NCBI RefSeq assembly: GCF_039555535.1
Contig: NZ_CP154630.1
Span: 3,857,001-3,921,000, forward strand
Origin: Stenotrophomonas maltophilia
GTDB taxonomy: Bacteria > Pseudomonadota > Gammaproteobacteria > Xanthomonadales > Xanthomonadaceae
Direction of reading: 5' to 3'
Length of the DNA: 64,000 nucleotides
Part shown: positions 1 through 64,000 of the stretch, one piece after another
Position numbering within the stretch: position 1 is the first letter of the stretch
Layout of the letters: each line of letters opens with the position of its first letter
The notes under the pieces: model-generated
Databases searched by the model: none
What the model saw: the letters and a program-made list of their open reading frames with translations, nothing else
What the model was told of the DNA's origin: nothing
Position numbers and translations under genes: made by a program

Positions 1-177
1 CAGGATGGTTCGGACTACTTCCACCTGCACCACACCGCCGACGACACGCTGGACAAGATCGACCCGAAGGCACTGGCACAGAACGTGGCCGCCTATGCGG
101 TATTCGCGTATCTGGCCGCGGAAGCCGATGGCAGTTTCGGCAGCGAAGCCAAGGCGACCACGCCGCCGAACGAGTGA
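1..177 (+). CDS. M28-family peptidase, C-terminal 58 residues (5' truncated by window edge)
   Basis: The frame is open from base 1 and ends at TGA 175-177. It reads in codon phase with base 1 and contains HHTADDTLDKIDP followed by a helix-forming stretch. This His-containing HHT..DTLDK..P motif is typical of the C-terminal end of zinc aminopeptidases and carboxypeptidases of family M28, which are usually exported; the His is a metal ligand in the family. The last residues (EAKATTPPNE) look like a disordered tail. Only the end of the gene is visible, so substrate and signal peptide cannot be judged. The family call rests on one motif. Confidence 0.7.
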   Translation, partial: QDGSDYFHLHHTADDTLDKIDPKALAQNVAAYAVFAYLAAEADGSFGSEAKATTPPNE

Positions 178-192
178 TGCGGTAGCGCCGCA

Positions 193-229
193 GGGTCAGA
201 GCCCTCGCTATTGGCGAGGGTTCTGACCC
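193..229. repeat. GGGTCAGA-type palindrome between convergent genes
   Basis: A 16-bp inverted repeat (193-208 with 214-229, one mismatch) has arms starting GGGTCAGA and a 5-nt loop. It lies between the converging ends of the M28 peptidase and the AGCS symporter and may act as a bidirectional terminator, although no T run follows. It belongs to a dispersed family with further copies near 2818, 5973, 10493, 13377, 19189 and 41620. Confidence 0.75.
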
Positions 230-238
230 CTGATCGCA

Positions 239-1690
239 TTAGCCCTCCCAAACCCGCGAATTGCGTATCCCGATCGTCTGCGGCTTGAACAGTGGATCAC
301 GCTGCTTGCGTTTCTGCGCCTCGTAATCGCGCAGTGCGGCCAGGGCAGGCCTTTGTAGCAGCAGGATGGCAATGATGTTCAACCAGCTCATCATGCCCAC
401 GCCGATATCGCCCAAGGCCCAGGCCACCGTCGCAGTGTTGACTGCCGAGTAGCCTGTGGCAGCCAGGAACAGCAACTGGAAGCCGGTGATGGTCCCCCGC
501 CCGGGACGATCCCGGGACAGGTAGCTGACATTGGTTTCGGCCATGTAGTACAGCGCCAGGATGGTGGTGAAAGCGAACGGCAGGATAGCGAGCGCGACGA
601 ACGACTTGCCGAAGCCCGGCAGCGCCGATTCCACCGCATGCTGCACGAAGCGTGGACCGGCCTCGACACCCGGCAGGCTGGCGAACAGCAGGCGCGCTTC
701 ATCGGGAACACCCTTCACGGCCGGCTCGTAGACGTTGTACAGCCCGGTGGACAGGATCAGGAAGGCCGTTGCGCTGCATACCACCATGGTGTCGATGTAG
801 ACCGAGAACGACTGCACCAGGCCCTGCTTGACCGGATGCGAGACCTCCGCTGCAGCGGCCGGATGCGCACCACTGCCCATGCCCGCCTCGTTGGATAGAA
901 CTCCGCGGCGCACGCCCCACTGGATTGCGGTACCGATCATCGCGCCGAACGCAGCATCCACACCGAAGGCACTGCGCAGCACCAGGCCGAAGACCTCGGG
1001 GACCTTGTCCACGTTGATCACCATGACCACGGCCGCGACCAGCAGATACGCCACGGCCATGATCGGCACCACCCACTCGGCTACCCGGGCGATGCGCCGC
1101 ACGCCGCCGTACAGCACGGCCGCAAGTACGACCAGCAACACCGCCGTGGTGCCTGCCACAGGTATGCCCCACGCCTCGTTCACCGCGCTGGTGATGGCAT
1201 TGGACTGGGTACCCGCCAGCATCGCCCCGGCCAGAACAGTAACGAGCGCGAACATCACCGCGTACCAGCGCTGGCCCAGGCCCTTTTCGATGTAGTAAGC
1301 CGGGCCGCCCCGGTACTGGCCGCTGGCGTCGCGCTCCTTGTAGATCTGCGCCAGGGTCGATTCGATGAAGGCGCTGGAAGCGCCGAGGAAGGCCACGACC
1401 CACATCCAGAAAATGGCACCCGGCCCGCCGAAGGAGATGGCCATGGCGACACCGGCAATGTTGCCAACGCCGACCCGGCTGGACAGTGACAACGACAAGG
1501 CCTGGAAGGGTGAGACGCCCGCAGAAGAGCGTTCGTGACGGAACATCAGGCGCAGCATGTCTGGCAGCGCGCGCAGCTGGATGAAGCGCGTGCGCACGCT
1601 GAAATACAGACCTGCCAGCAGGCAGAGCACGACCAGCCAGGGGCTCCAGATGATGCCCAGTACGGCATTGACGATCGATTCGATGCTCAT
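239..1690 (-). CDS. AGCS-family sodium:alanine/glycine symporter
   Basis: A polytopic inner-membrane protein of 483 residues, the normal length for the alanine or glycine:cation symporter family (TC 2.A.25). It would import small neutral amino acids with Na+. The family signature GVGNIAGVAMAISFGGPGAIF lies in the first 100 residues, and roughly ten hydrophobic segments follow. The ATG at 1690 (MSIESIV) is preferred over an upstream in-frame TTG at 1696: the GAGGGG ribosome site is about 8-10 nt before the ATG but only 2 nt before the TTG. The gene starts 12 bp after the end of the outer-membrane protein gene at 1703 and is probably co-transcribed with it. A second AGCS paralogue lies at 3692-5209. 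The exact substrate cannot be told from sequence. Confidence 0.93.
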   Translation of the reverse strand: MSIESIVNAVLGIIWSPWLVVLCLLAGLYFSVRTRFIQLRALPDMLRLMFRHERSSAGVSPFQALSLSLSSRVGVGNIAGVAMAISFGGPGAIFWMWVVAFLGASSAFIESTLAQIYKERDASGQYRGGPAYYIEKGLGQRWYAVMFALVTVLAGAMLAGTQSNAITSAVNEAWGIPVAGTTAVLLVVLAAVLYGGVRRIARVAEWVVPIMAVAYLLVAAVVMVINVDKVPEVFGLVLRSAFGVDAAFGAMIGTAIQWGVRRGVLSNEAGMGSGAHPAAAAEVSHPVKQGLVQSFSVYIDTMVVCSATAFLILSTGLYNVYEPAVKGVPDEARLLFASLPGVEAGPRFVQHAVESALPGFGKSFVALAILPFAFTTILALYYMAETNVSYLSRDRPGRGTITGFQLLFLAATGYSAVNTATVAWALGDIGVGMMSWLNIIAILLLQRPALAALRDYEAQKRKQRDPLFKPQTIGIRNSRVWEG

Positions 1691-1702
1691 ATGCAACGCC
1701 CC

Positions 1703-2689
1703 TCAGAAGAACACGCCCAGGGCGACCTGGGGGCTGACGATGCGGCCGGTGTTGCGTCCATCCACGGTGAATTCCACGCCGGCGATCAAGCCCAGCGACG
1801 GACTGAAGTGGTACTCCACTGCCGGTGCCAGAGTGACGCTGCGGCTGGCCGGGCGATGCTCGTCGATGCGCTCGATGGCGCCTCCGGCGTTGCGCGCGAA
1901 GCCGCTGAGCCGCTGGCCAGTCTCGCGGCTGGCAGCCACTTCCATCACGCCCACCCAGCGCGGGTTGAAGCTGTACTCGGCCGCCACCGACAGACCCAGC
2001 ACCGAACCACGCGCGATGTGCCCCTGGAAGCTGTCATCGGTGCCATACACGCTGGCGCCGGAAATGGCGGTGCGCGACGGTGCAGGCCCTGCGCTGAGCT
2101 GGGCGCGCCAGCGCATTGGCCGCTCGTTGCCCATCCACACCACCTGCTGCACGCCCAACGCAGCTGTGGTGCGCTGCACGCCATCGCCCTGCGCATCCAG
2201 CGCATTGCCGGTGATGCGATCGTGACTGCCGGTACTGAAGCGTTGCACCAGCGCCACTGAAACAGCGGGACGGGTGCCGTCCGCATTCGGTGCCTGCAGC
2301 AGGTACTGCAGGCGGGCGGTGGTATCGCCGGCGCGGAAGCCACTGCTGCGCGCGCTGCCGGATTCGGAGCGCGACGCGCTGAGGTTGACCTGGCCCATCA
2401 TGCGGTCGCTGAAGCCGTACATCACCGGCATGACGACCGCCCACGCACCACTGTCCTGCGCGCTGCGCCGACGCTCGCCGTCAGCGTCGTAGTAGGCGTT
2501 GCTGTCGACGCGGACCAGATAGGGTTCGAGGAACCAGCGGCCCTGCGGCAGGCCCGCGGGATTGGGGGTGATCAACGGCCCCATGAAATTGACGTTTTCC
2601 AGGCTGCGTTCGTTGGCGCAGGCACTGGCACTGGCCAGCGCGCTGGCCAGCAGCAGGGACACGGACAGGGTGCGTTGCAGATGGGACAT
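1703..2689 (-). CDS. Outer-membrane beta-barrel protein of unknown function
   Basis: 328 residues. The N-terminus MSHLQRTLSVSLLLASALASASA is a clear Sec signal peptide, with cleavage likely around residue 24-27. The rest alternates polar and hydrophobic residues in strand-length segments and ends in ALGVFF, a terminal aromatic as expected for a BamA-assembled barrel. The ATG at 2689 is preferred to an in-frame GTG at 2698: it has a GGAG site 8 nt upstream and gives the cleaner signal peptide. No catalytic motif or named family is recognised. It lies 12 bp upstream of an AGCS symporter on the same strand, so the pair may handle a common solute, but that is inference only. Confidence 0.7.
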   Translation of the reverse strand: MSHLQRTLSVSLLLASALASASACANERSLENVNFMGPLITPNPAGLPQGRWFLEPYLVRVDSNAYYDADGERRRSAQDSGAWAVVMPVMYGFSDRMMGQVNLSASRSESGSARSSGFRAGDTTARLQYLLQAPNADGTRPAVSVALVQRFSTGSHDRITGNALDAQGDGVQRTTAALGVQQVVWMGNERPMRWRAQLSAGPAPSRTAISGASVYGTDDSFQGHIARGSVLGLSVAAEYSFNPRWVGVMEVAASRETGQRLSGFARNAGGAIERIDEHRPASRSVTLAPAVEYHFSPSLGLIAGVEFTVDGRNTGRIVSPQVALGVFF

Positions 2690-2817
2690 GACAGCCACTC
2701 CGGGACAACGAGGGTTGGAGTTCCACCCTGCGTCGCCGGGAATGGCGAACCAATAAGGAAAGTTTCAAATCACCAGCACGCCATGCGCGTTGCAAAGCGT
2801 ACTAAGCTGCCGCCCAG

Positions 2818-2852
2818 GGTCAGAGCCCCCGCCCTGGGCGAGGGATCTGACC
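2818..2852. repeat. GGTCAGAGCCC palindrome
   Basis: Another copy of the GGGGTCAGA family: GGTCAGAGCCC on the left pairs with GGGATCTGACC on the right across an imperfect centre. It lies just downstream of the methyltransferase gene that ends at 2866. No T run follows on either strand, so a terminator role is uncertain. Confidence 0.65.
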
Positions 2853-2865
2853 TCGGTCACGGGGC

Positions 2866-3699
2866 TCAACCGCGTCGGCTGGCCCACTGCGCCAGCAGCA
2901 CCGCCGTGGCGGAGGCCACGTTCAGGCTCTCCACCGCGCCGCTGCCAGGAATCGAGACCTGCAGATCGCACTGGCTCGCCAGGCCACGGTCCATGCCCTC
3001 GCCTTCGGCGCCCATCACGTACACCAGCCGGTCCGGCAGCGACGCGCGGAACACGTCATCACCGCCCTCAACCAGCGTCGCGGCCAGGCCAAAACCGGCG
3101 CTGCGCAGCTGTGCCATCGCCTCCGCGGTCTCCGGCAACTGCACCAGCTGCACCGATTCCGCACCGCCTTCGGCCACGCGTGCGGCAGCACCGGACAGCG
3201 CCAGCGTGCTGCCTGCCGGCAGCAGCAGCGCCTTGACCCCGAAGTGCGCGGCCGAGCGCAGGATCGCGCCGAAATTGTGCGGATTGCCGACACCGTCCAG
3301 CCACAACGCCAGCGCCGGGCCTTCGCCCAGATCGGCCAGCCACTGTGCCAGCGGCACAACCGGCGCGCGCAGCACGTCGGCCACCAGGCCTTCGTGATGG
3401 GTGGTGGCAGCCAGCTTGTTCAGGTCGCCTTCCTCGACGACGCGATAGCCCACGCGGTTGGCCACGCACCACTTCAGCACCGGCTGCATGCGCGGAATCA
3501 GCGCGTCCACCAGGTACAGCTTGCGCAGCGCCTGCGGGCGCTTGGCGAACAGGGCCTGCACGGCGTTCCAGCCATACAGGCGCAGTTCGTCGTTGCCGCG
3601 CCCCGGCGGCGGCGGGGTGCCGCCCTCACGCGGAGGCAGCGGGGTGGCCCGCGGCGGTCGCGACGACGGGCGGCGGGCATTCTTCCAGGGATCATTCAC
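2866..3699 (-). CDS. SPOUT/TrmH-family RNA 2'-O-methyltransferase, YfiF-like
   Basis: 277 residues. An Arg/Pro-rich N-terminal stretch of about 35 residues is followed by a SpoU substrate-binding domain (from RLYGWNAVQALF) and the knotted SpoU methylase domain. The three SAM-site motifs are visible: NPHNFGAILRSA, YVMGAEGEGM and IPGSGAVESLNVASA. The N-terminal domain wording (PRMQPVLKWCVANR..Y.VV, HHEGLV) resembles E. coli YfiF more than RlmB or TrmH, so the target RNA is uncertain. The start is taken as GTG at 3699, which overlaps the last codons of the upstream AGCS gene (stop 3692-3694) by 8 bp. Reading further upstream would run through the AGCS gene antisense-like and adds low-complexity sequence, so it is rejected. 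Confidence 0.88.
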   Translation of the reverse strand: MNDPWKNARRPSSRPPRATPLPPREGGTPPPPGRGNDELRLYGWNAVQALFAKRPQALRKLYLVDALIPRMQPVLKWCVANRVGYRVVEEGDLNKLAATTHHEGLVADVLRAPVVPLAQWLADLGEGPALALWLDGVGNPHNFGAILRSAAHFGVKALLLPAGSTLALSGAAARVAEGGAESVQLVQLPETAEAMAQLRSAGFGLAATLVEGGDDVFRASLPDRLVYVMGAEGEGMDRGLASQCDLQVSIPGSGAVESLNVASATAVLLAQWASRRG

Positions 3700-5209
3700 T
3701 ACGGGACAACTCCAGCTTGCGTTGACGCCAGAAATCGGCGTTCTTGATGCCCAGGGCATCGGGGTCGAAGATCGGATCCAGGCCGAGCTTCTTCTGACGT
3801 TCGTAATCACGCAGGGCCAGCATCGCCGGCTTCTGGATGATGAGGATGGCAATGATGTTCAGCCAGGCCATCAGGCCCACGCCGATGTCACCCAGCGCCC
3901 AGGCCAGGGTGGCATTGTGGAACGCGCCGAACACCACCATGCCGATGATGCCCAGGCGCAGCAGCAGCACGGTCAGTGGGCGCTTCTTGTTGTGGTTCAC
4001 ATAGCTGAGGTTGGTCTCGGCCATGTAGTAGTACGCCATGATGGTGGTGAAGGCGAAGAAGAAGATGGCGATCGAGACGAACGCCGAGCCCCAGCCCGGC
4101 AGCACCGCTTCAACGCCAGCCTGCGCGTAGCCCGCGCCTTCCGGAATGCCGGCCAGGCCCTGGAAGATCGGCGCGGCGCCGGGCACCGGCGAGTACACAT
4201 TGTAGGTACCGCTGGCCAGGATCAGGAACGCGGTGGCGGTGCACACCATCATGGTGTCGAAGTAGATGGCGAAGGCCTGCACATAGCCCTGCTTGGCCGG
4301 GTGCGAGACTTCCGAGGCGGCCGCCGCATGCGGGCCCGAACCCTGGCCGGCTTCGTTGGCGTAGATGCCGCGCTTGATGCCCCACTCCACCGCCAGGCCC
4401 ATCATCGCGCCGAACGCCGCGTGCGTGCCGAAGGCGCTCTTGAAGATGATGCCGAACATTTCCGGCACGCGGTCGTAGTTGATGATCATGATGACGATGG
4501 CCATCAGGATGAAACCGGCTGCCATGAACGGCACCACCACTTCAGCGAAGTTGGCGATGCGCTTGACGCCACCGAAGATCACCACGCCCAGCAGCAGGGC
4601 CACGACGATGCCGATGCCCAGCTTCAGCGCCTGCACGGACTCCATGCCGAAGGCCTGGCCATCGAGCGGACCGCACAGGGCAGTGCCGCGGCAGGCGTTG
4701 ATGATGCTGTCGGCGATGGCATTGGCCTGCACGCCCGGCATCAGGAAGCCGGCAGCGATGATCGTGGCGATGGCGAAGGCCAGCGCGTACCACTTCAGGC
4801 CCATGGCCTTTTCGATGTAGTAGGCGGGGCCACCGCGGTAGCGGCCTTCGGCGTCCTTGGTCTTGTAGATCTGCGCCAGGGTGCATTCCACGTACGAGGT
4901 GGACGCGCCGAGGAAGCCCATCACCCACATCCAGAAGATCGCACCGGGGCCGCCGAAGGCGATGGCGGTAGCCACGCCGGCAATGTTGCCGATGCCCATG
5001 CGGCCCGCCATCGACATGGCCAGGGCCTGGAACGAGGACACGCCGGCGTCGGATTTCTCACCCCTGACGGTGAGGCGGCACATCTCGACGAAACCCCGGA
5101 TCTGCATGAAGCGGGTGCGCAGGCTGAAGAACAGGCCGGCGGCCAGGCACATGAAGATCAGTGCCTTGCTCCAGATGATGCTGTTGATGAAATGTACGGT
5201 AGCTTCCAC
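3692..5209 (-). CDS. AGCS-family sodium:alanine/glycine symporter (second paralogue)
   Basis: 505 residues with the same family signature as the paralogue at 239-1690 (GIGNIAGVATAIAFGGPGAIF) and the TYKTKDAEGRYRGGPAYYIEKAMG-type region split over TM3-4. It is longer in one loop, about residues 170-185 (ACRGTALCGPL), which carries two cysteines absent from the first copy. The start is GTG at 5209, chosen because GGAGAG lies 8 nt upstream. It is followed directly, with an 8-bp overlap, by the YfiF-like methyltransferase, so the two are translationally coupled. This is an inner-membrane sodium-coupled amino-acid importer; the substrate (alanine, glycine or similar) is not resolvable. Confidence 0.93.
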   Translation of the reverse strand: MEATVHFINSIIWSKALIFMCLAAGLFFSLRTRFMQIRGFVEMCRLTVRGEKSDAGVSSFQALAMSMAGRMGIGNIAGVATAIAFGGPGAIFWMWVMGFLGASTSYVECTLAQIYKTKDAEGRYRGGPAYYIEKAMGLKWYALAFAIATIIAAGFLMPGVQANAIADSIINACRGTALCGPLDGQAFGMESVQALKLGIGIVVALLLGVVIFGGVKRIANFAEVVVPFMAAGFILMAIVIMIINYDRVPEMFGIIFKSAFGTHAAFGAMMGLAVEWGIKRGIYANEAGQGSGPHAAAASEVSHPAKQGYVQAFAIYFDTMMVCTATAFLILASGTYNVYSPVPGAAPIFQGLAGIPEGAGYAQAGVEAVLPGWGSAFVSIAIFFFAFTTIMAYYYMAETNLSYVNHNKKRPLTVLLLRLGIIGMVVFGAFHNATLAWALGDIGVGLMAWLNIIAILIIQKPAMLALRDYERQKKLGLDPIFDPDALGIKNADFWRQRKLELSRSE

Positions 5210-5341
5210 GCGCGCTCTCTCCAGTCGGCGGGTTGTAAGGACGTCCCGTCGGCTGGAAGGGACCGGTCGATTCTCCCTGATCGAAGGCCACTGCGGTAGC
5301 GGCAGAAGGCAGGCGGCCTCGGGAGGGCCGGAATAGCGGCG

Positions 5342-5429
5342 GTAGAGTCGACTGTTAGTCGACTGCCGTTGGCCCCGGTTGCAAAAGAGCCCGCGCTGCG
5401 CGCGATAGTCGACTGACAGTCGACTCTAC
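5342..5429. repeat. Head-to-head pair of GTAG palindromes (SMAG-type)
   Basis: GTAGAGTCGACT..AGTCGACT at 5342-5364 on the plus strand and its inverted partner at 5407-5429 form a pair facing each other across 42 bp. GTAG-headed 22-25 nt palindromes are the SMAG family of REP-like repeats described in S. maltophilia. The pair sits between the second AGCS gene and the GNAT gene, and could fold into one long hairpin in a transcript. Confidence 0.8.
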
Positions 5430-5449
5430 CCCTCCCCCTCCCCGGCTGC

Positions 5450-6046
5450 TCAGGGAAGCTGCGTGCGTACCCGGGCGAAGCGGCGCAGGTCGTGCAGCTC
5501 GCCCCGCTTGTAGATCGCGCAGCGATCCACGCCCTCTTGCTGGAAACCGTTCTTTTCCAGTACACGTGCCGAGCCGAGGTTGAAGTCGACCACCCCGGCC
5601 TGCAGCCTGAACAGGCGCAGCTCGTCCATCACCCATGGCGCGAACAGGCCGACCACGCGGGTCATCAGGCCCTGGCCCCAGTAGGCCTGGCCCAGCCAGT
5701 AGCCGAGTTCAGCCATATGACCGCGCTCGGCGCTGCCCTGCTGCGCGCCGACGCTGCCGCAGGCCTGGCCGTCGATCTCGATGGCCAGATTCAGGGTACC
5801 GGGCGCCAGCACGCGACCGGCGAGGAAGGCCTCGCCGTCGGCACGCGTGTAGGGGTACGGGAAGCGGTCGCGCAGGCCACGGGACACGTCGGGGTCGTTG
5901 GCGTGGCGCAGCAGTGATTCGAGGTCGTCGGGGCGCCAGGGGCGAAGTTGGAAGCCGTCGCCTTGCAGGGGTGGGGTCAGAGCCCTTTCCCGTTGGGAAC
6001 GGGATCCGACCCCCGATCCGACCCCGTCGGCGCGAGCGTCAGGCAT
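5450..6046 (-). CDS. GNAT-family N-acetyltransferase (RimJ/RimL-like)
   Basis: 198 residues. The GNAT fold begins at about residue 32 (FQLRPWRPDDLESLLRHAND), with the typical RimJ/RimL-type ELGYWLGQAYWGQGLMTRVV segment for the acetyl-CoA site and the C-terminal ARVLEKNGF..EG motif. It would acetylate an N-terminal or small-molecule amine; the substrate is unknown. The ATG at 6046 overlaps the stop region of the RND pump gene by 8 bp, implying coupling. Residues from about 7 to 27 (GVGSGVGSRSQRERALTPP) are encoded by a copy of the GGGGTCAGA palindrome at 5973-6013 plus a partial duplicate of one arm. The extreme N-terminus is therefore repeat-derived rather than part of the enzyme fold. Confidence 0.85.
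   Translation of the reverse strand: MPDARADGVGSGVGSRSQRERALTPPLQGDGFQLRPWRPDDLESLLRHANDPDVSRGLRDRFPYPYTRADGEAFLAGRVLAPGTLNLAIEIDGQACGSVGAQQGSAERGHMAELGYWLGQAYWGQGLMTRVVGLFAPWVMDELRLFRLQAGVVDFNLGSARVLEKNGFQQEGVDRCAIYKRGELHDLRRFARVRTQLP
5973..6013. repeat. GGGGTCAGA palindrome located inside a coding region
   Basis: GGGGTCAGAGCCC...GGGATCCGACCCC is an inverted repeat of about 18 bp arms with a short centre. It is followed at 6014-6025 by a second copy of the right arm end (CGATCCGACCCC). It lies within the 5' end of the GNAT gene and keeps the frame open. See the matching finding. Confidence 0.8.
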
Positions 6047-9000
6047 GCCCACCCACCGACGGCGATTCGGCTTCCTGCTTCTCCAGTTCGCGCTTCACCG
6101 CTTCCGGCGAGCGGGTGTACGGGGCCAGTCGCGCGTAGAACGCCGGCACCACGAACAGCGACAGGAACGTCGAGAGGGTCACGCCGAAGATGATCACGAT
6201 GCCGATGGTGCCACGGCTGGCCGAGCCGGGACCACCGGCCACCACCAGCGGGATCGCACCCACCACGGTGGCGATCGAGGTCATCAGGATCGGGCGCAGG
6301 CGCACCATCGCCGATTCGATGATCGCCTCGCGCACGGTGCGCCCGTCGTCGCGCAGCTGATTGGCGAATTCGACGATGAGGATGCCGTTCTTCGCCGCCA
6401 GGCCGACCAGCATGACGATGCCGATCTGGCTGAAAAGATTCACCGTGCCCCCGCTCACCCACAAGCCGACCAGCGCACCGAGCACGCCCAGCGGCACGGT
6501 CAGCATGATGGTGAGCGGGTGGATGAAGCTTTCGAACTGCGCGGCCAGCACCAGGTACACCACCAGCAGGGCCATGGCGAAGGTCAGCAGCACTGCGCCA
6601 CCGGCACTCTGGTACTCGCGCGATTCGCCCTTCCAGTTCACCTGTGCGTACTGCGGCAGCTCTTCGCGGGCCACGTTCTGCGCCCAGGCAATGGCCTCGC
6701 CCAGCGGATAGCCCGGCGCCAGGCCGGCGGTGATGGTGATCGAGCGCAGGCGGTTGAAGCGGTTCAGGGTGCCCGCCTCGGCCACTTCACTGAGCGTAAC
6801 CAGGTTGGACAGCGGCACCAGCTCACCGGAGGTGGCACGCACGCGGATCGCAGCCAGGTCGGCCGGGCTGGCGCGTCCATCGCGACCGGCCTGCACCAGC
6901 ACGTCATACTCTTCGCCGTTGTCGACGAAGGTGGTGACGCGGCGCGAACCCATCATGGTTTCCAGCGCCGAACCGATCGCGGTGACCGGCACGCCGAGAT
7001 CGGCCGCGCGCTGGCGGTCGATGTTCACCCGCATCTGCGGCCGGGTTTCCTTGTAGTCCGAATCCGGGCCGACCAGGCCGGGATTGTCGGCCATGCGCAG
7101 CAGGATGCGGTCGCGCCACTGCGCGATCTCCGCGTATTCCGGCCCGCCCAGCACGATCTGGAAGGGCTGGCCGCCACTGCGCACCAGGCCACCACCGACC
7201 TGGGTACGCACGCGCACGCCGCGCATGGTATCGAGTTCCTTCTGCAGTGCGTTGGCCACATCCGGGGTGGCCTCGCTGCGCTGGCGCCACGGCTGCAGGA
7301 AGATGCTGACGCGGCCGGTGTGCATTTCCTCGCTCGCGCCCCAACCACCCGGCACGCGCGGATTGGCACGCACGATCGGCTTGTCCGGACCGACGTGCGG
7401 GGCCAGCAGCGCTTCCACCTGCTGCACCTGCTGCACGGTGTAGTCGTAGCCGGCGCCTTCCGGGCCGTCGATCATGATCTGGAACGAACCGCGGTCTTCG
7501 GCCGGCGCCAGTTCCGACGGCAGCAGCTTCAGCAGGCCCCAGCTGGCGGCCAGCGCGGCCACCATCACCAGCAGGTAGATCCAGGTGCGGTCGACATGGT
7601 GGTCGAGCACGCGGCCGTAGCCCGAGGCCAGGCGTTCCAGATTGCGGTTGATGAAGCCATGCAGGCCGCGCGGGGCGTGTCCGGTGTGCGGCTTGAGCAG
7701 CTTGGAGGCCATCATCGGCGTCAGCGTCAGTGCCACGAACGCGGACAACGCCACCGCTGCCGCCAGCGCCACCGCCAGTTCGCGGAACAGGCGGCCGGTA
7801 TTGCCTTCCAGGAAACCGACCGGCAGGAACACCGCCACCAGCACGGCGGTGGTGGCGATCACCGCGAAGGCAACCTGCGTGGTACCGCGCTTGGAGGCCA
7901 CCAGTGGGGGCTCGCCCAGGTCGATGCGGCGCTGCACGTTCTCCACCACCACGATCGCATCGTCCACCACCAGGCCGATGCATAGCACCAGGGCAAGCAG
8001 GGTCAGCAGGTTGATCGAGAAGTCGAACGCATACAGTGCGATGAACGCAGCCACCAGGCAGACCGGCACGGTCACCGCTGGAATCAGTGCGGCACGGAAG
8101 CTGCCCAGGAACAGCCAGATCACCGCCAGCACCAGGATCATCGCCTCCACCAACGTGGCATAGACGCGGTCCACAGCGGCTTCGATGAAGGTGGTGTTGT
8201 CGAACGCCACGAAGATCTGCGTGCCCTTGGGCAGCGACAGCGCAACGCGTTCGGCTTCGGCACGCGCCGTGCGCGCCACGTCCAGCGAGTTGGCGGTGGA
8301 GGTCTTGACGATGCCCAGGCCGATGCCCGGCTCGCCGTTGCTGCGGTAGTACGCGCGACGCTCGGCCGAGGCCAGCTCGATCTTCGCCACGTCGCCCATG
8401 CGCACCACGTAGCCGTCGCGGCCCTTGCCCAGCGGGATGGTGGCGAAGTCTTCGGGCTTGATGTAGTTGCGCTCCACGCGCAGGGTGAAATCGCGGTCGG
8501 TCGACTCGATGCGCCCGGCAGGCAGTTCCACGTTCTCGTTGCGCAGCGCGGTTTCCACATCACCGGTGGTCAGCCCGCGTGCGGCCAGCTGGTCACGGTC
8601 CAGCCAGATGCGCATCGCATAGCGCTGGCGACCGCCAATGCGGACCTGGGCCACGCCATCGAGGCTGGAAAAACGATCGACCACATAACGGTCGGCGTAA
8701 TCGCTCAGTTCCAGCGTGTCCATGGTCGAGGAGACCATGTTGAACCAGATGATCGGGTCGGCATCGCTTTCGACCTTGGCGATTTCCGGCGGCCGCGCTT
8801 CTTCCGGCATGCGGTCGGCGACACGGCTGACCGCATCGCGCACGTCATTGGCCGCCGCTTCGATATCGCGGTTGGAAGTGAACTCGATGCTGACCTGCGA
8901 GCGGCCGTTGGTGCTGCGCGCGTTGATCGTATCGATGCCTTCGATGCCGGCCAGTGCGTCTTCCAGCACCTGGGTGATGCGGCTTTCGATGACCGCCGCC

Positions 9001-9164
9001 GACGCGCCGGTGTAGTCCACCGACACCGACACGATCGGCGGATCAATGGCGGGCAGTTCGCGCAGGGTCAGGCGGGTGAAGGACATCACGCCCAGCACCA
9101 GCAACAGCAGGCTCATCACCACGGCGAACACCGGCCGCTGGATGGAGATGTCGGACAGCTTCAT
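6039..9164 (-). CDS. RND (HAE-1) multidrug efflux pump, inner-membrane transporter
   Basis: 1041 residues, the usual length for an AcrB/MexB-type proton-driven RND pump. TM1 is at about residues 10-30. The periplasmic porter domain includes the DTINARSTNGRSQVSIEF region, and TM4 carries the proton-relay pair in GLVVDDAIVVVENV. The PVGFLEG region, the second large loop and the final TM bundle are all present, with no break. The ATG at 9164 overlaps the adaptor gene stop by 4 bp (ATGA), so the pump is made with the adaptor at 9161-10267. No outer-membrane channel gene is adjacent. S. maltophilia has several such two-gene pumps (for example SmeGH and SmeMN); the position near central metabolic and pil genes would suit SmeMN, but I cannot prove which. 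Confidence 0.95.
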   Translation of the reverse strand: MKLSDISIQRPVFAVVMSLLLLVLGVMSFTRLTLRELPAIDPPIVSVSVDYTGASAAVIESRITQVLEDALAGIEGIDTINARSTNGRSQVSIEFTSNRDIEAAANDVRDAVSRVADRMPEEARPPEIAKVESDADPIIWFNMVSSTMDTLELSDYADRYVVDRFSSLDGVAQVRIGGRQRYAMRIWLDRDQLAARGLTTGDVETALRNENVELPAGRIESTDRDFTLRVERNYIKPEDFATIPLGKGRDGYVVRMGDVAKIELASAERRAYYRSNGEPGIGLGIVKTSTANSLDVARTARAEAERVALSLPKGTQIFVAFDNTTFIEAAVDRVYATLVEAMILVLAVIWLFLGSFRAALIPAVTVPVCLVAAFIALYAFDFSINLLTLLALVLCIGLVVDDAIVVVENVQRRIDLGEPPLVASKRGTTQVAFAVIATTAVLVAVFLPVGFLEGNTGRLFRELAVALAAAVALSAFVALTLTPMMASKLLKPHTGHAPRGLHGFINRNLERLASGYGRVLDHHVDRTWIYLLVMVAALAASWGLLKLLPSELAPAEDRGSFQIMIDGPEGAGYDYTVQQVQQVEALLAPHVGPDKPIVRANPRVPGGWGASEEMHTGRVSIFLQPWRQRSEATPDVANALQKELDTMRGVRVRTQVGGGLVRSGGQPFQIVLGGPEYAEIAQWRDRILLRMADNPGLVGPDSDYKETRPQMRVNIDRQRAADLGVPVTAIGSALETMMGSRRVTTFVDNGEEYDVLVQAGRDGRASPADLAAIRVRATSGELVPLSNLVTLSEVAEAGTLNRFNRLRSITITAGLAPGYPLGEAIAWAQNVAREELPQYAQVNWKGESREYQSAGGAVLLTFAMALLVVYLVLAAQFESFIHPLTIMLTVPLGVLGALVGLWVSGGTVNLFSQIGIVMLVGLAAKNGILIVEFANQLRDDGRTVREAIIESAMVRLRPILMTSIATVVGAIPLVVAGGPGSASRGTIGIVIIFGVTLSTFLSLFVVPAFYARLAPYTRSPEAVKRELEKQEAESPSVGGHA

Positions 9165-10267
9165 CCGCCGTGGCCCTCGGCCGCGACCGGTGCCGACGCG
9201 TCAGCCGGCTTCGCACCGCTGGCCGGTGCCGCATCCTTGGCCGCGACCTTCAGGCCCGGGCGCAGCTTGCCGGTGCCGTCGACCACGATGCGCTGGCCGG
9301 CCTCCAGGCCCTGCTTGATCTCGACCACGCCGGCACGGCGCGCACCGGTCACCACGTCCACGCGCTCGACGCTGTCGTCGTTCTTGATGCGGTACACGAA
9401 GGTATCGCGGCCGACCTGCACCACGGCGATTTCCGGCACCACCAGCGCCGGGCGCTCGGGGCGGAACAGGCGCACGTCCAGCAGCATGCCGGGGCGCAGT
9501 GCGTGGTCGCCGTTGGCGAAGTCGGCGCGCACGGTCACCGCGCGGGTGGCCGGATCGATGCGTGCGTCGATGGTGCTGACCACGCCCTCGAAGGTACGGC
9601 CCGGCCACGCCACGCTGGCGGCACTGACCTTGTCACCGACGCCCAGCGCGGCCAGTTCCACTTCCGGCACCTGGAAATCGATGTGCATGTGCTCGATGTC
9701 GTCGAGCGTGGCGATGACCGTGGTCGGGGTCACCAGCGAGCCAGGGCTGACCTGGCGGATACCGAGCACGCCGGCGAACGGTGCGCGCACACGGCGATCG
9801 CCGATGTCGGCCTGCATCTGCATCACGCGCGCCTCAGCGGCATCACGGATCGACTTCTGCGTATCCAGCGTGGCGCTGGACACCAACCGCTGGGAGGCCA
9901 GCTCGCGCTGGCGCTTGTACAGCTGGTCGGCCTCGTGGAACGTGGCCTGCGCCTGCACCAGCGCCGCTTCCTGGGCCTGGCCGCGCAGGGTCACGATCGG
10001 CGCACCGGCGGCGATGTGCTGGCCGCTTTCGAAATGCACCTTCTCGACGATCTCGCTGACCTTGGCGGTGACACTGATCGACTCGCGCGCCTTGGCGGTG
10101 CCCAGTGCCTGCAGGGTGTCGTTCCACTGCGTGGGCTGCACCACCTGCGCGGTAACCGGCACTGCTTCGCCCTGCCGACGCGCGGCGGCCTCCTGTTTGC
10201 CTGCGCACCCGGCCAGCACGGCCAGGCTGAGGCCAAGGGCCAGGGTCGAAGCGATACGAGCCAACAT
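9161..10267 (-). CDS. RND efflux periplasmic adaptor (membrane fusion) lipoprotein
   Basis: 368 residues. The signal sequence ends in a lipobox (LAVLAGC, Cys about 21), so it is predicted to be lipid-anchored. Barrel-sandwich and coiled-coil hairpin regions follow (ARESISVTAKVSEIVEKVHFESGQHI; about residues 95-170 rich in Gln and Ala), then the beta-barrel domain with VRADFANGDHALRPGMLLDV. This is the standard HlyD/AcrA-type plan. The start at 10267 was chosen because upstream in-frame codons are low quality and do not give a signal peptide. It would bridge the RND transporter to an outer-membrane channel encoded elsewhere. The first gene of a two-gene operon; no local regulator is visible. 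Confidence 0.93.
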   Translation of the reverse strand: MLARIASTLALGLSLAVLAGCAGKQEAAARRQGEAVPVTAQVVQPTQWNDTLQALGTAKARESISVTAKVSEIVEKVHFESGQHIAAGAPIVTLRGQAQEAALVQAQATFHEADQLYKRQRELASQRLVSSATLDTQKSIRDAAEARVMQMQADIGDRRVRAPFAGVLGIRQVSPGSLVTPTTVIATLDDIEHMHIDFQVPEVELAALGVGDKVSAASVAWPGRTFEGVVSTIDARIDPATRAVTVRADFANGDHALRPGMLLDVRLFRPERPALVVPEIAVVQVGRDTFVYRIKNDDSVERVDVVTGARRAGVVEIKQGLEAGQRIVVDGTGKLRPGLKVAAKDAAPASGAKPADASAPVAAEGHGG

Positions 10268-10567
10268 GAACGGTCCTGATTGATCCACGGCCGCCGAGTG
10301 TAGGCAAGGGCCTGCAAAAGCGGTATGTGCCAAGCGTTTACCGGCGTGGAGCCGGCATCGCGATAGCGCCTTGAACCCGTTCCATGCAAGGCTGATGACG
10401 GCAGTGTCGGCGTGTGTCGGGGTGTATCCAGCCGTGCACGGCAGGCGTTGCCATCGTAGAGTCGAAGCTGCCCGACCGAGGGCGTTGGGCAGGGGGCGGA
10501 TCCTGGCGGGGATCCGGCCCCGTTTTTTTGCCCGGTGCATGGGTAGCGCCGGGCCATGCCTGGCGGA
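10268..10567. other. Intergenic region with one GC-rich palindrome and T run
   Basis: About 300 bp between the adaptor gene start and the end of the TonB receptor gene, holding the promoter region of the pump operon. At 10493-10521 there is GGGGCGGATCC..GGATCCGGCCCC, a degenerate member of the GGGGTCAGA family, followed on the plus strand by T7 (10523-10529). A plus-strand terminator would fit this layout, but no plus-strand gene precedes it. Nothing else is recognisable. Confidence 0.6.
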
Positions 10568-12631
10568 TCAATACCGGTAATTCACCTTCATCCAGACGCT
10601 GCGCCCGGGCTCGTTGATGCGCACCGGATCGGCCGGGAAGCCGAAGTCGGCGCTGCCGGCCAGGTTCAGGTGCTCGCTGTAGGCGCGGTCGAACAGGTTG
10701 TCGACACCCGCGCTGAGCTGCAGCTGCGAACTGAAGCGATAGGCGGCGTTGAGCGCGAACGTGGCGAAACCAGCACTGGGACCCAGGTCCTGGGCCACCA
10801 CGTTGCCTTGGCCATCTGCGACACGATGCTGGTGGGTCACCGCGCGCAGCAAGGCCCCCGCGCTCCAGCGCTGGCCTTCCCAGTTCGCACTCAGGCGCGC
10901 TTCCAGCGGCGGCATCTGCGGCAGCGGACGCTGCTGGTCGCGGTTCTCGCCCCAGGCGTAAGCCAGCGTGCCCCCCAGTTTCCATTGCTCGGCCACATTC
11001 ACTTCCAGCCCTGCCTCGGCACCGGCGATGCGCGCATCGATGTTGCTGGCCTGGCTCATGCCCATCATGCCGCTGCCGTGATAGGTGAACAGGATGTAGT
11101 CCTGGATCTGCCCGGCGTAGGCCGAGACCCAGGCCTGCACGCGTGGGCCCTTGTACTGCAGGCCGACGTCGAGCTGGGTGGTGCGCTCCGGCTGGATGCC
11201 GGCAAACGCGTTCGGTGCACCGGCCGGACCGTGATCGGGCGAGAACAGCTCCCAGTAATCGGGCATGCGCTGGCTGTGACCGAGACCGGCATACCAGGTC
11301 AGGCCGTTGGCCAGGTCCTGTTCGTAACGCAGGAAACCACTGCCCAGCCATTCCTTGCGACGCTGGCCTGCGGTCGGATTGGGCATGTTCCCCATCATGC
11401 CGCGGATCGACTGCCGCTCATCGCGCACGCTGGCGCGATCGATGCGCAGGCCACTGATCCAGCGCTGGTCGGTGCCGGCGCCCAGGGTCAGTTCGCTGAA
11501 CACGCCATAGCGACGGAAGCTGGCATCGGTCTCCCACGCCGCCTGCCGGTAGGTATCGCGGCCCATGCCCATGCGGCCGCGGTGGCGGCTGTCTTCGCCA
11601 TCCACACCCGCCACCAGCTGCACGTCCTGCCAACGCCACTCGGAACTGACCCGGCCGCCCTGGGTACGGCGGTCCACGTTCGAGGCCATCGGCATCGGCA
11701 TCATGCTGTTGGGATTCGGCGTGCGCAGCGTGTAGTTGTCCATCACGTGGTCGGCTTCGTTGTAGTACACGTTGGCCTGCACCGTGTCCCACGCGCCCGG
11801 CAGGTTGCGCTTCTCGAAGCGTGCCGCGTAGCTGGTGCGCTCGAACGCGGCGCCGTCCATGCCGCGCCCGGCATAACGCGCGATCGCATCGCCGGCACCG
11901 GCTGAGATTTCCAGCAGCGTATCGGCATCCGGCGTCCAGCCGATCGCCACATCACCGTTCCACTTGCGCCACTTCGACGGCACCACGTCACCGTGGCCGT
12001 CCTTGTAGTCATCGGCTTCGGAGCGGTTGCCGCTGGCACGCACGTAGCCGGTCGGGTTGCCCAGGGTCAGGTCCAGTACCTGGTCGTTGCGGTTGCGCGA
12101 ACCGACCAGCGCACTGGCATCGGCACGCACGCCCGGCTCCTCGAAGCGCGGCGTGTCGCGCTCGAAGCGCACGGTACCTGCCGACGCACCTGCGCCCCAG
12201 CGCACGCTCTGCGGGCCCTTGATGATGGTCAGGCGGTCGAAGCTCTCCGGGGCGATGTAGGACAGCGGATTGTCCATGCGCGACGGGCAGGCACCGATCA
12301 GGTTGCCGTCGTTGCTGAGGATGTTCAGGCGCGACCCGAACATGCCGCGCAGCACCGGGTCGCCGTTGGTGCCGCCGTTGCGGATGGCGGAGAAACCGGG
12401 AACGGTTTTCAGGTAATCGGCACCATCACTGGCCGGCACCGGCTGCCGCGGCAGGCGCGGATCGGTCACCCAGTGCAGCGGCGAGGACGGTGCGGCGGCG
12501 GTGACCACCATCGTGTCGAGGGTGCGCGCTTCTTCGGCAGGCGCAGCGTGGGCCAGTGACGTGGCCACGGCCAGGCCAAGGGCAACCGGCAGGCGCGCGC
12601 AGGCGCCCGCGGGGCGGGAAGTCATTTTCAT
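10568..12631 (-). CDS. TonB-dependent copper receptor (OprC/NosA type)
   Basis: 687 residues. A signal peptide (cleavage near AHA, residue 29) is followed by a plug domain with PGFSAIRNGGTNGDPVLRGM and SRLNILSNDG, and a 22-strand barrel ending in MKVNYRY (terminal aromatic). The plug pattern, including IGACPSRMDNPLSYI, fits the copper-receptor subgroup represented by OprC and NosA. Methionine clusters in extracellular loops (MMPMPM, GMMGNM, GMMGM) support copper as ligand. The ATG at 12631 has GGAG 8 nt upstream. It lies 71 bp downstream of a His/Met-rich DUF2946 protein on the same strand, forming a probable copper uptake or handling operon. Function is by family; no copper regulator binding site was identified. 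Confidence 0.9.
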   Translation of the reverse strand: MKMTSRPAGACARLPVALGLAVATSLAHAAPAEEARTLDTMVVTAAAPSSPLHWVTDPRLPRQPVPASDGADYLKTVPGFSAIRNGGTNGDPVLRGMFGSRLNILSNDGNLIGACPSRMDNPLSYIAPESFDRLTIIKGPQSVRWGAGASAGTVRFERDTPRFEEPGVRADASALVGSRNRNDQVLDLTLGNPTGYVRASGNRSEADDYKDGHGDVVPSKWRKWNGDVAIGWTPDADTLLEISAGAGDAIARYAGRGMDGAAFERTSYAARFEKRNLPGAWDTVQANVYYNEADHVMDNYTLRTPNPNSMMPMPMASNVDRRTQGGRVSSEWRWQDVQLVAGVDGEDSRHRGRMGMGRDTYRQAAWETDASFRRYGVFSELTLGAGTDQRWISGLRIDRASVRDERQSIRGMMGNMPNPTAGQRRKEWLGSGFLRYEQDLANGLTWYAGLGHSQRMPDYWELFSPDHGPAGAPNAFAGIQPERTTQLDVGLQYKGPRVQAWVSAYAGQIQDYILFTYHGSGMMGMSQASNIDARIAGAEAGLEVNVAEQWKLGGTLAYAWGENRDQQRPLPQMPPLEARLSANWEGQRWSAGALLRAVTHQHRVADGQGNVVAQDLGPSAGFATFALNAAYRFSSQLQLSAGVDNLFDRAYSEHLNLAGSADFGFPADPVRINEPGRSVWMKVNYRY

Positions 12632-12702
12632 CGGAACAGCTCCAGGGTACGCACACGCGCACGGCGCCCGGTCAGGCGTCGTGCGGCAGATTCATGGGGA
12701 TA

Positions 12703-13110
12703 TCAGCGGACGATGGAGACGCGTGGTGGCCCACGTGCGGCATGTGCTGGCCAGTGCAGCGCGGGCAGCACCTGCTGCGACCACGGGAACACCAGGCGCG
12801 GCCGCCACAGCAACGGCAACAGCAGCACCAGCACCGCCAGCCACGGCAGCAGGCGCATGGCCAGCACGCAGTACTCGCAGGCTTCGCCGTGCATGGCGTG
12901 GGGATCGGCGGGGCGGTTGGGCGCTGCCGGCGCAGCGCCATGATGATCGTGCCCGGCCATGGCCATGTCGTGCATGTCATGGCCCATGGCGGCGTGGTCC
13001 ATCGGCGGCGCCTGCAGCGCGCGGCTGACCAGCGGCGCAAGCACCATCAGCAGCGTCGCCAGGATGGCGAGCTGGAGCAGAAGGCGCTGCGGGCGGGACA
13101 GGCGGGTCAC
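12703..13110 (-). CDS. DUF2946 membrane protein, His/Met-rich, copper-associated
   Basis: 135 residues. A transmembrane segment near residues 10-30 is followed by a metal-binding-like stretch rich in Met and His (MDHAAMGHDMHDMAMAGHDHHG, about residues 37-58, split here by function not by domain). A CEYC motif follows at about residue 78 and a second hydrophobic segment at about 85-105. DUF2946 proteins commonly neighbour copper TonB receptors, as here. The start is GTG at 13110 with no strong ribosome site, so the exact start is uncertain. It probably binds or relays copper at the inner membrane, but no biochemical role is established for the family that I can state. Confidence 0.82.
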   Translation of the reverse strand: MTRLSRPQRLLLQLAILATLLMVLAPLVSRALQAPPMDHAAMGHDMHDMAMAGHDHHGAAPAAPNRPADPHAMHGEACEYCVLAMRLLPWLAVLVLLLPLLWRPRLVFPWSQQVLPALHWPAHAARGPPRVSIVR

Positions 13111-13205
13111 CCCGCTAGTGTAGAGGCGGGTCGAGGGTTGCCCGTGCGACGAACCGTCGCAGGAGGGGGTTTGTCGGCAGGGCTGCGCCCTGCACCTGCC
13201 GAATC

Positions 13206-13354
13206 AACGTCAACGTCAAAAGCGGGCAATCCGTGGGATGGCGGGGTGGGTCCGGTTGCGGGAGACGCCGTAAACCCGTCCTTGGGGGCTTGGCCGCGGC
13301 ATCCATGCCGCGGACACTCCCGCAACCGGACCCACCCCGCCTTCGACAGATTTC
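13206..13354 (+). repeat. Structured repeat element, copy A
   Basis: In order: a short hexamer repeat (AACGTC twice, 13206-13217), the conserved flank GCGGGCAATCCGTGGG, and a perfect 25-bp stem (13240-13264 with 13317-13341). The stem encloses a 52-nt core (13265-13316), and the 3' flank is CCTTCGACAGATTTC. The core holds its own 9-bp hairpin (13294-13302 with 13305-13313). No open frame crosses it with coding character. The same architecture recurs in copies B and C with different stem sequence. It is possibly an RNA or DNA hairpin element of a mobile family; function unknown. Confidence 0.8.
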
Positions 13355-13376
13355 TGCGATCTGTTGGAACGGCTTT

Positions 13377-13417
13377 GGGGTCAGATCCGTTTTCCGAAGG
13401 AAAACGGATCTGACCCC
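13377..13417. repeat. Perfect 19-bp GGGGTCAGA palindrome
   Basis: Arms GGGGTCAGATCCGTTTTCC (13377-13395) and its exact complement (13399-13417) with a GAA loop. It is the longest perfect member of the family in this window. It sits inside the repeat nest between the DUF2946 gene and cysB, 23 bp after copy A of the structured element. Confidence 0.85.
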
Positions 13418-13444
13418 AGATGTATTTCGATATCTGACAGCTTT

Positions 13445-13493
13445 CATCCACGCATGGCGTGGATCTACCGAGTCGACCAAGGTCGACACCTAC
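13445..13493 (-). repeat. Two tandem SMAG-type GTAG palindromes
   Basis: Read on the minus strand, two palindromes start with GTAG: one with GTAGATCCACGCC (13445-13468) and one with GTAGGTGTCGACC (13470-13493). They lie in direct orientation, one base apart, between copies A and C of the larger structured element. Confidence 0.8.
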
Positions 13494-13505
13494 CAACAGC
13501 CGCCG

Positions 13506-13658
13506 GAATCTGTCAGAGGTGGGGCGGTGTCGGAGTGCGGGGTGTCAGCCGCATGGATGCGGCTGCCAAGCTTACAGGGACGTACTTGCAGCGTCCCCGC
13601 ACTCCGACACCGCCCCGCCAACCCACGGAATGCCGCTTCTGCTGTTGCTGTTGCTGTT
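13506..13658 (-). repeat. Structured repeat element, copy C (inverted)
   Basis: Read on the minus strand it has the same order as copy A: hexamer repeats (AACAGC about three times, 13641-13658), flank AAGCGGCATTCCGTGGG, perfect 22-bp stem (13595-13616 with 13521-13542), 52-nt core (13543-13594), then CCTCTGACAGATTCC. The inner hairpin is CAGCCGCAT/ATGCGGCTG where copy A has CCGCGGCAT/ATGCCGCGG, so the base pairs differ but pairing is kept. It lies 165 bp from copy A in opposite orientation. Confidence 0.8.
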
Positions 13659-13707
13659 GCTTGAATGCCGCGGCAGATGCAGGGCTGCAAGCCCTGCTCG
13701 ACCAACC

Positions 13708-14691
13708 TCACACCGTGATGGTCTGGGTCAGGGATTCCCAGGTCGGTGGCACCGGCCAGGCAGCGGCCTGGTTGCCATCCAGAACTCTTCGCAGGTCGCG
13801 CGGATCAATCTGCGGTGCCAGCACATGCACCAGTTCCAGCGCGTAATCACGCAGCACCCGGTCGCGCGGCAGCACCGCCCAGGCGATGCACTCGCTGATA
13901 GGGTCCGGCGCCGGCCACGATCTCAGGTCTTCGTCGTTGGAACTGACCGCCATCTCGGCCAGCAGCCCCACGCCCAGCCCGGTGCGCACGTAGGTCTTGA
14001 TCAGGTCGGCGTCGAGCGCGGTCAGCGCCAGGTCCGGCACCAGCCCGTTGGCGGCGAAGGCGCGCTGCAACGACGAGTTCGGGCGGGTCGAGGATTCATA
14101 GCTGATCAGCGGCTGGCGGGCCAGCGCGGCCAGGTCCGGTGCACGACCGGCGCGATCCAGTGGATGGCCCTTGGGCACCACCACCAGCCGTCGCCAGCGG
14201 AACAGCGGCACCGCGATGCCATCGGTGGGTTCGCCACCGGCGGTACTGATGATCGCGATATCGGCATCGCCCTGGTTCAGGCGGTCCAGTGCGTCGGCCT
14301 CACCGGCCTGCTGCAGGTGCACGCTCACCTGCGGGTAGGCCTGCTTGATGGCTGCCACCGCCGGCGGCAGCACGAAGCGCGCCTGGGTGTGGGTGGTGGT
14401 CAGGATCAGCTGGCCCTGGCTCTCGCGGCGCTGGTTGGCAGCGTAGGTGCGGATGTTGTTGGCCTCGGACAGCACCGCGCGGGCGCGGGCGATCACCTCG
14501 GTGCCGGCCGGGGTGACCGATTCCAGGCTGCGGCCCTTGCGCACGAACAACAGGAAGCCGAGCTCGTCCTCCAGCTGCTTGAGCTGCTTGGACAGGCCGG
14601 GCTGGGTGGCGTGCACGCGCGAGGCGGCCAGCGTGATGTTCAGCTCGGCGTCGGCGATGGCAACCAGGTAGCGCAGCTGGGTCAGCGTCAT
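13708..14691 (-). CDS. cysB: CysB-type LysR transcriptional regulator
   Basis: 327 residues, close to the 324 of enterobacterial CysB. The N-terminal winged helix-turn-helix is at residues 1-60 (TLTQLRYLVAIADAELN, ATQPGLSKQLKQLEDELG). The C-terminal effector domain has TTTHTQARFVLPPAV, which matches the sulfate/acetylserine pocket segment of CysB-like proteins, and a conserved HVLAPQID-type tail. It would activate sulfur-assimilation genes in response to acetylserine. The ATG at 14691 is chosen by family start (MTLTQLRY); there is no clear ribosome site. It is divergent from cysK at 14899, sharing a 207-bp control region. It ends next to a repeat nest. Confidence 0.92.
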   Translation of the reverse strand: MTLTQLRYLVAIADAELNITLAASRVHATQPGLSKQLKQLEDELGFLLFVRKGRSLESVTPAGTEVIARARAVLSEANNIRTYAANQRRESQGQLILTTTHTQARFVLPPAVAAIKQAYPQVSVHLQQAGEADALDRLNQGDADIAIISTAGGEPTDGIAVPLFRWRRLVVVPKGHPLDRAGRAPDLAALARQPLISYESSTRPNSSLQRAFAANGLVPDLALTALDADLIKTYVRTGLGVGLLAEMAVSSNDEDLRSWPAPDPISECIAWAVLPRDRVLRDYALELVHVLAPQIDPRDLRRVLDGNQAAAWPVPPTWESLTQTITV

Positions 14692-14748
14692 GGGAGGCGG
14701 GCGGCGTGGGGCGGAGGTCCACTCTAGGGTCAATTGCCGTCACCAGCT

Positions 14749-14768
14749 TATAACCAAAGGTTGTTTAA
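14749..14768. promoter_or_regulatory. Possible CysB operator between cysB and cysK
   Basis: TTATAACCAAAGGTTGTTTA is an AT-rich island in a GC-rich region with a dyad AACC-AAA-GGTT (14752-14762). CysB sites in enterics are loose, AT-rich and lie in such intergenic regions upstream of cysK. This position, between the divergent genes and about 130-150 bp before the cysK start, is suitable for autoregulation and cysK activation. Sequence support is modest. Confidence 0.4.
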
Positions 14769-14898
14769 GAAAGGTATCTGGTCATTTCCGGGCGTCATAT
14801 GCCGGCGCTACGGTCAGCCGGCAGCCGCTGGCCTAACAGCCAGCCCTCCCCCCTTCGCCCGCCGAAGCCCGGCGCGGCCCCGTTTCCGGAGCGCTTCC

Positions 14899-15858
14899 AT
14901 GGCCCTGTACGACTCCATCCTCGATACCGTCGGCAACACCCCCATCGTCAAGCTGCAGCGCCTGGCGCCGCCGCAGGTCAGCCTCTACGCCAAGGTCGAG
15001 TCGTTCAACCCGGGCGGCTCGGTGAAAGACCGCCTGGCGCTGGCGATCATCCTCGACGCCGAAGCGCGCGGCCTGCTCAAGCCGGGCGACACGATCGTGG
15101 AGGCCACCTCCGGCAACACCGGCGTGGCACTGGCGATGGTCGCCGCCGCACGCGGCTACAAATTCGTGGCGACCATGGTCGAGACCTTCTCGGTGGAGCG
15201 CCGCAAGCTGATGCGCGCGTATGGCGCGAAGGTGATCCTGACCCCGGCCGCCGAACGCGGCAGCGGCATGGTGCGCAAGGCGCGCGAACTGGCCGAGCAG
15301 CACGGCTGGTTCCTGGCCAGCCAGTTCGCCAACCCGGCCAATCCGGCGTATCACCGCAACACCACCGCCGCCGAAATCCTGCGCGATTTCGCCGGCAAGC
15401 GGCTGGACTACTTCGTCAGCGGCTGGGGCACCGGCGGCACGCTCACCGGCGTAGGTGAAGTACTGAAGGTCGCGCGCCCGCAGACCCGCATCATCGCCAC
15501 CGAGCCGGCCGGCGCCGCACTGCTGAAGGGCGATGACTGGAAGCCGCACAAGATCCAGGGCTGGACCCCGGACTTCGTGCCGGACGTGCTCAACCGCGAT
15601 GTGGTGGATGAACTGGTCTCGGTGGACGACGACCGCGCCATCGCCACCGCGCGCCGGCTGGCGGCGGAGGAAGGCATCTTCGTCGGCATCTCCGCCGGCG
15701 CCACCGTGGCCAGTGCCCTGGACGTGGCCGCACGTGCCGAACCGGGTTCAGTGATTCTGGCCATGCTGCCGGACACCGGTGAACGCTACTTCTCCACGCC
15801 GCTGTTTGCCGATGTGAACGAAGGCTCCGACGACGAGTGGCTGGCCGGCCTGCCGTGA
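14899..15858 (+). CDS. cysK: Cysteine synthase A (O-acetylserine sulfhydrylase)
   Basis: 319 residues, a fold-type II PLP enzyme that makes L-cysteine from O-acetylserine and sulfide in the cytosol. Visible hallmarks are the Schiff-base lysine in GGSVKDR (K43), the substrate loop TSGNTG at about residues 73-78, the phosphate cradle GTGGT near residue 178, and a C-terminal serine region (LPDTGERY). The start at 14899 (MALYDSILDTVGNTP) has GGAG about 9 nt upstream; the longer open frame upstream is non-coding leader. It is divergent from cysB, which is expected to control it. Confidence 0.96.
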   Translation: MALYDSILDTVGNTPIVKLQRLAPPQVSLYAKVESFNPGGSVKDRLALAIILDAEARGLLKPGDTIVEATSGNTGVALAMVAAARGYKFVATMVETFSVERRKLMRAYGAKVILTPAAERGSGMVRKARELAEQHGWFLASQFANPANPAYHRNTTAAEILRDFAGKRLDYFVSGWGTGGTLTGVGEVLKVARPQTRIIATEPAGAALLKGDDWKPHKIQGWTPDFVPDVLNRDVVDELVSVDDDRAIATARRLAAEEGIFVGISAGATVASALDVAARAEPGSVILAMLPDTGERYFSTPLFADVNEGSDDEWLAGLP

Positions 15859-15865
15859 TGCGATT

Positions 15866-15927
15866 CGCCGGGCATGGCCCGGCGCTACCGACATGCGACT
15901 GCGGGTAGCGCCGGGCCATGCCCGGCG
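15866..15927. repeat. Pair of GTAG palindromes (SMAG-type), tail to tail
   Basis: GCCGGGCATGGCCCGGC palindromes with a GTAG end at 15866-15888 (GTAG on the minus strand) and 15905-15927 (GTAG on the plus strand). They lie just after the cysK stop codon. The rest of 15928-16095 shows no recognisable feature apart from the ribosome site of the next gene. Confidence 0.75.
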
Positions 15928-16095
15928 TGCGCCCCGCTTCAGCCTGCGTGAAGGCGTCGCCCGCCATCGTGCGTGAAGGCCGTCGGATCGCAGCGCGTGA
16001 GACGGTCATGACGCAGTATCGATGCCCTGTCCCCTACCGTGGGAACAGCCGGCGCAGATGCTGCGCGGATCACCTCACAGGCAGGAGACGGACGC

Positions 16096-16695
16096 ATGAA
16101 GATCGAAGTTTGGCAGGGCGACATCACGACCCTGGCGGTGGATGCGATCGTCAACGCGGCCAACGAAACACTGCTCGGTGGCGGCGGTGTCGACGGCGCG
16201 ATCCATCGCGCAGCGGGCCCCGCATTGCTGGCCGAATGCGAGCAGCTGCCGGAGCTGCGCCCGGGCGTGCGTTGCCCGACGGGCGAGGTGCGTGCCACGG
16301 CCGCATATGCGTTGCCCGCGCGACACGTACTGCACACGGTCGGCCCGGTCTGGCACGACGGCCAGCGCGACGAACCGGCATTGCTGGCCAACTGCTACTG
16401 GAAATCGCTGCAGCTGGCCGAGTCGCTGGGCGTACAGTCGATCGCGTTCCCGGCCATCAGTTGCGGCGTGTATGGCTATCCGCTGTACCAGGCTGCACAG
16501 ATCGCGGTGACGGAAACGCTGGCATGGCAGCGCAGCCACGCGCAACCGATGCGCATCGTGCTGGTCGCGTTCAACACGGCCACCGCCAAGGCCTACCAGC
16601 AGGCGCTGGCCGCCGCCGGCCAGACCACGGAAAGCGAGCCACGCGGCGCGATGCTGCCGCCGCTCGGCGATGCAGGCCTTGCCGCCGCGCATTGA
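16096..16695 (+). CDS. Macro-domain protein, O-acetyl-ADP-ribose deacetylase type
   Basis: 199 residues. The macro domain fills about residues 1-170. The ADP-ribose site is visible as [34 protein letters not shown] (cited by parts: [18 protein letters not shown]), with a second phosphate loop in ISCGVYGYP. These are the MacroD/YmdB-class motifs that remove acetyl from O-acetyl-ADP-ribose or mono-ADP-ribose from proteins. The start ATG at 16096 has AGGAG 9 nt upstream. The last 25 residues are an unstructured extension. It stands alone and is followed by a strong terminator. The in vivo substrate is unknown. Confidence 0.93.
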
Positions 16696-16717
16696 AACGC
16701 GACGCAGCGTGGAAAAG

Positions 16718-16746
16718 AAAAGGCCGGGCATTGCCCGGCCTTTTCC
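16718..16746. terminator. Bidirectional Rho-independent terminator
   Basis: A 12-bp stem AAAAGGCCGGGC/GCCCGGCCTTTT with a 3-nt loop lies between the convergent macro-domain gene (plus) and lipoprotein gene (minus). T-rich sequence follows on both strands, so it should stop transcription from either side. Confidence 0.85.
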
Positions 16747-16762
16747 GTTGCACCGTTGATGT

Positions 16763-16782
16763 CATCCACGCATGGCGTGGAT
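16763..16782 (-). repeat. Degenerate SMAG-type palindrome
   Basis: ATCCACGCATGGCGTGGAT palindrome identical to the body of the SMAG copies at 13445, 39364 and 50121 but lacking the GTAG head (GTGATCC on the minus strand). It abuts the stop of the lipoprotein gene at 16788. Confidence 0.65.
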
Positions 16783-16787
16783 CACGC

Positions 16788-17933
16788 TCAACGGCTGGCA
16801 GCTTCCACCGCAGCAGCGTCATCGGCCACGGCGGCTGCAGCGTCGGCAGCAGCGCGGGCCGCGGAGGCGGCGGCACCGTCAGCGCTGGCACCATCCACCT
16901 GCACGCGCACTTCCACCATGCCTGCGCCATTGTTCAGGCTGGACACGTCGACGGTGTAATGGCCGGCCGGCAGGGTCTCCTCCAGGCGCGAGTTGGTACC
17001 GTTGCCACCGTCGTCGTCGGTCAGCTCGACATCGCCACCGACCACGCGCAGCACGGTATCGACCTGGCTGGAGATCGCATCCAAGCGCACGTCGGCGGTA
17101 CGATCCAGCGTCAGCAGGAAGCGGCGACGGCCTTCGTTGTCCAGCATGGTGTACACGCTGCCCGACTTCGGCAGGGCAGTGCCATCGCGCTCGACCAGAT
17201 TGCCCGGCAGTTCAATGCGGGTGGCAGACAGGGTGAACATGCCATTGACACCGCTGCCGAGGCCGCGCGCGGTCAAGGTGTACTTGCCCGGCTTCAGCGA
17301 CAGGGTCAGCCGCGAGTTGGTGCTGTCGTTGCCATCGTCGTTTTCGGCTTCAACGCCCTGGCCCGACAGCTTCAGTACCGGATCGAAGACGTCCGACACC
17401 AGGCGGATTTCGTACAGGCCGGCCTTGTCCACCTGCAGGGTGTAGTCCTGCGAGTCACTGGCCAGCATGTCCACGATTTCGCCACTGCCCGCCAACGGCT
17501 TGCCGTCGTAGGGTTTCAGCTTCTCGGCGCGCAGGCGATACGGACCAAAGGCGGTCGGGCCATCGGCATTGACCGCCACCTGGTAGGTGCCGCCGCCATT
17601 GGCACGGAACGCCAGCGAGACGTCGCCTTCGCGTTCGTAACCGGTGTTGCTGGTGGAAACAAGGCTGCCGTTGTTGAACACGGCGATCGAGCCGCTGAGG
17701 GCACCGGTGAGCTTCAGGCCGACCAGATCCTTGTCTTCCAGCTTGATCTGGTAGAGCTGGTGATGGCTGCCGTCGTTGAAGTTGATGCCGCTGCGCGAGG
17801 TGATCTCGCCGGACACCGGCTTGTCGAAATCGAGCGACGCGGCCTTGCCTGCGTCACCACTGCTGCCGATGCGGTTGCAACCGCTGGCGACCAGGACCGC
17901 GGCAACGGTCAGTGTGAGTACTGCCAAACGCAT
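16788..17933 (-). CDS. Lipoprotein with repeated PPC-like beta domains
   Basis: 381 residues. The signal peptide ends in a lipobox (LVASGC, Cys19). About three tandem beta-sandwich units follow, seen by the recurring calcium-loop-like pieces NDDGNDSTNSRLTLSL and TDDDGGNGTNSRLEETL and the repeated P.G.Y.L.A/V pattern. This resembles the bacterial pre-peptidase C-terminal (PPC) fold. The last 35 residues are almost all Ala, Asp and Val (AARAAADAAAAVADDAAA), a likely flexible tail. No enzymatic motif is seen. Its role may be surface or periplasmic binding. It is a single gene converging on the macro-domain gene. Confidence 0.75.
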   Translation of the reverse strand: MRLAVLTLTVAAVLVASGCNRIGSSGDAGKAASLDFDKPVSGEITSRSGINFNDGSHHQLYQIKLEDKDLVGLKLTGALSGSIAVFNNGSLVSTSNTGYEREGDVSLAFRANGGGTYQVAVNADGPTAFGPYRLRAEKLKPYDGKPLAGSGEIVDMLASDSQDYTLQVDKAGLYEIRLVSDVFDPVLKLSGQGVEAENDDGNDSTNSRLTLSLKPGKYTLTARGLGSGVNGMFTLSATRIELPGNLVERDGTALPKSGSVYTMLDNEGRRRFLLTLDRTADVRLDAISSQVDTVLRVVGGDVELTDDDGGNGTNSRLEETLPAGHYTVDVSSLNNGAGMVEVRVQVDGASADGAAASAARAAADAAAAVADDAAAVEAASR

Positions 17934-18012
17934 GTTGTTTCTCCTTGGCCTTCCATGTAGTTCCCGCGTGCCGGCCGGGCGCGCGGGGCCGGAAACGATA
18001 CCCGCAAAAGCA

Positions 18013-18035
18013 AACGCCGGCGTGATGCCGGCGTT
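18013..18035 (-). terminator. Terminator of the aldolase gene
   Basis: AACGCCGGC stem with a 5-nt loop. On the minus strand it is followed by TGCTTTTGC, giving a moderate T-rich tail 28 bp after the fba stop codon. Confidence 0.7.
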
Positions 18036-18062
18036 GCCCTGTTCATCCAGCGATGGGACGGA

Positions 18063-19067
18063 TCAACCGTTCCACTTACCCAGCGCGGCCAGACCGTTGT
18101 CCTTGGCGCGCTCGTACACGGTCTTCTGGGCAGCGGCGTAGTTGCCCTTCATGTCCTTGGCCCACAGCTTCAGCGCGGCCTGCTGCATGGCGCGGCCGTA
18201 GGAGAAGCTCAGCGGCCACGGCAGGTTGCCCAGCTGGTTCATCGCGTTCAGGTGCTCGGTCGACTGTTCGTCGCTCTGGCCACCGGACAGGAACACCACG
18301 CCCGGCAGGATCGCCGGCACGGTGCTCTTCAGGCACATCACCGTCGACTCAGCCACTTCCTCGACGTCGGCCTGCTCATCGCAGTTCTTGCCGGAGATGA
18401 CCATCGACGCCTTCAGGATGGTGCCTTCCAGCAGCACGTTCTGCTGGTACAGCGCGTCGAACAGCGAACGCAGGGTGGCTTCGGTGACTTCGTAGCAGGT
18501 CTCGATGTCGTGGTCGCCGTCCATGATCACTTCCGGCTCGACCATCGGCACCAGGCCGCATTCCTGGCACAGTGCGGCGTAACGGGCGAGCGCGTGAGCG
18601 TTGGACTCGATGCAGGTGCCCGACGGAATGCTCTCGCCGATGTTGATGACCGCACGCCACTTGGCGAAGCGCGCGCCCAGCTTGTAGTACTCCTGCAGGC
18701 GCTCGCGCAGGCCGTCCAGGCCTTCGGTGACCAGCTCGCCCGGGCAGCCGGCCAGCGGGTGCGCACCCTTGTCCACCTTGATGCCCGGAATCATGCCGTG
18801 GTCGGCCATGTACTTGGCGAACGGCACGCCGTCCTTGGTCGACTGGCGGATGGTTTCGTCGTACAGGATGGCGCCGGAAATGTGCTCGTTGAGCTTCGGC
18901 GTGGTCAGCAGCAGCTCGCGGTAGGCACGACGGTTCTCCTCGGTGTTCTCGATACCGACGCCGGCGAAACGCTTGGCGATGGTAGCGGTGGATTCGTCGA
19001 TCGCGATGATGCCCTTGCCCGGGGCGACCATGGCCTGGGCGGTTTCGGCCAGCTGTTCGATGCTCAT
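18063..19067 (-). CDS. fba: Class I fructose-bisphosphate aldolase
   Basis: 334 residues. A Schiff-base aldolase of the class usually found in animals and plants and also in xanthomonads: IAIDESTATIAKRF near the N-terminus, IKVDKGAHPLAG, and LLEGTILKASMV with the catalytic lysine at about K219 (equivalent of rabbit K229), then LSGGQSDEQSTEHLNAMNQ. It cleaves fructose-1,6-bisphosphate in glycolysis and works in reverse in gluconeogenesis, with no metal. It lies in a minus-strand neighbourhood with pyk, pgk and gap, but separated from pyk by about 195 bp, so it is likely to have its own promoter. The start ATG at 19067 matches the family (MSIEQLAETAQAMV). Confidence 0.96.
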   Translation of the reverse strand: MSIEQLAETAQAMVAPGKGIIAIDESTATIAKRFAGVGIENTEENRRAYRELLLTTPKLNEHISGAILYDETIRQSTKDGVPFAKYMADHGMIPGIKVDKGAHPLAGCPGELVTEGLDGLRERLQEYYKLGARFAKWRAVINIGESIPSGTCIESNAHALARYAALCQECGLVPMVEPEVIMDGDHDIETCYEVTEATLRSLFDALYQQNVLLEGTILKASMVISGKNCDEQADVEEVAESTVMCLKSTVPAILPGVVFLSGGQSDEQSTEHLNAMNQLGNLPWPLSFSYGRAMQQAALKLWAKDMKGNYAAAQKTVYERAKDNGLAALGKWNG

Positions 19068-19163
19068 GTATTTCCTGTGGCGGGTGCGGGAAAAACGTAA
19101 GTATAGCCCCGCTGCCCGTTGCCCCGGTGTCGAGGGCAGGATGGAAACGATTCCAAGTCTGCA

Positions 19164-19219
19164 CAGGACAAAGAATGTCCTGCCGTTGGGGGTCAGAGCC
19201 CCTGCGGGGATCTGACCCC
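19164..19219. repeat. Two adjacent hairpins between pyk and fba
   Basis: A 7-bp hairpin CAGGACA..TGTCCTG (19164-19182) is followed by a GGGGTCAGA-family palindrome (19189-19202 with 19206-19219, GGGGTCAGAGCCCC/GGGGATCTGACCCC). They lie downstream of pyk (stop 19263) and upstream of fba. No T run follows; they may only slow or process the transcript. Confidence 0.65.
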
Positions 19220-19262
19220 GGGCCGGATCCGCATGGCGGCTCCCGCCCGATGCGGCCCTTTC

Positions 19263-20729
19263 TTACAGGTCGCCCAGGCCGATGGCGCGGCCGTCGTCGC
19301 CCACTTCCAGCAGGCGCAGGGTGTTGGTCGCGCCCAGGGTTTCCATATGCTCACCGCTGGTGAACACGACGCGGTCGCCGGCCTGCAGCAGTTCGGCTTC
19401 GACCAGCAGGCGGATGCTGCCCCGCGCCGCTTCGCGCGGGGTCAGGCCACGGCTGTCGAAGTTGATCGGGTAGACATCGCGCATCAGCGCCATCTGACGG
19501 CGTGCGCCGTCATGGCGGGTGACCGCGAACACCGGCGCCTTGGCACGGAAACGCGACAGGTAACGCGCAGTGCCACCGGATTCGGTCATCGCCACGATCG
19601 CGCGCACGCCCACGTGCTGGGACAGGAACATGGTGGCCATGGCAATGGCCTGGTCGGCGCGTTCCAGGTTGCGCGGCGAAGCGTTGAAGTCGGTCTCGGT
19701 CTGGAACTGGCGCTCGGCCCCCAGGCAGATGCGCGCCATCGCTTCGACGGCCTTGACCGGCCAGGCACCGGCAGCGGTCTCGGCCGACAGCATCACCGCA
19801 TCGGTGCCGTCGATGACCGAGTTGGCCACGTCCAGCACTTCGGCACGGGTCGGGATCGGGCTTTCCACCATCGACTGCAGCATCTGCGTGGCGGTGATCA
19901 CCACCTTGTTCTGCGCCAGCGAGGCCTTGATGATCTTCTTCTGCAGGCCCGGCAGTTCGGCATCGCCGATTTCCACGCCAAGGTCGCCACGGGCCACCAT
20001 CACCACGTCGCTGGCCTCGACGATTTCTTCCAGGTTCTCGATGGCCTCGGTGCGCTCGATCTTCGACACCAGCGCAGCATCACAGCCATGCGAGCGGGCG
20101 ATGTCACGCGCATCGTTCATGTCCTGCGCGTTGCGGCAGAACGACACGGCGATGAAGTCGACGCCGATCTTGGCGACGATGCCGATCAGCTCCTTGTCAC
20201 GCTCGGTCAGCGCGCCCAGCGACAGGCCGCCGCCCTGCTTGTTCAGGCCCTTGCGGTCGGACAGCACGCCGTCGTTGAGCACGGTGTTGATGATGCGTTC
20301 GCCCTGCACCTCCACCACCTGCAGCTGCATCAGGCCGTCGTCGAGCAGCAGCACATCACCCGGGCCGACGTCCTGCGGCAGGCCGAGGTAGCTGACACCG
20401 ACCTGGGTGGCATCACCCGGGCCGGCGTTGGTGCTGGCGATCAGGTCGAAGCGGTTGCCCGCCTTCAGTTGCACCTTGCCTTCGGCGAAGCGCTCGATGC
20501 GGATCTTCGGGCCCGGCAGGTCGGCCAGGATGCCCACTTCCACGCCCACGCGGGCGGCGGCGGCACGCACTTCGGCGGCCCGCTTGGCCTGGCCGGAGGG
20601 GTCACCATGGCTGAAGTTGAGGCGCACCACGTTGACGCCGGCGCGGAACAGATCCTCCAGCACGCCCGGCGGATCGGTGGCCGGGCCGAGGGTGGCAAGG
20701 ATCTTGGTGCGACGCTGACGCTCGAACAT
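19263..20729 (-). CDS. pyk: Pyruvate kinase
   Basis: 488 residues. It transfers phosphate from phosphoenolpyruvate to ADP in the cytosol. The N-terminal RRTKILATLGPATD, the PEP/metal motif GVNVVRLNFSHG and the DLPGPKIRIE loop are clear. The active-site helix AQNKVVITATQML and the MVARGDLGVEIG segment (divalent metal, K+ site region) follow, then a complete C-terminal allosteric domain with VAMTESGGTARYLSRFR. The ATG start at 20729 is typical (MFERQRRTKI). It is followed by a repeat-bearing spacer and then fba. Family and function are secure; the effector type is not. Confidence 0.97.
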   Translation of the reverse strand: MFERQRRTKILATLGPATDPPGVLEDLFRAGVNVVRLNFSHGDPSGQAKRAAEVRAAAARVGVEVGILADLPGPKIRIERFAEGKVQLKAGNRFDLIASTNAGPGDATQVGVSYLGLPQDVGPGDVLLLDDGLMQLQVVEVQGERIINTVLNDGVLSDRKGLNKQGGGLSLGALTERDKELIGIVAKIGVDFIAVSFCRNAQDMNDARDIARSHGCDAALVSKIERTEAIENLEEIVEASDVVMVARGDLGVEIGDAELPGLQKKIIKASLAQNKVVITATQMLQSMVESPIPTRAEVLDVANSVIDGTDAVMLSAETAAGAWPVKAVEAMARICLGAERQFQTETDFNASPRNLERADQAIAMATMFLSQHVGVRAIVAMTESGGTARYLSRFRAKAPVFAVTRHDGARRQMALMRDVYPINFDSRGLTPREAARGSIRLLVEAELLQAGDRVVFTSGEHMETLGATNTLRLLEVGDDGRAIGLGDL

Positions 20730-20869
20730 GGTGAATGGGCCTCTCCCGATAAAGAACGGAAATTAGCACATCCTTCACGTCGCATGTATACGGTTACAGC
20801 CTTGTGCTGCCTGACTTCGCGGGTCATGGAACGGACATGGTCCGGACATACGCTGGCGCAGGGCATTCT

Positions 20870-20933
20870 GTAGAGCCGAGCCCATGCTCGGCTGGGTACA
20901 CGCCGAAGCAGCCGAGCATCGGCTCGGCTCTAC
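20870..20933. repeat. Head-to-head SMAG pair between pyk and the HAD gene
   Basis: GTAGAGCCGAGCCCATGC on the plus strand (20870-20893) and its inverted copy at 20911-20933. The pair lies just downstream of the HAD gene stop (20940) and upstream of pyk. Together they can form one extended hairpin. Confidence 0.85.
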
Positions 20934-20939
20934 AGGAGC

Positions 20940-21593
20940 CTAGGCCAACAGCGTGGTCAGCTGTGCCGGCTCACGGGCCAGCTGGCCCGCACCGGCTTCG
21001 GTGAGTTCCGCTTCGCCACCAAAGCCCCACAGCACGCCCACGCTTCGCAGACCGTGGTGGCGCGCGCCCTCGATGTCCATGCGGCGGTCGCCGATCATCC
21101 AGCACTGCGCGGGCTGCACCTGCAGCCGACGCAGCGCTTCGCCGACCAGCTCCGGCTTGTGGCTGCGCGAGCCATCCAGGGTCGAACCGACGATCTCCTC
21201 GAACAATCCACCAAATGGCAGATGGGCGAGGATGCGCCGCGCGTGTGGCTCGTTCTTGGCAGTGACCACCGCCAGGCGGTGGCCACGACCATGCAGCGCG
21301 CGCAGCGTGTCTTCAATCTGCGGGTACACCGTGTGCTCGCGCCAGCCTTCGGCGTCGAAGCGCTCGCGGTAATAGCCCACCGCCTGCTCCACCCGCGCCG
21401 GTTCACCGAACAGCGGCGCGAAAGTGGTGCGCAGCGACGGACCGATCCAGCCCAGCAGCGTTTCCTGCGCCGGCACCGGATGGTCCATCTTCTGCAGCGC
21501 GTAGGCGATGCAGGCGGTGATGCCCACCTGCGAATCGATCAGCGTGCCGTCCAGATCGAAGAACAGGACATCCTTGCCGTGGTCGGCACTCAT
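20940..21593 (-). CDS. HAD-superfamily phosphatase, phosphoglycolate phosphatase-like
   Basis: 217 residues. HAD motif I is DLDGTLIDS (about residues 13-21), motif [12 protein letters not shown] (T near 109), motif III K in SHKPELV, and motif [13 protein letters not shown] helical cap of the Gph class lies between motifs I and II. The ATG overlaps the pgk stop by 4 bp (ATGA at 21590-21593), so it is translationally coupled to phosphoglycerate kinase. This placement suggests removal of 2-phosphoglycolate or another damaged C2/C3 phosphate, but the substrate is inferred. The open frame that continues upstream is only a shadow of pgk. Confidence 0.87.
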
Positions 21594-22765
21594 GCGCCGC
21601 GCGCGTCGAGTGCCGCCACTGCCGGCAGGGTCTTGCCTTCCAGGAACTCCAGGAACGCGCCGCCACCGGTGGAGATGTAGCTGACGTCCTTGGCGATATC
21701 GAACTTGTCGACCGCCGCCAGAGTGTCGCCGCCGCCCGCGATGGAGAAGGCCGGCGAGCTGGCGATGGCGCGGGCCAGTGCTTCGGTACCCTTGCTGAAG
21801 GCCTCGAACTCGAACACACCGACCGGGCCGTTCCAGACCACGGTGCCGGCCTTTTCGATCAGCCGCGCGTACTGCGCGGCGGTCTGCGGACCGATGTCCA
21901 GGATCAGGTCGTCCTCTGCAACGGCGTCGACCGCCTTCACTTCCGCGACGGCGTCGGGCAGGAACTGCTTGGCGGTGACCACGTCCACCGGCAGCGGAAT
22001 GTCGGCGCCACGTGCCTTGGCATCGGCGACGATCTTCTTCGCGGTATCCAGCAGGTCCGGTTCGTACAGCGACTTGCCGACGTTGTAGCCGGCGGCGGCG
22101 ATGAAGGTGTTTGCGATGCCGCCACCGACGATCAGCTGATCGACCTTGCCGACCAGGTTGGCCAGCAGTTCCAGCTTGGTGCTGACCTTGCTGCCGGCGA
22201 CGATGGCCAGCAGCGGCTTGGCCGGTGCATCCAGCGCCTGTGCCAGTGCATCCAGCTCGGCCATCAGCAGCGGGCCACCGGCAGCCACCGGGGCGAAGCG
22301 GATGACGCCGTGGGTGGAGGCCTGGGCGCGGTGCGCGGTGCCGAAGGCATCCATCACGAACACATCGCACAGCGCGGCGTACTTCTTCGACAGGGCGTCA
22401 TCGTCCTTGCCCTCGCCGACGTTCATGCGGCAGTTCTCCAGCAGCACCAGCTGGCCCGGCTGCACGTCGACGCCGTCGATCCAATCGCGCACCAGCGGAA
22501 CCTCACGGCCGAGCAGCTCGGACAGGCGCCCCGCCACCGGTGCCAGCGAGTCGGCTTCGGTCCACACGCCTTCCTTCGGGCGACCCAGGTGCGAGGTGAC
22601 CATCACCGCCGCGCCCTGCTCCAGCGCGCGCTTGAGCGTCGGCAGCGAAGCGGTGATGCGCTGTTCGGAAGTGATGCGGCCATTCTCGATCGGCACGTTC
22701 AGATCCTGGCGGATCAGCACGCGCTTGCCGGAGAGGTCGAGGTCGGTCATGCGGACGATGGACAT
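21590..22765 (-). CDS. pgk: Phosphoglycerate kinase
   Basis: 391 residues. It catalyses the reversible ATP-forming step 1,3-bisphosphoglycerate to 3-phosphoglycerate. Visible motifs are [15 protein letters not shown] (substrate site), [10 protein letters not shown], the hinge region and the nucleotide loop GGGDTLAAV with [13 protein letters not shown] near the C-terminus. The ATG at 22765 ([15 protein letters not shown]) is preferred to an in-frame TTG 6 bp upstream. It starts after a 600-bp repeat-rich region and overlaps the HAD phosphatase by 4 bp. Together with pyk, fba and gap it forms a lower-glycolysis neighbourhood, all minus strand. Confidence 0.97.
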
Positions 22766-22870
22766 GGGCAACTCTTTGGCTCAGGGACGGGATGCCGGGA
22801 TGCGGCAGATGGCCATTGTATCGGGTGCGGGTGGTGGGAGGGCCGATGCCTGCGGCAGGCAGAGGCGCAG

Positions 22871-23053
22871 GGCAACGGCAACGGCAACAGCAACTGCAAC
22901 TGCCAAAGCGCTGGCGCTTCATGATGCCGGGGGTGGGCCGGGGCGGTGTGGGCTGGCAGGGGACGCCGTGAACCCATCCTTGGGGGCTTGGCCGCGGCAT
23001 CCATGCCGCGGACACCCCTGCCAACCCACACCGCCCCGGCCTCGACAGGTTCA
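22871..23053 (+). repeat. Structured repeat element, copy B, with hexamer tract
   Basis: Six hexamers of the GGCAAC/AGCAAC/TGCAAC type (22871-22906) precede the element. The stem is 27 bp (22936-22962 with 23015-23041) with a single mismatch, enclosing a 52-nt core (22963-23014) that differs from the copy A core at only two positions. The stem sequence is unlike that of copies A and C. The 3' flank CCTCGACAGGTTC matches the other copies. Confidence 0.8.
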
Positions 23054-23112
23054 TGAGGTAGAGCGGATGGCAAAAGGCAAGAGCGGTTTCTGATGTCGGA
23101 CGGAGAAGGAAT

Positions 23113-23178
23113 GTAGAGCCGAGCCCATGCTCGGCTGGAGATTTCGCGGAGAGCAGCCGAGCGCGGGCTCGGCTCTAC
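23113..23178. repeat. Head-to-head SMAG pair
   Basis: GTAGAGCCGAGCCCATGC (from 23113) on the plus strand and the inverted partner ending at 23178. Nearly the same sequence as the pairs at 20870 and 58053. Confidence 0.85.
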
Positions 23179-23239
23179 AAAGAGCGCCCAGCCAGGCAGC
23201 TTTTGCTCTTCTTCTTTCTTTCCGTGGGTGGAAGCAACC

Positions 23240-23321
23240 GGAAACTGTCAAAGGACGTACTTGCGGCGTCCCCCGCGAACCCACCCCGCCCGGCCAAGCG
23301 CGGCTTTTGCTTTTGCTTTGC
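23240..23321 (-). repeat. Structured repeat element, copy D (internally deleted)
   Basis: Read on the minus strand: hexamers of the GCAAAA type (23304-23321), one stem arm resembling that of copy A (GGCGGGGTGGGTTCGCGGGGG, 23270-23290), and the first third of the core ending CGTCC. It then jumps directly to the 3' flank TTTGACAGTTTCC. The inner hairpin and the second stem arm are missing, so it cannot form the long stem. Confidence 0.65.
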
Positions 23322-23364
23322 ACGACCACCCCCACCCACGAGGGGCTGCGCCGTTCGCCGGAAC

Positions 23365-24741
23365 CTACGCCGAAGGCGCAGGCTTCTGCCGAAGCAGGCT
23401 GACCGCCAGGCCGCCAACAACCAGCACACCCAGCCCCAGCAATGCCCACAGCAACCACGACTTCCAATCATGCTGGGCCTTCAGCGCCGCATCGCCGGCC
23501 AGCGGCTCCGGGCTGCCTTCCAGGCGCGCCAGCGTCGGCTGCCACGACGGGTCGTTGCGCTGTCGCAGTTCCTCGATCAGCACCCCGATCGGCGCCTCCA
23601 TCCGGCGCGCGGTCGAGCTGCCCACCGCCAACGCGTAGGGCGCCGCGCCCTGGCTGAGGAACACCAGCACTTCCGGCTGGTAGCCCAGGCGCAGGGACGG
23701 CGCAGTCGCCAATTCGGCAGGATTCGCAACCAGCTTCCAGTAGCGGTCGCGATGCACGCCGCCCAGTGCCTGCGCGGCCGACTGCTGGCGCGGGCCCTGT
23801 GCGCCCTGCTGCAGCTGGTAGGCAATCCACGGCGCACTACGGCGCTGCCACTCCGCACTTTCGTCGTCGCGGCTGAACAACGTCCACTGCACCAGGCTGT
23901 TGTCGGTACTGGCCACGTCTGCACGGGCGACCGGGAAACGGCCATCCATCTCAAAGGTGTATTCCCCCTTGCCCGTCGAGGTCGGCTCCAGCGACAGCCA
24001 CTCCCACGGCAGTGTGGCCGGCGCCGGCGGCAGCTCGGCCAGTACGCTGCGCAGCGCCGGCAGGCGTGCATCGCCCTGCGCCAGCACGCGCAGGTAGCGC
24101 GCCTCGCCGTCCACCTGCAGGCGGCGCTGCAGCAGGCGCTTGCCAGCACGCTGCAGGTCGACCAGCGGGATATCACGCCCGATCGGACGCCAGTGCTGCA
24201 GGTCGTCGCTGGCATCCAGCTGCACCTGTGCCTGCAGCGGCTCTCCGCTGTCGGCCCAATCCAGTACCAGCGCCGCCACCGGCTGCTGGCCGAGCACGCT
24301 GGCGTCGATCAGCCAGCCACCCTGCCCGCTCGCCGCCGCACCGCCACTCACGCGTGCTTCGACGCGACGCACACGGCCATCGGTATCACGCTCGGTCAGC
24401 AACTGCAGATCGTTGCGCTGCGCTTCGGCCAGCGGCGGCAGCGCGAACCAGGGCAGCTCACGCTGCACCGGCGGCTGCGCCAGCGGCTGATCGGGCGCCA
24501 GCAAGGCGGAGGGCAGCGACTGGCCTGCGGCATTGAACACCTGCAGATCGCTCAGGTCCGCGGTACCGGCGCGACGGTAGATCGCCGGTTCCAGCACGAC
24601 GCGATAAGCACCGGACTGTGCACTGGACAACGTCAGTGGCCACTGTTCGGCGTACTGCGTGCGGTAATCGGCGGCCTGCACCGCGACGGCGGCCAACAGG
24701 CCGAACATCGCCGGCAGCAGCACCCTGCTCCACATTTTCAT
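23365..24741 (-). CDS. DUF3999 family envelope protein
   Basis: 458 residues. A signal peptide (MKMWSRVLLPAMFGLLAAVAVQA, cleavage near 23) is followed by a long beta-rich periplasmic region with two discoidin-like halves (for example DLQHWRPIGRDIPLVDLQ). A single C-terminal transmembrane helix lies at about residues 428-450 (WLLWALLGLGVLVVGGLAVSLL), with a short cytosolic tail. The ATG overlaps the DUF2339 stop by 4 bp, so the two proteins are coupled. DUF3999 and DUF2339 proteins recur as neighbours in proteobacteria, suggesting a shared membrane complex. No enzymatic motif is seen and no function is known to me. The longer frame upstream is a shadow of DUF2339. Confidence 0.85.
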   Translation of the reverse strand: MKMWSRVLLPAMFGLLAAVAVQAADYRTQYAEQWPLTLSSAQSGAYRVVLEPAIYRRAGTADLSDLQVFNAAGQSLPSALLAPDQPLAQPPVQRELPWFALPPLAEAQRNDLQLLTERDTDGRVRRVEARVSGGAAASGQGGWLIDASVLGQQPVAALVLDWADSGEPLQAQVQLDASDDLQHWRPIGRDIPLVDLQRAGKRLLQRRLQVDGEARYLRVLAQGDARLPALRSVLAELPPAPATLPWEWLSLEPTSTGKGEYTFEMDGRFPVARADVASTDNSLVQWTLFSRDDESAEWQRRSAPWIAYQLQQGAQGPRQQSAAQALGGVHRDRYWKLVANPAELATAPSLRLGYQPEVLVFLSQGAAPYALAVGSSTARRMEAPIGVLIEELRQRNDPSWQPTLARLEGSPEPLAGDAALKAQHDWKSWLLWALLGLGVLVVGGLAVSLLRQKPAPSA

Positions 24742-27401
24742 TGCTTTTCCTCCACGGTCGGCGCCGCGCTGGGCGGTGCCGGTGCCAGATAACCCACGAC
24801 GGTGCACAGCAGGCCGTAGGCGATGAACGATGCGATGCCCAGCAGGTTGCCCAGGTGCTGGCGATCGACGATGACCAGCTTGGCCAGCACCACGCCCATC
24901 AGCACGGCACCGACCATCCACAACACGCGCTGGCCGCGACGCGAACCCCATACCCAGGCGATCACTCCGAGCACGCTCCACAGCACGGTCAGGCTGGTCT
25001 GCGCCAGGCTGAAGCGCATCATCGACGCGTTCCACGACAGGCCGCCCCACTGGTGCACGCCATGCAGCACCACGCTGGTCAGCGCAACGAACGTTGCCAG
25101 TGACAGCAGCGGCATGCGGATACCCAGCAGTGCCTTCGGCGCCTGGCCGCTGTACAGCCAGCGCGCGAGCAGCAACAGGCTGAGCCACTGTCCAAGCTCG
25201 GCCGGGTTCAGCACCGGCAGCCAGAGCAACGGAGAAGCATCGCCCGGCAACAGCTGCCCCAGCAGCCAGCCGATCGACAGCAGCCCGAACAGCACGCACT
25301 GCAGCGGCGTGCGCACGCGGTCGAACGCTTCACCCAATGGCCAGCGCAGCGTATTCCAGCGCCACAGCGACAGCGACGCCATCAGCAGCCACGGCAGCGT
25401 GACCAGCAGCGTCGTCCAACCCTGCGCCAGACCGGCCTCGCCCCCCCCCCACAGCGCCAGCAGCGAAAGCAGCGACGGCCACAGCAGCCACCACAGGAAC
25501 TGCGCGATGCGCGCCACGCTGTCACCGCCCTGGCGCAGGCACAGCAGCGTGCGTACACCGAGCACGGCGAATACCGCCCAGGCCAACGCACCGTAGCCGG
25601 CGAACGGCTGATGGTGCGCGTCGCTCTGCATCAGCGCCAGCGGGAAGCCCAGCGCCAGCATCGCCAGCGCAGTCACGCCCAATGCACGCGCCGGCTGGCG
25701 GCGCTGCATTTCGGCGGCCAGCCATGCGGTGACCGCAGCCAGCACCAGCAGCGCATCCACTTCCATGCGGTACGGGAAGAAACGGGTGATCTCGTGTACC
25801 AGCCCGCCCAGCCACCACAGCAGGCCCCACAGGTAGTAGACCAGTGCGACCTCATGGCGCGGCCGGCGCTGGTAGCTCCAGGCGGAGGCGAAACCTGCCA
25901 GCGCCAGCAGCAGCGCGCCGATGGCGGTCGGATTGATCAGGAAGCGCAGGTCCTCGTGCCAGTGGTCGCCGCCGGCCACGAAGGCGAACGCGGCGCCCAT
26001 CTGCAGCAACGCGCCAGCCACCTGCGGCAGCCAGCGCTTCTGGCGCAGGCCCAGCCAGGCCAGGCCAGCGCCTTCCAGCGCGAACACGGCACCCGTGGCG
26101 CGTGCCGACAGCGCCAGCGGCACTGCCAGCGTGGCAAAGCCCGCCGCCAGCACCGCGTGCGACTGCGCCAGCACGGTGTACGACGCACGCCGGATCAACG
26201 CCCACGCCAGCACCGCGTAGATCGCGGCCAGGCCGAGCGCGCAGAGCGCCAGCGTCATCGGCTGCTCATGCAGCATGCCGGCCTGCAGCGAGAACGCGAC
26301 CAGCGGGGTGCCGAACACCAGGCTGCCATCGACCAGGTCGCGGCGGCCGGCGGGCTGCCGGCGTGCGTACAGCAGCGGGATCAGCAGGTAGAAGGCAAAG
26401 AACAGCAGCAGGAACGGTTCGGTACTGCCGAACTTGTCCGGCGCGTACTGCAGCACGCCCCAGAACGTACCGATGCCGAAGGTGAAGGCGAAACCCAGCA
26501 GGTTCAGCGCGCGCCACGGCCGGAACCAGGCAATGGCGAAGATGCCGGCGTTGAGCACCGCGTAGTAGCTGAACAACCCCACGTGGTTGCCACTGCCGGT
26601 GGACAGCCACAGCGGCGCCATGAAGCCGGCGAGGATGCCCAGCACCGCCAGGGTTCGCGAGTTCTGCATCACCGCCAGCACGCACAGGCCTGCCACCAGC
26701 GCAATCGAGCTGACGAAGGCGAAGCCTGGCGGAATCAGGTCGAATCGCTTGAAGGCGGCGAAGATGGTCAGCAGCAGCACGCCGATGGCACCGCCCTGCA
26801 GCGCAAGCGCGAACATGCGCCTGCGTTCGCGCTGGTGCCAGCCGAAGGCCAGCAGGCCCAGCGCGCCCACGGTGACGCCGGCCAGGCGCAGTTCGATCGG
26901 CAGCACCAGCCAGCCCTGGTCGCTGACGTATTTGAGCAGCGCGGCGACACCGGCGAGCAGCACCAGCATGCCGATCTTGACCGGCACGTTGCCTTCGGTG
27001 AACCAGCGCTTGACCGCACCGATGCCACGCTCGATGAAATTCGGCAGCGCCGGCTCGGCAGGCAGTGGTGGCGCCACCGGTACCGGCGGCGGCGTGACGG
27101 GACGGGGCGCAGGTGGCCCGGCAGGCAGGGCTTCAGGCGCCGGCGGCGGTTGTGGTGTCGCCGCCGCGACTGGCCGCAGGAACGGAGGATCGGCGCTGGC
27201 CGAAGGCGTCACCACCGACCGGGCAGGCGCCGCTTCGGTGGCGGTGGCCGCAGCGGCCGGCCGGGTGGCAGGCGCGGCGGCCAGCGCGCTTTCCAGCGCG
27301 GCGACGCGGCGGCGCAGGCCGGCGATCATCACCAGCGCCACCACCAGCAGCAGCGGGATGGCCAGCAGGACCAGTACGACCAGGGCGATCAGAGCTTCCA
27401 T
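24738..27401 (-). CDS. DUF2339 polytopic membrane protein
   Basis: 887 residues. An N-terminal transmembrane helix is followed by a short coiled segment (LRRRVAALESALAA) and a 90-residue Pro/Ala-rich linker (about 50-140). Some 20-25 closely spaced transmembrane helices then run to the C-terminus. The start ATG at 27401 has GGAAG 6 nt upstream; the sequence CGCAATGGAAGC is duplicated around it. A run of ten G on the coding strand (25441-25450) encodes the GGG in LLALWGGGEAGL and is a slippage-prone site. It is coupled to DUF3999. It may be a scaffold or transporter; function unknown. Confidence 0.85.
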   Translation of the reverse strand: MEALIALVVLVLLAIPLLLVVALVMIAGLRRRVAALESALAAAPATRPAAAATATEAAPARSVVTPSASADPPFLRPVAAATPQPPPAPEALPAGPPAPRPVTPPPVPVAPPLPAEPALPNFIERGIGAVKRWFTEGNVPVKIGMLVLLAGVAALLKYVSDQGWLVLPIELRLAGVTVGALGLLAFGWHQRERRRMFALALQGGAIGVLLLTIFAAFKRFDLIPPGFAFVSSIALVAGLCVLAVMQNSRTLAVLGILAGFMAPLWLSTGSGNHVGLFSYYAVLNAGIFAIAWFRPWRALNLLGFAFTFGIGTFWGVLQYAPDKFGSTEPFLLLFFAFYLLIPLLYARRQPAGRRDLVDGSLVFGTPLVAFSLQAGMLHEQPMTLALCALGLAAIYAVLAWALIRRASYTVLAQSHAVLAAGFATLAVPLALSARATGAVFALEGAGLAWLGLRQKRWLPQVAGALLQMGAAFAFVAGGDHWHEDLRFLINPTAIGALLLALAGFASAWSYQRRPRHEVALVYYLWGLLWWLGGLVHEITRFFPYRMEVDALLVLAAVTAWLAAEMQRRQPARALGVTALAMLALGFPLALMQSDAHHQPFAGYGALAWAVFAVLGVRTLLCLRQGGDSVARIAQFLWWLLWPSLLSLLALWGGGEAGLAQGWTTLLVTLPWLLMASLSLWRWNTLRWPLGEAFDRVRTPLQCVLFGLLSIGWLLGQLLPGDASPLLWLPVLNPAELGQWLSLLLLARWLYSGQAPKALLGIRMPLLSLATFVALTSVVLHGVHQWGGLSWNASMMRFSLAQTSLTVLWSVLGVIAWVWGSRRGQRVLWMVGAVLMGVVLAKLVIVDRQHLGNLLGIASFIAYGLLCTVVGYLAPAPPSAAPTVEEKQ
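25441..25450 (-). repeat. Homopolymer of ten G within the DUF2339 coding frame
   Basis: Ten consecutive C on the plus strand (G on the coding strand), preceded by G and followed by A. It lies at about codon 650 of 887. Loss or gain of one base would truncate the protein and remove the overlapped start of DUF3999 from translational coupling. Confidence 0.9.
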
Positions 27402-27485
27402 TGCGTGCTTCCATTGCGTTCCCGCGCCCCAGCGGCAGCGGTCGACCGGGCCATGCTACGACAGGGCCGGCCCCATAAACGACGA

Positions 27486-27504
27486 ACCCCGGCCAGGCCG
27501 GGGT
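27486..27504 (-). terminator. Hairpin downstream of gap
   Basis: A 9-bp perfect stem ACCCCGGCC/GGCCGGGGT with a 1-nt loop in DNA, 23 bp after the gap stop codon. Followed on the minus strand by TCGTCGTTTATGG, a weak T-rich tail; a likely terminator before the DUF2339 gene. Confidence 0.65.
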
Positions 27505-27526
27505 CCGCGTGCGATCTTCGCCGGCC

Positions 27527-29555
<2,029 letters not shown>

Positions 29556-29585
29556 AGAAGCATGAACGGGCCGCCTTTCAGTCGA

Positions 29586-30713
29586 TTATTGATCCGGCGC
29601 CACTTCCACCCGGTTGCGGCCGCTTTCCTTGGCGCGATACAGCGCTGCATCGGCGCGTGCCAATGCCTGCTCCAGCGTATCGCCACCATCGTCATGCCAG
29701 CGCGCCACGCCGATGCTCACGCTCACCACCGGGGCTGCATCCGAATCGGCATGTGCGATCGCCAGTGCCTGCACCTGTTGCCGAAGCTGCTCGAACGGCG
29801 CTGATTCCGGTTGGCCCGGCGCCCAGTGGCCCAGCGCCACGAACTCTTCGCCGCCGTAGCGCGCCACCACCGAGTCGCTACCGCGCAGCTGCGCGGCCAG
29901 GGTGGTTGCCACCGCATGCAGGACGGTGTCGCCGGCGGGATGGCCGTGGTGGTCGTTGTAGCGCTTGAAGTAGTCGATATCGATCATGGCGATGCGCAGT
30001 GCGCCGCGCGCATGCGACGTGCGCAGATAGCGCTGGAAGATCTGGTTGGCCTGGCGATCGAAGGCGCGCCGGTTCAGCAGGCCGGTCAGCCCATCGTGGT
30101 TGGCCAACGCATCCAGGCGTTGCTCGGCCCGCCACGTTGCACGCGCCTGCCGTTCGGAAATGTAGCTGCCGACAATGCCGGCCAGGTTGCTGGCCAGCAC
30201 GAACATCACGCTCTGCAGCATCTGCGCCCAGTGCCGGCCCACCTGCAGCTCGGCCAGCAGGAACGCCAGCGCGATCAGGGTTCCGGTCAGCGTCGCCACC
30301 CCGAAACGCAGCCCGCACAGGAAGTAGTTCAGCAACAGGAACAGGCTGATGCCTTCGTAGGGGTAGTTCACGCCGGCACGGTGCGCGGTCCAGATCATGG
30401 TCACCAGCGCCAGCCCGCTGACCAGCACGACGCTGCCGCCCAGCCACTGGAGGTGGCGCCGCAGCATCGGCACGAAGGTCAGCGCGACGCCCAGCAGCAG
30501 TGCCGGCAGCAGAACGCCCAGCCGCCAGCGCAGCACCGGCGCGTGCACCTCCGGCGGCAACCAGTAGGTATCGAGCACGGCAAAGCCCAGCGAGAACGCG
30601 CCTGCCACGGCGCAGGCCCAGCGCATGCGCCAGACCACCTGGGCATCGAACGCGGCGGCGAACCCGTCGTCATCGGGATGCCCGGCCATGATGCGCCTGT
30701 CCGTGATCGCCAT
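29586..30713 (-). CDS. Membrane-bound diguanylate cyclase (GGDEF)
   Basis: 375 residues. Six predicted transmembrane segments occupy about residues 30-185 (MASE-like sensor). A complete GGDEF domain follows: DGLTGLLNRRAFD at 207-219, IDIDYFKRYND for metal and substrate, and the active-site RYGGEEF with GGEEF at 287-291. It would make cyclic di-GMP. An RGSD motif (277-280) resembles the inhibitory I-site, but six residues separate it from GGEEF instead of the usual five. The ATG at 30713 with GGAGGGG 6 nt upstream is the best start; the frame further upstream is a shadow. No EAL domain is fused. The signal sensed by the membrane part is unknown. Confidence 0.92.
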   Translation of the reverse strand: MAITDRRIMAGHPDDDGFAAAFDAQVVWRMRWACAVAGAFSLGFAVLDTYWLPPEVHAPVLRWRLGVLLPALLLGVALTFVPMLRRHLQWLGGSVVLVSGLALVTMIWTAHRAGVNYPYEGISLFLLLNYFLCGLRFGVATLTGTLIALAFLLAELQVGRHWAQMLQSVMFVLASNLAGIVGSYISERQARATWRAEQRLDALANHDGLTGLLNRRAFDRQANQIFQRYLRTSHARGALRIAMIDIDYFKRYNDHHGHPAGDTVLHAVATTLAAQLRGSDSVVARYGGEEFVALGHWAPGQPESAPFEQLRQQVQALAIAHADSDAAPVVSVSIGVARWHDDGGDTLEQALARADAALYRAKESGRNRVEVAPDQ

Positions 30714-30827
30714 CAGCCCCTCCCCCGCGTGTGCCCGGGTCACCCTAGCGGCTGGTGCATCAAGACCGTGTGGCGAACGCCACGCGTGATCAAGCCCGGG
30801 TCTGCCGAGGCCCGCTAGAATGTACGC

Positions 30828-31646
30828 ATGAAAGCCCTGCACTCCCTGTTCCTCGCCGCCGCCCTGGCGCCGGCCCTGCTGTCCGCTTCGGCCCCGGCCC
30901 ATGCCTGGGGCGCACAAGGCCACCGCCTTGTCGCCGAAGTCGCCGACGCCCGCCTCAACCCCACCGCCCGCGCCGAAGTGGACCGCCTGCTGGCCACCGA
31001 GCCAGACGCCACCCTGGCCAGCATCGCCCCCTGGGCCGATCAGCTGCGCGCCAAGGACCCCGGCCTAGGCCGTCGCTCGGCCGGTTGGCACTACGTCAAC
31101 ATCGCCGAAGACAACTGCCATTACGAAGCACCGAAGCACTGCAAGAGCGGCAACTGCATTGTCGAGGCACTGAAAGCACAGAGCACCATCCTCGGCGACC
31201 GCAGCCTGACCGACGCCGAGCGCCTGCAGGCGCTGAAGTTCGTCGTGCACCTGGTGGGTGACATCCACCAGCCGATGCACGCCGGCTATGCCCATGACAA
31301 GGGCGGCAACGATTTCCAGCTGCAGTTCGGCAACCGCGGTACCAACCTGCACTCGCTGTGGGACAGCGGCATGCTCAACACCCGCAAGCTGGACGATGCC
31401 GGCTATCTGCCTCTGCTGCAGAGCCAGCGCGCGCCTAAGCTGGCGCGCCAGTCCAACCCGCAACGCGACCCGCAGATCTGGGCCGAGGCCAGCTGCCGCA
31501 TTTCCATGCAAGCTGGCGTTTATCCGGCCACGCGTAAAATCGGTGATGAATACACCGAGCGCTACCGGCCGCTGGCCGAAGCGCAGCTGCGACTGGCCGG
31601 CGAGAACCTGGCCCAGTTGCTGAACCGCGTGCTCGGCGCGCGCTGA
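30828..31646 (+). CDS. S1/P1-type zinc nuclease, exported
   Basis: 272 residues. The signal peptide ends at AHA (about residue 25), leaving Trp as residue 1 of the mature protein (WGAQGHRLVAEVA). This matches the P1 nuclease family, in which the mature N-terminal Trp and conserved His and Asp residues bind three zinc ions. Further ligands are seen in FVVHLVGDIHQPMHAG and GNDFQLQFG...LHSLWD. It would cut single-stranded DNA and RNA in the periplasm or outside. The gene is 12 bp upstream of a persulfide-dioxygenase-like gene and divergent from the GGDEF gene. Confidence 0.93.
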   Translation: MKALHSLFLAAALAPALLSASAPAHAWGAQGHRLVAEVADARLNPTARAEVDRLLATEPDATLASIAPWADQLRAKDPGLGRRSAGWHYVNIAEDNCHYEAPKHCKSGNCIVEALKAQSTILGDRSLTDAERLQALKFVVHLVGDIHQPMHAGYAHDKGGNDFQLQFGNRGTNLHSLWDSGMLNTRKLDDAGYLPLLQSQRAPKLARQSNPQRDPQIWAEASCRISMQAGVYPATRKIGDEYTERYRPLAEAQLRLAGENLAQLLNRVLGAR

Positions 31647-31657
31647 GGAGCGTTCCA

Positions 31658-32458
31658 ATGTCAGTCCAGGTGCAGTCGTTCTTCCACCGTGACAGCAATA
31701 CCTTCAGCTACCTGGCCAGCGACCCGGCCAGCGGCGAGGCGGCGCTGATCGACCCGGTCCTGGACTACGACCCGGACACCGACGCCAGCAGCGAGTCGCC
31801 GCTGCGCGACGTGCTGCAGGCCATCGAACAGCAGGGCCTGCAGCTGCGCTGGCTGCTGGAAACCCACGCCCACGCCGACCATGTGTCGGCGGGGCGTCGG
31901 CTCAAGCAGCGCTTCCCGCAGGCCACGCTCGCCATCGGCGAAGGCATCCGTGCGGTGCAGGCGACGTTTGCACCACGCTATGGCCTGCAGCTTCCTGCTG
32001 CGGATGACATCTTCGACCACCTGTTCAGCGATGGCGAAACCTTCACCCTTGGCGGACTGGATGGACGGGTGATCGCCGTGCCCGGCCATACCAGCGACAG
32101 CGTCGCCTACCTGATCGGCGATGCACTGTTCACCGGCGACTCGCTGTTCATGCCCGACGGTGGCACCGCCCGCTGCGATTTCCCGGGCGGTGATGCCGCA
32201 CAGCTGTACCGTTCGATCCAGCGCCTGCTGGCCCTGCCCGATGCGACCCGCGTATTCGTCTGCCACGACTACGGTCCGGGCGGTCGTGATTTCGCCAACG
32301 AAACCACCATCGGCGAGCAGCGCGCGCACAACATTCACGTGCACGACGGTGTAGCCGAGGCGGAGTTCGTCAGCGTGCGCCAGGCCCGCGATGCGACGCT
32401 GGAAGAACCGAAGCTGATGCAGCCAGCGGTGAAGGCCAACATCCAGGGCGGGGCGTGA
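31658..32458 (+). CDS. Metallo-beta-lactamase-fold hydrolase, persulfide dioxygenase (ETHE1/Blh) type
   Basis: 266 residues. The metal site THAHADH (H70, H72, D74, H75) and VPGHTSDSVAYL, TGDSLF and CHDYGP are the motifs of the ETHE1/Blh subgroup. Enzymes of this group oxidise glutathione persulfide to sulfite with one iron. The ribosome site GAGGAG is 8 nt before the ATG, and the gap to the S1/P1 nuclease gene is 11 bp, so the two are likely one operon. A rhodanese domain, seen in some relatives, is absent. Beta-lactamase activity is not expected. Substrate assignment is by family. Confidence 0.88.
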   Translation: MSVQVQSFFHRDSNTFSYLASDPASGEAALIDPVLDYDPDTDASSESPLRDVLQAIEQQGLQLRWLLETHAHADHVSAGRRLKQRFPQATLAIGEGIRAVQATFAPRYGLQLPAADDIFDHLFSDGETFTLGGLDGRVIAVPGHTSDSVAYLIGDALFTGDSLFMPDGGTARCDFPGGDAAQLYRSIQRLLALPDATRVFVCHDYGPGGRDFANETTIGEQRAHNIHVHDGVAEAEFVSVRQARDATLEEPKLMQPAVKANIQGGA

Positions 32459-32480
32459 GCCTTCGCACCGGAGCCGGACA

Positions 32481-32933
32481 TCACCCGCACACTGCAGGGC
32501 TGTTCCGTGCTGCAGTGGGCGCAGTGCCACTGCGAATGCGCGCAATGACGACGCTGCGGCGGGTTGCAGGCGTGTTCTTCAGCAAGGTGCACACTGCAGG
32601 CCCCTGCCTGCGGTAAAGCGTCGCAGCCATCTCGCTGATTTCTTCACTGGCCATGCCATCGGCCACAATCATGAAATCGATCAGTGCCTGCAGCTGCGCC
32701 CGCGTCAGTCGACCAGCATCGCGTTCCACCATCGCGTGTACAGCAGGGATCACACGGTCTTCGATGAAGGGTTCGTCTGCATTGCGCGCTGTGTCGGCAC
32801 GCGCGTCGTGGACGGCGATGAACCGGGTTGCGATGACCACCATATCGGCGCCCTGGTCCCGCTCCGTGGCCAGGCAAGGCGTCATATGCAGCCCCAGGTA
32901 CACCAGGACGATGGTACCGAGCGCTCTGATCAT
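32481..32933 (-). CDS. Small exported protein of unknown function
   Basis: 150 residues. The N-terminus (IRALGTIVLVYLGLHMTPCLA) is a probable signal peptide. The mature part is mostly helical with LQALIDFMIVADGMASEEISEMAATLYRR and two cysteines (VCTLLK and the final VCG). No family is recognised. The ATG overlaps the stop of the upstream lipoprotein gene by 4 bp (ATGA at 32930-32933), placing it as the last gene of the BlaI/M56 cassette. It may be an accessory or effector of that cassette; this is inferred from coupling only. Confidence 0.6.
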   Translation of the reverse strand: MIRALGTIVLVYLGLHMTPCLATERDQGADMVVIATRFIAVHDARADTARNADEPFIEDRVIPAVHAMVERDAGRLTRAQLQALIDFMIVADGMASEEISEMAATLYRRQGPAVCTLLKNTPATRRSVVIARIRSGTAPTAARNSPAVCG

Positions 32934-33808
32934 TCGTAGATCACCTTGTGATAGACGGTTTCCTGCAGCAGGTCATCCTGCGCCGTGCCCACATACATCT
33001 GCCGTGACAGCACGCGCTGCGCATCGAAGCGGATACGCACGTTGTAACTCTCCGATGCGTCGCCGCCCTGCAGGTCCAGCACACCGCCGCCAGCATCTGC
33101 CTTCAGGGTTCCGCGATGCAGGTCGAAGAGATCGCGGTACACCGAGTACGCCACCGGAACCGGCTGGCCATCCACGCGCAGTTCCAGATGCGTGACCTCG
33201 CGGCATGGCGAGGTGGTCCCGCCGCACGCAACGCCGCTTGCGGCCGGTGCATCGGCCGTGCGCATGGCAAGCGTGGCTTCCACTCGCCTGGTGGCAGACG
33301 CGTCTGACAGGCGTACCTTCGACTTCTGCGTCAATACACGCGAGGAAGGGTCCTCCAGTTCCTGCAAGGCCTGCCGCAGGCGCTGCAGCTGTTCCGCGCA
33401 TTGCGCCGGCGCCCCTGGGGAGTCGGTACAGGCCGCCTGCAGCTGCAGCGCATCCACCTGTGCAGCGGTGATTTCGCCGCGATCGACCTTCATTGCCACC
33501 GCGCCGACCAGAAGCGAAAGATCACTGCGCTCTCCCCCATCGAGGATCGCCTGCCGCGCAACCGGCAGCAAGGCCGGCGGCTGGGCGGCGAGCAGTTCGG
33601 CGATGCAGGGCGATCGCGGGCGGACCTGCAGCGCTCCCCGCAGATACGCCACGCGTGCGGGGTCGTCCAGCGCTGCCAGGTAGCCGCCGGCCGAGCAGGC
33701 CGGCGGACCATTTCGATACGCATCCAGGTCGTGCTTGTCCTGCCCATGCGGCGTGCAACCGGCCAGTACACAGGAAAGCCCGGCCAGCATGATTGTCCAG
33801 ATACTCAT
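32930..33808 (-). CDS. Lipoprotein of unknown function in the BlaI/M56 cassette
   Basis: 292 residues. The lipobox is LAGC (Cys18) after a short hydrophobic segment. A helical, Gln-rich middle (about residues 115-150, LQLQAACTDSPG..CAEQLQRLRQALQEL) and a beta-rich C-terminal half with no named domain follow. Cysteines occur in pairs, suggesting periplasmic disulfides. The start at 33808 gives a clean lipoprotein signal; the longer open frame upstream is non-coding. It is separated by 80 bp from the preceding gene and overlaps the following one by 4 bp. It could be a sensor or target of the M56 system; no direct evidence. Confidence 0.65.
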   Translation of the reverse strand: MSIWTIMLAGLSCVLAGCTPHGQDKHDLDAYRNGPPACSAGGYLAALDDPARVAYLRGALQVRPRSPCIAELLAAQPPALLPVARQAILDGGERSDLSLLVGAVAMKVDRGEITAAQVDALQLQAACTDSPGAPAQCAEQLQRLRQALQELEDPSSRVLTQKSKVRLSDASATRRVEATLAMRTADAPAASGVACGGTTSPCREVTHLELRVDGQPVPVAYSVYRDLFDLHRGTLKADAGGGVLDLQGGDASESYNVRIRFDAQRVLSRQMYVGTAQDDLLQETVYHKVIYE

Positions 33809-33870
33809 CCCCAGCTTCCGTTGCCGTGTCGCCCGCACTGTACGCCTGTGCGGGCGACGGCGCCTGCCTG

Positions 33871-33893
33871 GTCGCGCATGGCCCGGCACTACC
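33871..33893 (-). repeat. SMAG-type palindrome that supplies a stop codon
   Basis: On the minus strand GTAGTGCCGGGCCATGCGC. The TAG of its GTAG head is the stop codon (33889-33891) of the TonB-like lipoprotein gene. It lies in the 80-bp space before the next lipoprotein gene. Confidence 0.7.
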
Positions 33894-34452
33894 GGCCCTG
33901 TGTACGCACCACATGCTGGCCCTTCACGACCTCGAAGGTGAAGGCGTACTGCAGGGTAACGGCCACCGGCTCGACCCGCTCGGCACCGCGGCAGTCGCCG
34001 CGATCCGCAGGTACCTTGCCCGCTGCGAAGTGGCAGACCGCGGCGGACGAATACTTCCACATCGCAACCGCCTCCTGCGCGGCCTGCAGCAAGGGCGCAT
34101 TCTCCGGCGCCCCACCCGCACTGCATTCGCTGCGGTCGGTCAACGGCATGCTGCGCTCAACGCTGCCCTGCGCATCCACCACCACCTGCAGGCAGACCGT
34201 GGTCGGCGGCAACGACGTGCGAGGATCGCGATCACCCACCACGGGATCAGGTGCCGTGTGCAGCTGCGGCATCCGGTAGCCTTCGCTGGCGGCCAGCGTG
34301 TAAGGCTGGATCTGGCCAGCCCCTCCCCCTGCATCGGGCCGCAGCCGCTGGTGACCGACATTCTCGCTGCGGGTATCAACCGTGGTCAGGCGATCCTGGG
34401 TTGCACACCCCACCAGCAGCGCCGCCATCATCAACAGCGGCGCGGACTTCAC
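33889..34452 (-). CDS. Lipoprotein with a TonB-type C-terminal domain
   Basis: 187 residues. Signal peptide with lipobox (LLVGC, Cys16). The C-terminal two thirds (TTVCLQVVVDAQGSVERSMPL...AMWKYSSA...VAVTLQYAFTFEV) follow the beta-alpha-beta pattern of the TonB C-terminal domain, as in the neighbouring M56 protein. Cysteines in CHFAAG and DCRGAE are probably disulfide-linked. It starts with GTG overlapping the M56 stop by 4 bp. Its own stop codon lies inside a SMAG repeat, so the last residues may be repeat-determined. A lipid-anchored TonB-like domain without a transmembrane energy module would act as a periplasmic adaptor; inferred. Confidence 0.75.
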   Translation of the reverse strand: MKSAPLLMMAALLVGCATQDRLTTVDTRSENVGHQRLRPDAGGGAGQIQPYTLAASEGYRMPQLHTAPDPVVGDRDPRTSLPPTTVCLQVVVDAQGSVERSMPLTDRSECSAGGAPENAPLLQAAQEAVAMWKYSSAAVCHFAAGKVPADRGDCRGAERVEPVAVTLQYAFTFEVVKGQHVVRTQGR

Positions 34453-35690
34453 TTCGTATCCTCGGTGTCATCCATGGCGTAGGTGATCGGAATGCGTACG
34501 GCACCGGCCACCGGCTTGCCGTTCTTCCGCGCCGGTCGGTAGGTCCAGCTGCGCGCGGCGGCGATGGAGACGGCATCGAACACCCCCGGATTGGTCGCGC
34601 TGAGCACCTGTACATCGGTCGGATGGCCCTGTGCGTCCACCTCGATGCGCAGGTTGATCACGCCCACCTGGCGCTGCTCGAAGGCGGACTTCGGATAGGA
34701 CGGTGGCGGCATCTTGTCGACCTGGATCGGACTGTCCAGCCCCGCCTTTGCCGCATCCTCTTCCGCATGTTCGAACGGCTCGACACCGATCCGGGTACCT
34801 ACCGCCGCACCGCCCTGGCTGGCCCACGCCACCGCCGCCATTCCCACGCACAACCCGACCACCAGCACCTGCCCCGACACCCACGGCAATGCCTTCCGCT
34901 TGGACTGCTTCAACATGGCGATACGCTCCTTCAACACGGGTTGGCTGCGCCAATGGCAGACCGCGGGCGCAACCGGATGGACCAGCTGCGCCTTCAGCAG
35001 CGTGCTGGCATAGAGGCCGCGCAGCGCAGGCTGCGGGGCAATGGTGCGGGCATCACAGGCCAGCTCCTGGTCGCGCAGGAAACGGCGTGCAGCCCATGGC
35101 AGAAGCGGGTGGAACCAGAACACTGCGCGCACCAGCAGCAGCGCGCCGTTGGCCCAGTGGTCGCCATTGCGGCGATGGCTGCGCTCGTGCTGCAGGATCA
35201 GGTTCTGCTCCTGTGCGGTGAACTGCTGATCGAATTGCGGACCGACCACGATGCGCGGCCGCCACAGGCCGACCAGCGCCGGCAGCCCGGGATCGCCACT
35301 GGCCTGCCAGCTGCCATCGGCACGCGCACGCAGCTGGCCCATGCTGCGTTCGAAACGGCGCTGCGCACGCAGGTCGCGCAGCAGGCAGATGCCCGTGCCC
35401 AGCGCCCATGCCAGCAGCGACAGCAGGGCCCCAGGCACCGACCAACCTGCCCCACCGTCAGTGGCCCCCGGCACCACTTTCAACGGCAGCGTCGGTACAT
35501 GCTGCAGCAGCGCGACCTGCGGCAACGGCAGCAGCAAGGTCACCAGCAGCAACGGCAGCAGCCACCAGCTGCGATAGGCCAGCCCGGCGCCGCCCAGGCC
35601 CACCAGCAGTGGTCGCAGCGCCGCCAGCAGCAGCACGCCCACCGCCAGCCACAGGCTGGCCCGCCACAGTCCGTCGAGCAGCTCAGTCAT
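34449..35690 (-). CDS. M56 (BlaR1/MecR1-like) membrane metallopeptidase fused to a TonB-type domain
   Basis: 413 residues. Transmembrane helices are near 12-32, 40-60, 86-104 and 270-290. The cytosolic zinc site is HERSH (168-172), with the third ligand in RDQELACDA (E209). After the last helix comes a periplasmic TonB-type C-terminal domain (about 325-405: PPPSYPKSAFEQRQVGVINLRIEVDAQGHPTDVQV...WTYRPA), not the penicillin-binding sensor of BlaR1. Its start overlaps the BlaI-type gene by 8 bp. By family logic it would cleave the repressor when a periplasmic signal is sensed; here the signal is not a beta-lactam bound at a PBP-like site. The downstream cassette genes are coupled. Confidence 0.9.
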   Translation of the reverse strand: MTELLDGLWRASLWLAVGVLLLAALRPLLVGLGGAGLAYRSWWLLPLLLVTLLLPLPQVALLQHVPTLPLKVVPGATDGGAGWSVPGALLSLLAWALGTGICLLRDLRAQRRFERSMGQLRARADGSWQASGDPGLPALVGLWRPRIVVGPQFDQQFTAQEQNLILQHERSHRRNGDHWANGALLLVRAVFWFHPLLPWAARRFLRDQELACDARTIAPQPALRGLYASTLLKAQLVHPVAPAVCHWRSQPVLKERIAMLKQSKRKALPWVSGQVLVVGLCVGMAAVAWASQGGAAVGTRIGVEPFEHAEEDAAKAGLDSPIQVDKMPPPSYPKSAFEQRQVGVINLRIEVDAQGHPTDVQVLSATNPGVFDAVSIAAARSWTYRPARKNGKPVAGAVRIPITYAMDDTEDTK

Positions 35691-36048
35691 GGTCCAGCTC
35701 CTGGATCAGCTTCTTCAGTTCGGCAATGTCCTGCGCGCTCAGCTGCCCACGTTCGCTGAAGTGCGCCACCAGTGGCGCCACGCGGCCCTCGAAGACGCGT
35801 CCGATGAAGTCCTGGCTTTGCGCCTCCACCCAGGCCTGGCGCTGCAGCAGGGGCCGGTACAGATAGCGCCGGCCATCGCGCTCGGCGGCGATCGCGCCCT
35901 TGGTCAGCAGGCGGTTGAGCAGGGTCTTGATGGTCGGCTCGGCCCAGTCGCGATGGGCCAGCGCGGCCACCACGTCATCGGCACTACGTGGTGCCTGTTG
36001 CCACAGCACCTCCATCACAACGGCTTCGGCTTCGCTGATCGGGGTCAT
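35683..36048 (-). CDS. BlaI/MecI-family transcriptional repressor
   Basis: 121 residues. An N-terminal winged helix (SEAEAVVMEVLWQQAPRSADDVVAAL and EPTIKTLLNRLLTKGAIAAERDGRRYLY) and a C-terminal dimerisation helix pair (SAQDIAELKKLIQELD) are present, the standard penicillinase-repressor layout. It probably binds the palindromic sites at 36059-36089, just upstream of its ATG (36048), and controls the five-gene minus-strand cassette. It may also control the flavin reductase-like gene that starts at 36167 in the other direction. Its repressor cleavage site was not identified. Regulation by the adjacent M56 peptidase is inferred from family. Confidence 0.92.
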   Translation of the reverse strand: MTPISEAEAVVMEVLWQQAPRSADDVVAALAHRDWAEPTIKTLLNRLLTKGAIAAERDGRRYLYRPLLQRQAWVEAQSQDFIGRVFEGRVAPLVAHFSERGQLSAQDIAELKKLIQELDHD

Positions 36049-36058
36049 GGTTTACATC

Positions 36059-36089
36059 CGTAATCGACGATCTGATTACGCGCGTAATC
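36059..36089. promoter_or_regulatory. Candidate BlaI-type operator, three alternating half-sites
   Basis: CGTAATC (36059-36065), GATTACG (36074-36080) and CGTAATC (36083-36089). The last two form the perfect palindrome GATTACGCGCGTAATC, and the first two form an inverted pair with 8-bp spacing. They lie 11 bp upstream of the repressor start, in an AT-rich patch that would also contain its promoter. Confidence 0.7.
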
Positions 36090-36166
36090 GACTTGGCTGT
36101 CAAGTCCCTCGACTCCGGGTTCATCCCGGCTGCGCCAGCATCGGTTCCTCCCACCCCTGGCATCGG

Positions 36167-36724
36167 ATGAAAGCGCTGCCCAAGAAGGACTTCCCGGTCG
36201 AGCAGGCACGTCGCTTCCTCGAACCCGGCCCGATCGTGCTGGTCAGTACCGCGTGGCAGGGCCAGCGCAACCTGATGACGATGGGCTGGCACATGGTGAT
36301 GGGCTTCTCGCCTTCACTGGTCGCAACCTACCTGTGGAATGAAAACCACAGCCACGGCCTGGCCGTCGGCAGTGGCGAGTGCGTGATCAACGTACCCGGC
36401 GTGGAGCTGCTCGATACCGTGGTGGACATCGGCAACTGCAGTGGTCGCGAGGTCGACAAGTTCGCCCGGTTCGGGCTCGACGCGCTGCCCGCACGCGAGG
36501 TCGGCGCGCCGCTGGTCGGGCAATGCCACTCGAACTTCGAATGCCGCTTGTACGACGACAGCCAGGTGGCATCGAACAACCTGTTCATCTGGGAAATCGT
36601 GCGCGCACACGTAGCGCCACGGCCGAAGCTGCCGCGCACGGTGCACTACCGCGGCGATGGGCAGTTCATGGTGGCCGGCGCCGAAGTCTCGCGTCGACGG
36701 CGGTTCAAGCCCGACATGCTGTAA
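36167..36724 (+). CDS. Flavin reductase-like FMN-binding protein
   Basis: 185 residues. The split-barrel flavin reductase-like fold shows in PGPIVLVSTAWQGQRNLMTMGWHMVMGFSPSLVATYL near the N-terminus, ECVINVPGVELLDTVVDIGNCSGREVDKFARFGL in the middle, and RDGQF-like VHYRGDGQFMVAG at the end. Such proteins bind FMN and often reduce flavin or an unknown small molecule in the cytosol. The start is ATG 36167 (MKALPKKDFPVEQA); the ribosome site is weak. Divergent from the BlaI-type gene across its operator region, and 34 bp upstream of the CoA-transferase gene. Confidence 0.85.
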   Translation: MKALPKKDFPVEQARRFLEPGPIVLVSTAWQGQRNLMTMGWHMVMGFSPSLVATYLWNENHSHGLAVGSGECVINVPGVELLDTVVDIGNCSGREVDKFARFGLDALPAREVGAPLVGQCHSNFECRLYDDSQVASNNLFIWEIVRAHVAPRPKLPRTVHYRGDGQFMVAGAEVSRRRRFKPDML

Positions 36725-36758
36725 TGCCAGCACTCCCCCACACGCAGGACCGCCCCGC

Positions 36759-38711
36759 ATGACCGAACACCTCACCGACCTGGACGCCGCTGTCGACTGG
36801 TTGTTTGCGCGCGTGGACGGGCCGTTGCGGATCGGGGCACCGCTGGCGCTGGGCAAGCCGCACCGGCTGCTCAATGCCCTGTACGCGCGCGTCGAGCACG
36901 ACCCGTCGCGGCCGCTGCAGCTGTATACCGCGCTGTCGCTGAACCCGCCGAAGGCGCGCGGCAACGGCCTGGAAGCGCGCTTCATGGCACCGTTCACGCA
37001 GCGCCACTTCGGCGACGATTTCCCGCGCCTGGCCTATGCCGATGCGATCGCACGCGACGCGCTACCGGCACATGTGCAGGTGGAAGAGTTCTACATGCAG
37101 TCCGGCGCCCTGCTCGGTTCGCGCCAGGCGCAGTCCAGCTATACCAGCCTGAACTACACCCACGCCGCCGACGCGGTCGCCCAGCGCGCGCCGCAGGTGA
37201 TCGTGCAGAAGGTGGCGATGCGGCCGGATGATCGCCGGCTGTCGCTGTCATGCAACAACGACATCACCCAGGACACCCTGGATGCCATGGCCGCACGTGG
37301 CCTGCCGCGGCCCCTGCTGATCGCCGAGATCGACCCGCAGCTGCCCTACCTGGGCGGCTCGGCCACCGTGGATGTGTCGTTCTTCGATCTGGTGATCACC
37401 CCGCCGCCGCCGTACCCGGCACTGTTCGGCCTGCCGCGGCAGCCGGTCGGCGATGCCGACTACGCCATCGGCCTGTATGCCAGCACGCTGGTACGCGACG
37501 GCGGCACCCTGCAGATCGGCATCGGCACGCTGGCCGATGCGCTCAGCCATGCGCTGGTGCTGCGCCACACCGACAACGCGCGCTACCGCCGCGTGCTGCA
37601 CGCGCTGGACCCGCAGCTGGCCAGCCACCCGCTGGTGAAGGAGATTGGCGGGCTGGATCCGTTCGAGGTCGGCCTGTACGGCTGCAGCGAAATGCTCAAT
37701 GAGGGCTTCCGCCGGCTGGTGCAGACCGGGGTGATCAAGCGCAAGGTGCATGACGACCTGGCGCTGATGCAGCGCATCGAGAACGGCAGCACGCTGTCCA
37801 TCGACCACGCCACTCTGGCCGCCGAGGGAGAATACCTGCACGGCGCGTTCTACCTGGGCTCGCCGGAGTTCTACGAATGGCTGCGCACGCTGCCGGATGA
37901 CGAATGCCGTGCGATCGGCATGCGCAGGATCAGCGAGATCAACCAGCTGTACGGCGGCAACGAGACGCTGGAACGCCTGCAGCGCCGCCATGCGCGCTTC
38001 TTCAATTCCTGCATGATGGCCACCGCGCTGGGCGCAGCGGTGTCGGATGCGCTGGACGATGGACGTGTGGTGTCCGGCGTGGGCGGCCAGTACAACTTCG
38101 TGGCGATGGCCCATGCCCTGCCCGAAGCGCGCAGCGTGCTGATGTTCCGCGCCGCGCGTGACGACAAGGGGCGCCGCGAATCCAACGTGCGCTGGAACTA
38201 CGGGCACACCACCATTCCACGCCACCTGCGCGACATCTACCTCAACGAATACGGCATCGCCGATCTGCGCGGCTTGACCGACGAGGATTGCGTGCAGGCG
38301 ATGACCGCAATCACCGAGGCGCCGTTCCAGGGCGACCTGCTGCAACAGGCGCAGGCTGCACGCAAGCTGTTGAAGAGCACCCAGCCGGATCCCGAGCGCC
38401 TGCAGCGAAACACGCCGCAGGCATTGGCCGCCGCACTGGCACCGTTCCGTGCCGATGGCAGCCTGCCGGACTATCCGCTCGGCAGCGATTTCAACGAGAT
38501 TGAACAGGTGCTGGTGAAGGCGCTGGGATGGCTGAAGGCCAACACGCAGACCCGTGGCGACAAGCTGCGCACGGTCTGGGCGGCGCTGCGGCAACCGGCC
38601 GGCGACGGCGACGCGGTGTACCTGCAGCGCATGGGCCTGCAGGCGCCGAAGGATTTCGCCGAGCGCCTGGACGCGCGCCTGCTGCGCCTGGCGCTGGCGC
38701 GTACTGCGTAA
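36759..38711 (+). CDS. Acetyl-CoA hydrolase/transferase family protein, large
   Basis: 650 residues. The two CoA-transferase family I domains are recognisable. The N-terminal half carries NYTHAADAVAQRAPQVIVQK and IDPQLPYLGGSATVDVSFFDLV. The C-terminal half carries MFFNSCMM-type FNSCMMATALGAAVSDALDDGRVVSGVGGQYNFVAMA, where GVGGQ.NF is the family signature, and IYLNEYGIADLRGLTDEDCVQAM. It would move CoA between short-chain acids or hydrolyse acyl-CoA. It is longer than the usual 430-510 residues because of about 150 extra residues between the two halves and at the N-terminus. The ATG at 36759 follows the flavin-reductase-like gene by 34 bp. Substrate unknown. Confidence 0.88.
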   Translation: MTEHLTDLDAAVDWLFARVDGPLRIGAPLALGKPHRLLNALYARVEHDPSRPLQLYTALSLNPPKARGNGLEARFMAPFTQRHFGDDFPRLAYADAIARDALPAHVQVEEFYMQSGALLGSRQAQSSYTSLNYTHAADAVAQRAPQVIVQKVAMRPDDRRLSLSCNNDITQDTLDAMAARGLPRPLLIAEIDPQLPYLGGSATVDVSFFDLVITPPPPYPALFGLPRQPVGDADYAIGLYASTLVRDGGTLQIGIGTLADALSHALVLRHTDNARYRRVLHALDPQLASHPLVKEIGGLDPFEVGLYGCSEMLNEGFRRLVQTGVIKRKVHDDLALMQRIENGSTLSIDHATLAAEGEYLHGAFYLGSPEFYEWLRTLPDDECRAIGMRRISEINQLYGGNETLERLQRRHARFFNSCMMATALGAAVSDALDDGRVVSGVGGQYNFVAMAHALPEARSVLMFRAARDDKGRRESNVRWNYGHTTIPRHLRDIYLNEYGIADLRGLTDEDCVQAMTAITEAPFQGDLLQQAQAARKLLKSTQPDPERLQRNTPQALAAALAPFRADGSLPDYPLGSDFNEIEQVLVKALGWLKANTQTRGDKLRTVWAALRQPAGDGDAVYLQRMGLQAPKDFAERLDARLLRLALARTA

Positions 38712-38722
38712 TCACGCGTACG

Positions 38723-38780
38723 GTAGCGCCGGGCCATCCCCGGCGAAAAAGCATCAGTGCCAACCAAGGTTGGCACCTAC
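38723..38780. repeat. Pair of GTAG palindromes (SMAG-type)
   Basis: GTAGCGCCGGGCCATCCCC on the plus strand (38723-38745) and a GTAG palindrome on the minus strand (38759-38780, GCCAACCAAGGTTGGC body), head to head between the CoA-transferase and NADAR genes. Confidence 0.75.
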
Positions 38781-38810
38781 CAGGGCACGGCGGCACGCTA
38801 TGCTGTGGCG

Positions 38811-39359
38811 ATGAACGATGATTCCCGTTTCCTGCATGATCTGCAGCAGCGCGAGGCTTCAGGCGAAGACCTGCGTTACCTCTGCTTCTGGGGCCACCAG
38901 CCGCCGCGCAGCGGAGTTTCTGCGTCCTGTTTCAGCCAGTGGTATGACGCCGGCTTCGAGATCGATGGCGTGCACTACCGCACCGCCGAGCACTACATGA
39001 TGGCCGGAAAGGCGCGTCTGTTCGGCGCCACCAAGCTGCTTGAGAAGATCGTCGCCAGCACCACGCCGGACAAGGCCAAGGCTTTCGGCCGCCAGATCGA
39101 AGGCTTCGATGAAGCGCGCTGGACGCAGGCCCGCTACGACCTGGTGGTGGAAGGCAACAGGGCCAAGTTCGCGCAGAACCCGGAACTTGGGGCGTTCCTG
39201 CGTGCGACCGCAGGCTGGGTGCTGGTCGAAGCCAGCCCGGTGGATTTCATCTGGGGCATCGGCCTGGCCAAGGATCACGCCGACGCGCACAACCCGGCGC
39301 AGTGGCGCGGATTGAACCTGCTGGGGTTTGCGCTGATGGACGTGCGGGACGCAATGTAA
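38811..39359 (+). CDS. NADAR family N-glycosidase-like protein (YbiA-like)
   Basis: 182 residues. NADAR/DUF1768 motifs are present: YLCFWGHQPP near the N-terminus, the active-site YRTAEHYMMAGKARLF (E and H of the family), ARYDLVVEGNRAKFAQNPELGAFLRATAGWVLVEASP, and DFIWGIGL near the end. The family includes riboflavin-pathway intermediate hydrolases (RibX/YbiA) and ADP-ribose-related hydrolases. It would cleave an N-glycosidic bond; which compound cannot be told. The start ATG 38811 is the natural fit to the family length; no clear ribosome site. A single gene followed by a SMAG repeat and a terminator. Confidence 0.9.
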   Translation: MNDDSRFLHDLQQREASGEDLRYLCFWGHQPPRSGVSASCFSQWYDAGFEIDGVHYRTAEHYMMAGKARLFGATKLLEKIVASTTPDKAKAFGRQIEGFDEARWTQARYDLVVEGNRAKFAQNPELGAFLRATAGWVLVEASPVDFIWGIGLAKDHADAHNPAQWRGLNLLGFALMDVRDAM

Positions 39360-39363
39360 CGCT

Positions 39364-39387
39364 CATCCACGCATGGCGTGGATCTAC
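39364..39387 (-). repeat. SMAG-type palindrome
   Basis: ATCCACGCATGGCGTGGAT body with GTAG on the minus strand, 5 bp after the NADAR stop codon. The same sequence occurs at 13445 and 50121. Confidence 0.8.
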
Positions 39388-39427
39388 TGGCACGGCGGCC
39401 GATTCGTTTCGCCCCACAGAAAAAGAG

Positions 39428-39451
39428 AAAGGCCGGCTTGCGCCGGCCTTT
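39428..39451 (-). terminator. Terminator of tkt (bidirectional)
   Basis: 10-bp stem AAAGGCCGGC/GCCGGCCTTT with a TTGC loop. On the minus strand it is followed by CTCTTTTTCTG, 24 bp after the tkt stop. The plus strand also shows a short T-rich tail, so it may serve the convergent NADAR gene. Confidence 0.85.
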
Positions 39452-39474
39452 CCTTCATCACGCTGCGATGCTGC

Positions 39475-41472
39475 TTACAGCGCCTTGGCAGCTTCCACCA
39501 CATGGGCGGTGGTGATGCCGAAGTGCTTGTACAGCTGGTCGGCCGGGGCCGAGGCACCGAAGGTGTCGATACCGATCACGGCACCGTCCAGGCCGACGAA
39601 CTGGCGCCAGAAACCGGTGACGCCGGCTTCCACGGCCACGCGCTTGCGCACGGCGTTCGGCAGCACCGATTCACGGTAGGCCGCATCCTGGCGCAGGAAC
39701 ACGTCGGTGGACGGCATCGAGACCACGCGGGTCTTGAGGCCGGCCGCGTCCAGCTGGGCCTTGGCTTCGGTGGCCAGCGAGACTTCCGAACCGGTGGCGA
39801 TCAGGATCACGTCCGGGGTACCGGCAGCGTCGGCCAGCACGTAACCACCGCGCTCGATCTGGGCGATCTGCTCGGCGTTGCGCGGCTGGTGCGGCAGGTT
39901 CTGGCGGCTGAACACCAGGCAGCTCGGGCCGTCCTGGCGGGTGATCGCGGCCTTCCAGCTCACGGCCGACTCGACCGCATCGCACGGGCGCCACACATCG
40001 TTGTTCGGGATGTAGCGCAGCGAGGCCAGGTGCTCCACCGGCTGGTGGGTCGGGCCGTCTTCGCCCAGGCCGATCGAATCGTGGGTGTAGACGTGGATGG
40101 CGTGGGCCGGGATCAGCGCGCTCATGCGCACACCGTTGCGGGCGTAATCGCTGAACACCAGGAAGGTGGCGTCGAACGGAATGAAGCCACCGTGCAGGGC
40201 CAGGCCGTTGGCAATGGCGGTCATGCCGAACTCGCGCACGCCGTAGTACACGTAGTTGGCGTTGGCGTCGTCGCTGGCGACCGACTTGCTGCCCTTCCAC
40301 AGGGTCAGGTTCGAGTGCGCCAGGTCAGCCGAGCCACCGACGATTTCCGGCAGCAGCGGTGCGTAGGCTTCGATGGCCAGCTGCGAGGCCTTGCGCGAGG
40401 CGATCGTCGGGCCTTCAGCGGCGACCTGGGCGATGTAGGCATCGGCCTTGGCAACGAAGTCGGCCGGCAGTTCGCCGTGCGAGCGACGGGTCAGTTCGGC
40501 GGCTTCGCCCGGGTACTGGCTGGCGTACTTGTCGAACAGCTGTTCCCACTCGGCCTGGCGCAGGGTGCCGGCGCCATTGGCGCGCCAGCCGTCGTAGATC
40601 GCCTGCGGGATCTCGAACGGACCGTATTCCCAGCCCAGCTGCTTGCGGGTGGCTTCCAGTTCGTCCTTGCCCAGCGGGGCACCGTGGCTGGATTCCTTGC
40701 CCGCCTTGTTCGGCGAACCAAAACCAATGGTGGTGCGGCAGCAGATCAGGGTCGGCTTGTCGTTCTGCGACAGCGCGGCCTCGATGCCGGCCTTGATGCT
40801 TTCCGGGTCATGGCCGTCGACGTCGCGGACCACGTTCCAGCCATAGGCCTCGAAACGCTCCGGGGTGTTGTCGGTGAACCAGCCCTCGACGTTGCCGTCG
40901 ATGGAGATGTGGTTGTTGTCCCAGAAGCAGACCAGCTTGTGCAGGCCCCAGGTACCGGCCAGCGACGCCGCTTCATGCGACACGCCTTCCATCAGGCAGC
41001 CATCGCCCATGAACACCCAGGTGCGGTGGTCGACCACTTCCAGCTCCGGGCGGTTGAAGCGCTGTGCCAGCAGCTTCTCGGCCAGGGCGAAGCCCACGGC
41101 ATTGGCGAAACCCTGGCCCAGCGGGCCGGTGGTGGTTTCCACGCCCGGGGTCTCGTGGCGTTCCGGGTGACCGGCGGTGTGGCTGCCCAGCTGGCGGAAC
41201 AGCTTCAGCTGCTCGATCGGCAGGTCGTAGCCGCTCAGGTGCAGCAGCGCGTACTGCAGCATCGAACCGTGGCCGTTGGACAGCACGAAGCGGTCGCGGT
41301 TGAACCAGTGCGGATTGCTCGGGTTATGGCGGAGGTAGTCGTTCCAGAGGACTTCGGCGATATCGGCCATGCCCATGGGCATGCCGGGGTGGCCGGACTT
41401 TGCGGTTTCAACCGCATCGGCGGCAAGGAAGCGGATGGCGTTGGCCAACTGGCGACGGGTAGGCTGCGTCAT
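39475..41472 (-). CDS. tkt: Transketolase
   Basis: 665 residues, normal length. ThDP-binding motif [18 protein letters not shown]...WDNN near residues 155-190, N-terminal substrate residue in [27 protein letters not shown], and the Pyr domain with [14 protein letters not shown] and [19 protein letters not shown]. It transfers two-carbon ketol units in the pentose phosphate pathway, linking it to the gap/fba products made from the neighbouring glycolytic genes. The ATG at 41472 ([15 protein letters not shown]) is the family start; the frame upstream of it is not coding. It has its own terminator. Confidence 0.97.
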
Positions 41473-41619
41473 GGTTCTGTCGGAATCGGGAGGCGGCCGC
41501 GGACGTGCGGGCGGCCTATTGTCCCATAGTCGCCGGGCGGGGGGTCGGTTCACGGTGCCCGGTCGTGGCGGCCGCTGGCCGGCGGCGGCGTGGTCTCCGC
41601 CGGATTCCGCATGTGAAAA

Positions 41620-41659
41620 GGGGTCGGATACCTTTCCCTGCGGAAAGGAATCCGACCCC
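41620..41659 (-). terminator. GGGGTCGGA palindrome acting as likely terminator of the symporter gene
   Basis: 18-bp stem (41620-41637 with 41642-41659, one mismatch), GGGGTCGGATACCTTTCC against its complement, with loop CTGC. It is a member of the GGGGTCAGA family. On the minus strand it is followed by TTTTCAC, 28 bp after the symporter stop at 41688, so this copy can terminate transcription. Confidence 0.75.
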
Positions 41660-41687
41660 GATCAGGTCGCCAGCTGTGGCGTTGGAC

Positions 41688-43007
41688 TTAGTCCTGCTGC
41701 GGGCCCAGCGCCGGGCCGTCGTGGGACTCGCCCTTGGCCACCAAGGTGGTCAGGGCCAGGTCGCCGGTCACGTTCAGCGCGGTACGGCACATGTCCAGGA
41801 AGTGGTTCACGCCCAGGATCAGGCCGATGCCCAGCGGGTTAACGCCGACCATCGCACAGATCATCGCCACCACCGGCAGCGAGCCCGACGGCACGCCGGC
41901 GGTACCGATGCCACCAAGGATGCAGACCGCCATCACCATGATCTGCTGGCCGATGCTCAGGTCCACGCCGAAGAACTGGGCCAGGAAGATCACCGTCACG
42001 CCCTCGAACAGCGCGGTGCCGTTCTGGTTGGCGGTGGCGCCCACGGTCAGCACGAAGCGCGACACGCGCTGCGGCAGGCCCATCTGGTCGGCCACGCGCA
42101 GCGCGGTCGGCAGGGTGGCGTTGCTGGAGGCGGTGGAGAACGCCATCACCGTCGCTTCCTGGGTATCGCGGAAGAACGACAGCGGCGAACGGCCGGACAG
42201 CCACACCGCAGTGCCGTAGGTCACGACCATGTGCAGGCCCAGCGCCAGCACCACCACGCCCACGTAGGCACCGAGGCGGATGATCAGTTCGAAGCCGAAC
42301 AGTGCGGCCAGGTTGAACATGAAGCAGGCCACCGCATACGGGGCCAGGCGGATGACCAGGTTGATCAGGGTCATCGAGATTTCAAACACGCCTTCGATGG
42401 CGCGGCGCAACGGGGCGACCTTCTCGTTGTCGGTCAGCACCATGCCGATGCCGAACATCAGCGCGAAGAACATCAGCGACAGGATCGCACCGTTGTCCGA
42501 CGCCGCCTGCAGCACGTTGCTCGGCACGATCGACAGCAGCATGTCCATGCCCTTCGGCGTGCCATGGATGCCGGCAACGATTTCCTTGCTGCGCTCGGCG
42601 TTCTCCGAAAGCATCATGGCGGCGACCTGCGGATCGACGCCGGCGCCCGGCTTGAGCAGGTTGACCAGCACCAGGCCGATGCCCACGGCGATGCCGGACA
42701 GCAGCACGGTGTAGGCCAGGGTCTTCCAGCCGATGCGGCCGAGGGCGCGGATGTCGCCCATCTCCGACACGCCCATGATCAGCGCCGAGAAGATCAGCGG
42801 CACGATCAGCATGAAGATCAGGTTGAGGAACAGGCCCGACGCCGGGGTGGTGACGTAGTCCATTACCCACTTGGCACCGGCCTGCAGACCATCGACGCTG
42901 CCGCCCAGGGCGTGCACGATCAGTCCCAGGACCAGGCCGATCGCAAAGCCGATGCCCATCTTCCAATGCAGGGGCAACTTCTTCTTGTCGGCAGCAGCTG
43001 CTGTCAT
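41688..43007 (-). CDS. Dicarboxylate/amino-acid:cation symporter (DAACS; GltP/DctA-like)
   Basis: 439 residues. Eight membrane helices and two re-entrant hairpins typical of the family. The serine-rich re-entrant loop is seen as [11 protein letters not shown] (about residue 280), the Na+ site [10 protein letters not shown] and the substrate-binding [20 protein letters not shown] and [11 protein letters not shown] near the C-terminus. It would import C4-dicarboxylates, glutamate or aspartate with Na+ or H+. The inner-membrane ATG 43007 is used. Its downstream palindrome is a plausible terminator. Substrate preference (DctA or GltP) is not resolved. Confidence 0.93.
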
Positions 43008-43064
43008 ACGCGGGTTTCCTCGAAAAATGAATGCACTCTAACAAAGCGCGCAAGCGACGCCGGT

Positions 43065-44780
43065 TCAGGTTCGCCGCGGTGGATACAGCGGCGCCAGGCC
43101 AGTGTCGGCGGGGCCGGCAGCCGTCGACCAGTGCGGTCCGTCACGGAAGACCTCGCGCAGACGCGAACGCAGCGATGCCAGATCGCCCTGCCCGCCCCAG
43201 CGTGCCTGCTGCAGGTCCTGCAGCACCTGGCGCTGGGCCGGGTCATCCAACCGCGCAACGACCTGCTCGATGCGTTCGACGCCGGCCATCGCGCACAGCT
43301 GTGCCTCGACCTGCTCGAACCCTTCGCCATCCAGCGTGCGGCGCAGTTCGGCCAAGCCAGCACGTCCGCTCGCCACAATCGGCACAGAGGGCTTGCCAGC
43401 TACCGGCGCCGCCGCACGCGGTCGGCGGCCTCGCTGCCAGCCCCACAACAGGGTCAACAGCCACAGCAACGCCAGGCCGACGGCCGCGCCCATCCACGGC
43501 CACGGACGTTCGGCCAGGCCACCGGCACGCGGATCGGTCGCGGCGATGCGGCTGTCCTGGCCATCGCTGCCGGGCAGCGCGGCATCGGTATCGATTGGCG
43601 GCGGCGGTGCCGGCGAGGTGCTGCCAGCGCCATTGCCCGCCGCGACCGTCAGTGTCAGATCCGGCAGCTTCGCCTCCTGCGCCTTGCCTGCGCGCACATC
43701 CCACCACGGCAGGCGTGTACCGGGCACCACCAGCGAGCCGGGCTGGCGCGGCACGATCGAATAGCGGCGGGTGATCTTCAGCCGCGGCGTGCTGCCATTG
43801 AACGATTCTTCGTACTGCGCAGGTTCGGCGAATACCTGCGCGGCACTGCCGACATCGGGCACCGGCAGGTCGGTGAACTGCGCGCGGGTTGCCCCTTCGG
43901 CAACCGCTTCGACCACCACATTGGCCGCTTCGCCCGTACGGGCACTGGTCGGTGCACTGGTGTAGCGCAGCTGCAGGCTCTGCAGCGGCAGCCACGGTTG
44001 TGGCGCCTGCGCCGGTTGCGCCTGCACCTGCAACGTGCGGTCGGCGCCGGTGGCGTTCATGCGCCCGTCGCCACCGCCGAAGAAGTCGTCGAAGAAGCCA
44101 CCGGCGCTGCGGCCGTTGAAGCGCGCACCTGCGAGGCGCAGGGTGCCGCTGCGCTCCGGGATCAGCAGGAAGCGACGCTCGACCATGTTGTAACGGCGGC
44201 CGTTGACCTGGCGCACATCGGTGCGGTCATCGCCCACGCGCTGCAGCGACGCACCGGCCGGTGTATCCAGCACCAGCTCGCCCGACGCCAGCTGTGATGC
44301 GAAATACAGGCGCACGACCACGCCCACGCTCTGCTGCACATAGGGCGTCTCATCATCGACAACGGTCTCGATGAAGGCCATCGCATTGCTGTCGGGGCCG
44401 GCGACGGCAGCGGCGTCCACCTGCAGGGTCAGCGGCGCGGTACGTGCACTGCCCACCTGCAGGCCCGGAATCACAAGCGCTCCGCTGCGCCGTGGCGTCA
44501 GTGCCACGCCATACAGATTGCGCTGCTGCATGCTGCCATTGCTCCACTCCACCTGGCGGCTGCTGGTCTGCCCGCTCAGATCGAAGTCGTTGCGCAGCAG
44601 GGTGAAGTCCGGCGCGCCCTGGTCGCTCTCAACGTTGAGGGTGACCGTGTCGCCCATCGCGATGCGGTCACGGTCAAGCCAGGCCCGCGGTTGCGCCCAG
44701 GCCAGCAGCGGCAGCCACAACAGCAGCGCCGCCAGAACGTTCCGTGGCCAGCGCCCATGCATGTTGATCGCCCGCGTCAT
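43065..44780 (-). CDS. BatD/BatE-type protein of the Bat (aerotolerance) operon
   Basis: 571 residues. A signal peptide (cleavage near AWA, residue 29) is followed by the BatD-type oxygen-tolerance domain made of several Ig-like segments (YGVALTPRRSGALVIPGLQV is the typical hallmark, then QRRFLLIPERSGTLRL). A transmembrane helix lies at about residue 440-460 and a cytosolic helical tail of about 110 residues follows (AAPVAGKPSV...EVFRDGP). Its ATG overlaps the batB/C stop by 4 bp. Bat proteins form a membrane complex with MoxR ATPase; the precise function is unsettled. Last gene of the operon; a 57-bp gap to the dicarboxylate symporter. Confidence 0.85.
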   Translation of the reverse strand: MTRAINMHGRWPRNVLAALLLWLPLLAWAQPRAWLDRDRIAMGDTVTLNVESDQGAPDFTLLRNDFDLSGQTSSRQVEWSNGSMQQRNLYGVALTPRRSGALVIPGLQVGSARTAPLTLQVDAAAVAGPDSNAMAFIETVVDDETPYVQQSVGVVVRLYFASQLASGELVLDTPAGASLQRVGDDRTDVRQVNGRRYNMVERRFLLIPERSGTLRLAGARFNGRSAGGFFDDFFGGGDGRMNATGADRTLQVQAQPAQAPQPWLPLQSLQLRYTSAPTSARTGEAANVVVEAVAEGATRAQFTDLPVPDVGSAAQVFAEPAQYEESFNGSTPRLKITRRYSIVPRQPGSLVVPGTRLPWWDVRAGKAQEAKLPDLTLTVAAGNGAGSTSPAPPPPIDTDAALPGSDGQDSRIAATDPRAGGLAERPWPWMGAAVGLALLWLLTLLWGWQRGRRPRAAAPVAGKPSVPIVASGRAGLAELRRTLDGEGFEQVEAQLCAMAGVERIEQVVARLDDPAQRQVLQDLQQARWGGQGDLASLRSRLREVFRDGPHWSTAAGPADTGLAPLYPPRRT

Positions 44781-46621
44781 CGCCCTTCCCTCTTCCTGCG
44801 TTCGTTTTCCAGCTGGAACTTGGCCCGCAGCAACGCGCCCGGATCGTCCGGAACACGCCGCATCCACGCTTCCACCGCTTGCTGCTCCTCGCGCTGGCGC
44901 GCGGTGCGGCCGTCACCGGCCGGTACCGGCTTGCCGTCCTTGTCCGCCTCGCCTTCGCGCGCCTGCTGCATCGCCTGCTGCATGCGCTGGCGCTGCTGCT
45001 CGTCGGCCTGCGCCTGGGCCTTGGCATCCTCAACCTGCGGCGGCACCTGCTGGCCATCGCGGCTGCGCTCGCCGGACTGCGGCTTCGATTGCGTGCTGTC
45101 GTCACCCGGCCTGGGCTGGCCCTGCTGGCCCTGCTGTGACTGTGGCTGACCCTGTCCCGGATCCTTCTGGCCCTGCTGCGGCTGCTGGCCTTGCGGGTTC
45201 TGCTGGCCCTGGGACGGGTTCTGCTGCTTCTGCTGCCCGTTCTGCTGCGGCTTCTGCTGGTCCTGCCCCTGCCCCCCCGACTGCTTGCGCTTGCGCGCGG
45301 CATCGACCACCGCGCGGTTGGCCACCGCATCGGGCATGCCGGGATGCAACGCCAGCGCACGGTCGTAGGCGGCGATGGCTTCATCGTAGCTGCCCTGGCG
45401 CGCCAGCGTATTGGCCAGGTTGTACCAACCGGCATCGTTGTCGATGCCTTCGAACTGCTTGCGCGCGGTGGCGAAGTCGCCCTTGCGATAGGCCTGCACG
45501 CCGTCGGCCAGACGCTGGTGCTGCAGCTGGTCGGCCCGCTTCCACAGGGTGCCCTGCGGCGGCTGCGAAGCAGGCGCCGCAGGCGTCTGCGCGTGCACGT
45601 CACTCATCCATGGCAACAGACCCACCGCCAGCACCGCCGCCAGCACCGCTCGGCGTCGGAACGCCAGCAGCGCCAGCAGCATCAGCGGCGGCAACAGCCA
45701 GAAGCCCTCGTCACGCCATTGCTTGCCTTCGCCCGGCCGTTGCGTGGCGCTGCCTTCGCGTGCATCAAGCACGCCCAGCGCACGCAGGTCGCTGTCATCT
45801 GCAGCGATGCGCGCATAGCGGCCGCCACCTGCCGTGGCAACGGCACGCAGGCTGCCTTCATCCAGCGCGGCCTGGCGAATCTGCCCACTGCCATCACGGT
45901 AGGCCGCGCCGGCGGGCGTGCCCAGGCCCAGTACCGACACCTGCAGTCCAAGACCGCGCGCCTGCGCGGCTGCCAACGCAGCTTCGCCATCGGCTTGATC
46001 GGTGACCAGCAGGATCTGTCCCTGCGGTGCAGCGATCTGCCGCATCAGCCGCGTGGCCCAGTCGATGCCACGGTCGGCACGCTGACCATCACGCGGCATC
46101 ACATCCGGCGACAAGGCATCCAGATACAACGCAACATTGCTGCCGTCATCGGTCAGCGGCGCCACGGTGTAGGCATCTTCGGCGTATACCACCAGGCCGA
46201 CCTGCCCGCCCTTGCGTGCGCGCAGGAGCTCACCGACTTTGGCCCGTGCCTGCAGCAGCCGCGACGGCGGCAGATCGGTGGCAGTGATGCGGCTGGACAG
46301 ATCCAGCACGACCAGCAGCGGTGCGCTGGGCTGGAACATCGGCTGTGCCTGCTGCCGCCAGCTCGGTCCGGCCATGGCCAGTGATGCCAGCGTCCAGCCC
46401 AGCAGCACCGCCAATGGCAGCCGCATGCGACGGCGCGTACCCGCCGCCAGCAGATGCGGCAACAGGTGTGCATCCACCGCCTGCCGCCACGCATCGCTGC
46501 GCCGCTGCCGGTACAGCGATACGGCGAGAATCACCGGCAGCGCCAGCAATGCCCACAGCCATTCCGGGCGCAGGAAGTGCAGCGCGTTCCAGTCCGGAAG
46601 ATGGGAGACGAACGCGATCAT
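44777..46621 (-). CDS. Fused BatB-BatC: VWA membrane protein with TPR region and Gln-rich tail
   Basis: 614 residues. BatB part: N-terminal helices (about 20-38, 68-85), a VWA domain beginning VVLDLSSRITATDL (D107) and a helix near 335. BatC part: a second hydrophobic segment, TPR repeats at about 400-460 (DAGWYNLANTLARQGSYDEAIAAYDRALALHPGMPDAVAN), then a long Gln/Pro/Gly-rich disordered tail (480-570) and a charged helix. In most Bat operons BatB and BatC are separate. The MIDAS of BatB proteins normally reads DxSxS; here it is DLSSR (D107-R111), so one metal-ligand serine is replaced by Arg. The ATG overlaps the batA stop by 4 bp. Confidence 0.87.
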   Translation of the reverse strand: MIAFVSHLPDWNALHFLRPEWLWALLALPVILAVSLYRQRRSDAWRQAVDAHLLPHLLAAGTRRRMRLPLAVLLGWTLASLAMAGPSWRQQAQPMFQPSAPLLVVLDLSSRITATDLPPSRLLQARAKVGELLRARKGGQVGLVVYAEDAYTVAPLTDDGSNVALYLDALSPDVMPRDGQRADRGIDWATRLMRQIAAPQGQILLVTDQADGEAALAAAQARGLGLQVSVLGLGTPAGAAYRDGSGQIRQAALDEGSLRAVATAGGGRYARIAADDSDLRALGVLDAREGSATQRPGEGKQWRDEGFWLLPPLMLLALLAFRRRAVLAAVLAVGLLPWMSDVHAQTPAAPASQPPQGTLWKRADQLQHQRLADGVQAYRKGDFATARKQFEGIDNDAGWYNLANTLARQGSYDEAIAAYDRALALHPGMPDAVANRAVVDAARKRKQSGGQGQDQQKPQQNGQQKQQNPSQGQQNPQGQQPQQGQKDPGQGQPQSQQGQQGQPRPGDDSTQSKPQSGERSRDGQQVPPQVEDAKAQAQADEQQRQRMQQAMQQAREGEADKDGKPVPAGDGRTARQREEQQAVEAWMRRVPDDPGALLRAKFQLENERRKREGR

Positions 46622-47622
46622 CGACGACGCTCCGGCCACGCCCAGGCCAATGCGCCCAGCAGCAACGCCAGGCCCAACGGCCATGCGTAGCGTTCCTCGC
46701 GCGGGCGCAGGCTCGGTCCCTTCGCCGCGATTGGCTCCAGACGGTCCAGTTCGGCGTAGATGCCGGCCAGCTGCGAGGTATCGCGTGCACGGAAGAACTG
46801 GCCACCGGTCAGGCTGGCAATTTTCTTCAACGTCGCCTCGTCCACCGGATCCTGGTCAGCGGAAATCGGAATGCCGAGGAAGCGCATGCTGCCATCGCCA
46901 CCAAACGCAACGGTGTGGATGCGTACACCTTCGGCCTGCGCGACTTCGGCCGCACGCAGCGGTTCGAGCACGCCGGCATTGCTGACGCCGTCGGTCAACA
47001 GGATCAGTACACGCTGCCCTTCGGGCTGGCTGCGCAGGCGCTTCACCGCCAGGCCGATGGCATCACCGATGGCCGTCTCGCGGCCAGCCAGGCCGACCAC
47101 GCTGTCGCGCAGCTGGTCGCGCACGCTGGCCAGGTCGGCAGTGAGCGGCGTGAGCGTATAAGCGCGGTCGCCGAAGATCAGCAGGCCGATGCGATCACCG
47201 GCGCGACGATCCAGGAAGTCGGCCAGCACGGCCTTGGCCGCGGTGAGGCGATCCACCGCCTGCCCCCCCAGTACCATGTCGCCCTCGCCCATGCTGCCGG
47301 ATACGTCCATCGCCAGCATCATCTGCCGCCCCTGCTGCGGTGGCGTGATGGCCTCACCCAGCTGCTGCGGGCGCGCGAACGCGATGCACAGCGCGCACCA
47401 GCCCAGCCACAGCAGCAGCGTACGCAGCCACGACACATCGACGCGGCCACCACCGGACAGCGCTTCCAGTTCACTCGCCGCGTACGGTACGCGCAGTGCC
47501 GCACCCGGGTCGGCGCGGCGCTTCCACCCCTGCATAAGCAGTGGCAGCGGCAACGCCAGCAGGGCCAGCGGCCACGCCAGCTGCAGGTCCGGCCATGGCC
47601 AGTAACTCGCCAGCAGGTTCAT
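46618..47622 (-). CDS. BatA-type VWA domain membrane protein
   Basis: 334 residues. Transmembrane helices are near residues 17-30 and 64-80, and one at the C-terminus. The VWA domain begins MLAMDVSGSM (MIDAS D106, S108, S110 intact) and includes LLTDGVSNAGV (second MIDAS Asp) and DRIGLLIFGDRAY. It sits in the inner membrane with the VWA domain facing the periplasm or cytosol by analogy. Start and stop both share ATGA overlaps with neighbours (DUF4381 upstream, batB/C downstream). With the MoxR ATPase it forms a chaperone-like system linked to stress or oxygen tolerance in other bacteria. Confidence 0.9.
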   Translation of the reverse strand: MNLLASYWPWPDLQLAWPLALLALPLPLLMQGWKRRADPGAALRVPYAASELEALSGGGRVDVSWLRTLLLWLGWCALCIAFARPQQLGEAITPPQQGRQMMLAMDVSGSMGEGDMVLGGQAVDRLTAAKAVLADFLDRRAGDRIGLLIFGDRAYTLTPLTADLASVRDQLRDSVVGLAGRETAIGDAIGLAVKRLRSQPEGQRVLILLTDGVSNAGVLEPLRAAEVAQAEGVRIHTVAFGGDGSMRFLGIPISADQDPVDEATLKKIASLTGGQFFRARDTSQLAGIYAELDRLEPIAAKGPSLRPREERYAWPLGLALLLGALAWAWPERRR

Positions 47623-48068
47623 CGGCGGCGCTCCAGCAGCATTGCCAGGTAGCGCTCGCGGGCCCAGCTGCGCACGGCCGCCACTTCGCTGGCGTCCACG
47701 CGGGGGCGATAGGCACCTTCGGCCAACAGGCTGCGACGCGCGTCGGGCAACGTGCCCTTCGGATCCACGCGCTGCCACCAGGCATCGTCGCGCAGGGATT
47801 CACTGCCCGGCTGCGCCTGCCGCGCGGCACGGCGCAGCAGGCCGGCGATCACCGCCAGTTCCGCGGTGGCATCAGTGGTGGTGGCCAGCTCCTGGTCGAA
47901 CGCCTGCAACCAGCGTTGGCGACGGCGGCGGCGTTTCCACCACAGCAGGGCCAGCGCCAGGATCACCAGCAACACCGCGCCGCCGATCATCAGATAGCCG
48001 GGGGCCGGCGGCCACCACGACGGTGCCGGCGGCAGCTGTACATCGCGCAGCGGAAGGTTGGCGCTCAT
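47619..48068 (-). CDS. DUF4381 membrane protein of the Bat operon
   Basis: 149 residues. One transmembrane helix at about residues 28-48 (YLMIGGAVLLVILALALLWW), a basic stop-transfer patch (KRRRRRQRW), then a helical cytosolic domain with WWQRVDPKGTLPDARRSLLAEGAYRPRVDASEVA. DUF4381 genes are typical members of moxR-DUF58-batA operons. It overlaps both neighbours by 4 bp (ATGA), so expression is tightly coupled. Function unknown. Confidence 0.87.
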   Translation of the reverse strand: MSANLPLRDVQLPPAPSWWPPAPGYLMIGGAVLLVILALALLWWKRRRRRQRWLQAFDQELATTTDATAELAVIAGLLRRAARQAQPGSESLRDDAWWQRVDPKGTLPDARRSLLAEGAYRPRVDASEVAAVRSWARERYLAMLLERRR

Positions 48069-48994
48069 GCCGGTACCTCGGTCGCCGACGGCGCCAACCA
48101 GGCATCGCTGGGCGCATCGGTGGACAACACCTGCACGTCAACGCGGCGTGCGCCGAGCTGGCGGCGCAGCGCCTGCAGCGGTTCGACGAAGTGCGCCTGC
48201 CAGTGCGACTGCACTTCGCTGCGCCGCAGATCAAGGCCAATGCGCTGCTGCGCGGTCTGGAACTGCAGGGCCGCCGAAGGTGGTTGCAGCTCGAGGGGAT
48301 CGACCAGCAGCACCAGGCTGAGGTCATGGTGCTGGGCCAGCGCGCTCCAGCGCACGACGGGAATCTTCGCGGCCTGCTGCGGATCGGCCAGCACCAGCAT
48401 GCGCGCCCCGGGACGCAGCACGCGGGCGGCATGGTCCAGCGCGCGCTCCAGGCCGAGATCGTCGGCGGGCGGCTGCGCGTACCAGCGGGTGAGTGCGTCG
48501 AGCACGCGCAGTACGCCCCGCGGCCCACCCGCAGGTGCAATCGGCGCTTCACGGTCGCTGCCGCGCAGCGCGCCCACACGATCGCCGCGACGCTGCGCCG
48601 ACCACGCGGCGACGGCGCCGGCGCGTGCCGCCTGCACCGACTTGAAGCGCACACGGGTGCCGAAGTACAGCGCCGGCGAGGTGTCGGCCACGATCAGGCT
48701 GACCCGCTCGCGTTCGGCCTGGAAAAGCTTGGTATGGGCACGCCCGGTCCGCGCGGTCACGCGCCAGTCGATATGCCGGGCATCATCACCGGCCACGTAC
48801 TCGCGTGACTCGGCGTACTCCATGCCACGCCCACGCAGCGGCGACGGCGCCTGCCCGGCATTGCCGGCACGACCACGGCGCGGCGGCGGCGGCCGCTGTG
48901 CCAGCCGGCGCAGCGCCACCAGTTCGGACAGGTGCGGGCGCAATCCGTCGCCATCACTGACGGTGGATGCGGCTTCCAGGGATCGATCGGTCAT
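48065..48994 (-). CDS. DUF58 domain protein of the Bat operon
   Basis: 309 residues. The DUF58 core is visible in the middle (RGRGMEYAESREYVAGDDARHIDWRVTARTGRAHTKLFQAERER with SLIVADTSP), which is the conserved signature of the family. The N-terminal 45 residues are Arg/Pro-rich (RPPPPRRGRAGNAG). The ATG at 48994 (MTDRSLEA) is 8 bp after the MoxR stop. DUF58 proteins are thought to resemble a degenerate VWA fold and to act with MoxR ATPases. Overlaps DUF4381 by 4 bp. Confidence 0.9.
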   Translation of the reverse strand: MTDRSLEAASTVSDGDGLRPHLSELVALRRLAQRPPPPRRGRAGNAGQAPSPLRGRGMEYAESREYVAGDDARHIDWRVTARTGRAHTKLFQAERERVSLIVADTSPALYFGTRVRFKSVQAARAGAVAAWSAQRRGDRVGALRGSDREAPIAPAGGPRGVLRVLDALTRWYAQPPADDLGLERALDHAARVLRPGARMLVLADPQQAAKIPVVRWSALAQHHDLSLVLLVDPLELQPPSAALQFQTAQQRIGLDLRRSEVQSHWQAHFVEPLQALRRQLGARRVDVQVLSTDAPSDAWLAPSATEVPA

Positions 48995-49002
48995 GCGCAG
49001 GC

Positions 49003-50028
49003 TCAGGGTGCCGGCACCCGGGCCAGCAGCTCCTGCACCAGGCGCTCGCCATCCCAGCCTTCGGCGGTGGCTTCGTAGCTGGGCAGCACGCGATGGCGCA
49101 GCACGTCGGCGGCGACCGCACGCACATCGTCGGGAGTGACGAAGTCGCGGCCGGCCAACCAGGCGCGTGCACGTGCGCAGCGTTCCAACGCAATGGAACC
49201 ACGCGGGCTTGCGCCCCAAGCGATGCGGCGCCCGAGGCCGGCGTCATAGCGCGACGGATCACGCGAGGCCAGCACAAGTTCGACCAGATAGCGTTCCAGT
49301 GCCGGTGCCATATGCAGGTCCAGCACTTCGCGGCGGGCATCGAACACATCCTGCATCGGCAGCTTCTCCGGTGCGGGTGCCGCTTCGCCCAGCGCGCCAC
49401 GGGCACGCTCGCGGGCGAGCCGCAGGATCTCCGATTCGGCCGCCTGGTCCGGGTAGCCGATGCGTACGTGCATCAGGAAACGGTCCAGCTGCGCTTCCGG
49501 CAGCGGGAAGGTACCTTCCTGCTCGATCGGGTTCTGCGTGGCCATCACCAGGAACAGCGGCGGCAATGCGTAGGTGTGGCGGCCAACGGTGACCTGGCGC
49601 TCGCCCATCGCTTCCAGCAGCGCCGACTGCACCTTGGCCGGCGCACGGTTGATTTCATCGGCCAGCAGGATCGGATGGAAGATCGGGCCGGGTACGAATT
49701 CGAAGCGCCCTTCCTGCGGGCGCCAGATCTCGGTGCCGGTCAGGTCGGCCGGCAGCAGGTCGGGGGTGAACTGCACGCGGGCGAAATCCGCCTCCAGGCG
49801 CGAGGCCAGCGCACGGATGGCCGTGGTCTTGGCCAGGCCCGGCGCGCCCTCCACCAGCAGGTGGCCGTCGGCCAGCAATGCGATCAACAGGCGTTCGACC
49901 AGGGCCGCCTGGCCGACGATTTCGGCCGACAGCGCGTCGCGCAGCTGGTTGAAGGCGCCATGCAGGCGGGAGGTGGCCGGCGCGGGCGGCGGCGAGACGG
50001 TTTCGGGCATCGGCGGTGGCAGGTTCAT
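49003..50028 (-). CDS. MoxR-family AAA+ ATPase
   Basis: 341 residues. Walker A GAPGLAKTT (61-69), Walker B LLADEINRAP (about 125-134), sensor MATQNPIEQEGTFPLPEAQLDRFL (about 160-185) and the C-terminal helical lid are intact. The N-terminal 22 residues are Pro-rich. The start at 50028 (MNLPPPMPE) gives a sensible family N-terminus. MoxR ATPases act as chaperones for maturation of VWA-domain proteins; here it leads the operon moxR-DUF58-DUF4381-batA-batB/C-batD, all coupled by short gaps or overlaps. Confidence 0.95.
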   Translation of the reverse strand: MNLPPPMPETVSPPPAPATSRLHGAFNQLRDALSAEIVGQAALVERLLIALLADGHLLVEGAPGLAKTTAIRALASRLEADFARVQFTPDLLPADLTGTEIWRPQEGRFEFVPGPIFHPILLADEINRAPAKVQSALLEAMGERQVTVGRHTYALPPLFLVMATQNPIEQEGTFPLPEAQLDRFLMHVRIGYPDQAAESEILRLARERARGALGEAAPAPEKLPMQDVFDARREVLDLHMAPALERYLVELVLASRDPSRYDAGLGRRIAWGASPRGSIALERCARARAWLAGRDFVTPDDVRAVAADVLRHRVLPSYEATAEGWDGERLVQELLARVPAP

Positions 50029-50120
50029 GGGGGCCTTTGACCGGCGCGGGACGGCACGGGTTCCCGACATCATCGCAGGGTGCCTTGCGATTGGCATCAA
50101 GAACGGCTGAACGGGCACCT

Positions 50121-50144
50121 CATCCACGCATGGCGTGGATCTAC
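50121..50144 (-). repeat. SMAG-type palindrome
   Basis: CATCCACGCATGGCGTGGAT with GTAG on the minus strand, located between the moxR start and the pilQ stop region, about 90 bp upstream of moxR. Identical body to 13445 and 39364. Confidence 0.8.
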
Positions 50145-50177
50145 CGGATCGTCCGCGCATTACGTCCGGCATGAACG

Positions 50178-50206
50178 AAGAAGGGCCGCACATGGCGGCC
50201 CTTCTT
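50178..50206 (-). terminator. Terminator of the pilMNOPQ operon
   Basis: 12-bp perfect stem AAGAAGGGCCGC/GCGGCCCTTCTT with a 5-nt loop, 20 bp after the pilQ stop. On the minus strand the stem ends in CTTCTT and is followed by CGTTC, a modest T-rich tail. Confidence 0.75.
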
Positions 50207-50226
50207 CGTGTCGCGGGTGCGTTGGC

Positions 50227-52194
50227 TCAGTTCTGCCTGGCCACGCGCAGCACCTTCGGGGTGACGAACACCAGCAGCTCGGCCTTGTCCTTGCTGCGGC
50301 CACGCTTCTTGAACAGGTTGCCCAGGAACGGCACATCGCCCAGGAACGGAACCTTGCTGATGCTGTTGCGGTCGGTGAACTCGTACACACCACCGATGAC
50401 CACGGTCTGCCCGTCCTCGACCAGCACTGCGGTGTTCACTTCGCGGCGGTTGATCGACGGCACGGTGCCATAGCCTTCCAGCTGGATCAGCCGATCCACT
50501 TCGTCCTTCTTCACCTGCATGTTGAGGAACACGCGGTTGTCGTTGGTGATGGTCGGGGTGACCTTCAGTTCCAGCACCACTTCCTTGAACTGCACGTTCG
50601 GCGTAGCGACACCGCCGGCACCGGCACTGATGGTCACATAGCCGATTTCCTTACCCTGCTTGATCAGGGCCTCGCGCTGGTTGGTGGTGACCACGCGCGG
50701 GTTGGAGATCACTTCACCACGCGACTCCTCCTGCATGGCCGACAGCTCCACGTCCAGCAGGTAGCCGGCATTGAGGATCGATAGCGCCAGCGAACCCGCC
50801 GGATTGGTGGACGCCGCCGGCATGGCCCAGTTCAGGCCACGGGTGATCGTCGAACCGACCGGAATCGGCGCCGGGCCGGTGCTGCCGCCCGCCACCCAGT
50901 CACGGTACGCCTTGGCGTTGGTCGCATTGGCTTCGACCTGCGACTTGCGGGTTTCCGCATTGGCTTCGAGGTTGCCGCTGAAGTAGGCGTTGTCGCGGCT
51001 GCCGCTGATGCCGAACCGCGCACCCAGCTCACGCGCGAAAGTATCGGTAGCGATGACGATGCGGCTCTCGATCAGCACCTGGTCGACCGGACGGTCGATC
51101 ACGCTGATCAGTTCACGCATGCGCGCGATCTTCTTCGGGATGTCGCTGATCATCAGCGTGTTGGTGCGCTCGTCGGCGACGATGCGGCCACGGCCGGACA
51201 GGAAGCCGCTTTCCTCCTGCGACGACCCACCGCCCCCGCCACCTGCACCACCACCGCCACCACCGCCGATGCCCTTGGCTTCGGTCAGGGCTTTGAAGAT
51301 CTGGGTGGCGCTGTGGTAGTTGATCTGGACGTAATCGGTCACCAGGTCTTCGCGGTTCTCGATGGCGATGCGCGCGTCTTCCTTCTCCTGCTCGAACTTG
51401 GCCAGTTCGGCCTGCGGGCCGACCCAGATCACGCTGCCGTCGCGTCGCTTGTCCAGGCCCTTGGCGCGCAGCACGATGTCCAGCGCCTGGTCCCACGGCA
51501 CGTTGACCAGGCGCAGCGTCACATTGCCCTGCACCGAGTCGGAGGCCACCACGTTGAGGTTGGACTCTTCGGCGATCAACTGCAGCACGGTGCGCACCGG
51601 CACGTCCTGGAAGTTGAAGGTCACCGGCTTGCCGGTGAAGCCGCGCTGGCCGACGGCCTTTGCCGCCTGGGTGACGCTGCCGGCGGTCACTGCACCGACG
51701 GCGGCCGGAGCCTGCCGCGCGCTGATCTCGACCACGTATTCGTTGCCGCTCTGGTAGGCCAGCGACTCCACCGCACCGCCGGTGCTCAGCACCAGCTGGG
51801 TGCCGGCGCCGGACGGCTTGGCGTCGATGCGCTGCACCGGGGTGGCGAAGTCGACGACGTTCAACGGCTTCTGCAGATTGGCCGGCAGGCGGGCGTTGCC
51901 GACGTCGACCACCACGCTGTTGCCCTGCGTGCGCAGGTCCGGGATCGCGCCCTGGCCGTCAAACTGCACGATCAGGCGGCCCGCGCCATCATCGCCGCGC
52001 TTGAAATCGATCTTGGCCACCGACAGGCCGGCGGGTGCCGCGGCCGGTGCGACGGTGGTGCCCACCGGCTTCTCCGCCGGTGCGGCGGCCAGCGCCGGAG
52101 CGCAGGCCAGCATCAGCGCGACTCCCAACGCGCTGACACGGTTCAAGGTAGAGCGCCGGATGGGACGCAGCCCCTTGGCTTGGTGAAAGGTCAT
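50227..52194 (-). CDS. pilQ: Type IV pilus secretin PilQ
   Basis: 655 residues. Signal peptide (cleavage after about residue 36), AMIN domain about 55-150 (AKIDFKRGDDGAGRLIVQFDG), STN/secretin N-domain about 200-270 (VTFNFQDVPVRTVLQLIAEESNLNVVASDSV), N-domain about 280-380, and the secretin core with VVLELKVTPTITNDNRVFLNMQV and VEDGQTVVIGGVYEF near the end. A Gly-rich loop (about 305-325) joins secretin subdomains and is longer than usual. It forms the outer-membrane pore for pili. It closes the pilMNOPQ cluster and is followed by a terminator. Confidence 0.95.
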   Translation of the reverse strand: MTFHQAKGLRPIRRSTLNRVSALGVALMLACAPALAAAPAEKPVGTTVAPAAAPAGLSVAKIDFKRGDDGAGRLIVQFDGQGAIPDLRTQGNSVVVDVGNARLPANLQKPLNVVDFATPVQRIDAKPSGAGTQLVLSTGGAVESLAYQSGNEYVVEISARQAPAAVGAVTAGSVTQAAKAVGQRGFTGKPVTFNFQDVPVRTVLQLIAEESNLNVVASDSVQGNVTLRLVNVPWDQALDIVLRAKGLDKRRDGSVIWVGPQAELAKFEQEKEDARIAIENREDLVTDYVQINYHSATQIFKALTEAKGIGGGGGGGAGGGGGGSSQEESGFLSGRGRIVADERTNTLMISDIPKKIARMRELISVIDRPVDQVLIESRIVIATDTFARELGARFGISGSRDNAYFSGNLEANAETRKSQVEANATNAKAYRDWVAGGSTGPAPIPVGSTITRGLNWAMPAASTNPAGSLALSILNAGYLLDVELSAMQEESRGEVISNPRVVTTNQREALIKQGKEIGYVTISAGAGGVATPNVQFKEVVLELKVTPTITNDNRVFLNMQVKKDEVDRLIQLEGYGTVPSINRREVNTAVLVEDGQTVVIGGVYEFTDRNSISKVPFLGDVPFLGNLFKKRGRSKDKAELLVFVTPKVLRVARQN

Positions 52195-52215
52195 CGTGCT
52201 ATCCCCAGTAAACGA

Positions 52216-52749
52216 TCATTGATCTTCAAGCGAGAGCGTTGCCGGCCGTTCCAGCCAGCCACCCGCGCCATCCGGCACCAGTTCGATCAGCTCCACACGG
52301 TCTTCGAAGACCGCAGTGACCCGCCCGTCGCTCTGCCCCAGGTAGCCGCCCGGGCGCACCCGGTAGGTCACCTTGTCCGGCCCCATCACCAGCGCGACGG
52401 TGCCGCCGCCGGTGCCGATGGTACCGACCATGTCCAGTGCGTCCAGCGGGAAGCCCTCCAGGGGCTCCTTGCGCCGGTTCGGATCCGGCCGCAATCCGCC
52501 ATTCCCCTGCGGATTGGTCCAGGCGTCGGTGAACGGATCACGCAGGCCCTGCGCGGAGTACTCGAAGGTCTCGAACTGCTGCATCACAGGCAACGGTTCC
52601 AGCGGCTGCGCCGGCCGGGCACGTTCGCCTTCCACCCACTTCTCGAGATTCGGCGCGTCGCCCGGCGTGCTGGTCACGCCACGGCCGCAGGCGGCCAGCA
52701 GCAGCACGGCAGCGACCATCCCGCAACGTGCAAAGAAGGAACGGATCAC
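52216..52749 (-). CDS. pilP: Type IV pilus lipoprotein PilP
   Basis: 177 residues. Lipobox LLAAC (Cys21), a Pro-rich flexible region, then the PilP beta domain (PLDALDMVGTIGTGGGTVALVMGPDKVTYRVRPGGYLGQSDGRVTAVFEDRVELIELVPDG). It links PilNO to the PilQ secretin across the periplasm. It starts with GTG overlapping the pilO stop by 4 bp (GTGA). Length and position match the family. Confidence 0.94.
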   Translation of the reverse strand: MIRSFFARCGMVAAVLLLAACGRGVTSTPGDAPNLEKWVEGERARPAQPLEPLPVMQQFETFEYSAQGLRDPFTDAWTNPQGNGGLRPDPNRRKEPLEGFPLDALDMVGTIGTGGGTVALVMGPDKVTYRVRPGGYLGQSDGRVTAVFEDRVELIELVPDGAGGWLERPATLSLEDQ

Positions 52750-53402
52750 TTGCTGCCCTCCTTGCCGGCTTCAGCCTTCTGCTGTTCCTGCACCTCGGTC
52801 TCGTCGAGATACCGGTAGGTCTTGACCGTGCCGGACAACTCCAGCGCACCGGCACGCGAACCACCGCCAGCCTTGTCCGCCGGCTTCAGGTTGATGTCGT
52901 GCATGGTCAGGATCACCACGCGCGGCAGCGAGGCCACGCCACTGACGAACGCGCCGAACTGGTGATAGCTGCCCACCATCTTCAGCTTGATCGGCTTCTC
53001 GGCGTAGAACTCCTTGACCTGCTCCTGTTCCGGTTCGAACAGCTGGCTGGTCAGGCCGCTGGACAGCGCGGTCTGCGAAATGTCGATGATCAGGTCCGGC
53101 ATTTCGGTCTTGCTGGGCAGCTGCCGCAGCATCTGCTGCAGGACCTGCTCCATCTGCGCCAGCTGCTGCTTCAGCGGCCCCAGGTTCACCGCGCGTTCCT
53201 GCTGCTTGGAGAACTCGGTACGCAGATCGCTTTCCTTCGACTCCAGGCTGGCCAGTTCATCACGCTTGCCGCTGATCAGCAGCATCCACGCAACGAACAT
53301 GATGACCAGGGCCAGCAACGAACAGAAGACGATCTTGGCCTTCTGCGGCCAGTTGCCGATGTCGTTGAAATCCAGGTTCTTCAGATCGATTTTCTGGCTC
53401 AT
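52746..53402 (-). CDS. pilO: Type IV pilus assembly protein PilO
   Basis: 218 residues. A short cytosolic N-terminus (MSQKIDLKNLDFNDIGNWP) with one transmembrane helix at about 25-45, a coiled coil at about 55-100 (LASLESKESDLRTEFSKQQERAVNLGPLKQQLAQMEQVLQQM), and a ferredoxin-like periplasmic domain with KMVGSYHQFGAFVSGVASLPRVVILTMHDINL. It pairs with PilN to form the inner-membrane alignment complex. The start overlaps the pilN stop by 4 bp. Confidence 0.95.
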   Translation of the reverse strand: MSQKIDLKNLDFNDIGNWPQKAKIVFCSLLALVIMFVAWMLLISGKRDELASLESKESDLRTEFSKQQERAVNLGPLKQQLAQMEQVLQQMLRQLPSKTEMPDLIIDISQTALSSGLTSQLFEPEQEQVKEFYAEKPIKLKMVGSYHQFGAFVSGVASLPRVVILTMHDINLKPADKAGGGSRAGALELSGTVKTYRYLDETEVQEQQKAEAGKEGSK

Positions 53403-54306
53403 GCGCGATCCCCCTGCAGCGGGGCGTAAGAGGCCTGCGGCGGCTGCGCCAGGCGGCTGCCCTCAGGCCTGGCGGCCGGTGCCGGTGCGGCGGGCTGGTT
53501 CGGCTTGGCCGGTGCAGGCGCCGGCGCAGTGGCCGGTGCGGTGGCCGGTGCGGTGGCCGGTGCGGTGGCCGGCGCCGCTGCCGGGGCCGCCGCCGGTTGG
53601 GCCGGGGCCGGCGCTGCTGCAGCGGCCGGGGCCGCCGCATCGGGGCCGGCGGCAAGCGGCGCCACGGCGGGCGTCGCAGCCGGCGCGGCCGCCACGCTGC
53701 CATCGGCGTTCAAACCGGGGGTGCCGGTCTCTTCACTCTGCGCAGGCAGCTTCACCGTGACCTTGAACATGTACGGCAGTGCCTTGATGTCCGATACCGG
53801 GCCGGCAGCACTCTTGTCTGCGGCACTGGCCTGGATGATCGACAGCTCCGGGTTGGTCATCCAGCCGGAAGTTTCCAGGTTGCGCATGTAAGCCGACACG
53901 CGTGCATTGGACTGGGTGCGCCCCTCGAGGGTGAGCATGTCCCCCTCCTGCTGCAGGGCGGTCAGCACCACGCCGTCAGGAATCGTGCGCACCAATGCGT
54001 CGAACAGGTGGACCATCTGCGAGCGCTTGGCCTGCAGTTCCTCGATCACCTTCTTGCGGGCCAGCAGGCGGTCCTTCTGCGCATCGAGGCGGTCGATCTC
54101 CTTGTTCTGTTCCTTGACCTTCTCGATCTCGGCTTCCAGATAGGCGTTGCGGTCCATCTGGCCGCTCACCTGGCGGTCGTAGTAGAACCAGATCAGCAGC
54201 GACAGCAGCAGGCCACCAATCGCGGCCATGCCCAGCATTGCGTAGAACTCGCGCTGGCGTTGCTTGCGCCGCTCGGCGCGCCAGGGCAATAGATTGATGC
54301 GTGCCA

Positions 54307-54307
<1 letters not shown>
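53399..54307 (-). CDS. pilN: Type IV pilus assembly protein PilN with extended Ala/Pro-rich tail
   Basis: 302 residues, against roughly 180-200 usual for PilN. The N-terminus ARINLLPWRAERRKQRQ is the PilM-binding motif; a transmembrane helix lies at about 25-42 and a coiled coil at 50-95, and the periplasmic domain runs to about residue 195 (MFKVTVKLPAQ). The remaining 105 residues are Ala/Pro-rich (PATAPATAPATAPATAP and so on), encoded partly by a 12-bp tandem repeat (53529-53576). The start overlaps the pilM stop by 1 bp (TGATG). The core function is as for PilN; the tail is unexplained. Confidence 0.93.
53529..53576 (-). repeat. Four 12-bp tandem repeats in the pilN coding frame
   Basis: Plus-strand units GTGGCCGGTGCG at 53529, 53541 and 53553 and a variant GTGGCCGGCGCC at 53565. 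Each unit encodes four residues of the PATA type, so gain or loss of units keeps the frame. The number of units may vary among strains. Confidence 0.9.
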
Positions 54308-58120
<3,813 letters not shown>

Positions 58121-58204
58121 AGGATCAACGGCACCCGCACATACCCACGCAGATGTCACATCCGTGCGCTAGTCTGTAGCCAGGTCGCAACAGGGAGTCA
58201 TCGC

Positions 58205-58849
58205 ATGCATCGCGCCCGCCAGCATGCTGCCAGCCAGACCCGCGAGCGGCGCCACCGCCTCGCCCACGAAGCCGCCCGCCTGATGGCCGAAGGCGGCATC
58301 CGCGACTACCACCAGGCCAAGTTGAAGGCCGCCAGCCGGCTCGGCATCCACGACGATGCCTCCCTGCCCCGCAATACCGAGATCGAAGACGCCCTGCGCG
58401 AGTACCAGCGGCTGTTCTCCGGGCCCCAGCATGGCAACGAACTGCAGCGTCGTCGCGAAGCCGCAATGCGTGCGCTGGAGTTCCTGCACGGCTTCTCCCC
58501 GCGCCTGGCCGGCCCGGTGCTGGATGGCACCGCGGATGCCAACAGCCCCGTGCAGCTGCACCTGCACAGCGACGACCCGGAGGCGGTGCATCGCTTCCTG
58601 GACGAGCACGGCATTCCCGCAGAATCGCGGGTGCGCCGCCTGCGCATGGACCGCGAACGCAGCCTGGATGTGCCGGTATGGGTGTTCAGTGCCGAGGAAC
58701 TGACCTTCGACCTGGCCGTGCTGCCGTACGACGCCCTGCGTCAGGCACCGTTGTCGCCGGTGGATGAGAAGCCGATGCGGCGCGCGTCTGTTGCGCAGTT
58801 GCGGCAGGTGCTGGCGGAAGCGGAGATCACCGCGTACATCGGCGGATGA
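58205..58849 (+). CDS. Conserved protein of unknown function (nucleotidyltransferase-like size)
   Basis: 214 residues. No signal peptide or membrane segment; basic N-terminal helix (RARQHAASQTRERRHRLAHEAARLMAEGG) and a mixed middle, with YDALRQAPLSPVDEKPMRRASVAQLRQVLAEAE at the end. No motif is recognised with confidence. The protein is soluble and probably cytosolic. It is flanked by SMAG repeats on both sides and transcribed alone. The start ATG 58205 lies 7 nt after AGGGAG-like sequence (CAGGGAGTCATCGC), a good ribosome site. Confidence 0.65.
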   Translation: MHRARQHAASQTRERRHRLAHEAARLMAEGGIRDYHQAKLKAASRLGIHDDASLPRNTEIEDALREYQRLFSGPQHGNELQRRREAAMRALEFLHGFSPRLAGPVLDGTADANSPVQLHLHSDDPEAVHRFLDEHGIPAESRVRRLRMDRERSLDVPVWVFSAEELTFDLAVLPYDALRQAPLSPVDEKPMRRASVAQLRQVLAEAEITAYIGG

Positions 58850-58854
58850 CGACG

Positions 58855-58924
58855 GTAGCGCCGGCCCATGGCCGGCGAGCGCAGCGGCACCTGCCCTGGG
58901 TGGGTGCGGACCGTTGGTCCGCAC
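58855..58924. repeat. SMAG-type palindrome and adjacent hairpin
   Basis: GTAGCGCCGGCCCATGGCC (58855-58877, plus strand) right after the preceding stop codon, then a perfect 9-bp hairpin GTGCGGACC-GTT-GGTCCGCAC (58904-58924). Possibly a terminator for the gene ending at 58849 or a processing site; no T run. Confidence 0.65.
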
Positions 58925-58972
58925 TCTGCTTCAGGTTTCACAGATGCCTGGCCGAAGAGCAGCCGAGCATGG

Positions 58973-59788
58973 CTACAGTGGCAATCCGGTGCCACGCGAC
59001 GGCTCGGGGTCACTCATCCACTCGGCCAGCCAGGGGGCGGCGGCACGCTTCGGATACTCCTCCATCATCCGCGCATGCATGGTCTGCAGGTCATTCAACA
59101 ACCAGGCCTGATGGTAGATGTCGCTGAACGAATCAGACCAGCCGCTCTTCACCCGCTGGCGATCGCTGCTTTCCAGGCTCGGCACCAGATCGTGGGGCCC
59201 ATCCAGAATGGTCTGCAGCGCGCGGTTGATGCCGGCGTTTTCCTCGGCCGCCTCACGCAGCGAGGCAATGCGGTCCACCACACGCGTGCAGCGATAGGGC
59301 GCACAGCCGCCCGTGGCCTCGATGTAATCGGCAATATCCGCCAGCAGGTTGGCCTTCAACCGCCACGCCACTTCGCTTTCCATCGCCTGCCGTACCCGCA
59401 TGGTTCGCCGCGTGCTGGCACGGATGTCCTCCGCGGTGACGTACGGTTGCCCCGGCGTGTTGCTGCCATGACGCACCAGCACGATGCGATGGATCGCCTC
59501 CTTGCCGATGCCCTCCACCCGCAGCGCGGCCGCCTGCGGGTGTATGCGCGGCGGAGGCACATTGGTGAACCGCCAGTAGTACCAGAGCAGCATGACCACA
59601 CCGGACAGGCACAGCAGGCTGGCCAGCATCCAGCCATCCAGGTGCCGGGTGTAGTAGTAGTACCGCGCACGCCACAGATAGAAGCTGCGGTAGCTCATGA
59701 ATCGACGTACCCAACCGTACATTGCCATCTCCTCGGCCAGTGCCCCGGCGCGGCGGGGCTCGTTACGCGCACCACGCCGGGGCGTCAT
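58973..59788 (-). CDS. Single-pass membrane protein of unknown function next to the adhesin
   Basis: 271 residues. A basic, Tyr-rich N-terminus (about residues 20-50, YGWVRRFMSYRSFYLWRARYYYYTRHLDG) is followed by one transmembrane helix at about 52-72 and a helical periplasmic region with LRVEGIGKEAIHRIVLVRHGSN and two cysteines (APYRCTRV with GGCAPY). No family is recognised. ATG 59788 lies 3 bp downstream of the adhesin stop, so it is in the same operon. An internal start at MAMYGWVRR (about residue 21) is also possible. Given its placement it may assist export, anchoring or quality control of the adhesin; inferred. Confidence 0.6.
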   Translation of the reverse strand: MTPRRGARNEPRRAGALAEEMAMYGWVRRFMSYRSFYLWRARYYYYTRHLDGWMLASLLCLSGVVMLLWYYWRFTNVPPPRIHPQAAALRVEGIGKEAIHRIVLVRHGSNTPGQPYVTAEDIRASTRRTMRVRQAMESEVAWRLKANLLADIADYIEATGGCAPYRCTRVVDRIASLREAAEENAGINRALQTILDGPHDLVPSLESSDRQRVKSGWSDSFSDIYHQAWLLNDLQTMHARMMEEYPKRAAAPWLAEWMSDPEPSRGTGLPL

Positions 59789-59791
59789 GGC

Positions 59792-62700
59792 TTACCAGCC
59801 GATGCCCACACCCACGCCCACGGTACGTTCGCCACTGTTGGTGAACGCGCCATTGAGGCTGAAGGTGGCTGAGCCCTTTTCGTTGAGCACGCGCTGGTAG
59901 CCCATCGCCATGGCCGACTCGCCATCGCTGTAGCCCACGCCCGCACCCAGGCGGTTGTAGGTGTTCAGGCCGGCGGTGTTCATGGCCATCGCACTCTGCG
60001 CGCTGCTCATCGCCGCCATGCGGTTGAAGCGCTTGTCCATCTTGTCCAGGCGACGATCCACCTCGCGCGAGATGCCATCGCTGTACTCGTTGGCGCGGGC
60101 CAGCATCTTTTCCAGATCCGCGGTATCGACCTGCGGGGTCGGCTCCTTCGGGGTTTCCGGCGTGGCGTTGGGTGCCTTGCCGATGTCAGCCACGGTCGAC
60201 GTTTCGGCCGGCGGCGTGGGGGCCTCGGGGGCTCCGGTGGCGTTGACGGCAACACGCGCCTGCGACTGGCCGTCGATGCGCTGTTCCAGCCCGTCCATGC
60301 GGCCGTTGAGCTGCTGCTGCACGTCGTGCAGCTGGCCGCCGTTGACGGCGTCGCGGCTACCGGCAGCTACCAGGCCGTTGGCCACGTTGGAGATGACCAT
60401 GCCCTGTGCACCGGCCAGGGTGAGCTCGTTCAGGCCATCGCTGCGGGTGGTGGTGTCCTGGAAGACGGAGCGGAGCTGGGTTTCCACCTTGTCCACGCGC
60501 GAGCCCTGGCTGGTGACAGCGCCATCAAGCGACTGCAGTGCATCGTTGAGCGTGGACTGCTGCTGGCCCTGGACGGTGAAGTGCGGGCCGATGATGTTGC
60601 CGTTGCTGTCGATGTGAGCGCCGCCGCCTAGGTTGGCGAGGGTGGCGTTGAGTTGGGCGACGGTGGTGGCGTCCTGGGCGTTGCGGCCGTTGGCGACGTT
60701 TACGATGCGGCGGCGATAGTCCTCGTTACCAACAGAAACGGTGTCCGCCTCCTGAGCAACAGAGGCATACCCAAGTGCAACGCTGTTGCGAGCGCCATCA
60801 ACAACAACCGAGCGAGCGCCAAGTGCGACACCCCCACTTTCATTCACGGTCGAGCTCGCGCCCAAAGAAAAGCCTTCTATCGCCGACTCCGTAACAAATG
60901 CTGCGCGACCTAGCGCGACAGAATTTCGTCCGAGAGCCTTCGAGAAGCTACCAACCGCTGTGCCACCCTCGCCTGTCGGCGAAGATTCGGCGGAATCACC
61001 GATAGCCACACCCAACCAGCCCGCCGATGCATCAATGCTCAGATCGTCGTAGCCAACCTTCACGAAGCGGCTTCCCTGCTCAAGGCCATCCATGCGCTGG
61101 TTGGTGGTGTACAGCTGCCGGCCATTCACAACATCCTTGCTCCCTGCGGACAGCTCGCCATCCGCCACACCAGTCAGTGTCGCGCCGCCGAAGTCAATTA
61201 CGTGCCCTGTCTCAGCCGCAGACAAGCGTGCAAGATCGTTGTTCGTCACCTGAGAGTCGCGCAGCGCATCCAGATCGCTGCGATTGCGGGCGATCTCCTG
61301 CTTGGCATCGTGCAACTGGCTACCCGTCACTGCATCGCGACTGCCCGCTGCGATTCGACCATCAGCCAGATTGGTCAGCACCGCCCCCTGTGCGCCGGAC
61401 AGCGTGAGTTGGTTCAAACCATCAGCGCGGATCGTGGTGTCCTGGAATGCCGAGCGCAGCTTGCCTTCCAGCGAGCCAACGCGTGCATCGGTCACAACCA
61501 CCGCACCATCCAGCGCGGTCAGCGCATCGCCGACGGTGTTGTGGTTGCTCCCCTGAATCGCGTAGGTGGGCGCGATGATGTTGCCGCTGGCGTCGAGGCT
61601 GGCACCGCCGCCAAGGGTGGCGAGACCATCTTTGAGCTGCTCCACCGTAGCTACGTCAGTGCTGTTTCGTCCCCTCTGGACGTTGACGATACGTCGCTCC
61701 TGGTTCTTCATACCGACCGATACGGTGTTCTCCTCATCCGCATACGAAGAGTGACCCAGGGCGACGCTATTCCTCGCATTCTGATCAACAATTGCGAGTG
61801 CACCCACCGCAACACCACCGGCAGCACCCACTCTTGAACTCGCCCCAAGTGCAAAGCCTTCGCCCGCCTCTACAGCGACATAGGCACCGCGTCCCAGCGC
61901 CACTGAGTTGATACCAAGCGCCTTCGAGAAGCTGCCCACAGCGGTGCCACCCTCACCAGTCGGTGACGACTCTGCGGAATCACCGATGGCGACACCCAAC
62001 CAACCAGCCGACGCATCCTCGCTGAACTCATCGTAGCCGACCTGCAGGAAACGACTACCCTGCTCCATCTGCTCGATCCGGGCATTGGTGGCAAACAACT
62101 GCCCACCATTCACCGCATCCGTACTGGCAGCCGAGCTGATATCCCCCGGACCAACGCCTTTCACCACAGCACCTTCAAGGTCAACCAGGGTCCGGTCAGC
62201 ATTGAACTTCACCACGCCTTCCAGATCCGGTTCGAAGCCATCGAACTCGGCGCGCAGGCGGTCCAGATCCACGCGATGGCCAGCCAGACGATCAGCATGA
62301 TCCACCAACTGCAGATCCTGGGCCTCGTTCCGCGCCTCTGCCGAGCCTACGCGCTCGTTGGTGGCAAACAGCTGCTGACCGGTCACCGCATCGGTGCTCG
62401 ATGCGCCCAGGATGCCGTTGGCGACACTCTGGATGCGGCGGCGCGCACCATTCTTGTTGGACACGTCCAGTACGGTGCCGGTGTTCTCGGCGCCCAGGCG
62501 GACCTGGCCACTGGCCGACACCTGCCCGATCAGACCGGCCACCGTACCCACCTGGCTGATGGCGCTGTCGGCCGCCGTCTTCGCGGCAGTTGCCGTGGAC
62601 TGTGCGGTGGTCACCGCCGTGTTGGTGGCATGCAGCTGCTGGCCAGTCACGGCATCGGTGCTGGATGCACTGAGCGTGGCATTGGCCACGTTGCTGATGC

Positions 62701-64000
62701 GGCGGGCAGCACCATTCTTGTTGGCTACATCCAGCACGGTGCCGGTGTTCTGCGCACCCAGGCGCACATTGCCGCTGGCCGATACCTGCCCGACCAGACC
62801 GGCCACGGTGGTCACCTGACCAAGGGCATTGTCGGCGGCCGCCTTGGCCGCGGTAGCGGTGCTACTCACGCTGGTCAGTGTGGTGTTTGTCGCGTGCAGC
62901 TGCTTGCCGGTAACGGCATCGCTGCTGGTTGCGCTGAGGGTGCCATCGTTGACATTCACAATGCGGCGCTTGACCGTGTCGTTGCCGACCGAAATCTGAT
63001 TCACACCGGTGGTTCGCGAGTTGCTGCCGAGCGCAACGCTGCCGGCAAAGCTGGACACCGCGTCGTCACCCAGCGCAACCGCATTCGATGCGGAGGCCAT
63101 GGCGTCCATGCCCATGGCAATGGAGCGATTACTCAACGCCCTCGCGCGATAGCCGATGGCCGTGGCTGCATTCGCACTCCAACTGCCTGAGCCGATCGAA
63201 GTTGCCCCAACACCATTGTTGTTCTCGCCATCGGCACCTACGCCCGCCCGTGCCTTCGGCCCCAGAGCGATACTGTCACGGCTGTAGGCAGCGGCGTTGG
63301 TTCCCAGGGCAACTGCAGCCGAATCGCCAGTGCCACCGGCCAAGGCCGAACGGCCGAGCGCCAGCGCCTGCGCATCCACGCGCGCCGCGACAGTGTCCGC
63401 CGCGCCCTTCGCTGCCGTTGCCGTGGTCTGCGCCGTGGTCACCGCAGTGTTGGTGGCATGCAGCTGCTTGCCGGTGACTGCTTCGGTGCTGGTGGTGCTG
63501 AGGGTGGCGTCGGCCACCCCGGTCAGCTTGCGGTTGGCGTTGGACTTGTTGCGGATGTCCAGTTGGGTGCCGGTGTTGTCACCGCCCACGCGTACGGCAC
63601 TGCTGGCCGAGGTCTGGGTGACCAGTCGCGTGTTGACCAGTGCCTGGTCGGCAGCGGTCTTTGCGGCATTGGCCGTATTGGTCGCGGTGGTGACGTTCTG
63701 GTTGGTCGCGTAGAGCTGCTGGCCAGTTACCGCATCGGTACTGGTGGTGGACAAACGCGCGTCTGCCACGTTGACGACTCTGCGCTTGGTGCTGCTGCTA
63801 CCCACCGATACCGAATTTGATTCGGTCGCCTCTGAGTTGATACCCAGCGCAACCGAGCCGGTTGCGAGTGCCTTGGCATGGTGCCCCAATGCGACGCCAT
63901 TGTATTCCGCGCGAGCATTGCCGCCGAGGGCAACGGCGCCGGAGTATCCGGCTGTGCCCGCGAAGGCATTGCCGCCGATCGCGACACGTGAGGTGCCAGC
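59792..64000 (-). CDS. Trimeric autotransporter adhesin (YadA-like), 3' part; 5' end outside window
   Basis: The frame is open from the window edge (codon phase fits base 64000) to TAA at 59792, giving 1402 visible residues; the gene begins beyond the edge. Repeated YadA head motifs (AVALG.NA type) alternate with necks (STDAVTGQQLHATN and variants, about ten) and coiled-coil stalk (TATAAKTAADSAISQVGTVA). The C-terminal 75 residues (from about AAMSSAQSAMAM to VGVGVGIGW) are the YadA membrane anchor that forms a 12-strand trimer barrel. Two ~250-residue modules are near-duplicates (see repeat). Head segments near 60720-60960 and 61680-61850 look lower in GC than the rest, suggesting mosaic origin. 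Likely role: surface adhesion or biofilm. Confidence 0.93.
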   Translation of the reverse strand, partial: AGTSRVAIGGNAFAGTAGYSGAVALGGNARAEYNGVALGHHAKALATGSVALGINSEATESNSVSVGSSSTKRRVVNVADARLSTTSTDAVTGQQLYATNQNVTTATNTANAAKTAADQALVNTRLVTQTSASSAVRVGGDNTGTQLDIRNKSNANRKLTGVADATLSTTSTEAVTGKQLHATNTAVTTAQTTATAAKGAADTVAARVDAQALALGRSALAGGTGDSAAVALGTNAAAYSRDSIALGPKARAGVGADGENNNGVGATSIGSGSWSANAATAIGYRARALSNRSIAMGMDAMASASNAVALGDDAVSSFAGSVALGSNSRTTGVNQISVGNDTVKRRIVNVNDGTLSATSSDAVTGKQLHATNTTLTSVSSTATAAKAAADNALGQVTTVAGLVGQVSASGNVRLGAQNTGTVLDVANKNGAARRISNVANATLSASSTDAVTGQQLHATNTAVTTAQSTATAAKTAADSAISQVGTVAGLIGQVSASGQVRLGAENTGTVLDVSNKNGARRRIQSVANGILGASSTDAVTGQQLFATNERVGSAEARNEAQDLQLVDHADRLAGHRVDLDRLRAEFDGFEPDLEGVVKFNADRTLVDLEGAVVKGVGPGDISSAASTDAVNGGQLFATNARIEQMEQGSRFLQVGYDEFSEDASAGWLGVAIGDSAESSPTGEGGTAVGSFSKALGINSVALGRGAYVAVEAGEGFALGASSRVGAAGGVAVGALAIVDQNARNSVALGHSSYADEENTVSVGMKNQERRIVNVQRGRNSTDVATVEQLKDGLATLGGGASLDASGNIIAPTYAIQGSNHNTVGDALTALDGAVVVTDARVGSLEGKLRSAFQDTTIRADGLNQLTLSGAQGAVLTNLADGRIAAGSRDAVTGSQLHDAKQEIARNRSDLDALRDSQVTNNDLARLSAAETGHVIDFGGATLTGVADGELSAGSKDVVNGRQLYTTNQRMDGLEQGSRFVKVGYDDLSIDASAGWLGVAIGDSAESSPTGEGGTAVGSFSKALGRNSVALGRAAFVTESAIEGFSLGASSTVNESGGVALGARSVVVDGARNSVALGYASVAQEADTVSVGNEDYRRRIVNVANGRNAQDATTVAQLNATLANLGGGAHIDSNGNIIGPHFTVQGQQQSTLNDALQSLDGAVTSQGSRVDKVETQLRSVFQDTTTRSDGLNELTLAGAQGMVISNVANGLVAAGSRDAVNGGQLHDVQQQLNGRMDGLEQRIDGQSQARVAVNATGAPEAPTPPAETSTVADIGKAPNATPETPKEPTPQVDTADLEKMLARANEYSDGISREVDRRLDKMDKRFNRMAAMSSAQSAMAMNTAGLNTYNRLGAGVGYSDGESAMAMGYQRVLNEKGSATFSLNGAFTNSGERTVGVGVGIGW
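60310..62070 (-). repeat. Two near-duplicate ~770-980 bp modules in the adhesin gene
   Basis: Module 1 (about 62070-61290) and module 2 (about 61085-60310) both begin GSRF..VGYD and continue ASAGWLGVAIGDSAESSPTGEGGTAVGSFSKAL, then head, neck, GGGA..D..GNII and QDTT.R.DGLN.LTL.GAQG, ending in HD. They are almost identical over the first stretch and differ in the head segments. Homologous recombination between them could delete or swap about 980 bp in frame. Confidence 0.8.

Follow-up and report, generated by a model that had tools for sequence, protein, structure and literature searches.

The window analysed here, a stretch of 64,000 nucleotides from Stenotrophomonas maltophilia, contains three long hairpins, A, B and C, and the remnant of a fourth, D. 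Hairpin A (13240..13341) has a 25-bp stem, hairpin C (13521..13616) a 22-bp stem and hairpin B (22936..23041) a 27-bp stem with one mismatch, and each stem closes a loop of 52 nt. Stem and loop lengths agree with the preliminary description, according to which A, B and C share one architecture. The RNA sense strand, as we call the strand on which the motif CANGGANG is read, is the minus strand for A and B and the plus strand for C, i.e., in each case the strand opposite to the one first described. Within the loop lie two inner hairpins, H1 and H2. H2 carries CATGGATG in its apical loop in all three copies (A, 13300..13307, minus strand; C, 13552..13559, plus strand; B, 22998..23005, minus strand). 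H1 carries CAAGGACG in A (13277..13284, minus strand), CAAGGATG in B (22975..22982, minus strand) and CAGGGACG in C (13575..13582, plus strand). The compensating changes previously noted in the inner stem of these copies are present. The conserved flanks hold up in part: GACAG is common to all three copies, but the bases beyond it differ, and the flank on the other side, AATCCGTGGG in A and ATTCCGTGGG in C, is absent from B. Folded as DNA, hairpin A has a z of −10.4. The gene downstream of hairpin B, judging by how its start reads, is presumably pgk. D (23243..23295, plus strand) is the truncated partner of B, reduced to the 3' arm and a portion of the loop; it has no complete CANGGANG and is not among the 134 genomic matches described below. 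At the orthologous site in locus L083, a fuller copy of D is present.

Beyond the first reading, which had not recognized the composites, the RsmA/CsrA motif or the opposite strand as the informative one, we find that A and C are the two halves of one convergent composite, as are B and D. The centre of composite A–C (13342..13520) contains a GGGGTCAGATCC palindrome and REP-like palindromes. Its ends carry outer microsatellites, (CAACGT)n on the left (13205..13219) and (TGCTGT)n on the right (13640..13662), and small end hairpins, GCAGGGC-TGC-GCCCTGC (13177..13193), similar to ones at the ends of other composites, and GCAGGGC-TGCAA-GCCCTGC (13679..13697). Most of 12 inspected composites are layered in the same manner, i.e., a small end hairpin, a CAACNG-type microsatellite, the big hairpin and the centre, followed by the mirror image, with SMAG-like or GGGGTCAGATCC palindromes in the centres; L013, L017 and L018 break the symmetry at one or both ends. 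The hexamer microsatellites, found at the outer ends of most of these composites, are of the type (CAACAG/CAACGG/CAACGT)n, and the array in L015 spans ∼70 nt or more. A palindrome, GGGGTCAGATCCGTTTTCC..GGAAAACGGATCTGACCCC, at 13377-13417 recurs in the centres of several composites. The centre of composite B–D holds a SMAG-like REP pair (TGTAGAGCCGAGCCCATGCTCGGCT and its near-inverse) at 23112-23179, and this REP is the Smal1 REP described in PMC2817692. By eye, inserts of other hairpin-rich sequence occur within the H2 loop in L007, L324 and L340 and within the H1 loop in L090, L127, L339, L349 and L353, giving the impression that a second element has the apical loops as its target. In L078 (1467-2530), a convergent pair with its members 968 bp apart surrounds one complete gene, which we take to be eda; this may be a case of cargo carriage.

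In the genome, of 4.83 Mb, there are 59 occurrences of the core pattern and one of the reversed pattern. Thirty-two copies, 3 from the window and 29 from 18 of 20 fetched loci (L002 is without a family hairpin, and the hairpin of L009 was left out), were used to build a covariance model, R1. The genome search that the preliminary description had proposed for such a model returned many copies: at least 134 matches at E ≤ 0.01, a lower bound as 150 of 5456 candidates were scored, and 132 of these matches are at 1.5e-9 or better. Thus, the original observation is real and larger than first noted, and the hairpins are members of a widespread structured element. Among the matches listed, 43 neighbour pairs lie within 3 kb of each other. 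All 41 pairs closer than 1 kb are convergent (plus then minus on the strand of the model), and 40 close pairs fall within 450 bp, compared to 1.6 on average under random placement. In a wider genome scan, seven close pairs are opposed as in S. maltophilia and two are in tandem (L239 and L284).

The consensus structure computed with RNAalifold is a three-way junction that holds two inner hairpins within the 52-nt loop. On the strand first described, the 32 copies have a covariation score of 0.564 against a shuffled mean of 0.143, and none of 500 shuffles scored as high. On the sense strand, the score is 0.596 against 0.160 for shuffles; among the 30 distinct rows, 98.0% of 1110 cells are paired, although the relatedness of the copies means that such cell counts overstate independence, the outer stem is 99.4% paired, double changes occur at 27 of 37 pairs, and two H2 pairs are unpaired in 9 of the rows. 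In single-sequence RNA folds of the sense strand, which are very stable, all five copies analysed (A, B, C, L059 and L050) retain the outer stem. A, B and L059 place the GGA triplets in apical loops, C in its minimum-energy fold has part of the H1 motif paired, and L050 folds without either small hairpin.

Most outer-stem mismatches are A-C on the strand first described and, thus, G-U on the other strand. Counted on the sense strand, G-U exceeds A-C by 49 to 7 in the 119 distinct copies of this genome (binomial p = 7e-9, an optimistic value because the copies are related), by 31 to 9 in two further families of the order (28 copies), by 45 to 18 in 67 copies from relatives of the same genus, and by 136 to 48 in 96 copies from the genome scan. 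All copies were collected with a model or pattern that includes the motif. Of the 134 own copies, 11 had matches of a length other than 96 nt and did not enter the motif and G-U counts, which leaves 123 rows (119 distinct for G-U); 29 of 35 matches from the other families (28 distinct) and 73 of 136 from the same-genus relatives (67 distinct) were used. The omissions from these two sets are weak reverse-strand duplicates, overlaps, the cut-off copy in L065, a few low scorers and L127, which has an insertion, and the same-genus model search left aside 27 of 60 ortholog loci (L099-L111, L130-L141, and L082 and L112 from the own genome). The excess of G-U over A-C suggests that pairing is selected in RNA of the sense strand. 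Left and right partners, single copies on either strand and the two halves of the genome all show it, which makes strand-biased mutation of the chromosome a poor explanation; by gene context, the excess is evident in convergent, sense and antisense settings, and divergent settings contribute 1 G-U and 2 A-C. Altogether, there is good support for selection at the RNA level on one of the strands. Selection on a folded nucleic acid, as originally suggested, can thereby be confined to one strand, as RNA (or single-stranded nucleic acid), while most of the data can be explained without the copying mechanism that was suggested to regenerate the stem, even though swaps of hairpins at a fixed site do occur. 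Hairpin-templated DNA correction was first suggested by the finding of only one one-sided outer-stem change of the G-U type on the strand first described; this argument was dropped because most of the seemingly unpaired cells are G-U pairs on the other strand.

Orthologous sites illustrate how stems change. In the orthologous pair of genomes G050 and G176, the loops are identical at 52 of 52 positions, and the stem has changed at 8 positions on both sides and at 3 on one side (hand count); this hairpin lies at the 3' end of a gene that is 90% identical between the two genomes and that we take to be tatC-like. Across species, inspection by eye of the A–C and B–D loci revealed swaps of stem or loop type within conserved surroundings as well as species without one or both hairpins, the losses looking like plain deletions. 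In L094, L122, L125 and L126, one or more hairpins appear by eye to have been lost by ragged-ended deletions rather than by clean excision. In a comparison with MITEs, which have terminal inverted repeats and a target-site duplication, no clean insertion boundary was seen by eye at the copy-free sites in L095, L097 and L103. One hairpin site adjoins what is presumably a fadA-like gene, which was found in all 60 sampled members of the genus. At least one hairpin with both motifs lies near this gene in 26 of 30 fetched loci, and the first hairpin has the start of the loop in 28 of the 30 and a 52-nt loop in 22, a few being broken; 20 of these 22 rows were aligned, with L328 and L353 omitted on account of broken outer pairing. 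Genomes G020 and G012, with one model match each, have their copy at this site, and both copies are decayed, the one in G020 being without the full H1 motif.

More than 100 copies, and a single site whose stem or loop type differs from species to species, are what would be expected of a mobile palindrome acting at the DNA level, i.e., a single-stranded DNA hairpin recognized by a transposase or spread by conversion, in which stems are corrected from a template and the loops are the recognition site of a protein. Precedents for this scenario are template switching, by which hairpins are said to arise and be maintained (PMC8794818), and the Yersinia palindrome YPAL, described as recently mobile (PMC2229807). 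We nevertheless regard it as unlikely. The asymmetry between G-U and A-C is strand specific; the loop is never flipped relative to its partner in the 41 of 41 pairs in this genome; and 63 of 123 copies contain at least one imperfect stem pair that was left uncorrected. Moreover, the four places with a Y1 transposase in this genome are, by eye, at least 6 kb away from the listed copies, Y1 genes are present in seven of nine copy-free genomes of the genus (G004, G007, G024, G025, G028, G030 and G034), and the losses, again by eye, resemble ordinary deletions.

The motif CANGGANG is near invariant. On the sense strand, it is at the tip of H2 in 122 of 123 copies, at the tip of H1 in 122 of 123 and at both in 121, and two motifs per copy are also found in 24 of 28 copies from other families and 60 of 67 from relatives. 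Its fixed letters are conserved at 99.2 to 100%, while the two N positions of H1 are at 45% and 68%; those of H2 hardly vary in this genome and are variable elsewhere. The remaining loop positions average 80%, with 13 of 36 at 97% or more, so that the motif is not the sole constant part of the loop. This constancy, the relatedness of the copies and a background frequency of 0.47 per kb, at which a single CANGGANG is not rare, are compatible with a motif met by chance, in which CATCCATG is a good hairpin cap kept by common ancestry and not for a function. We consider this very improbable since the inner stems have changed repeatedly around the unchanged motif (CCC/GGG, TAC/GTA, TCC/GGA and, in L044, AAAAA/TTTTT) and have done so across families as well. 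In most copies, the two motifs are 23 nt apart, a distance that a CsrA dimer can bridge. The consensus for RsmA of P. aeruginosa is CANGGAYG and that from SELEX with E. coli CsrA is RUACARGGAUGU (PMC7705225); ACARGGAUG has also been given as a consensus (PMC3937308). The apical-loop motif corresponds to this RsmA/CsrA consensus, and from the match we infer docking of RsmA/CsrA as the best-fitting reading.

The element is intergenic: none of the 134 listed copies has its midpoint inside a gene called by a simple caller based on codon usage. Of the 40 close pairs, 20 are flanked by convergent genes, 17 by co-directional and 3 by divergent genes, compared to 62 convergent arrangements among all 315 gene neighbours of the fetched loci, which were chosen around copies; the p-value for the orientation of the pairs takes them as independent. 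Such placement, with its enrichment of pairs between convergent genes, and the very stable folds would also suit an element for transcription end or mRNA stability, in which the stem protects against exonucleases or promotes termination and the inner loops are sites for an RNase or a protein other than RsmA/CsrA. In our estimation, this is quite improbable: the stems of the listed hairpins are not followed by a T-run, and a plain stem would not need a letter-by-letter match to CANGGANG in which the N positions of H1 vary. Single copies with co-directional flanks are in the sense orientation in 15 cases and antisense in 14, and neither this equal placement nor the excess of G-U in copies antisense to their neighbours is expected of a simple cis role upon read-through.

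We propose that the hairpin family is, with fair probability, a dispersed RNA element offering a predicted two-site dock for RsmA/CsrA. According to this model, each hairpin would be one half of a dispersed intergenic element that acts as RNA of the strand opposite to the one first described. The long outer stem, free in sequence and kept paired, would close a three-way junction presenting two small hairpins, each tipped by CANGGANG, that could fit one RsmA/CsrA dimer. Because the halves of a composite face each other, the second hairpin would be in sense whichever way transcription crosses. The hairpins would be transcribed, putatively bind RsmA/CsrA and exert an effect; as to the outcome, our guess is that they either titrate RsmA/CsrA via many sites or mark the transcripts next to them for its control. 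According to PMC3937308 and PMC7694677, antagonists of RsmA of the rsmB type are lacking in xanthomonads. A more tentative extension, which we consider possible but doubtful, is that a repeat found throughout the Gammaproteobacteria constitutes a distributed RsmA/CsrA sponge that, with ∼250 candidate docking sites in this genome arranged in orientation-proof pairs, replaces the CsrB/RsmZ that xanthomonads are without. If so, RsmA activity would track overall transcription and not a single sRNA. Should RsmA/CsrA indeed bind the hairpins, what passes for an abundant "junk" palindrome would turn out to be a layer of regulation, Ysr224, a Yersinia sRNA so far unexplained, would gain kin, and the question of how RsmA is tuned in Xanthomonadaceae would become testable. 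The family would, moreover, be a remarkable example of stems whose pairing is fixed while their sequence is free.

With strict filters, R1 matches were found in 32 of 61 relatives (4 of 20 genera) and in 31 of 119 family members (16 of 54 genera); the copies per genome are lower bounds, as no more than 68 candidates were scored in any genome of the relatives and no more than 35 in any genome of the family members. A scan of a genome collection with a sense-strand pattern chosen as rare in Stenotrophomonas identified at least 117 stretches. Going by their organism names, we take 78 of the 80 stretches listed to be from Gammaproteobacteria, and the remaining two are from a Rhodobacteraceae MAG and an unplaced Proteobacteria MAG. 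The genera listed include Marinobacter, Halopseudomonas, Methylotuvimicrobium, Ectothiorhodospira, Thioalkalivibrio, Sedimenticola, Rheinheimera and Thermomonas. With the 52-nt loop as query, E. coli genomes, plasmids and phages gave no match.

The statement in the preliminary description that no named element matches was not quite right. Ysr224 (Rfam RF02770), a Yersinia sRNA, is a relative, though one that scores below the curated cut-off: its best match has 42.7 bits (range about 20-43) against a gathering cut-off of 70. The 3' half of Ysr224 has the core of the family (ACGCcGuaAAuaCauCCaUGUAgGCuCG...GCGCCaUCCcuGGCGC), its 5' half differs, and the Rfam model represents the strand antisense to CANGGANG. 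All 95 genome matches listed for Ysr224, a lower bound with 150 of 1197 candidates scored, fall on R1 copies and on the same strand as R1; the model also has a sub-threshold match in the E. coli control genome. Within the 64-kb window, no Rfam family, the CsrB and RsmX/Y/Z sRNAs included, has a match at its gathering cut-off, and Rfam miRNA matches to the long stem were taken as chance matches to a stem. Among titles and the openings of abstracts, we found no account of the family or of such a repeat as an RsmA/CsrA site, and one may exist elsewhere.

Among dispersed palindromes, the REP/SMAG elements of Stenotrophomonas (PMC2817692) have a GTAG (GTRG) head and a palindrome of 20-40 bp, and SMAG-like units sit in the centres of the composites. 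By contrast, the hairpins in the window are without a GTAG head and have stems of 22-27 bp and a 52-nt loop, the stem of the family being far longer than that of REP/SMAG. REP/SMAG-RAYT units have a flanking Y1 gene and the hairpins do not, the nearest listed copy to any of the four Y1 places being, by eye, ∼6 kb away. A Y1/RAYT transposase was rejected as partner of the family, as it is found in 51 of 61 genomes, including the copy-free members of the genus named above, and not near the listed copies. AAV-like flip-flop ends were rejected as well, given the constant orientation of the loops in the close pairs. YPAL/RU-2 of Yersinia is a dispersed intergenic palindrome of ∼168 bp that may influence upstream transcripts (PMC2229807); its likeness to the hairpin family is one of description, and the section of PMC2229807 that describes it ascribes to it no role involving RsmA/CsrA. 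The same kind of likeness applies to intergenic RNAs adjacent to ISPpu8 in P. putida, including a "long palindromic region," which were pulled down by all three Rsm proteins, RsmA, RsmE and RsmI (PMC7937890).

The closest element in concept is the TwoAYGGAY RNA (RF01731), a predicted CsrA binder (PMC4333381). Its layout of two hairpins with GGA loops within an external stem is also that of the consensus structure of the hairpin family, and is not fully displayed by the single-sequence folds of C and L050; RF01731 itself had no match up to an E of 10 at the A–C locus, 5 at three loci and 1 at eight loci. CsrB/RsmB, RsmX/Y/Z and RsmU of Xanthomonas, which is described as deriving from a 3' UTR (PMC7694677) and as reported only from Xanthomonas, all contain GGA motifs for RsmA/CsrA, as do the hairpins. 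As in CsrB and RsmX/Y/Z, the GGA of the hairpin family lies in hairpin loops, with 121 of 123 copies having it at both hairpin tips of the consensus structure. These known RNAs are single sRNA genes; in contrast, the hairpin family consists of more than 100 dispersed copies with two motifs each.
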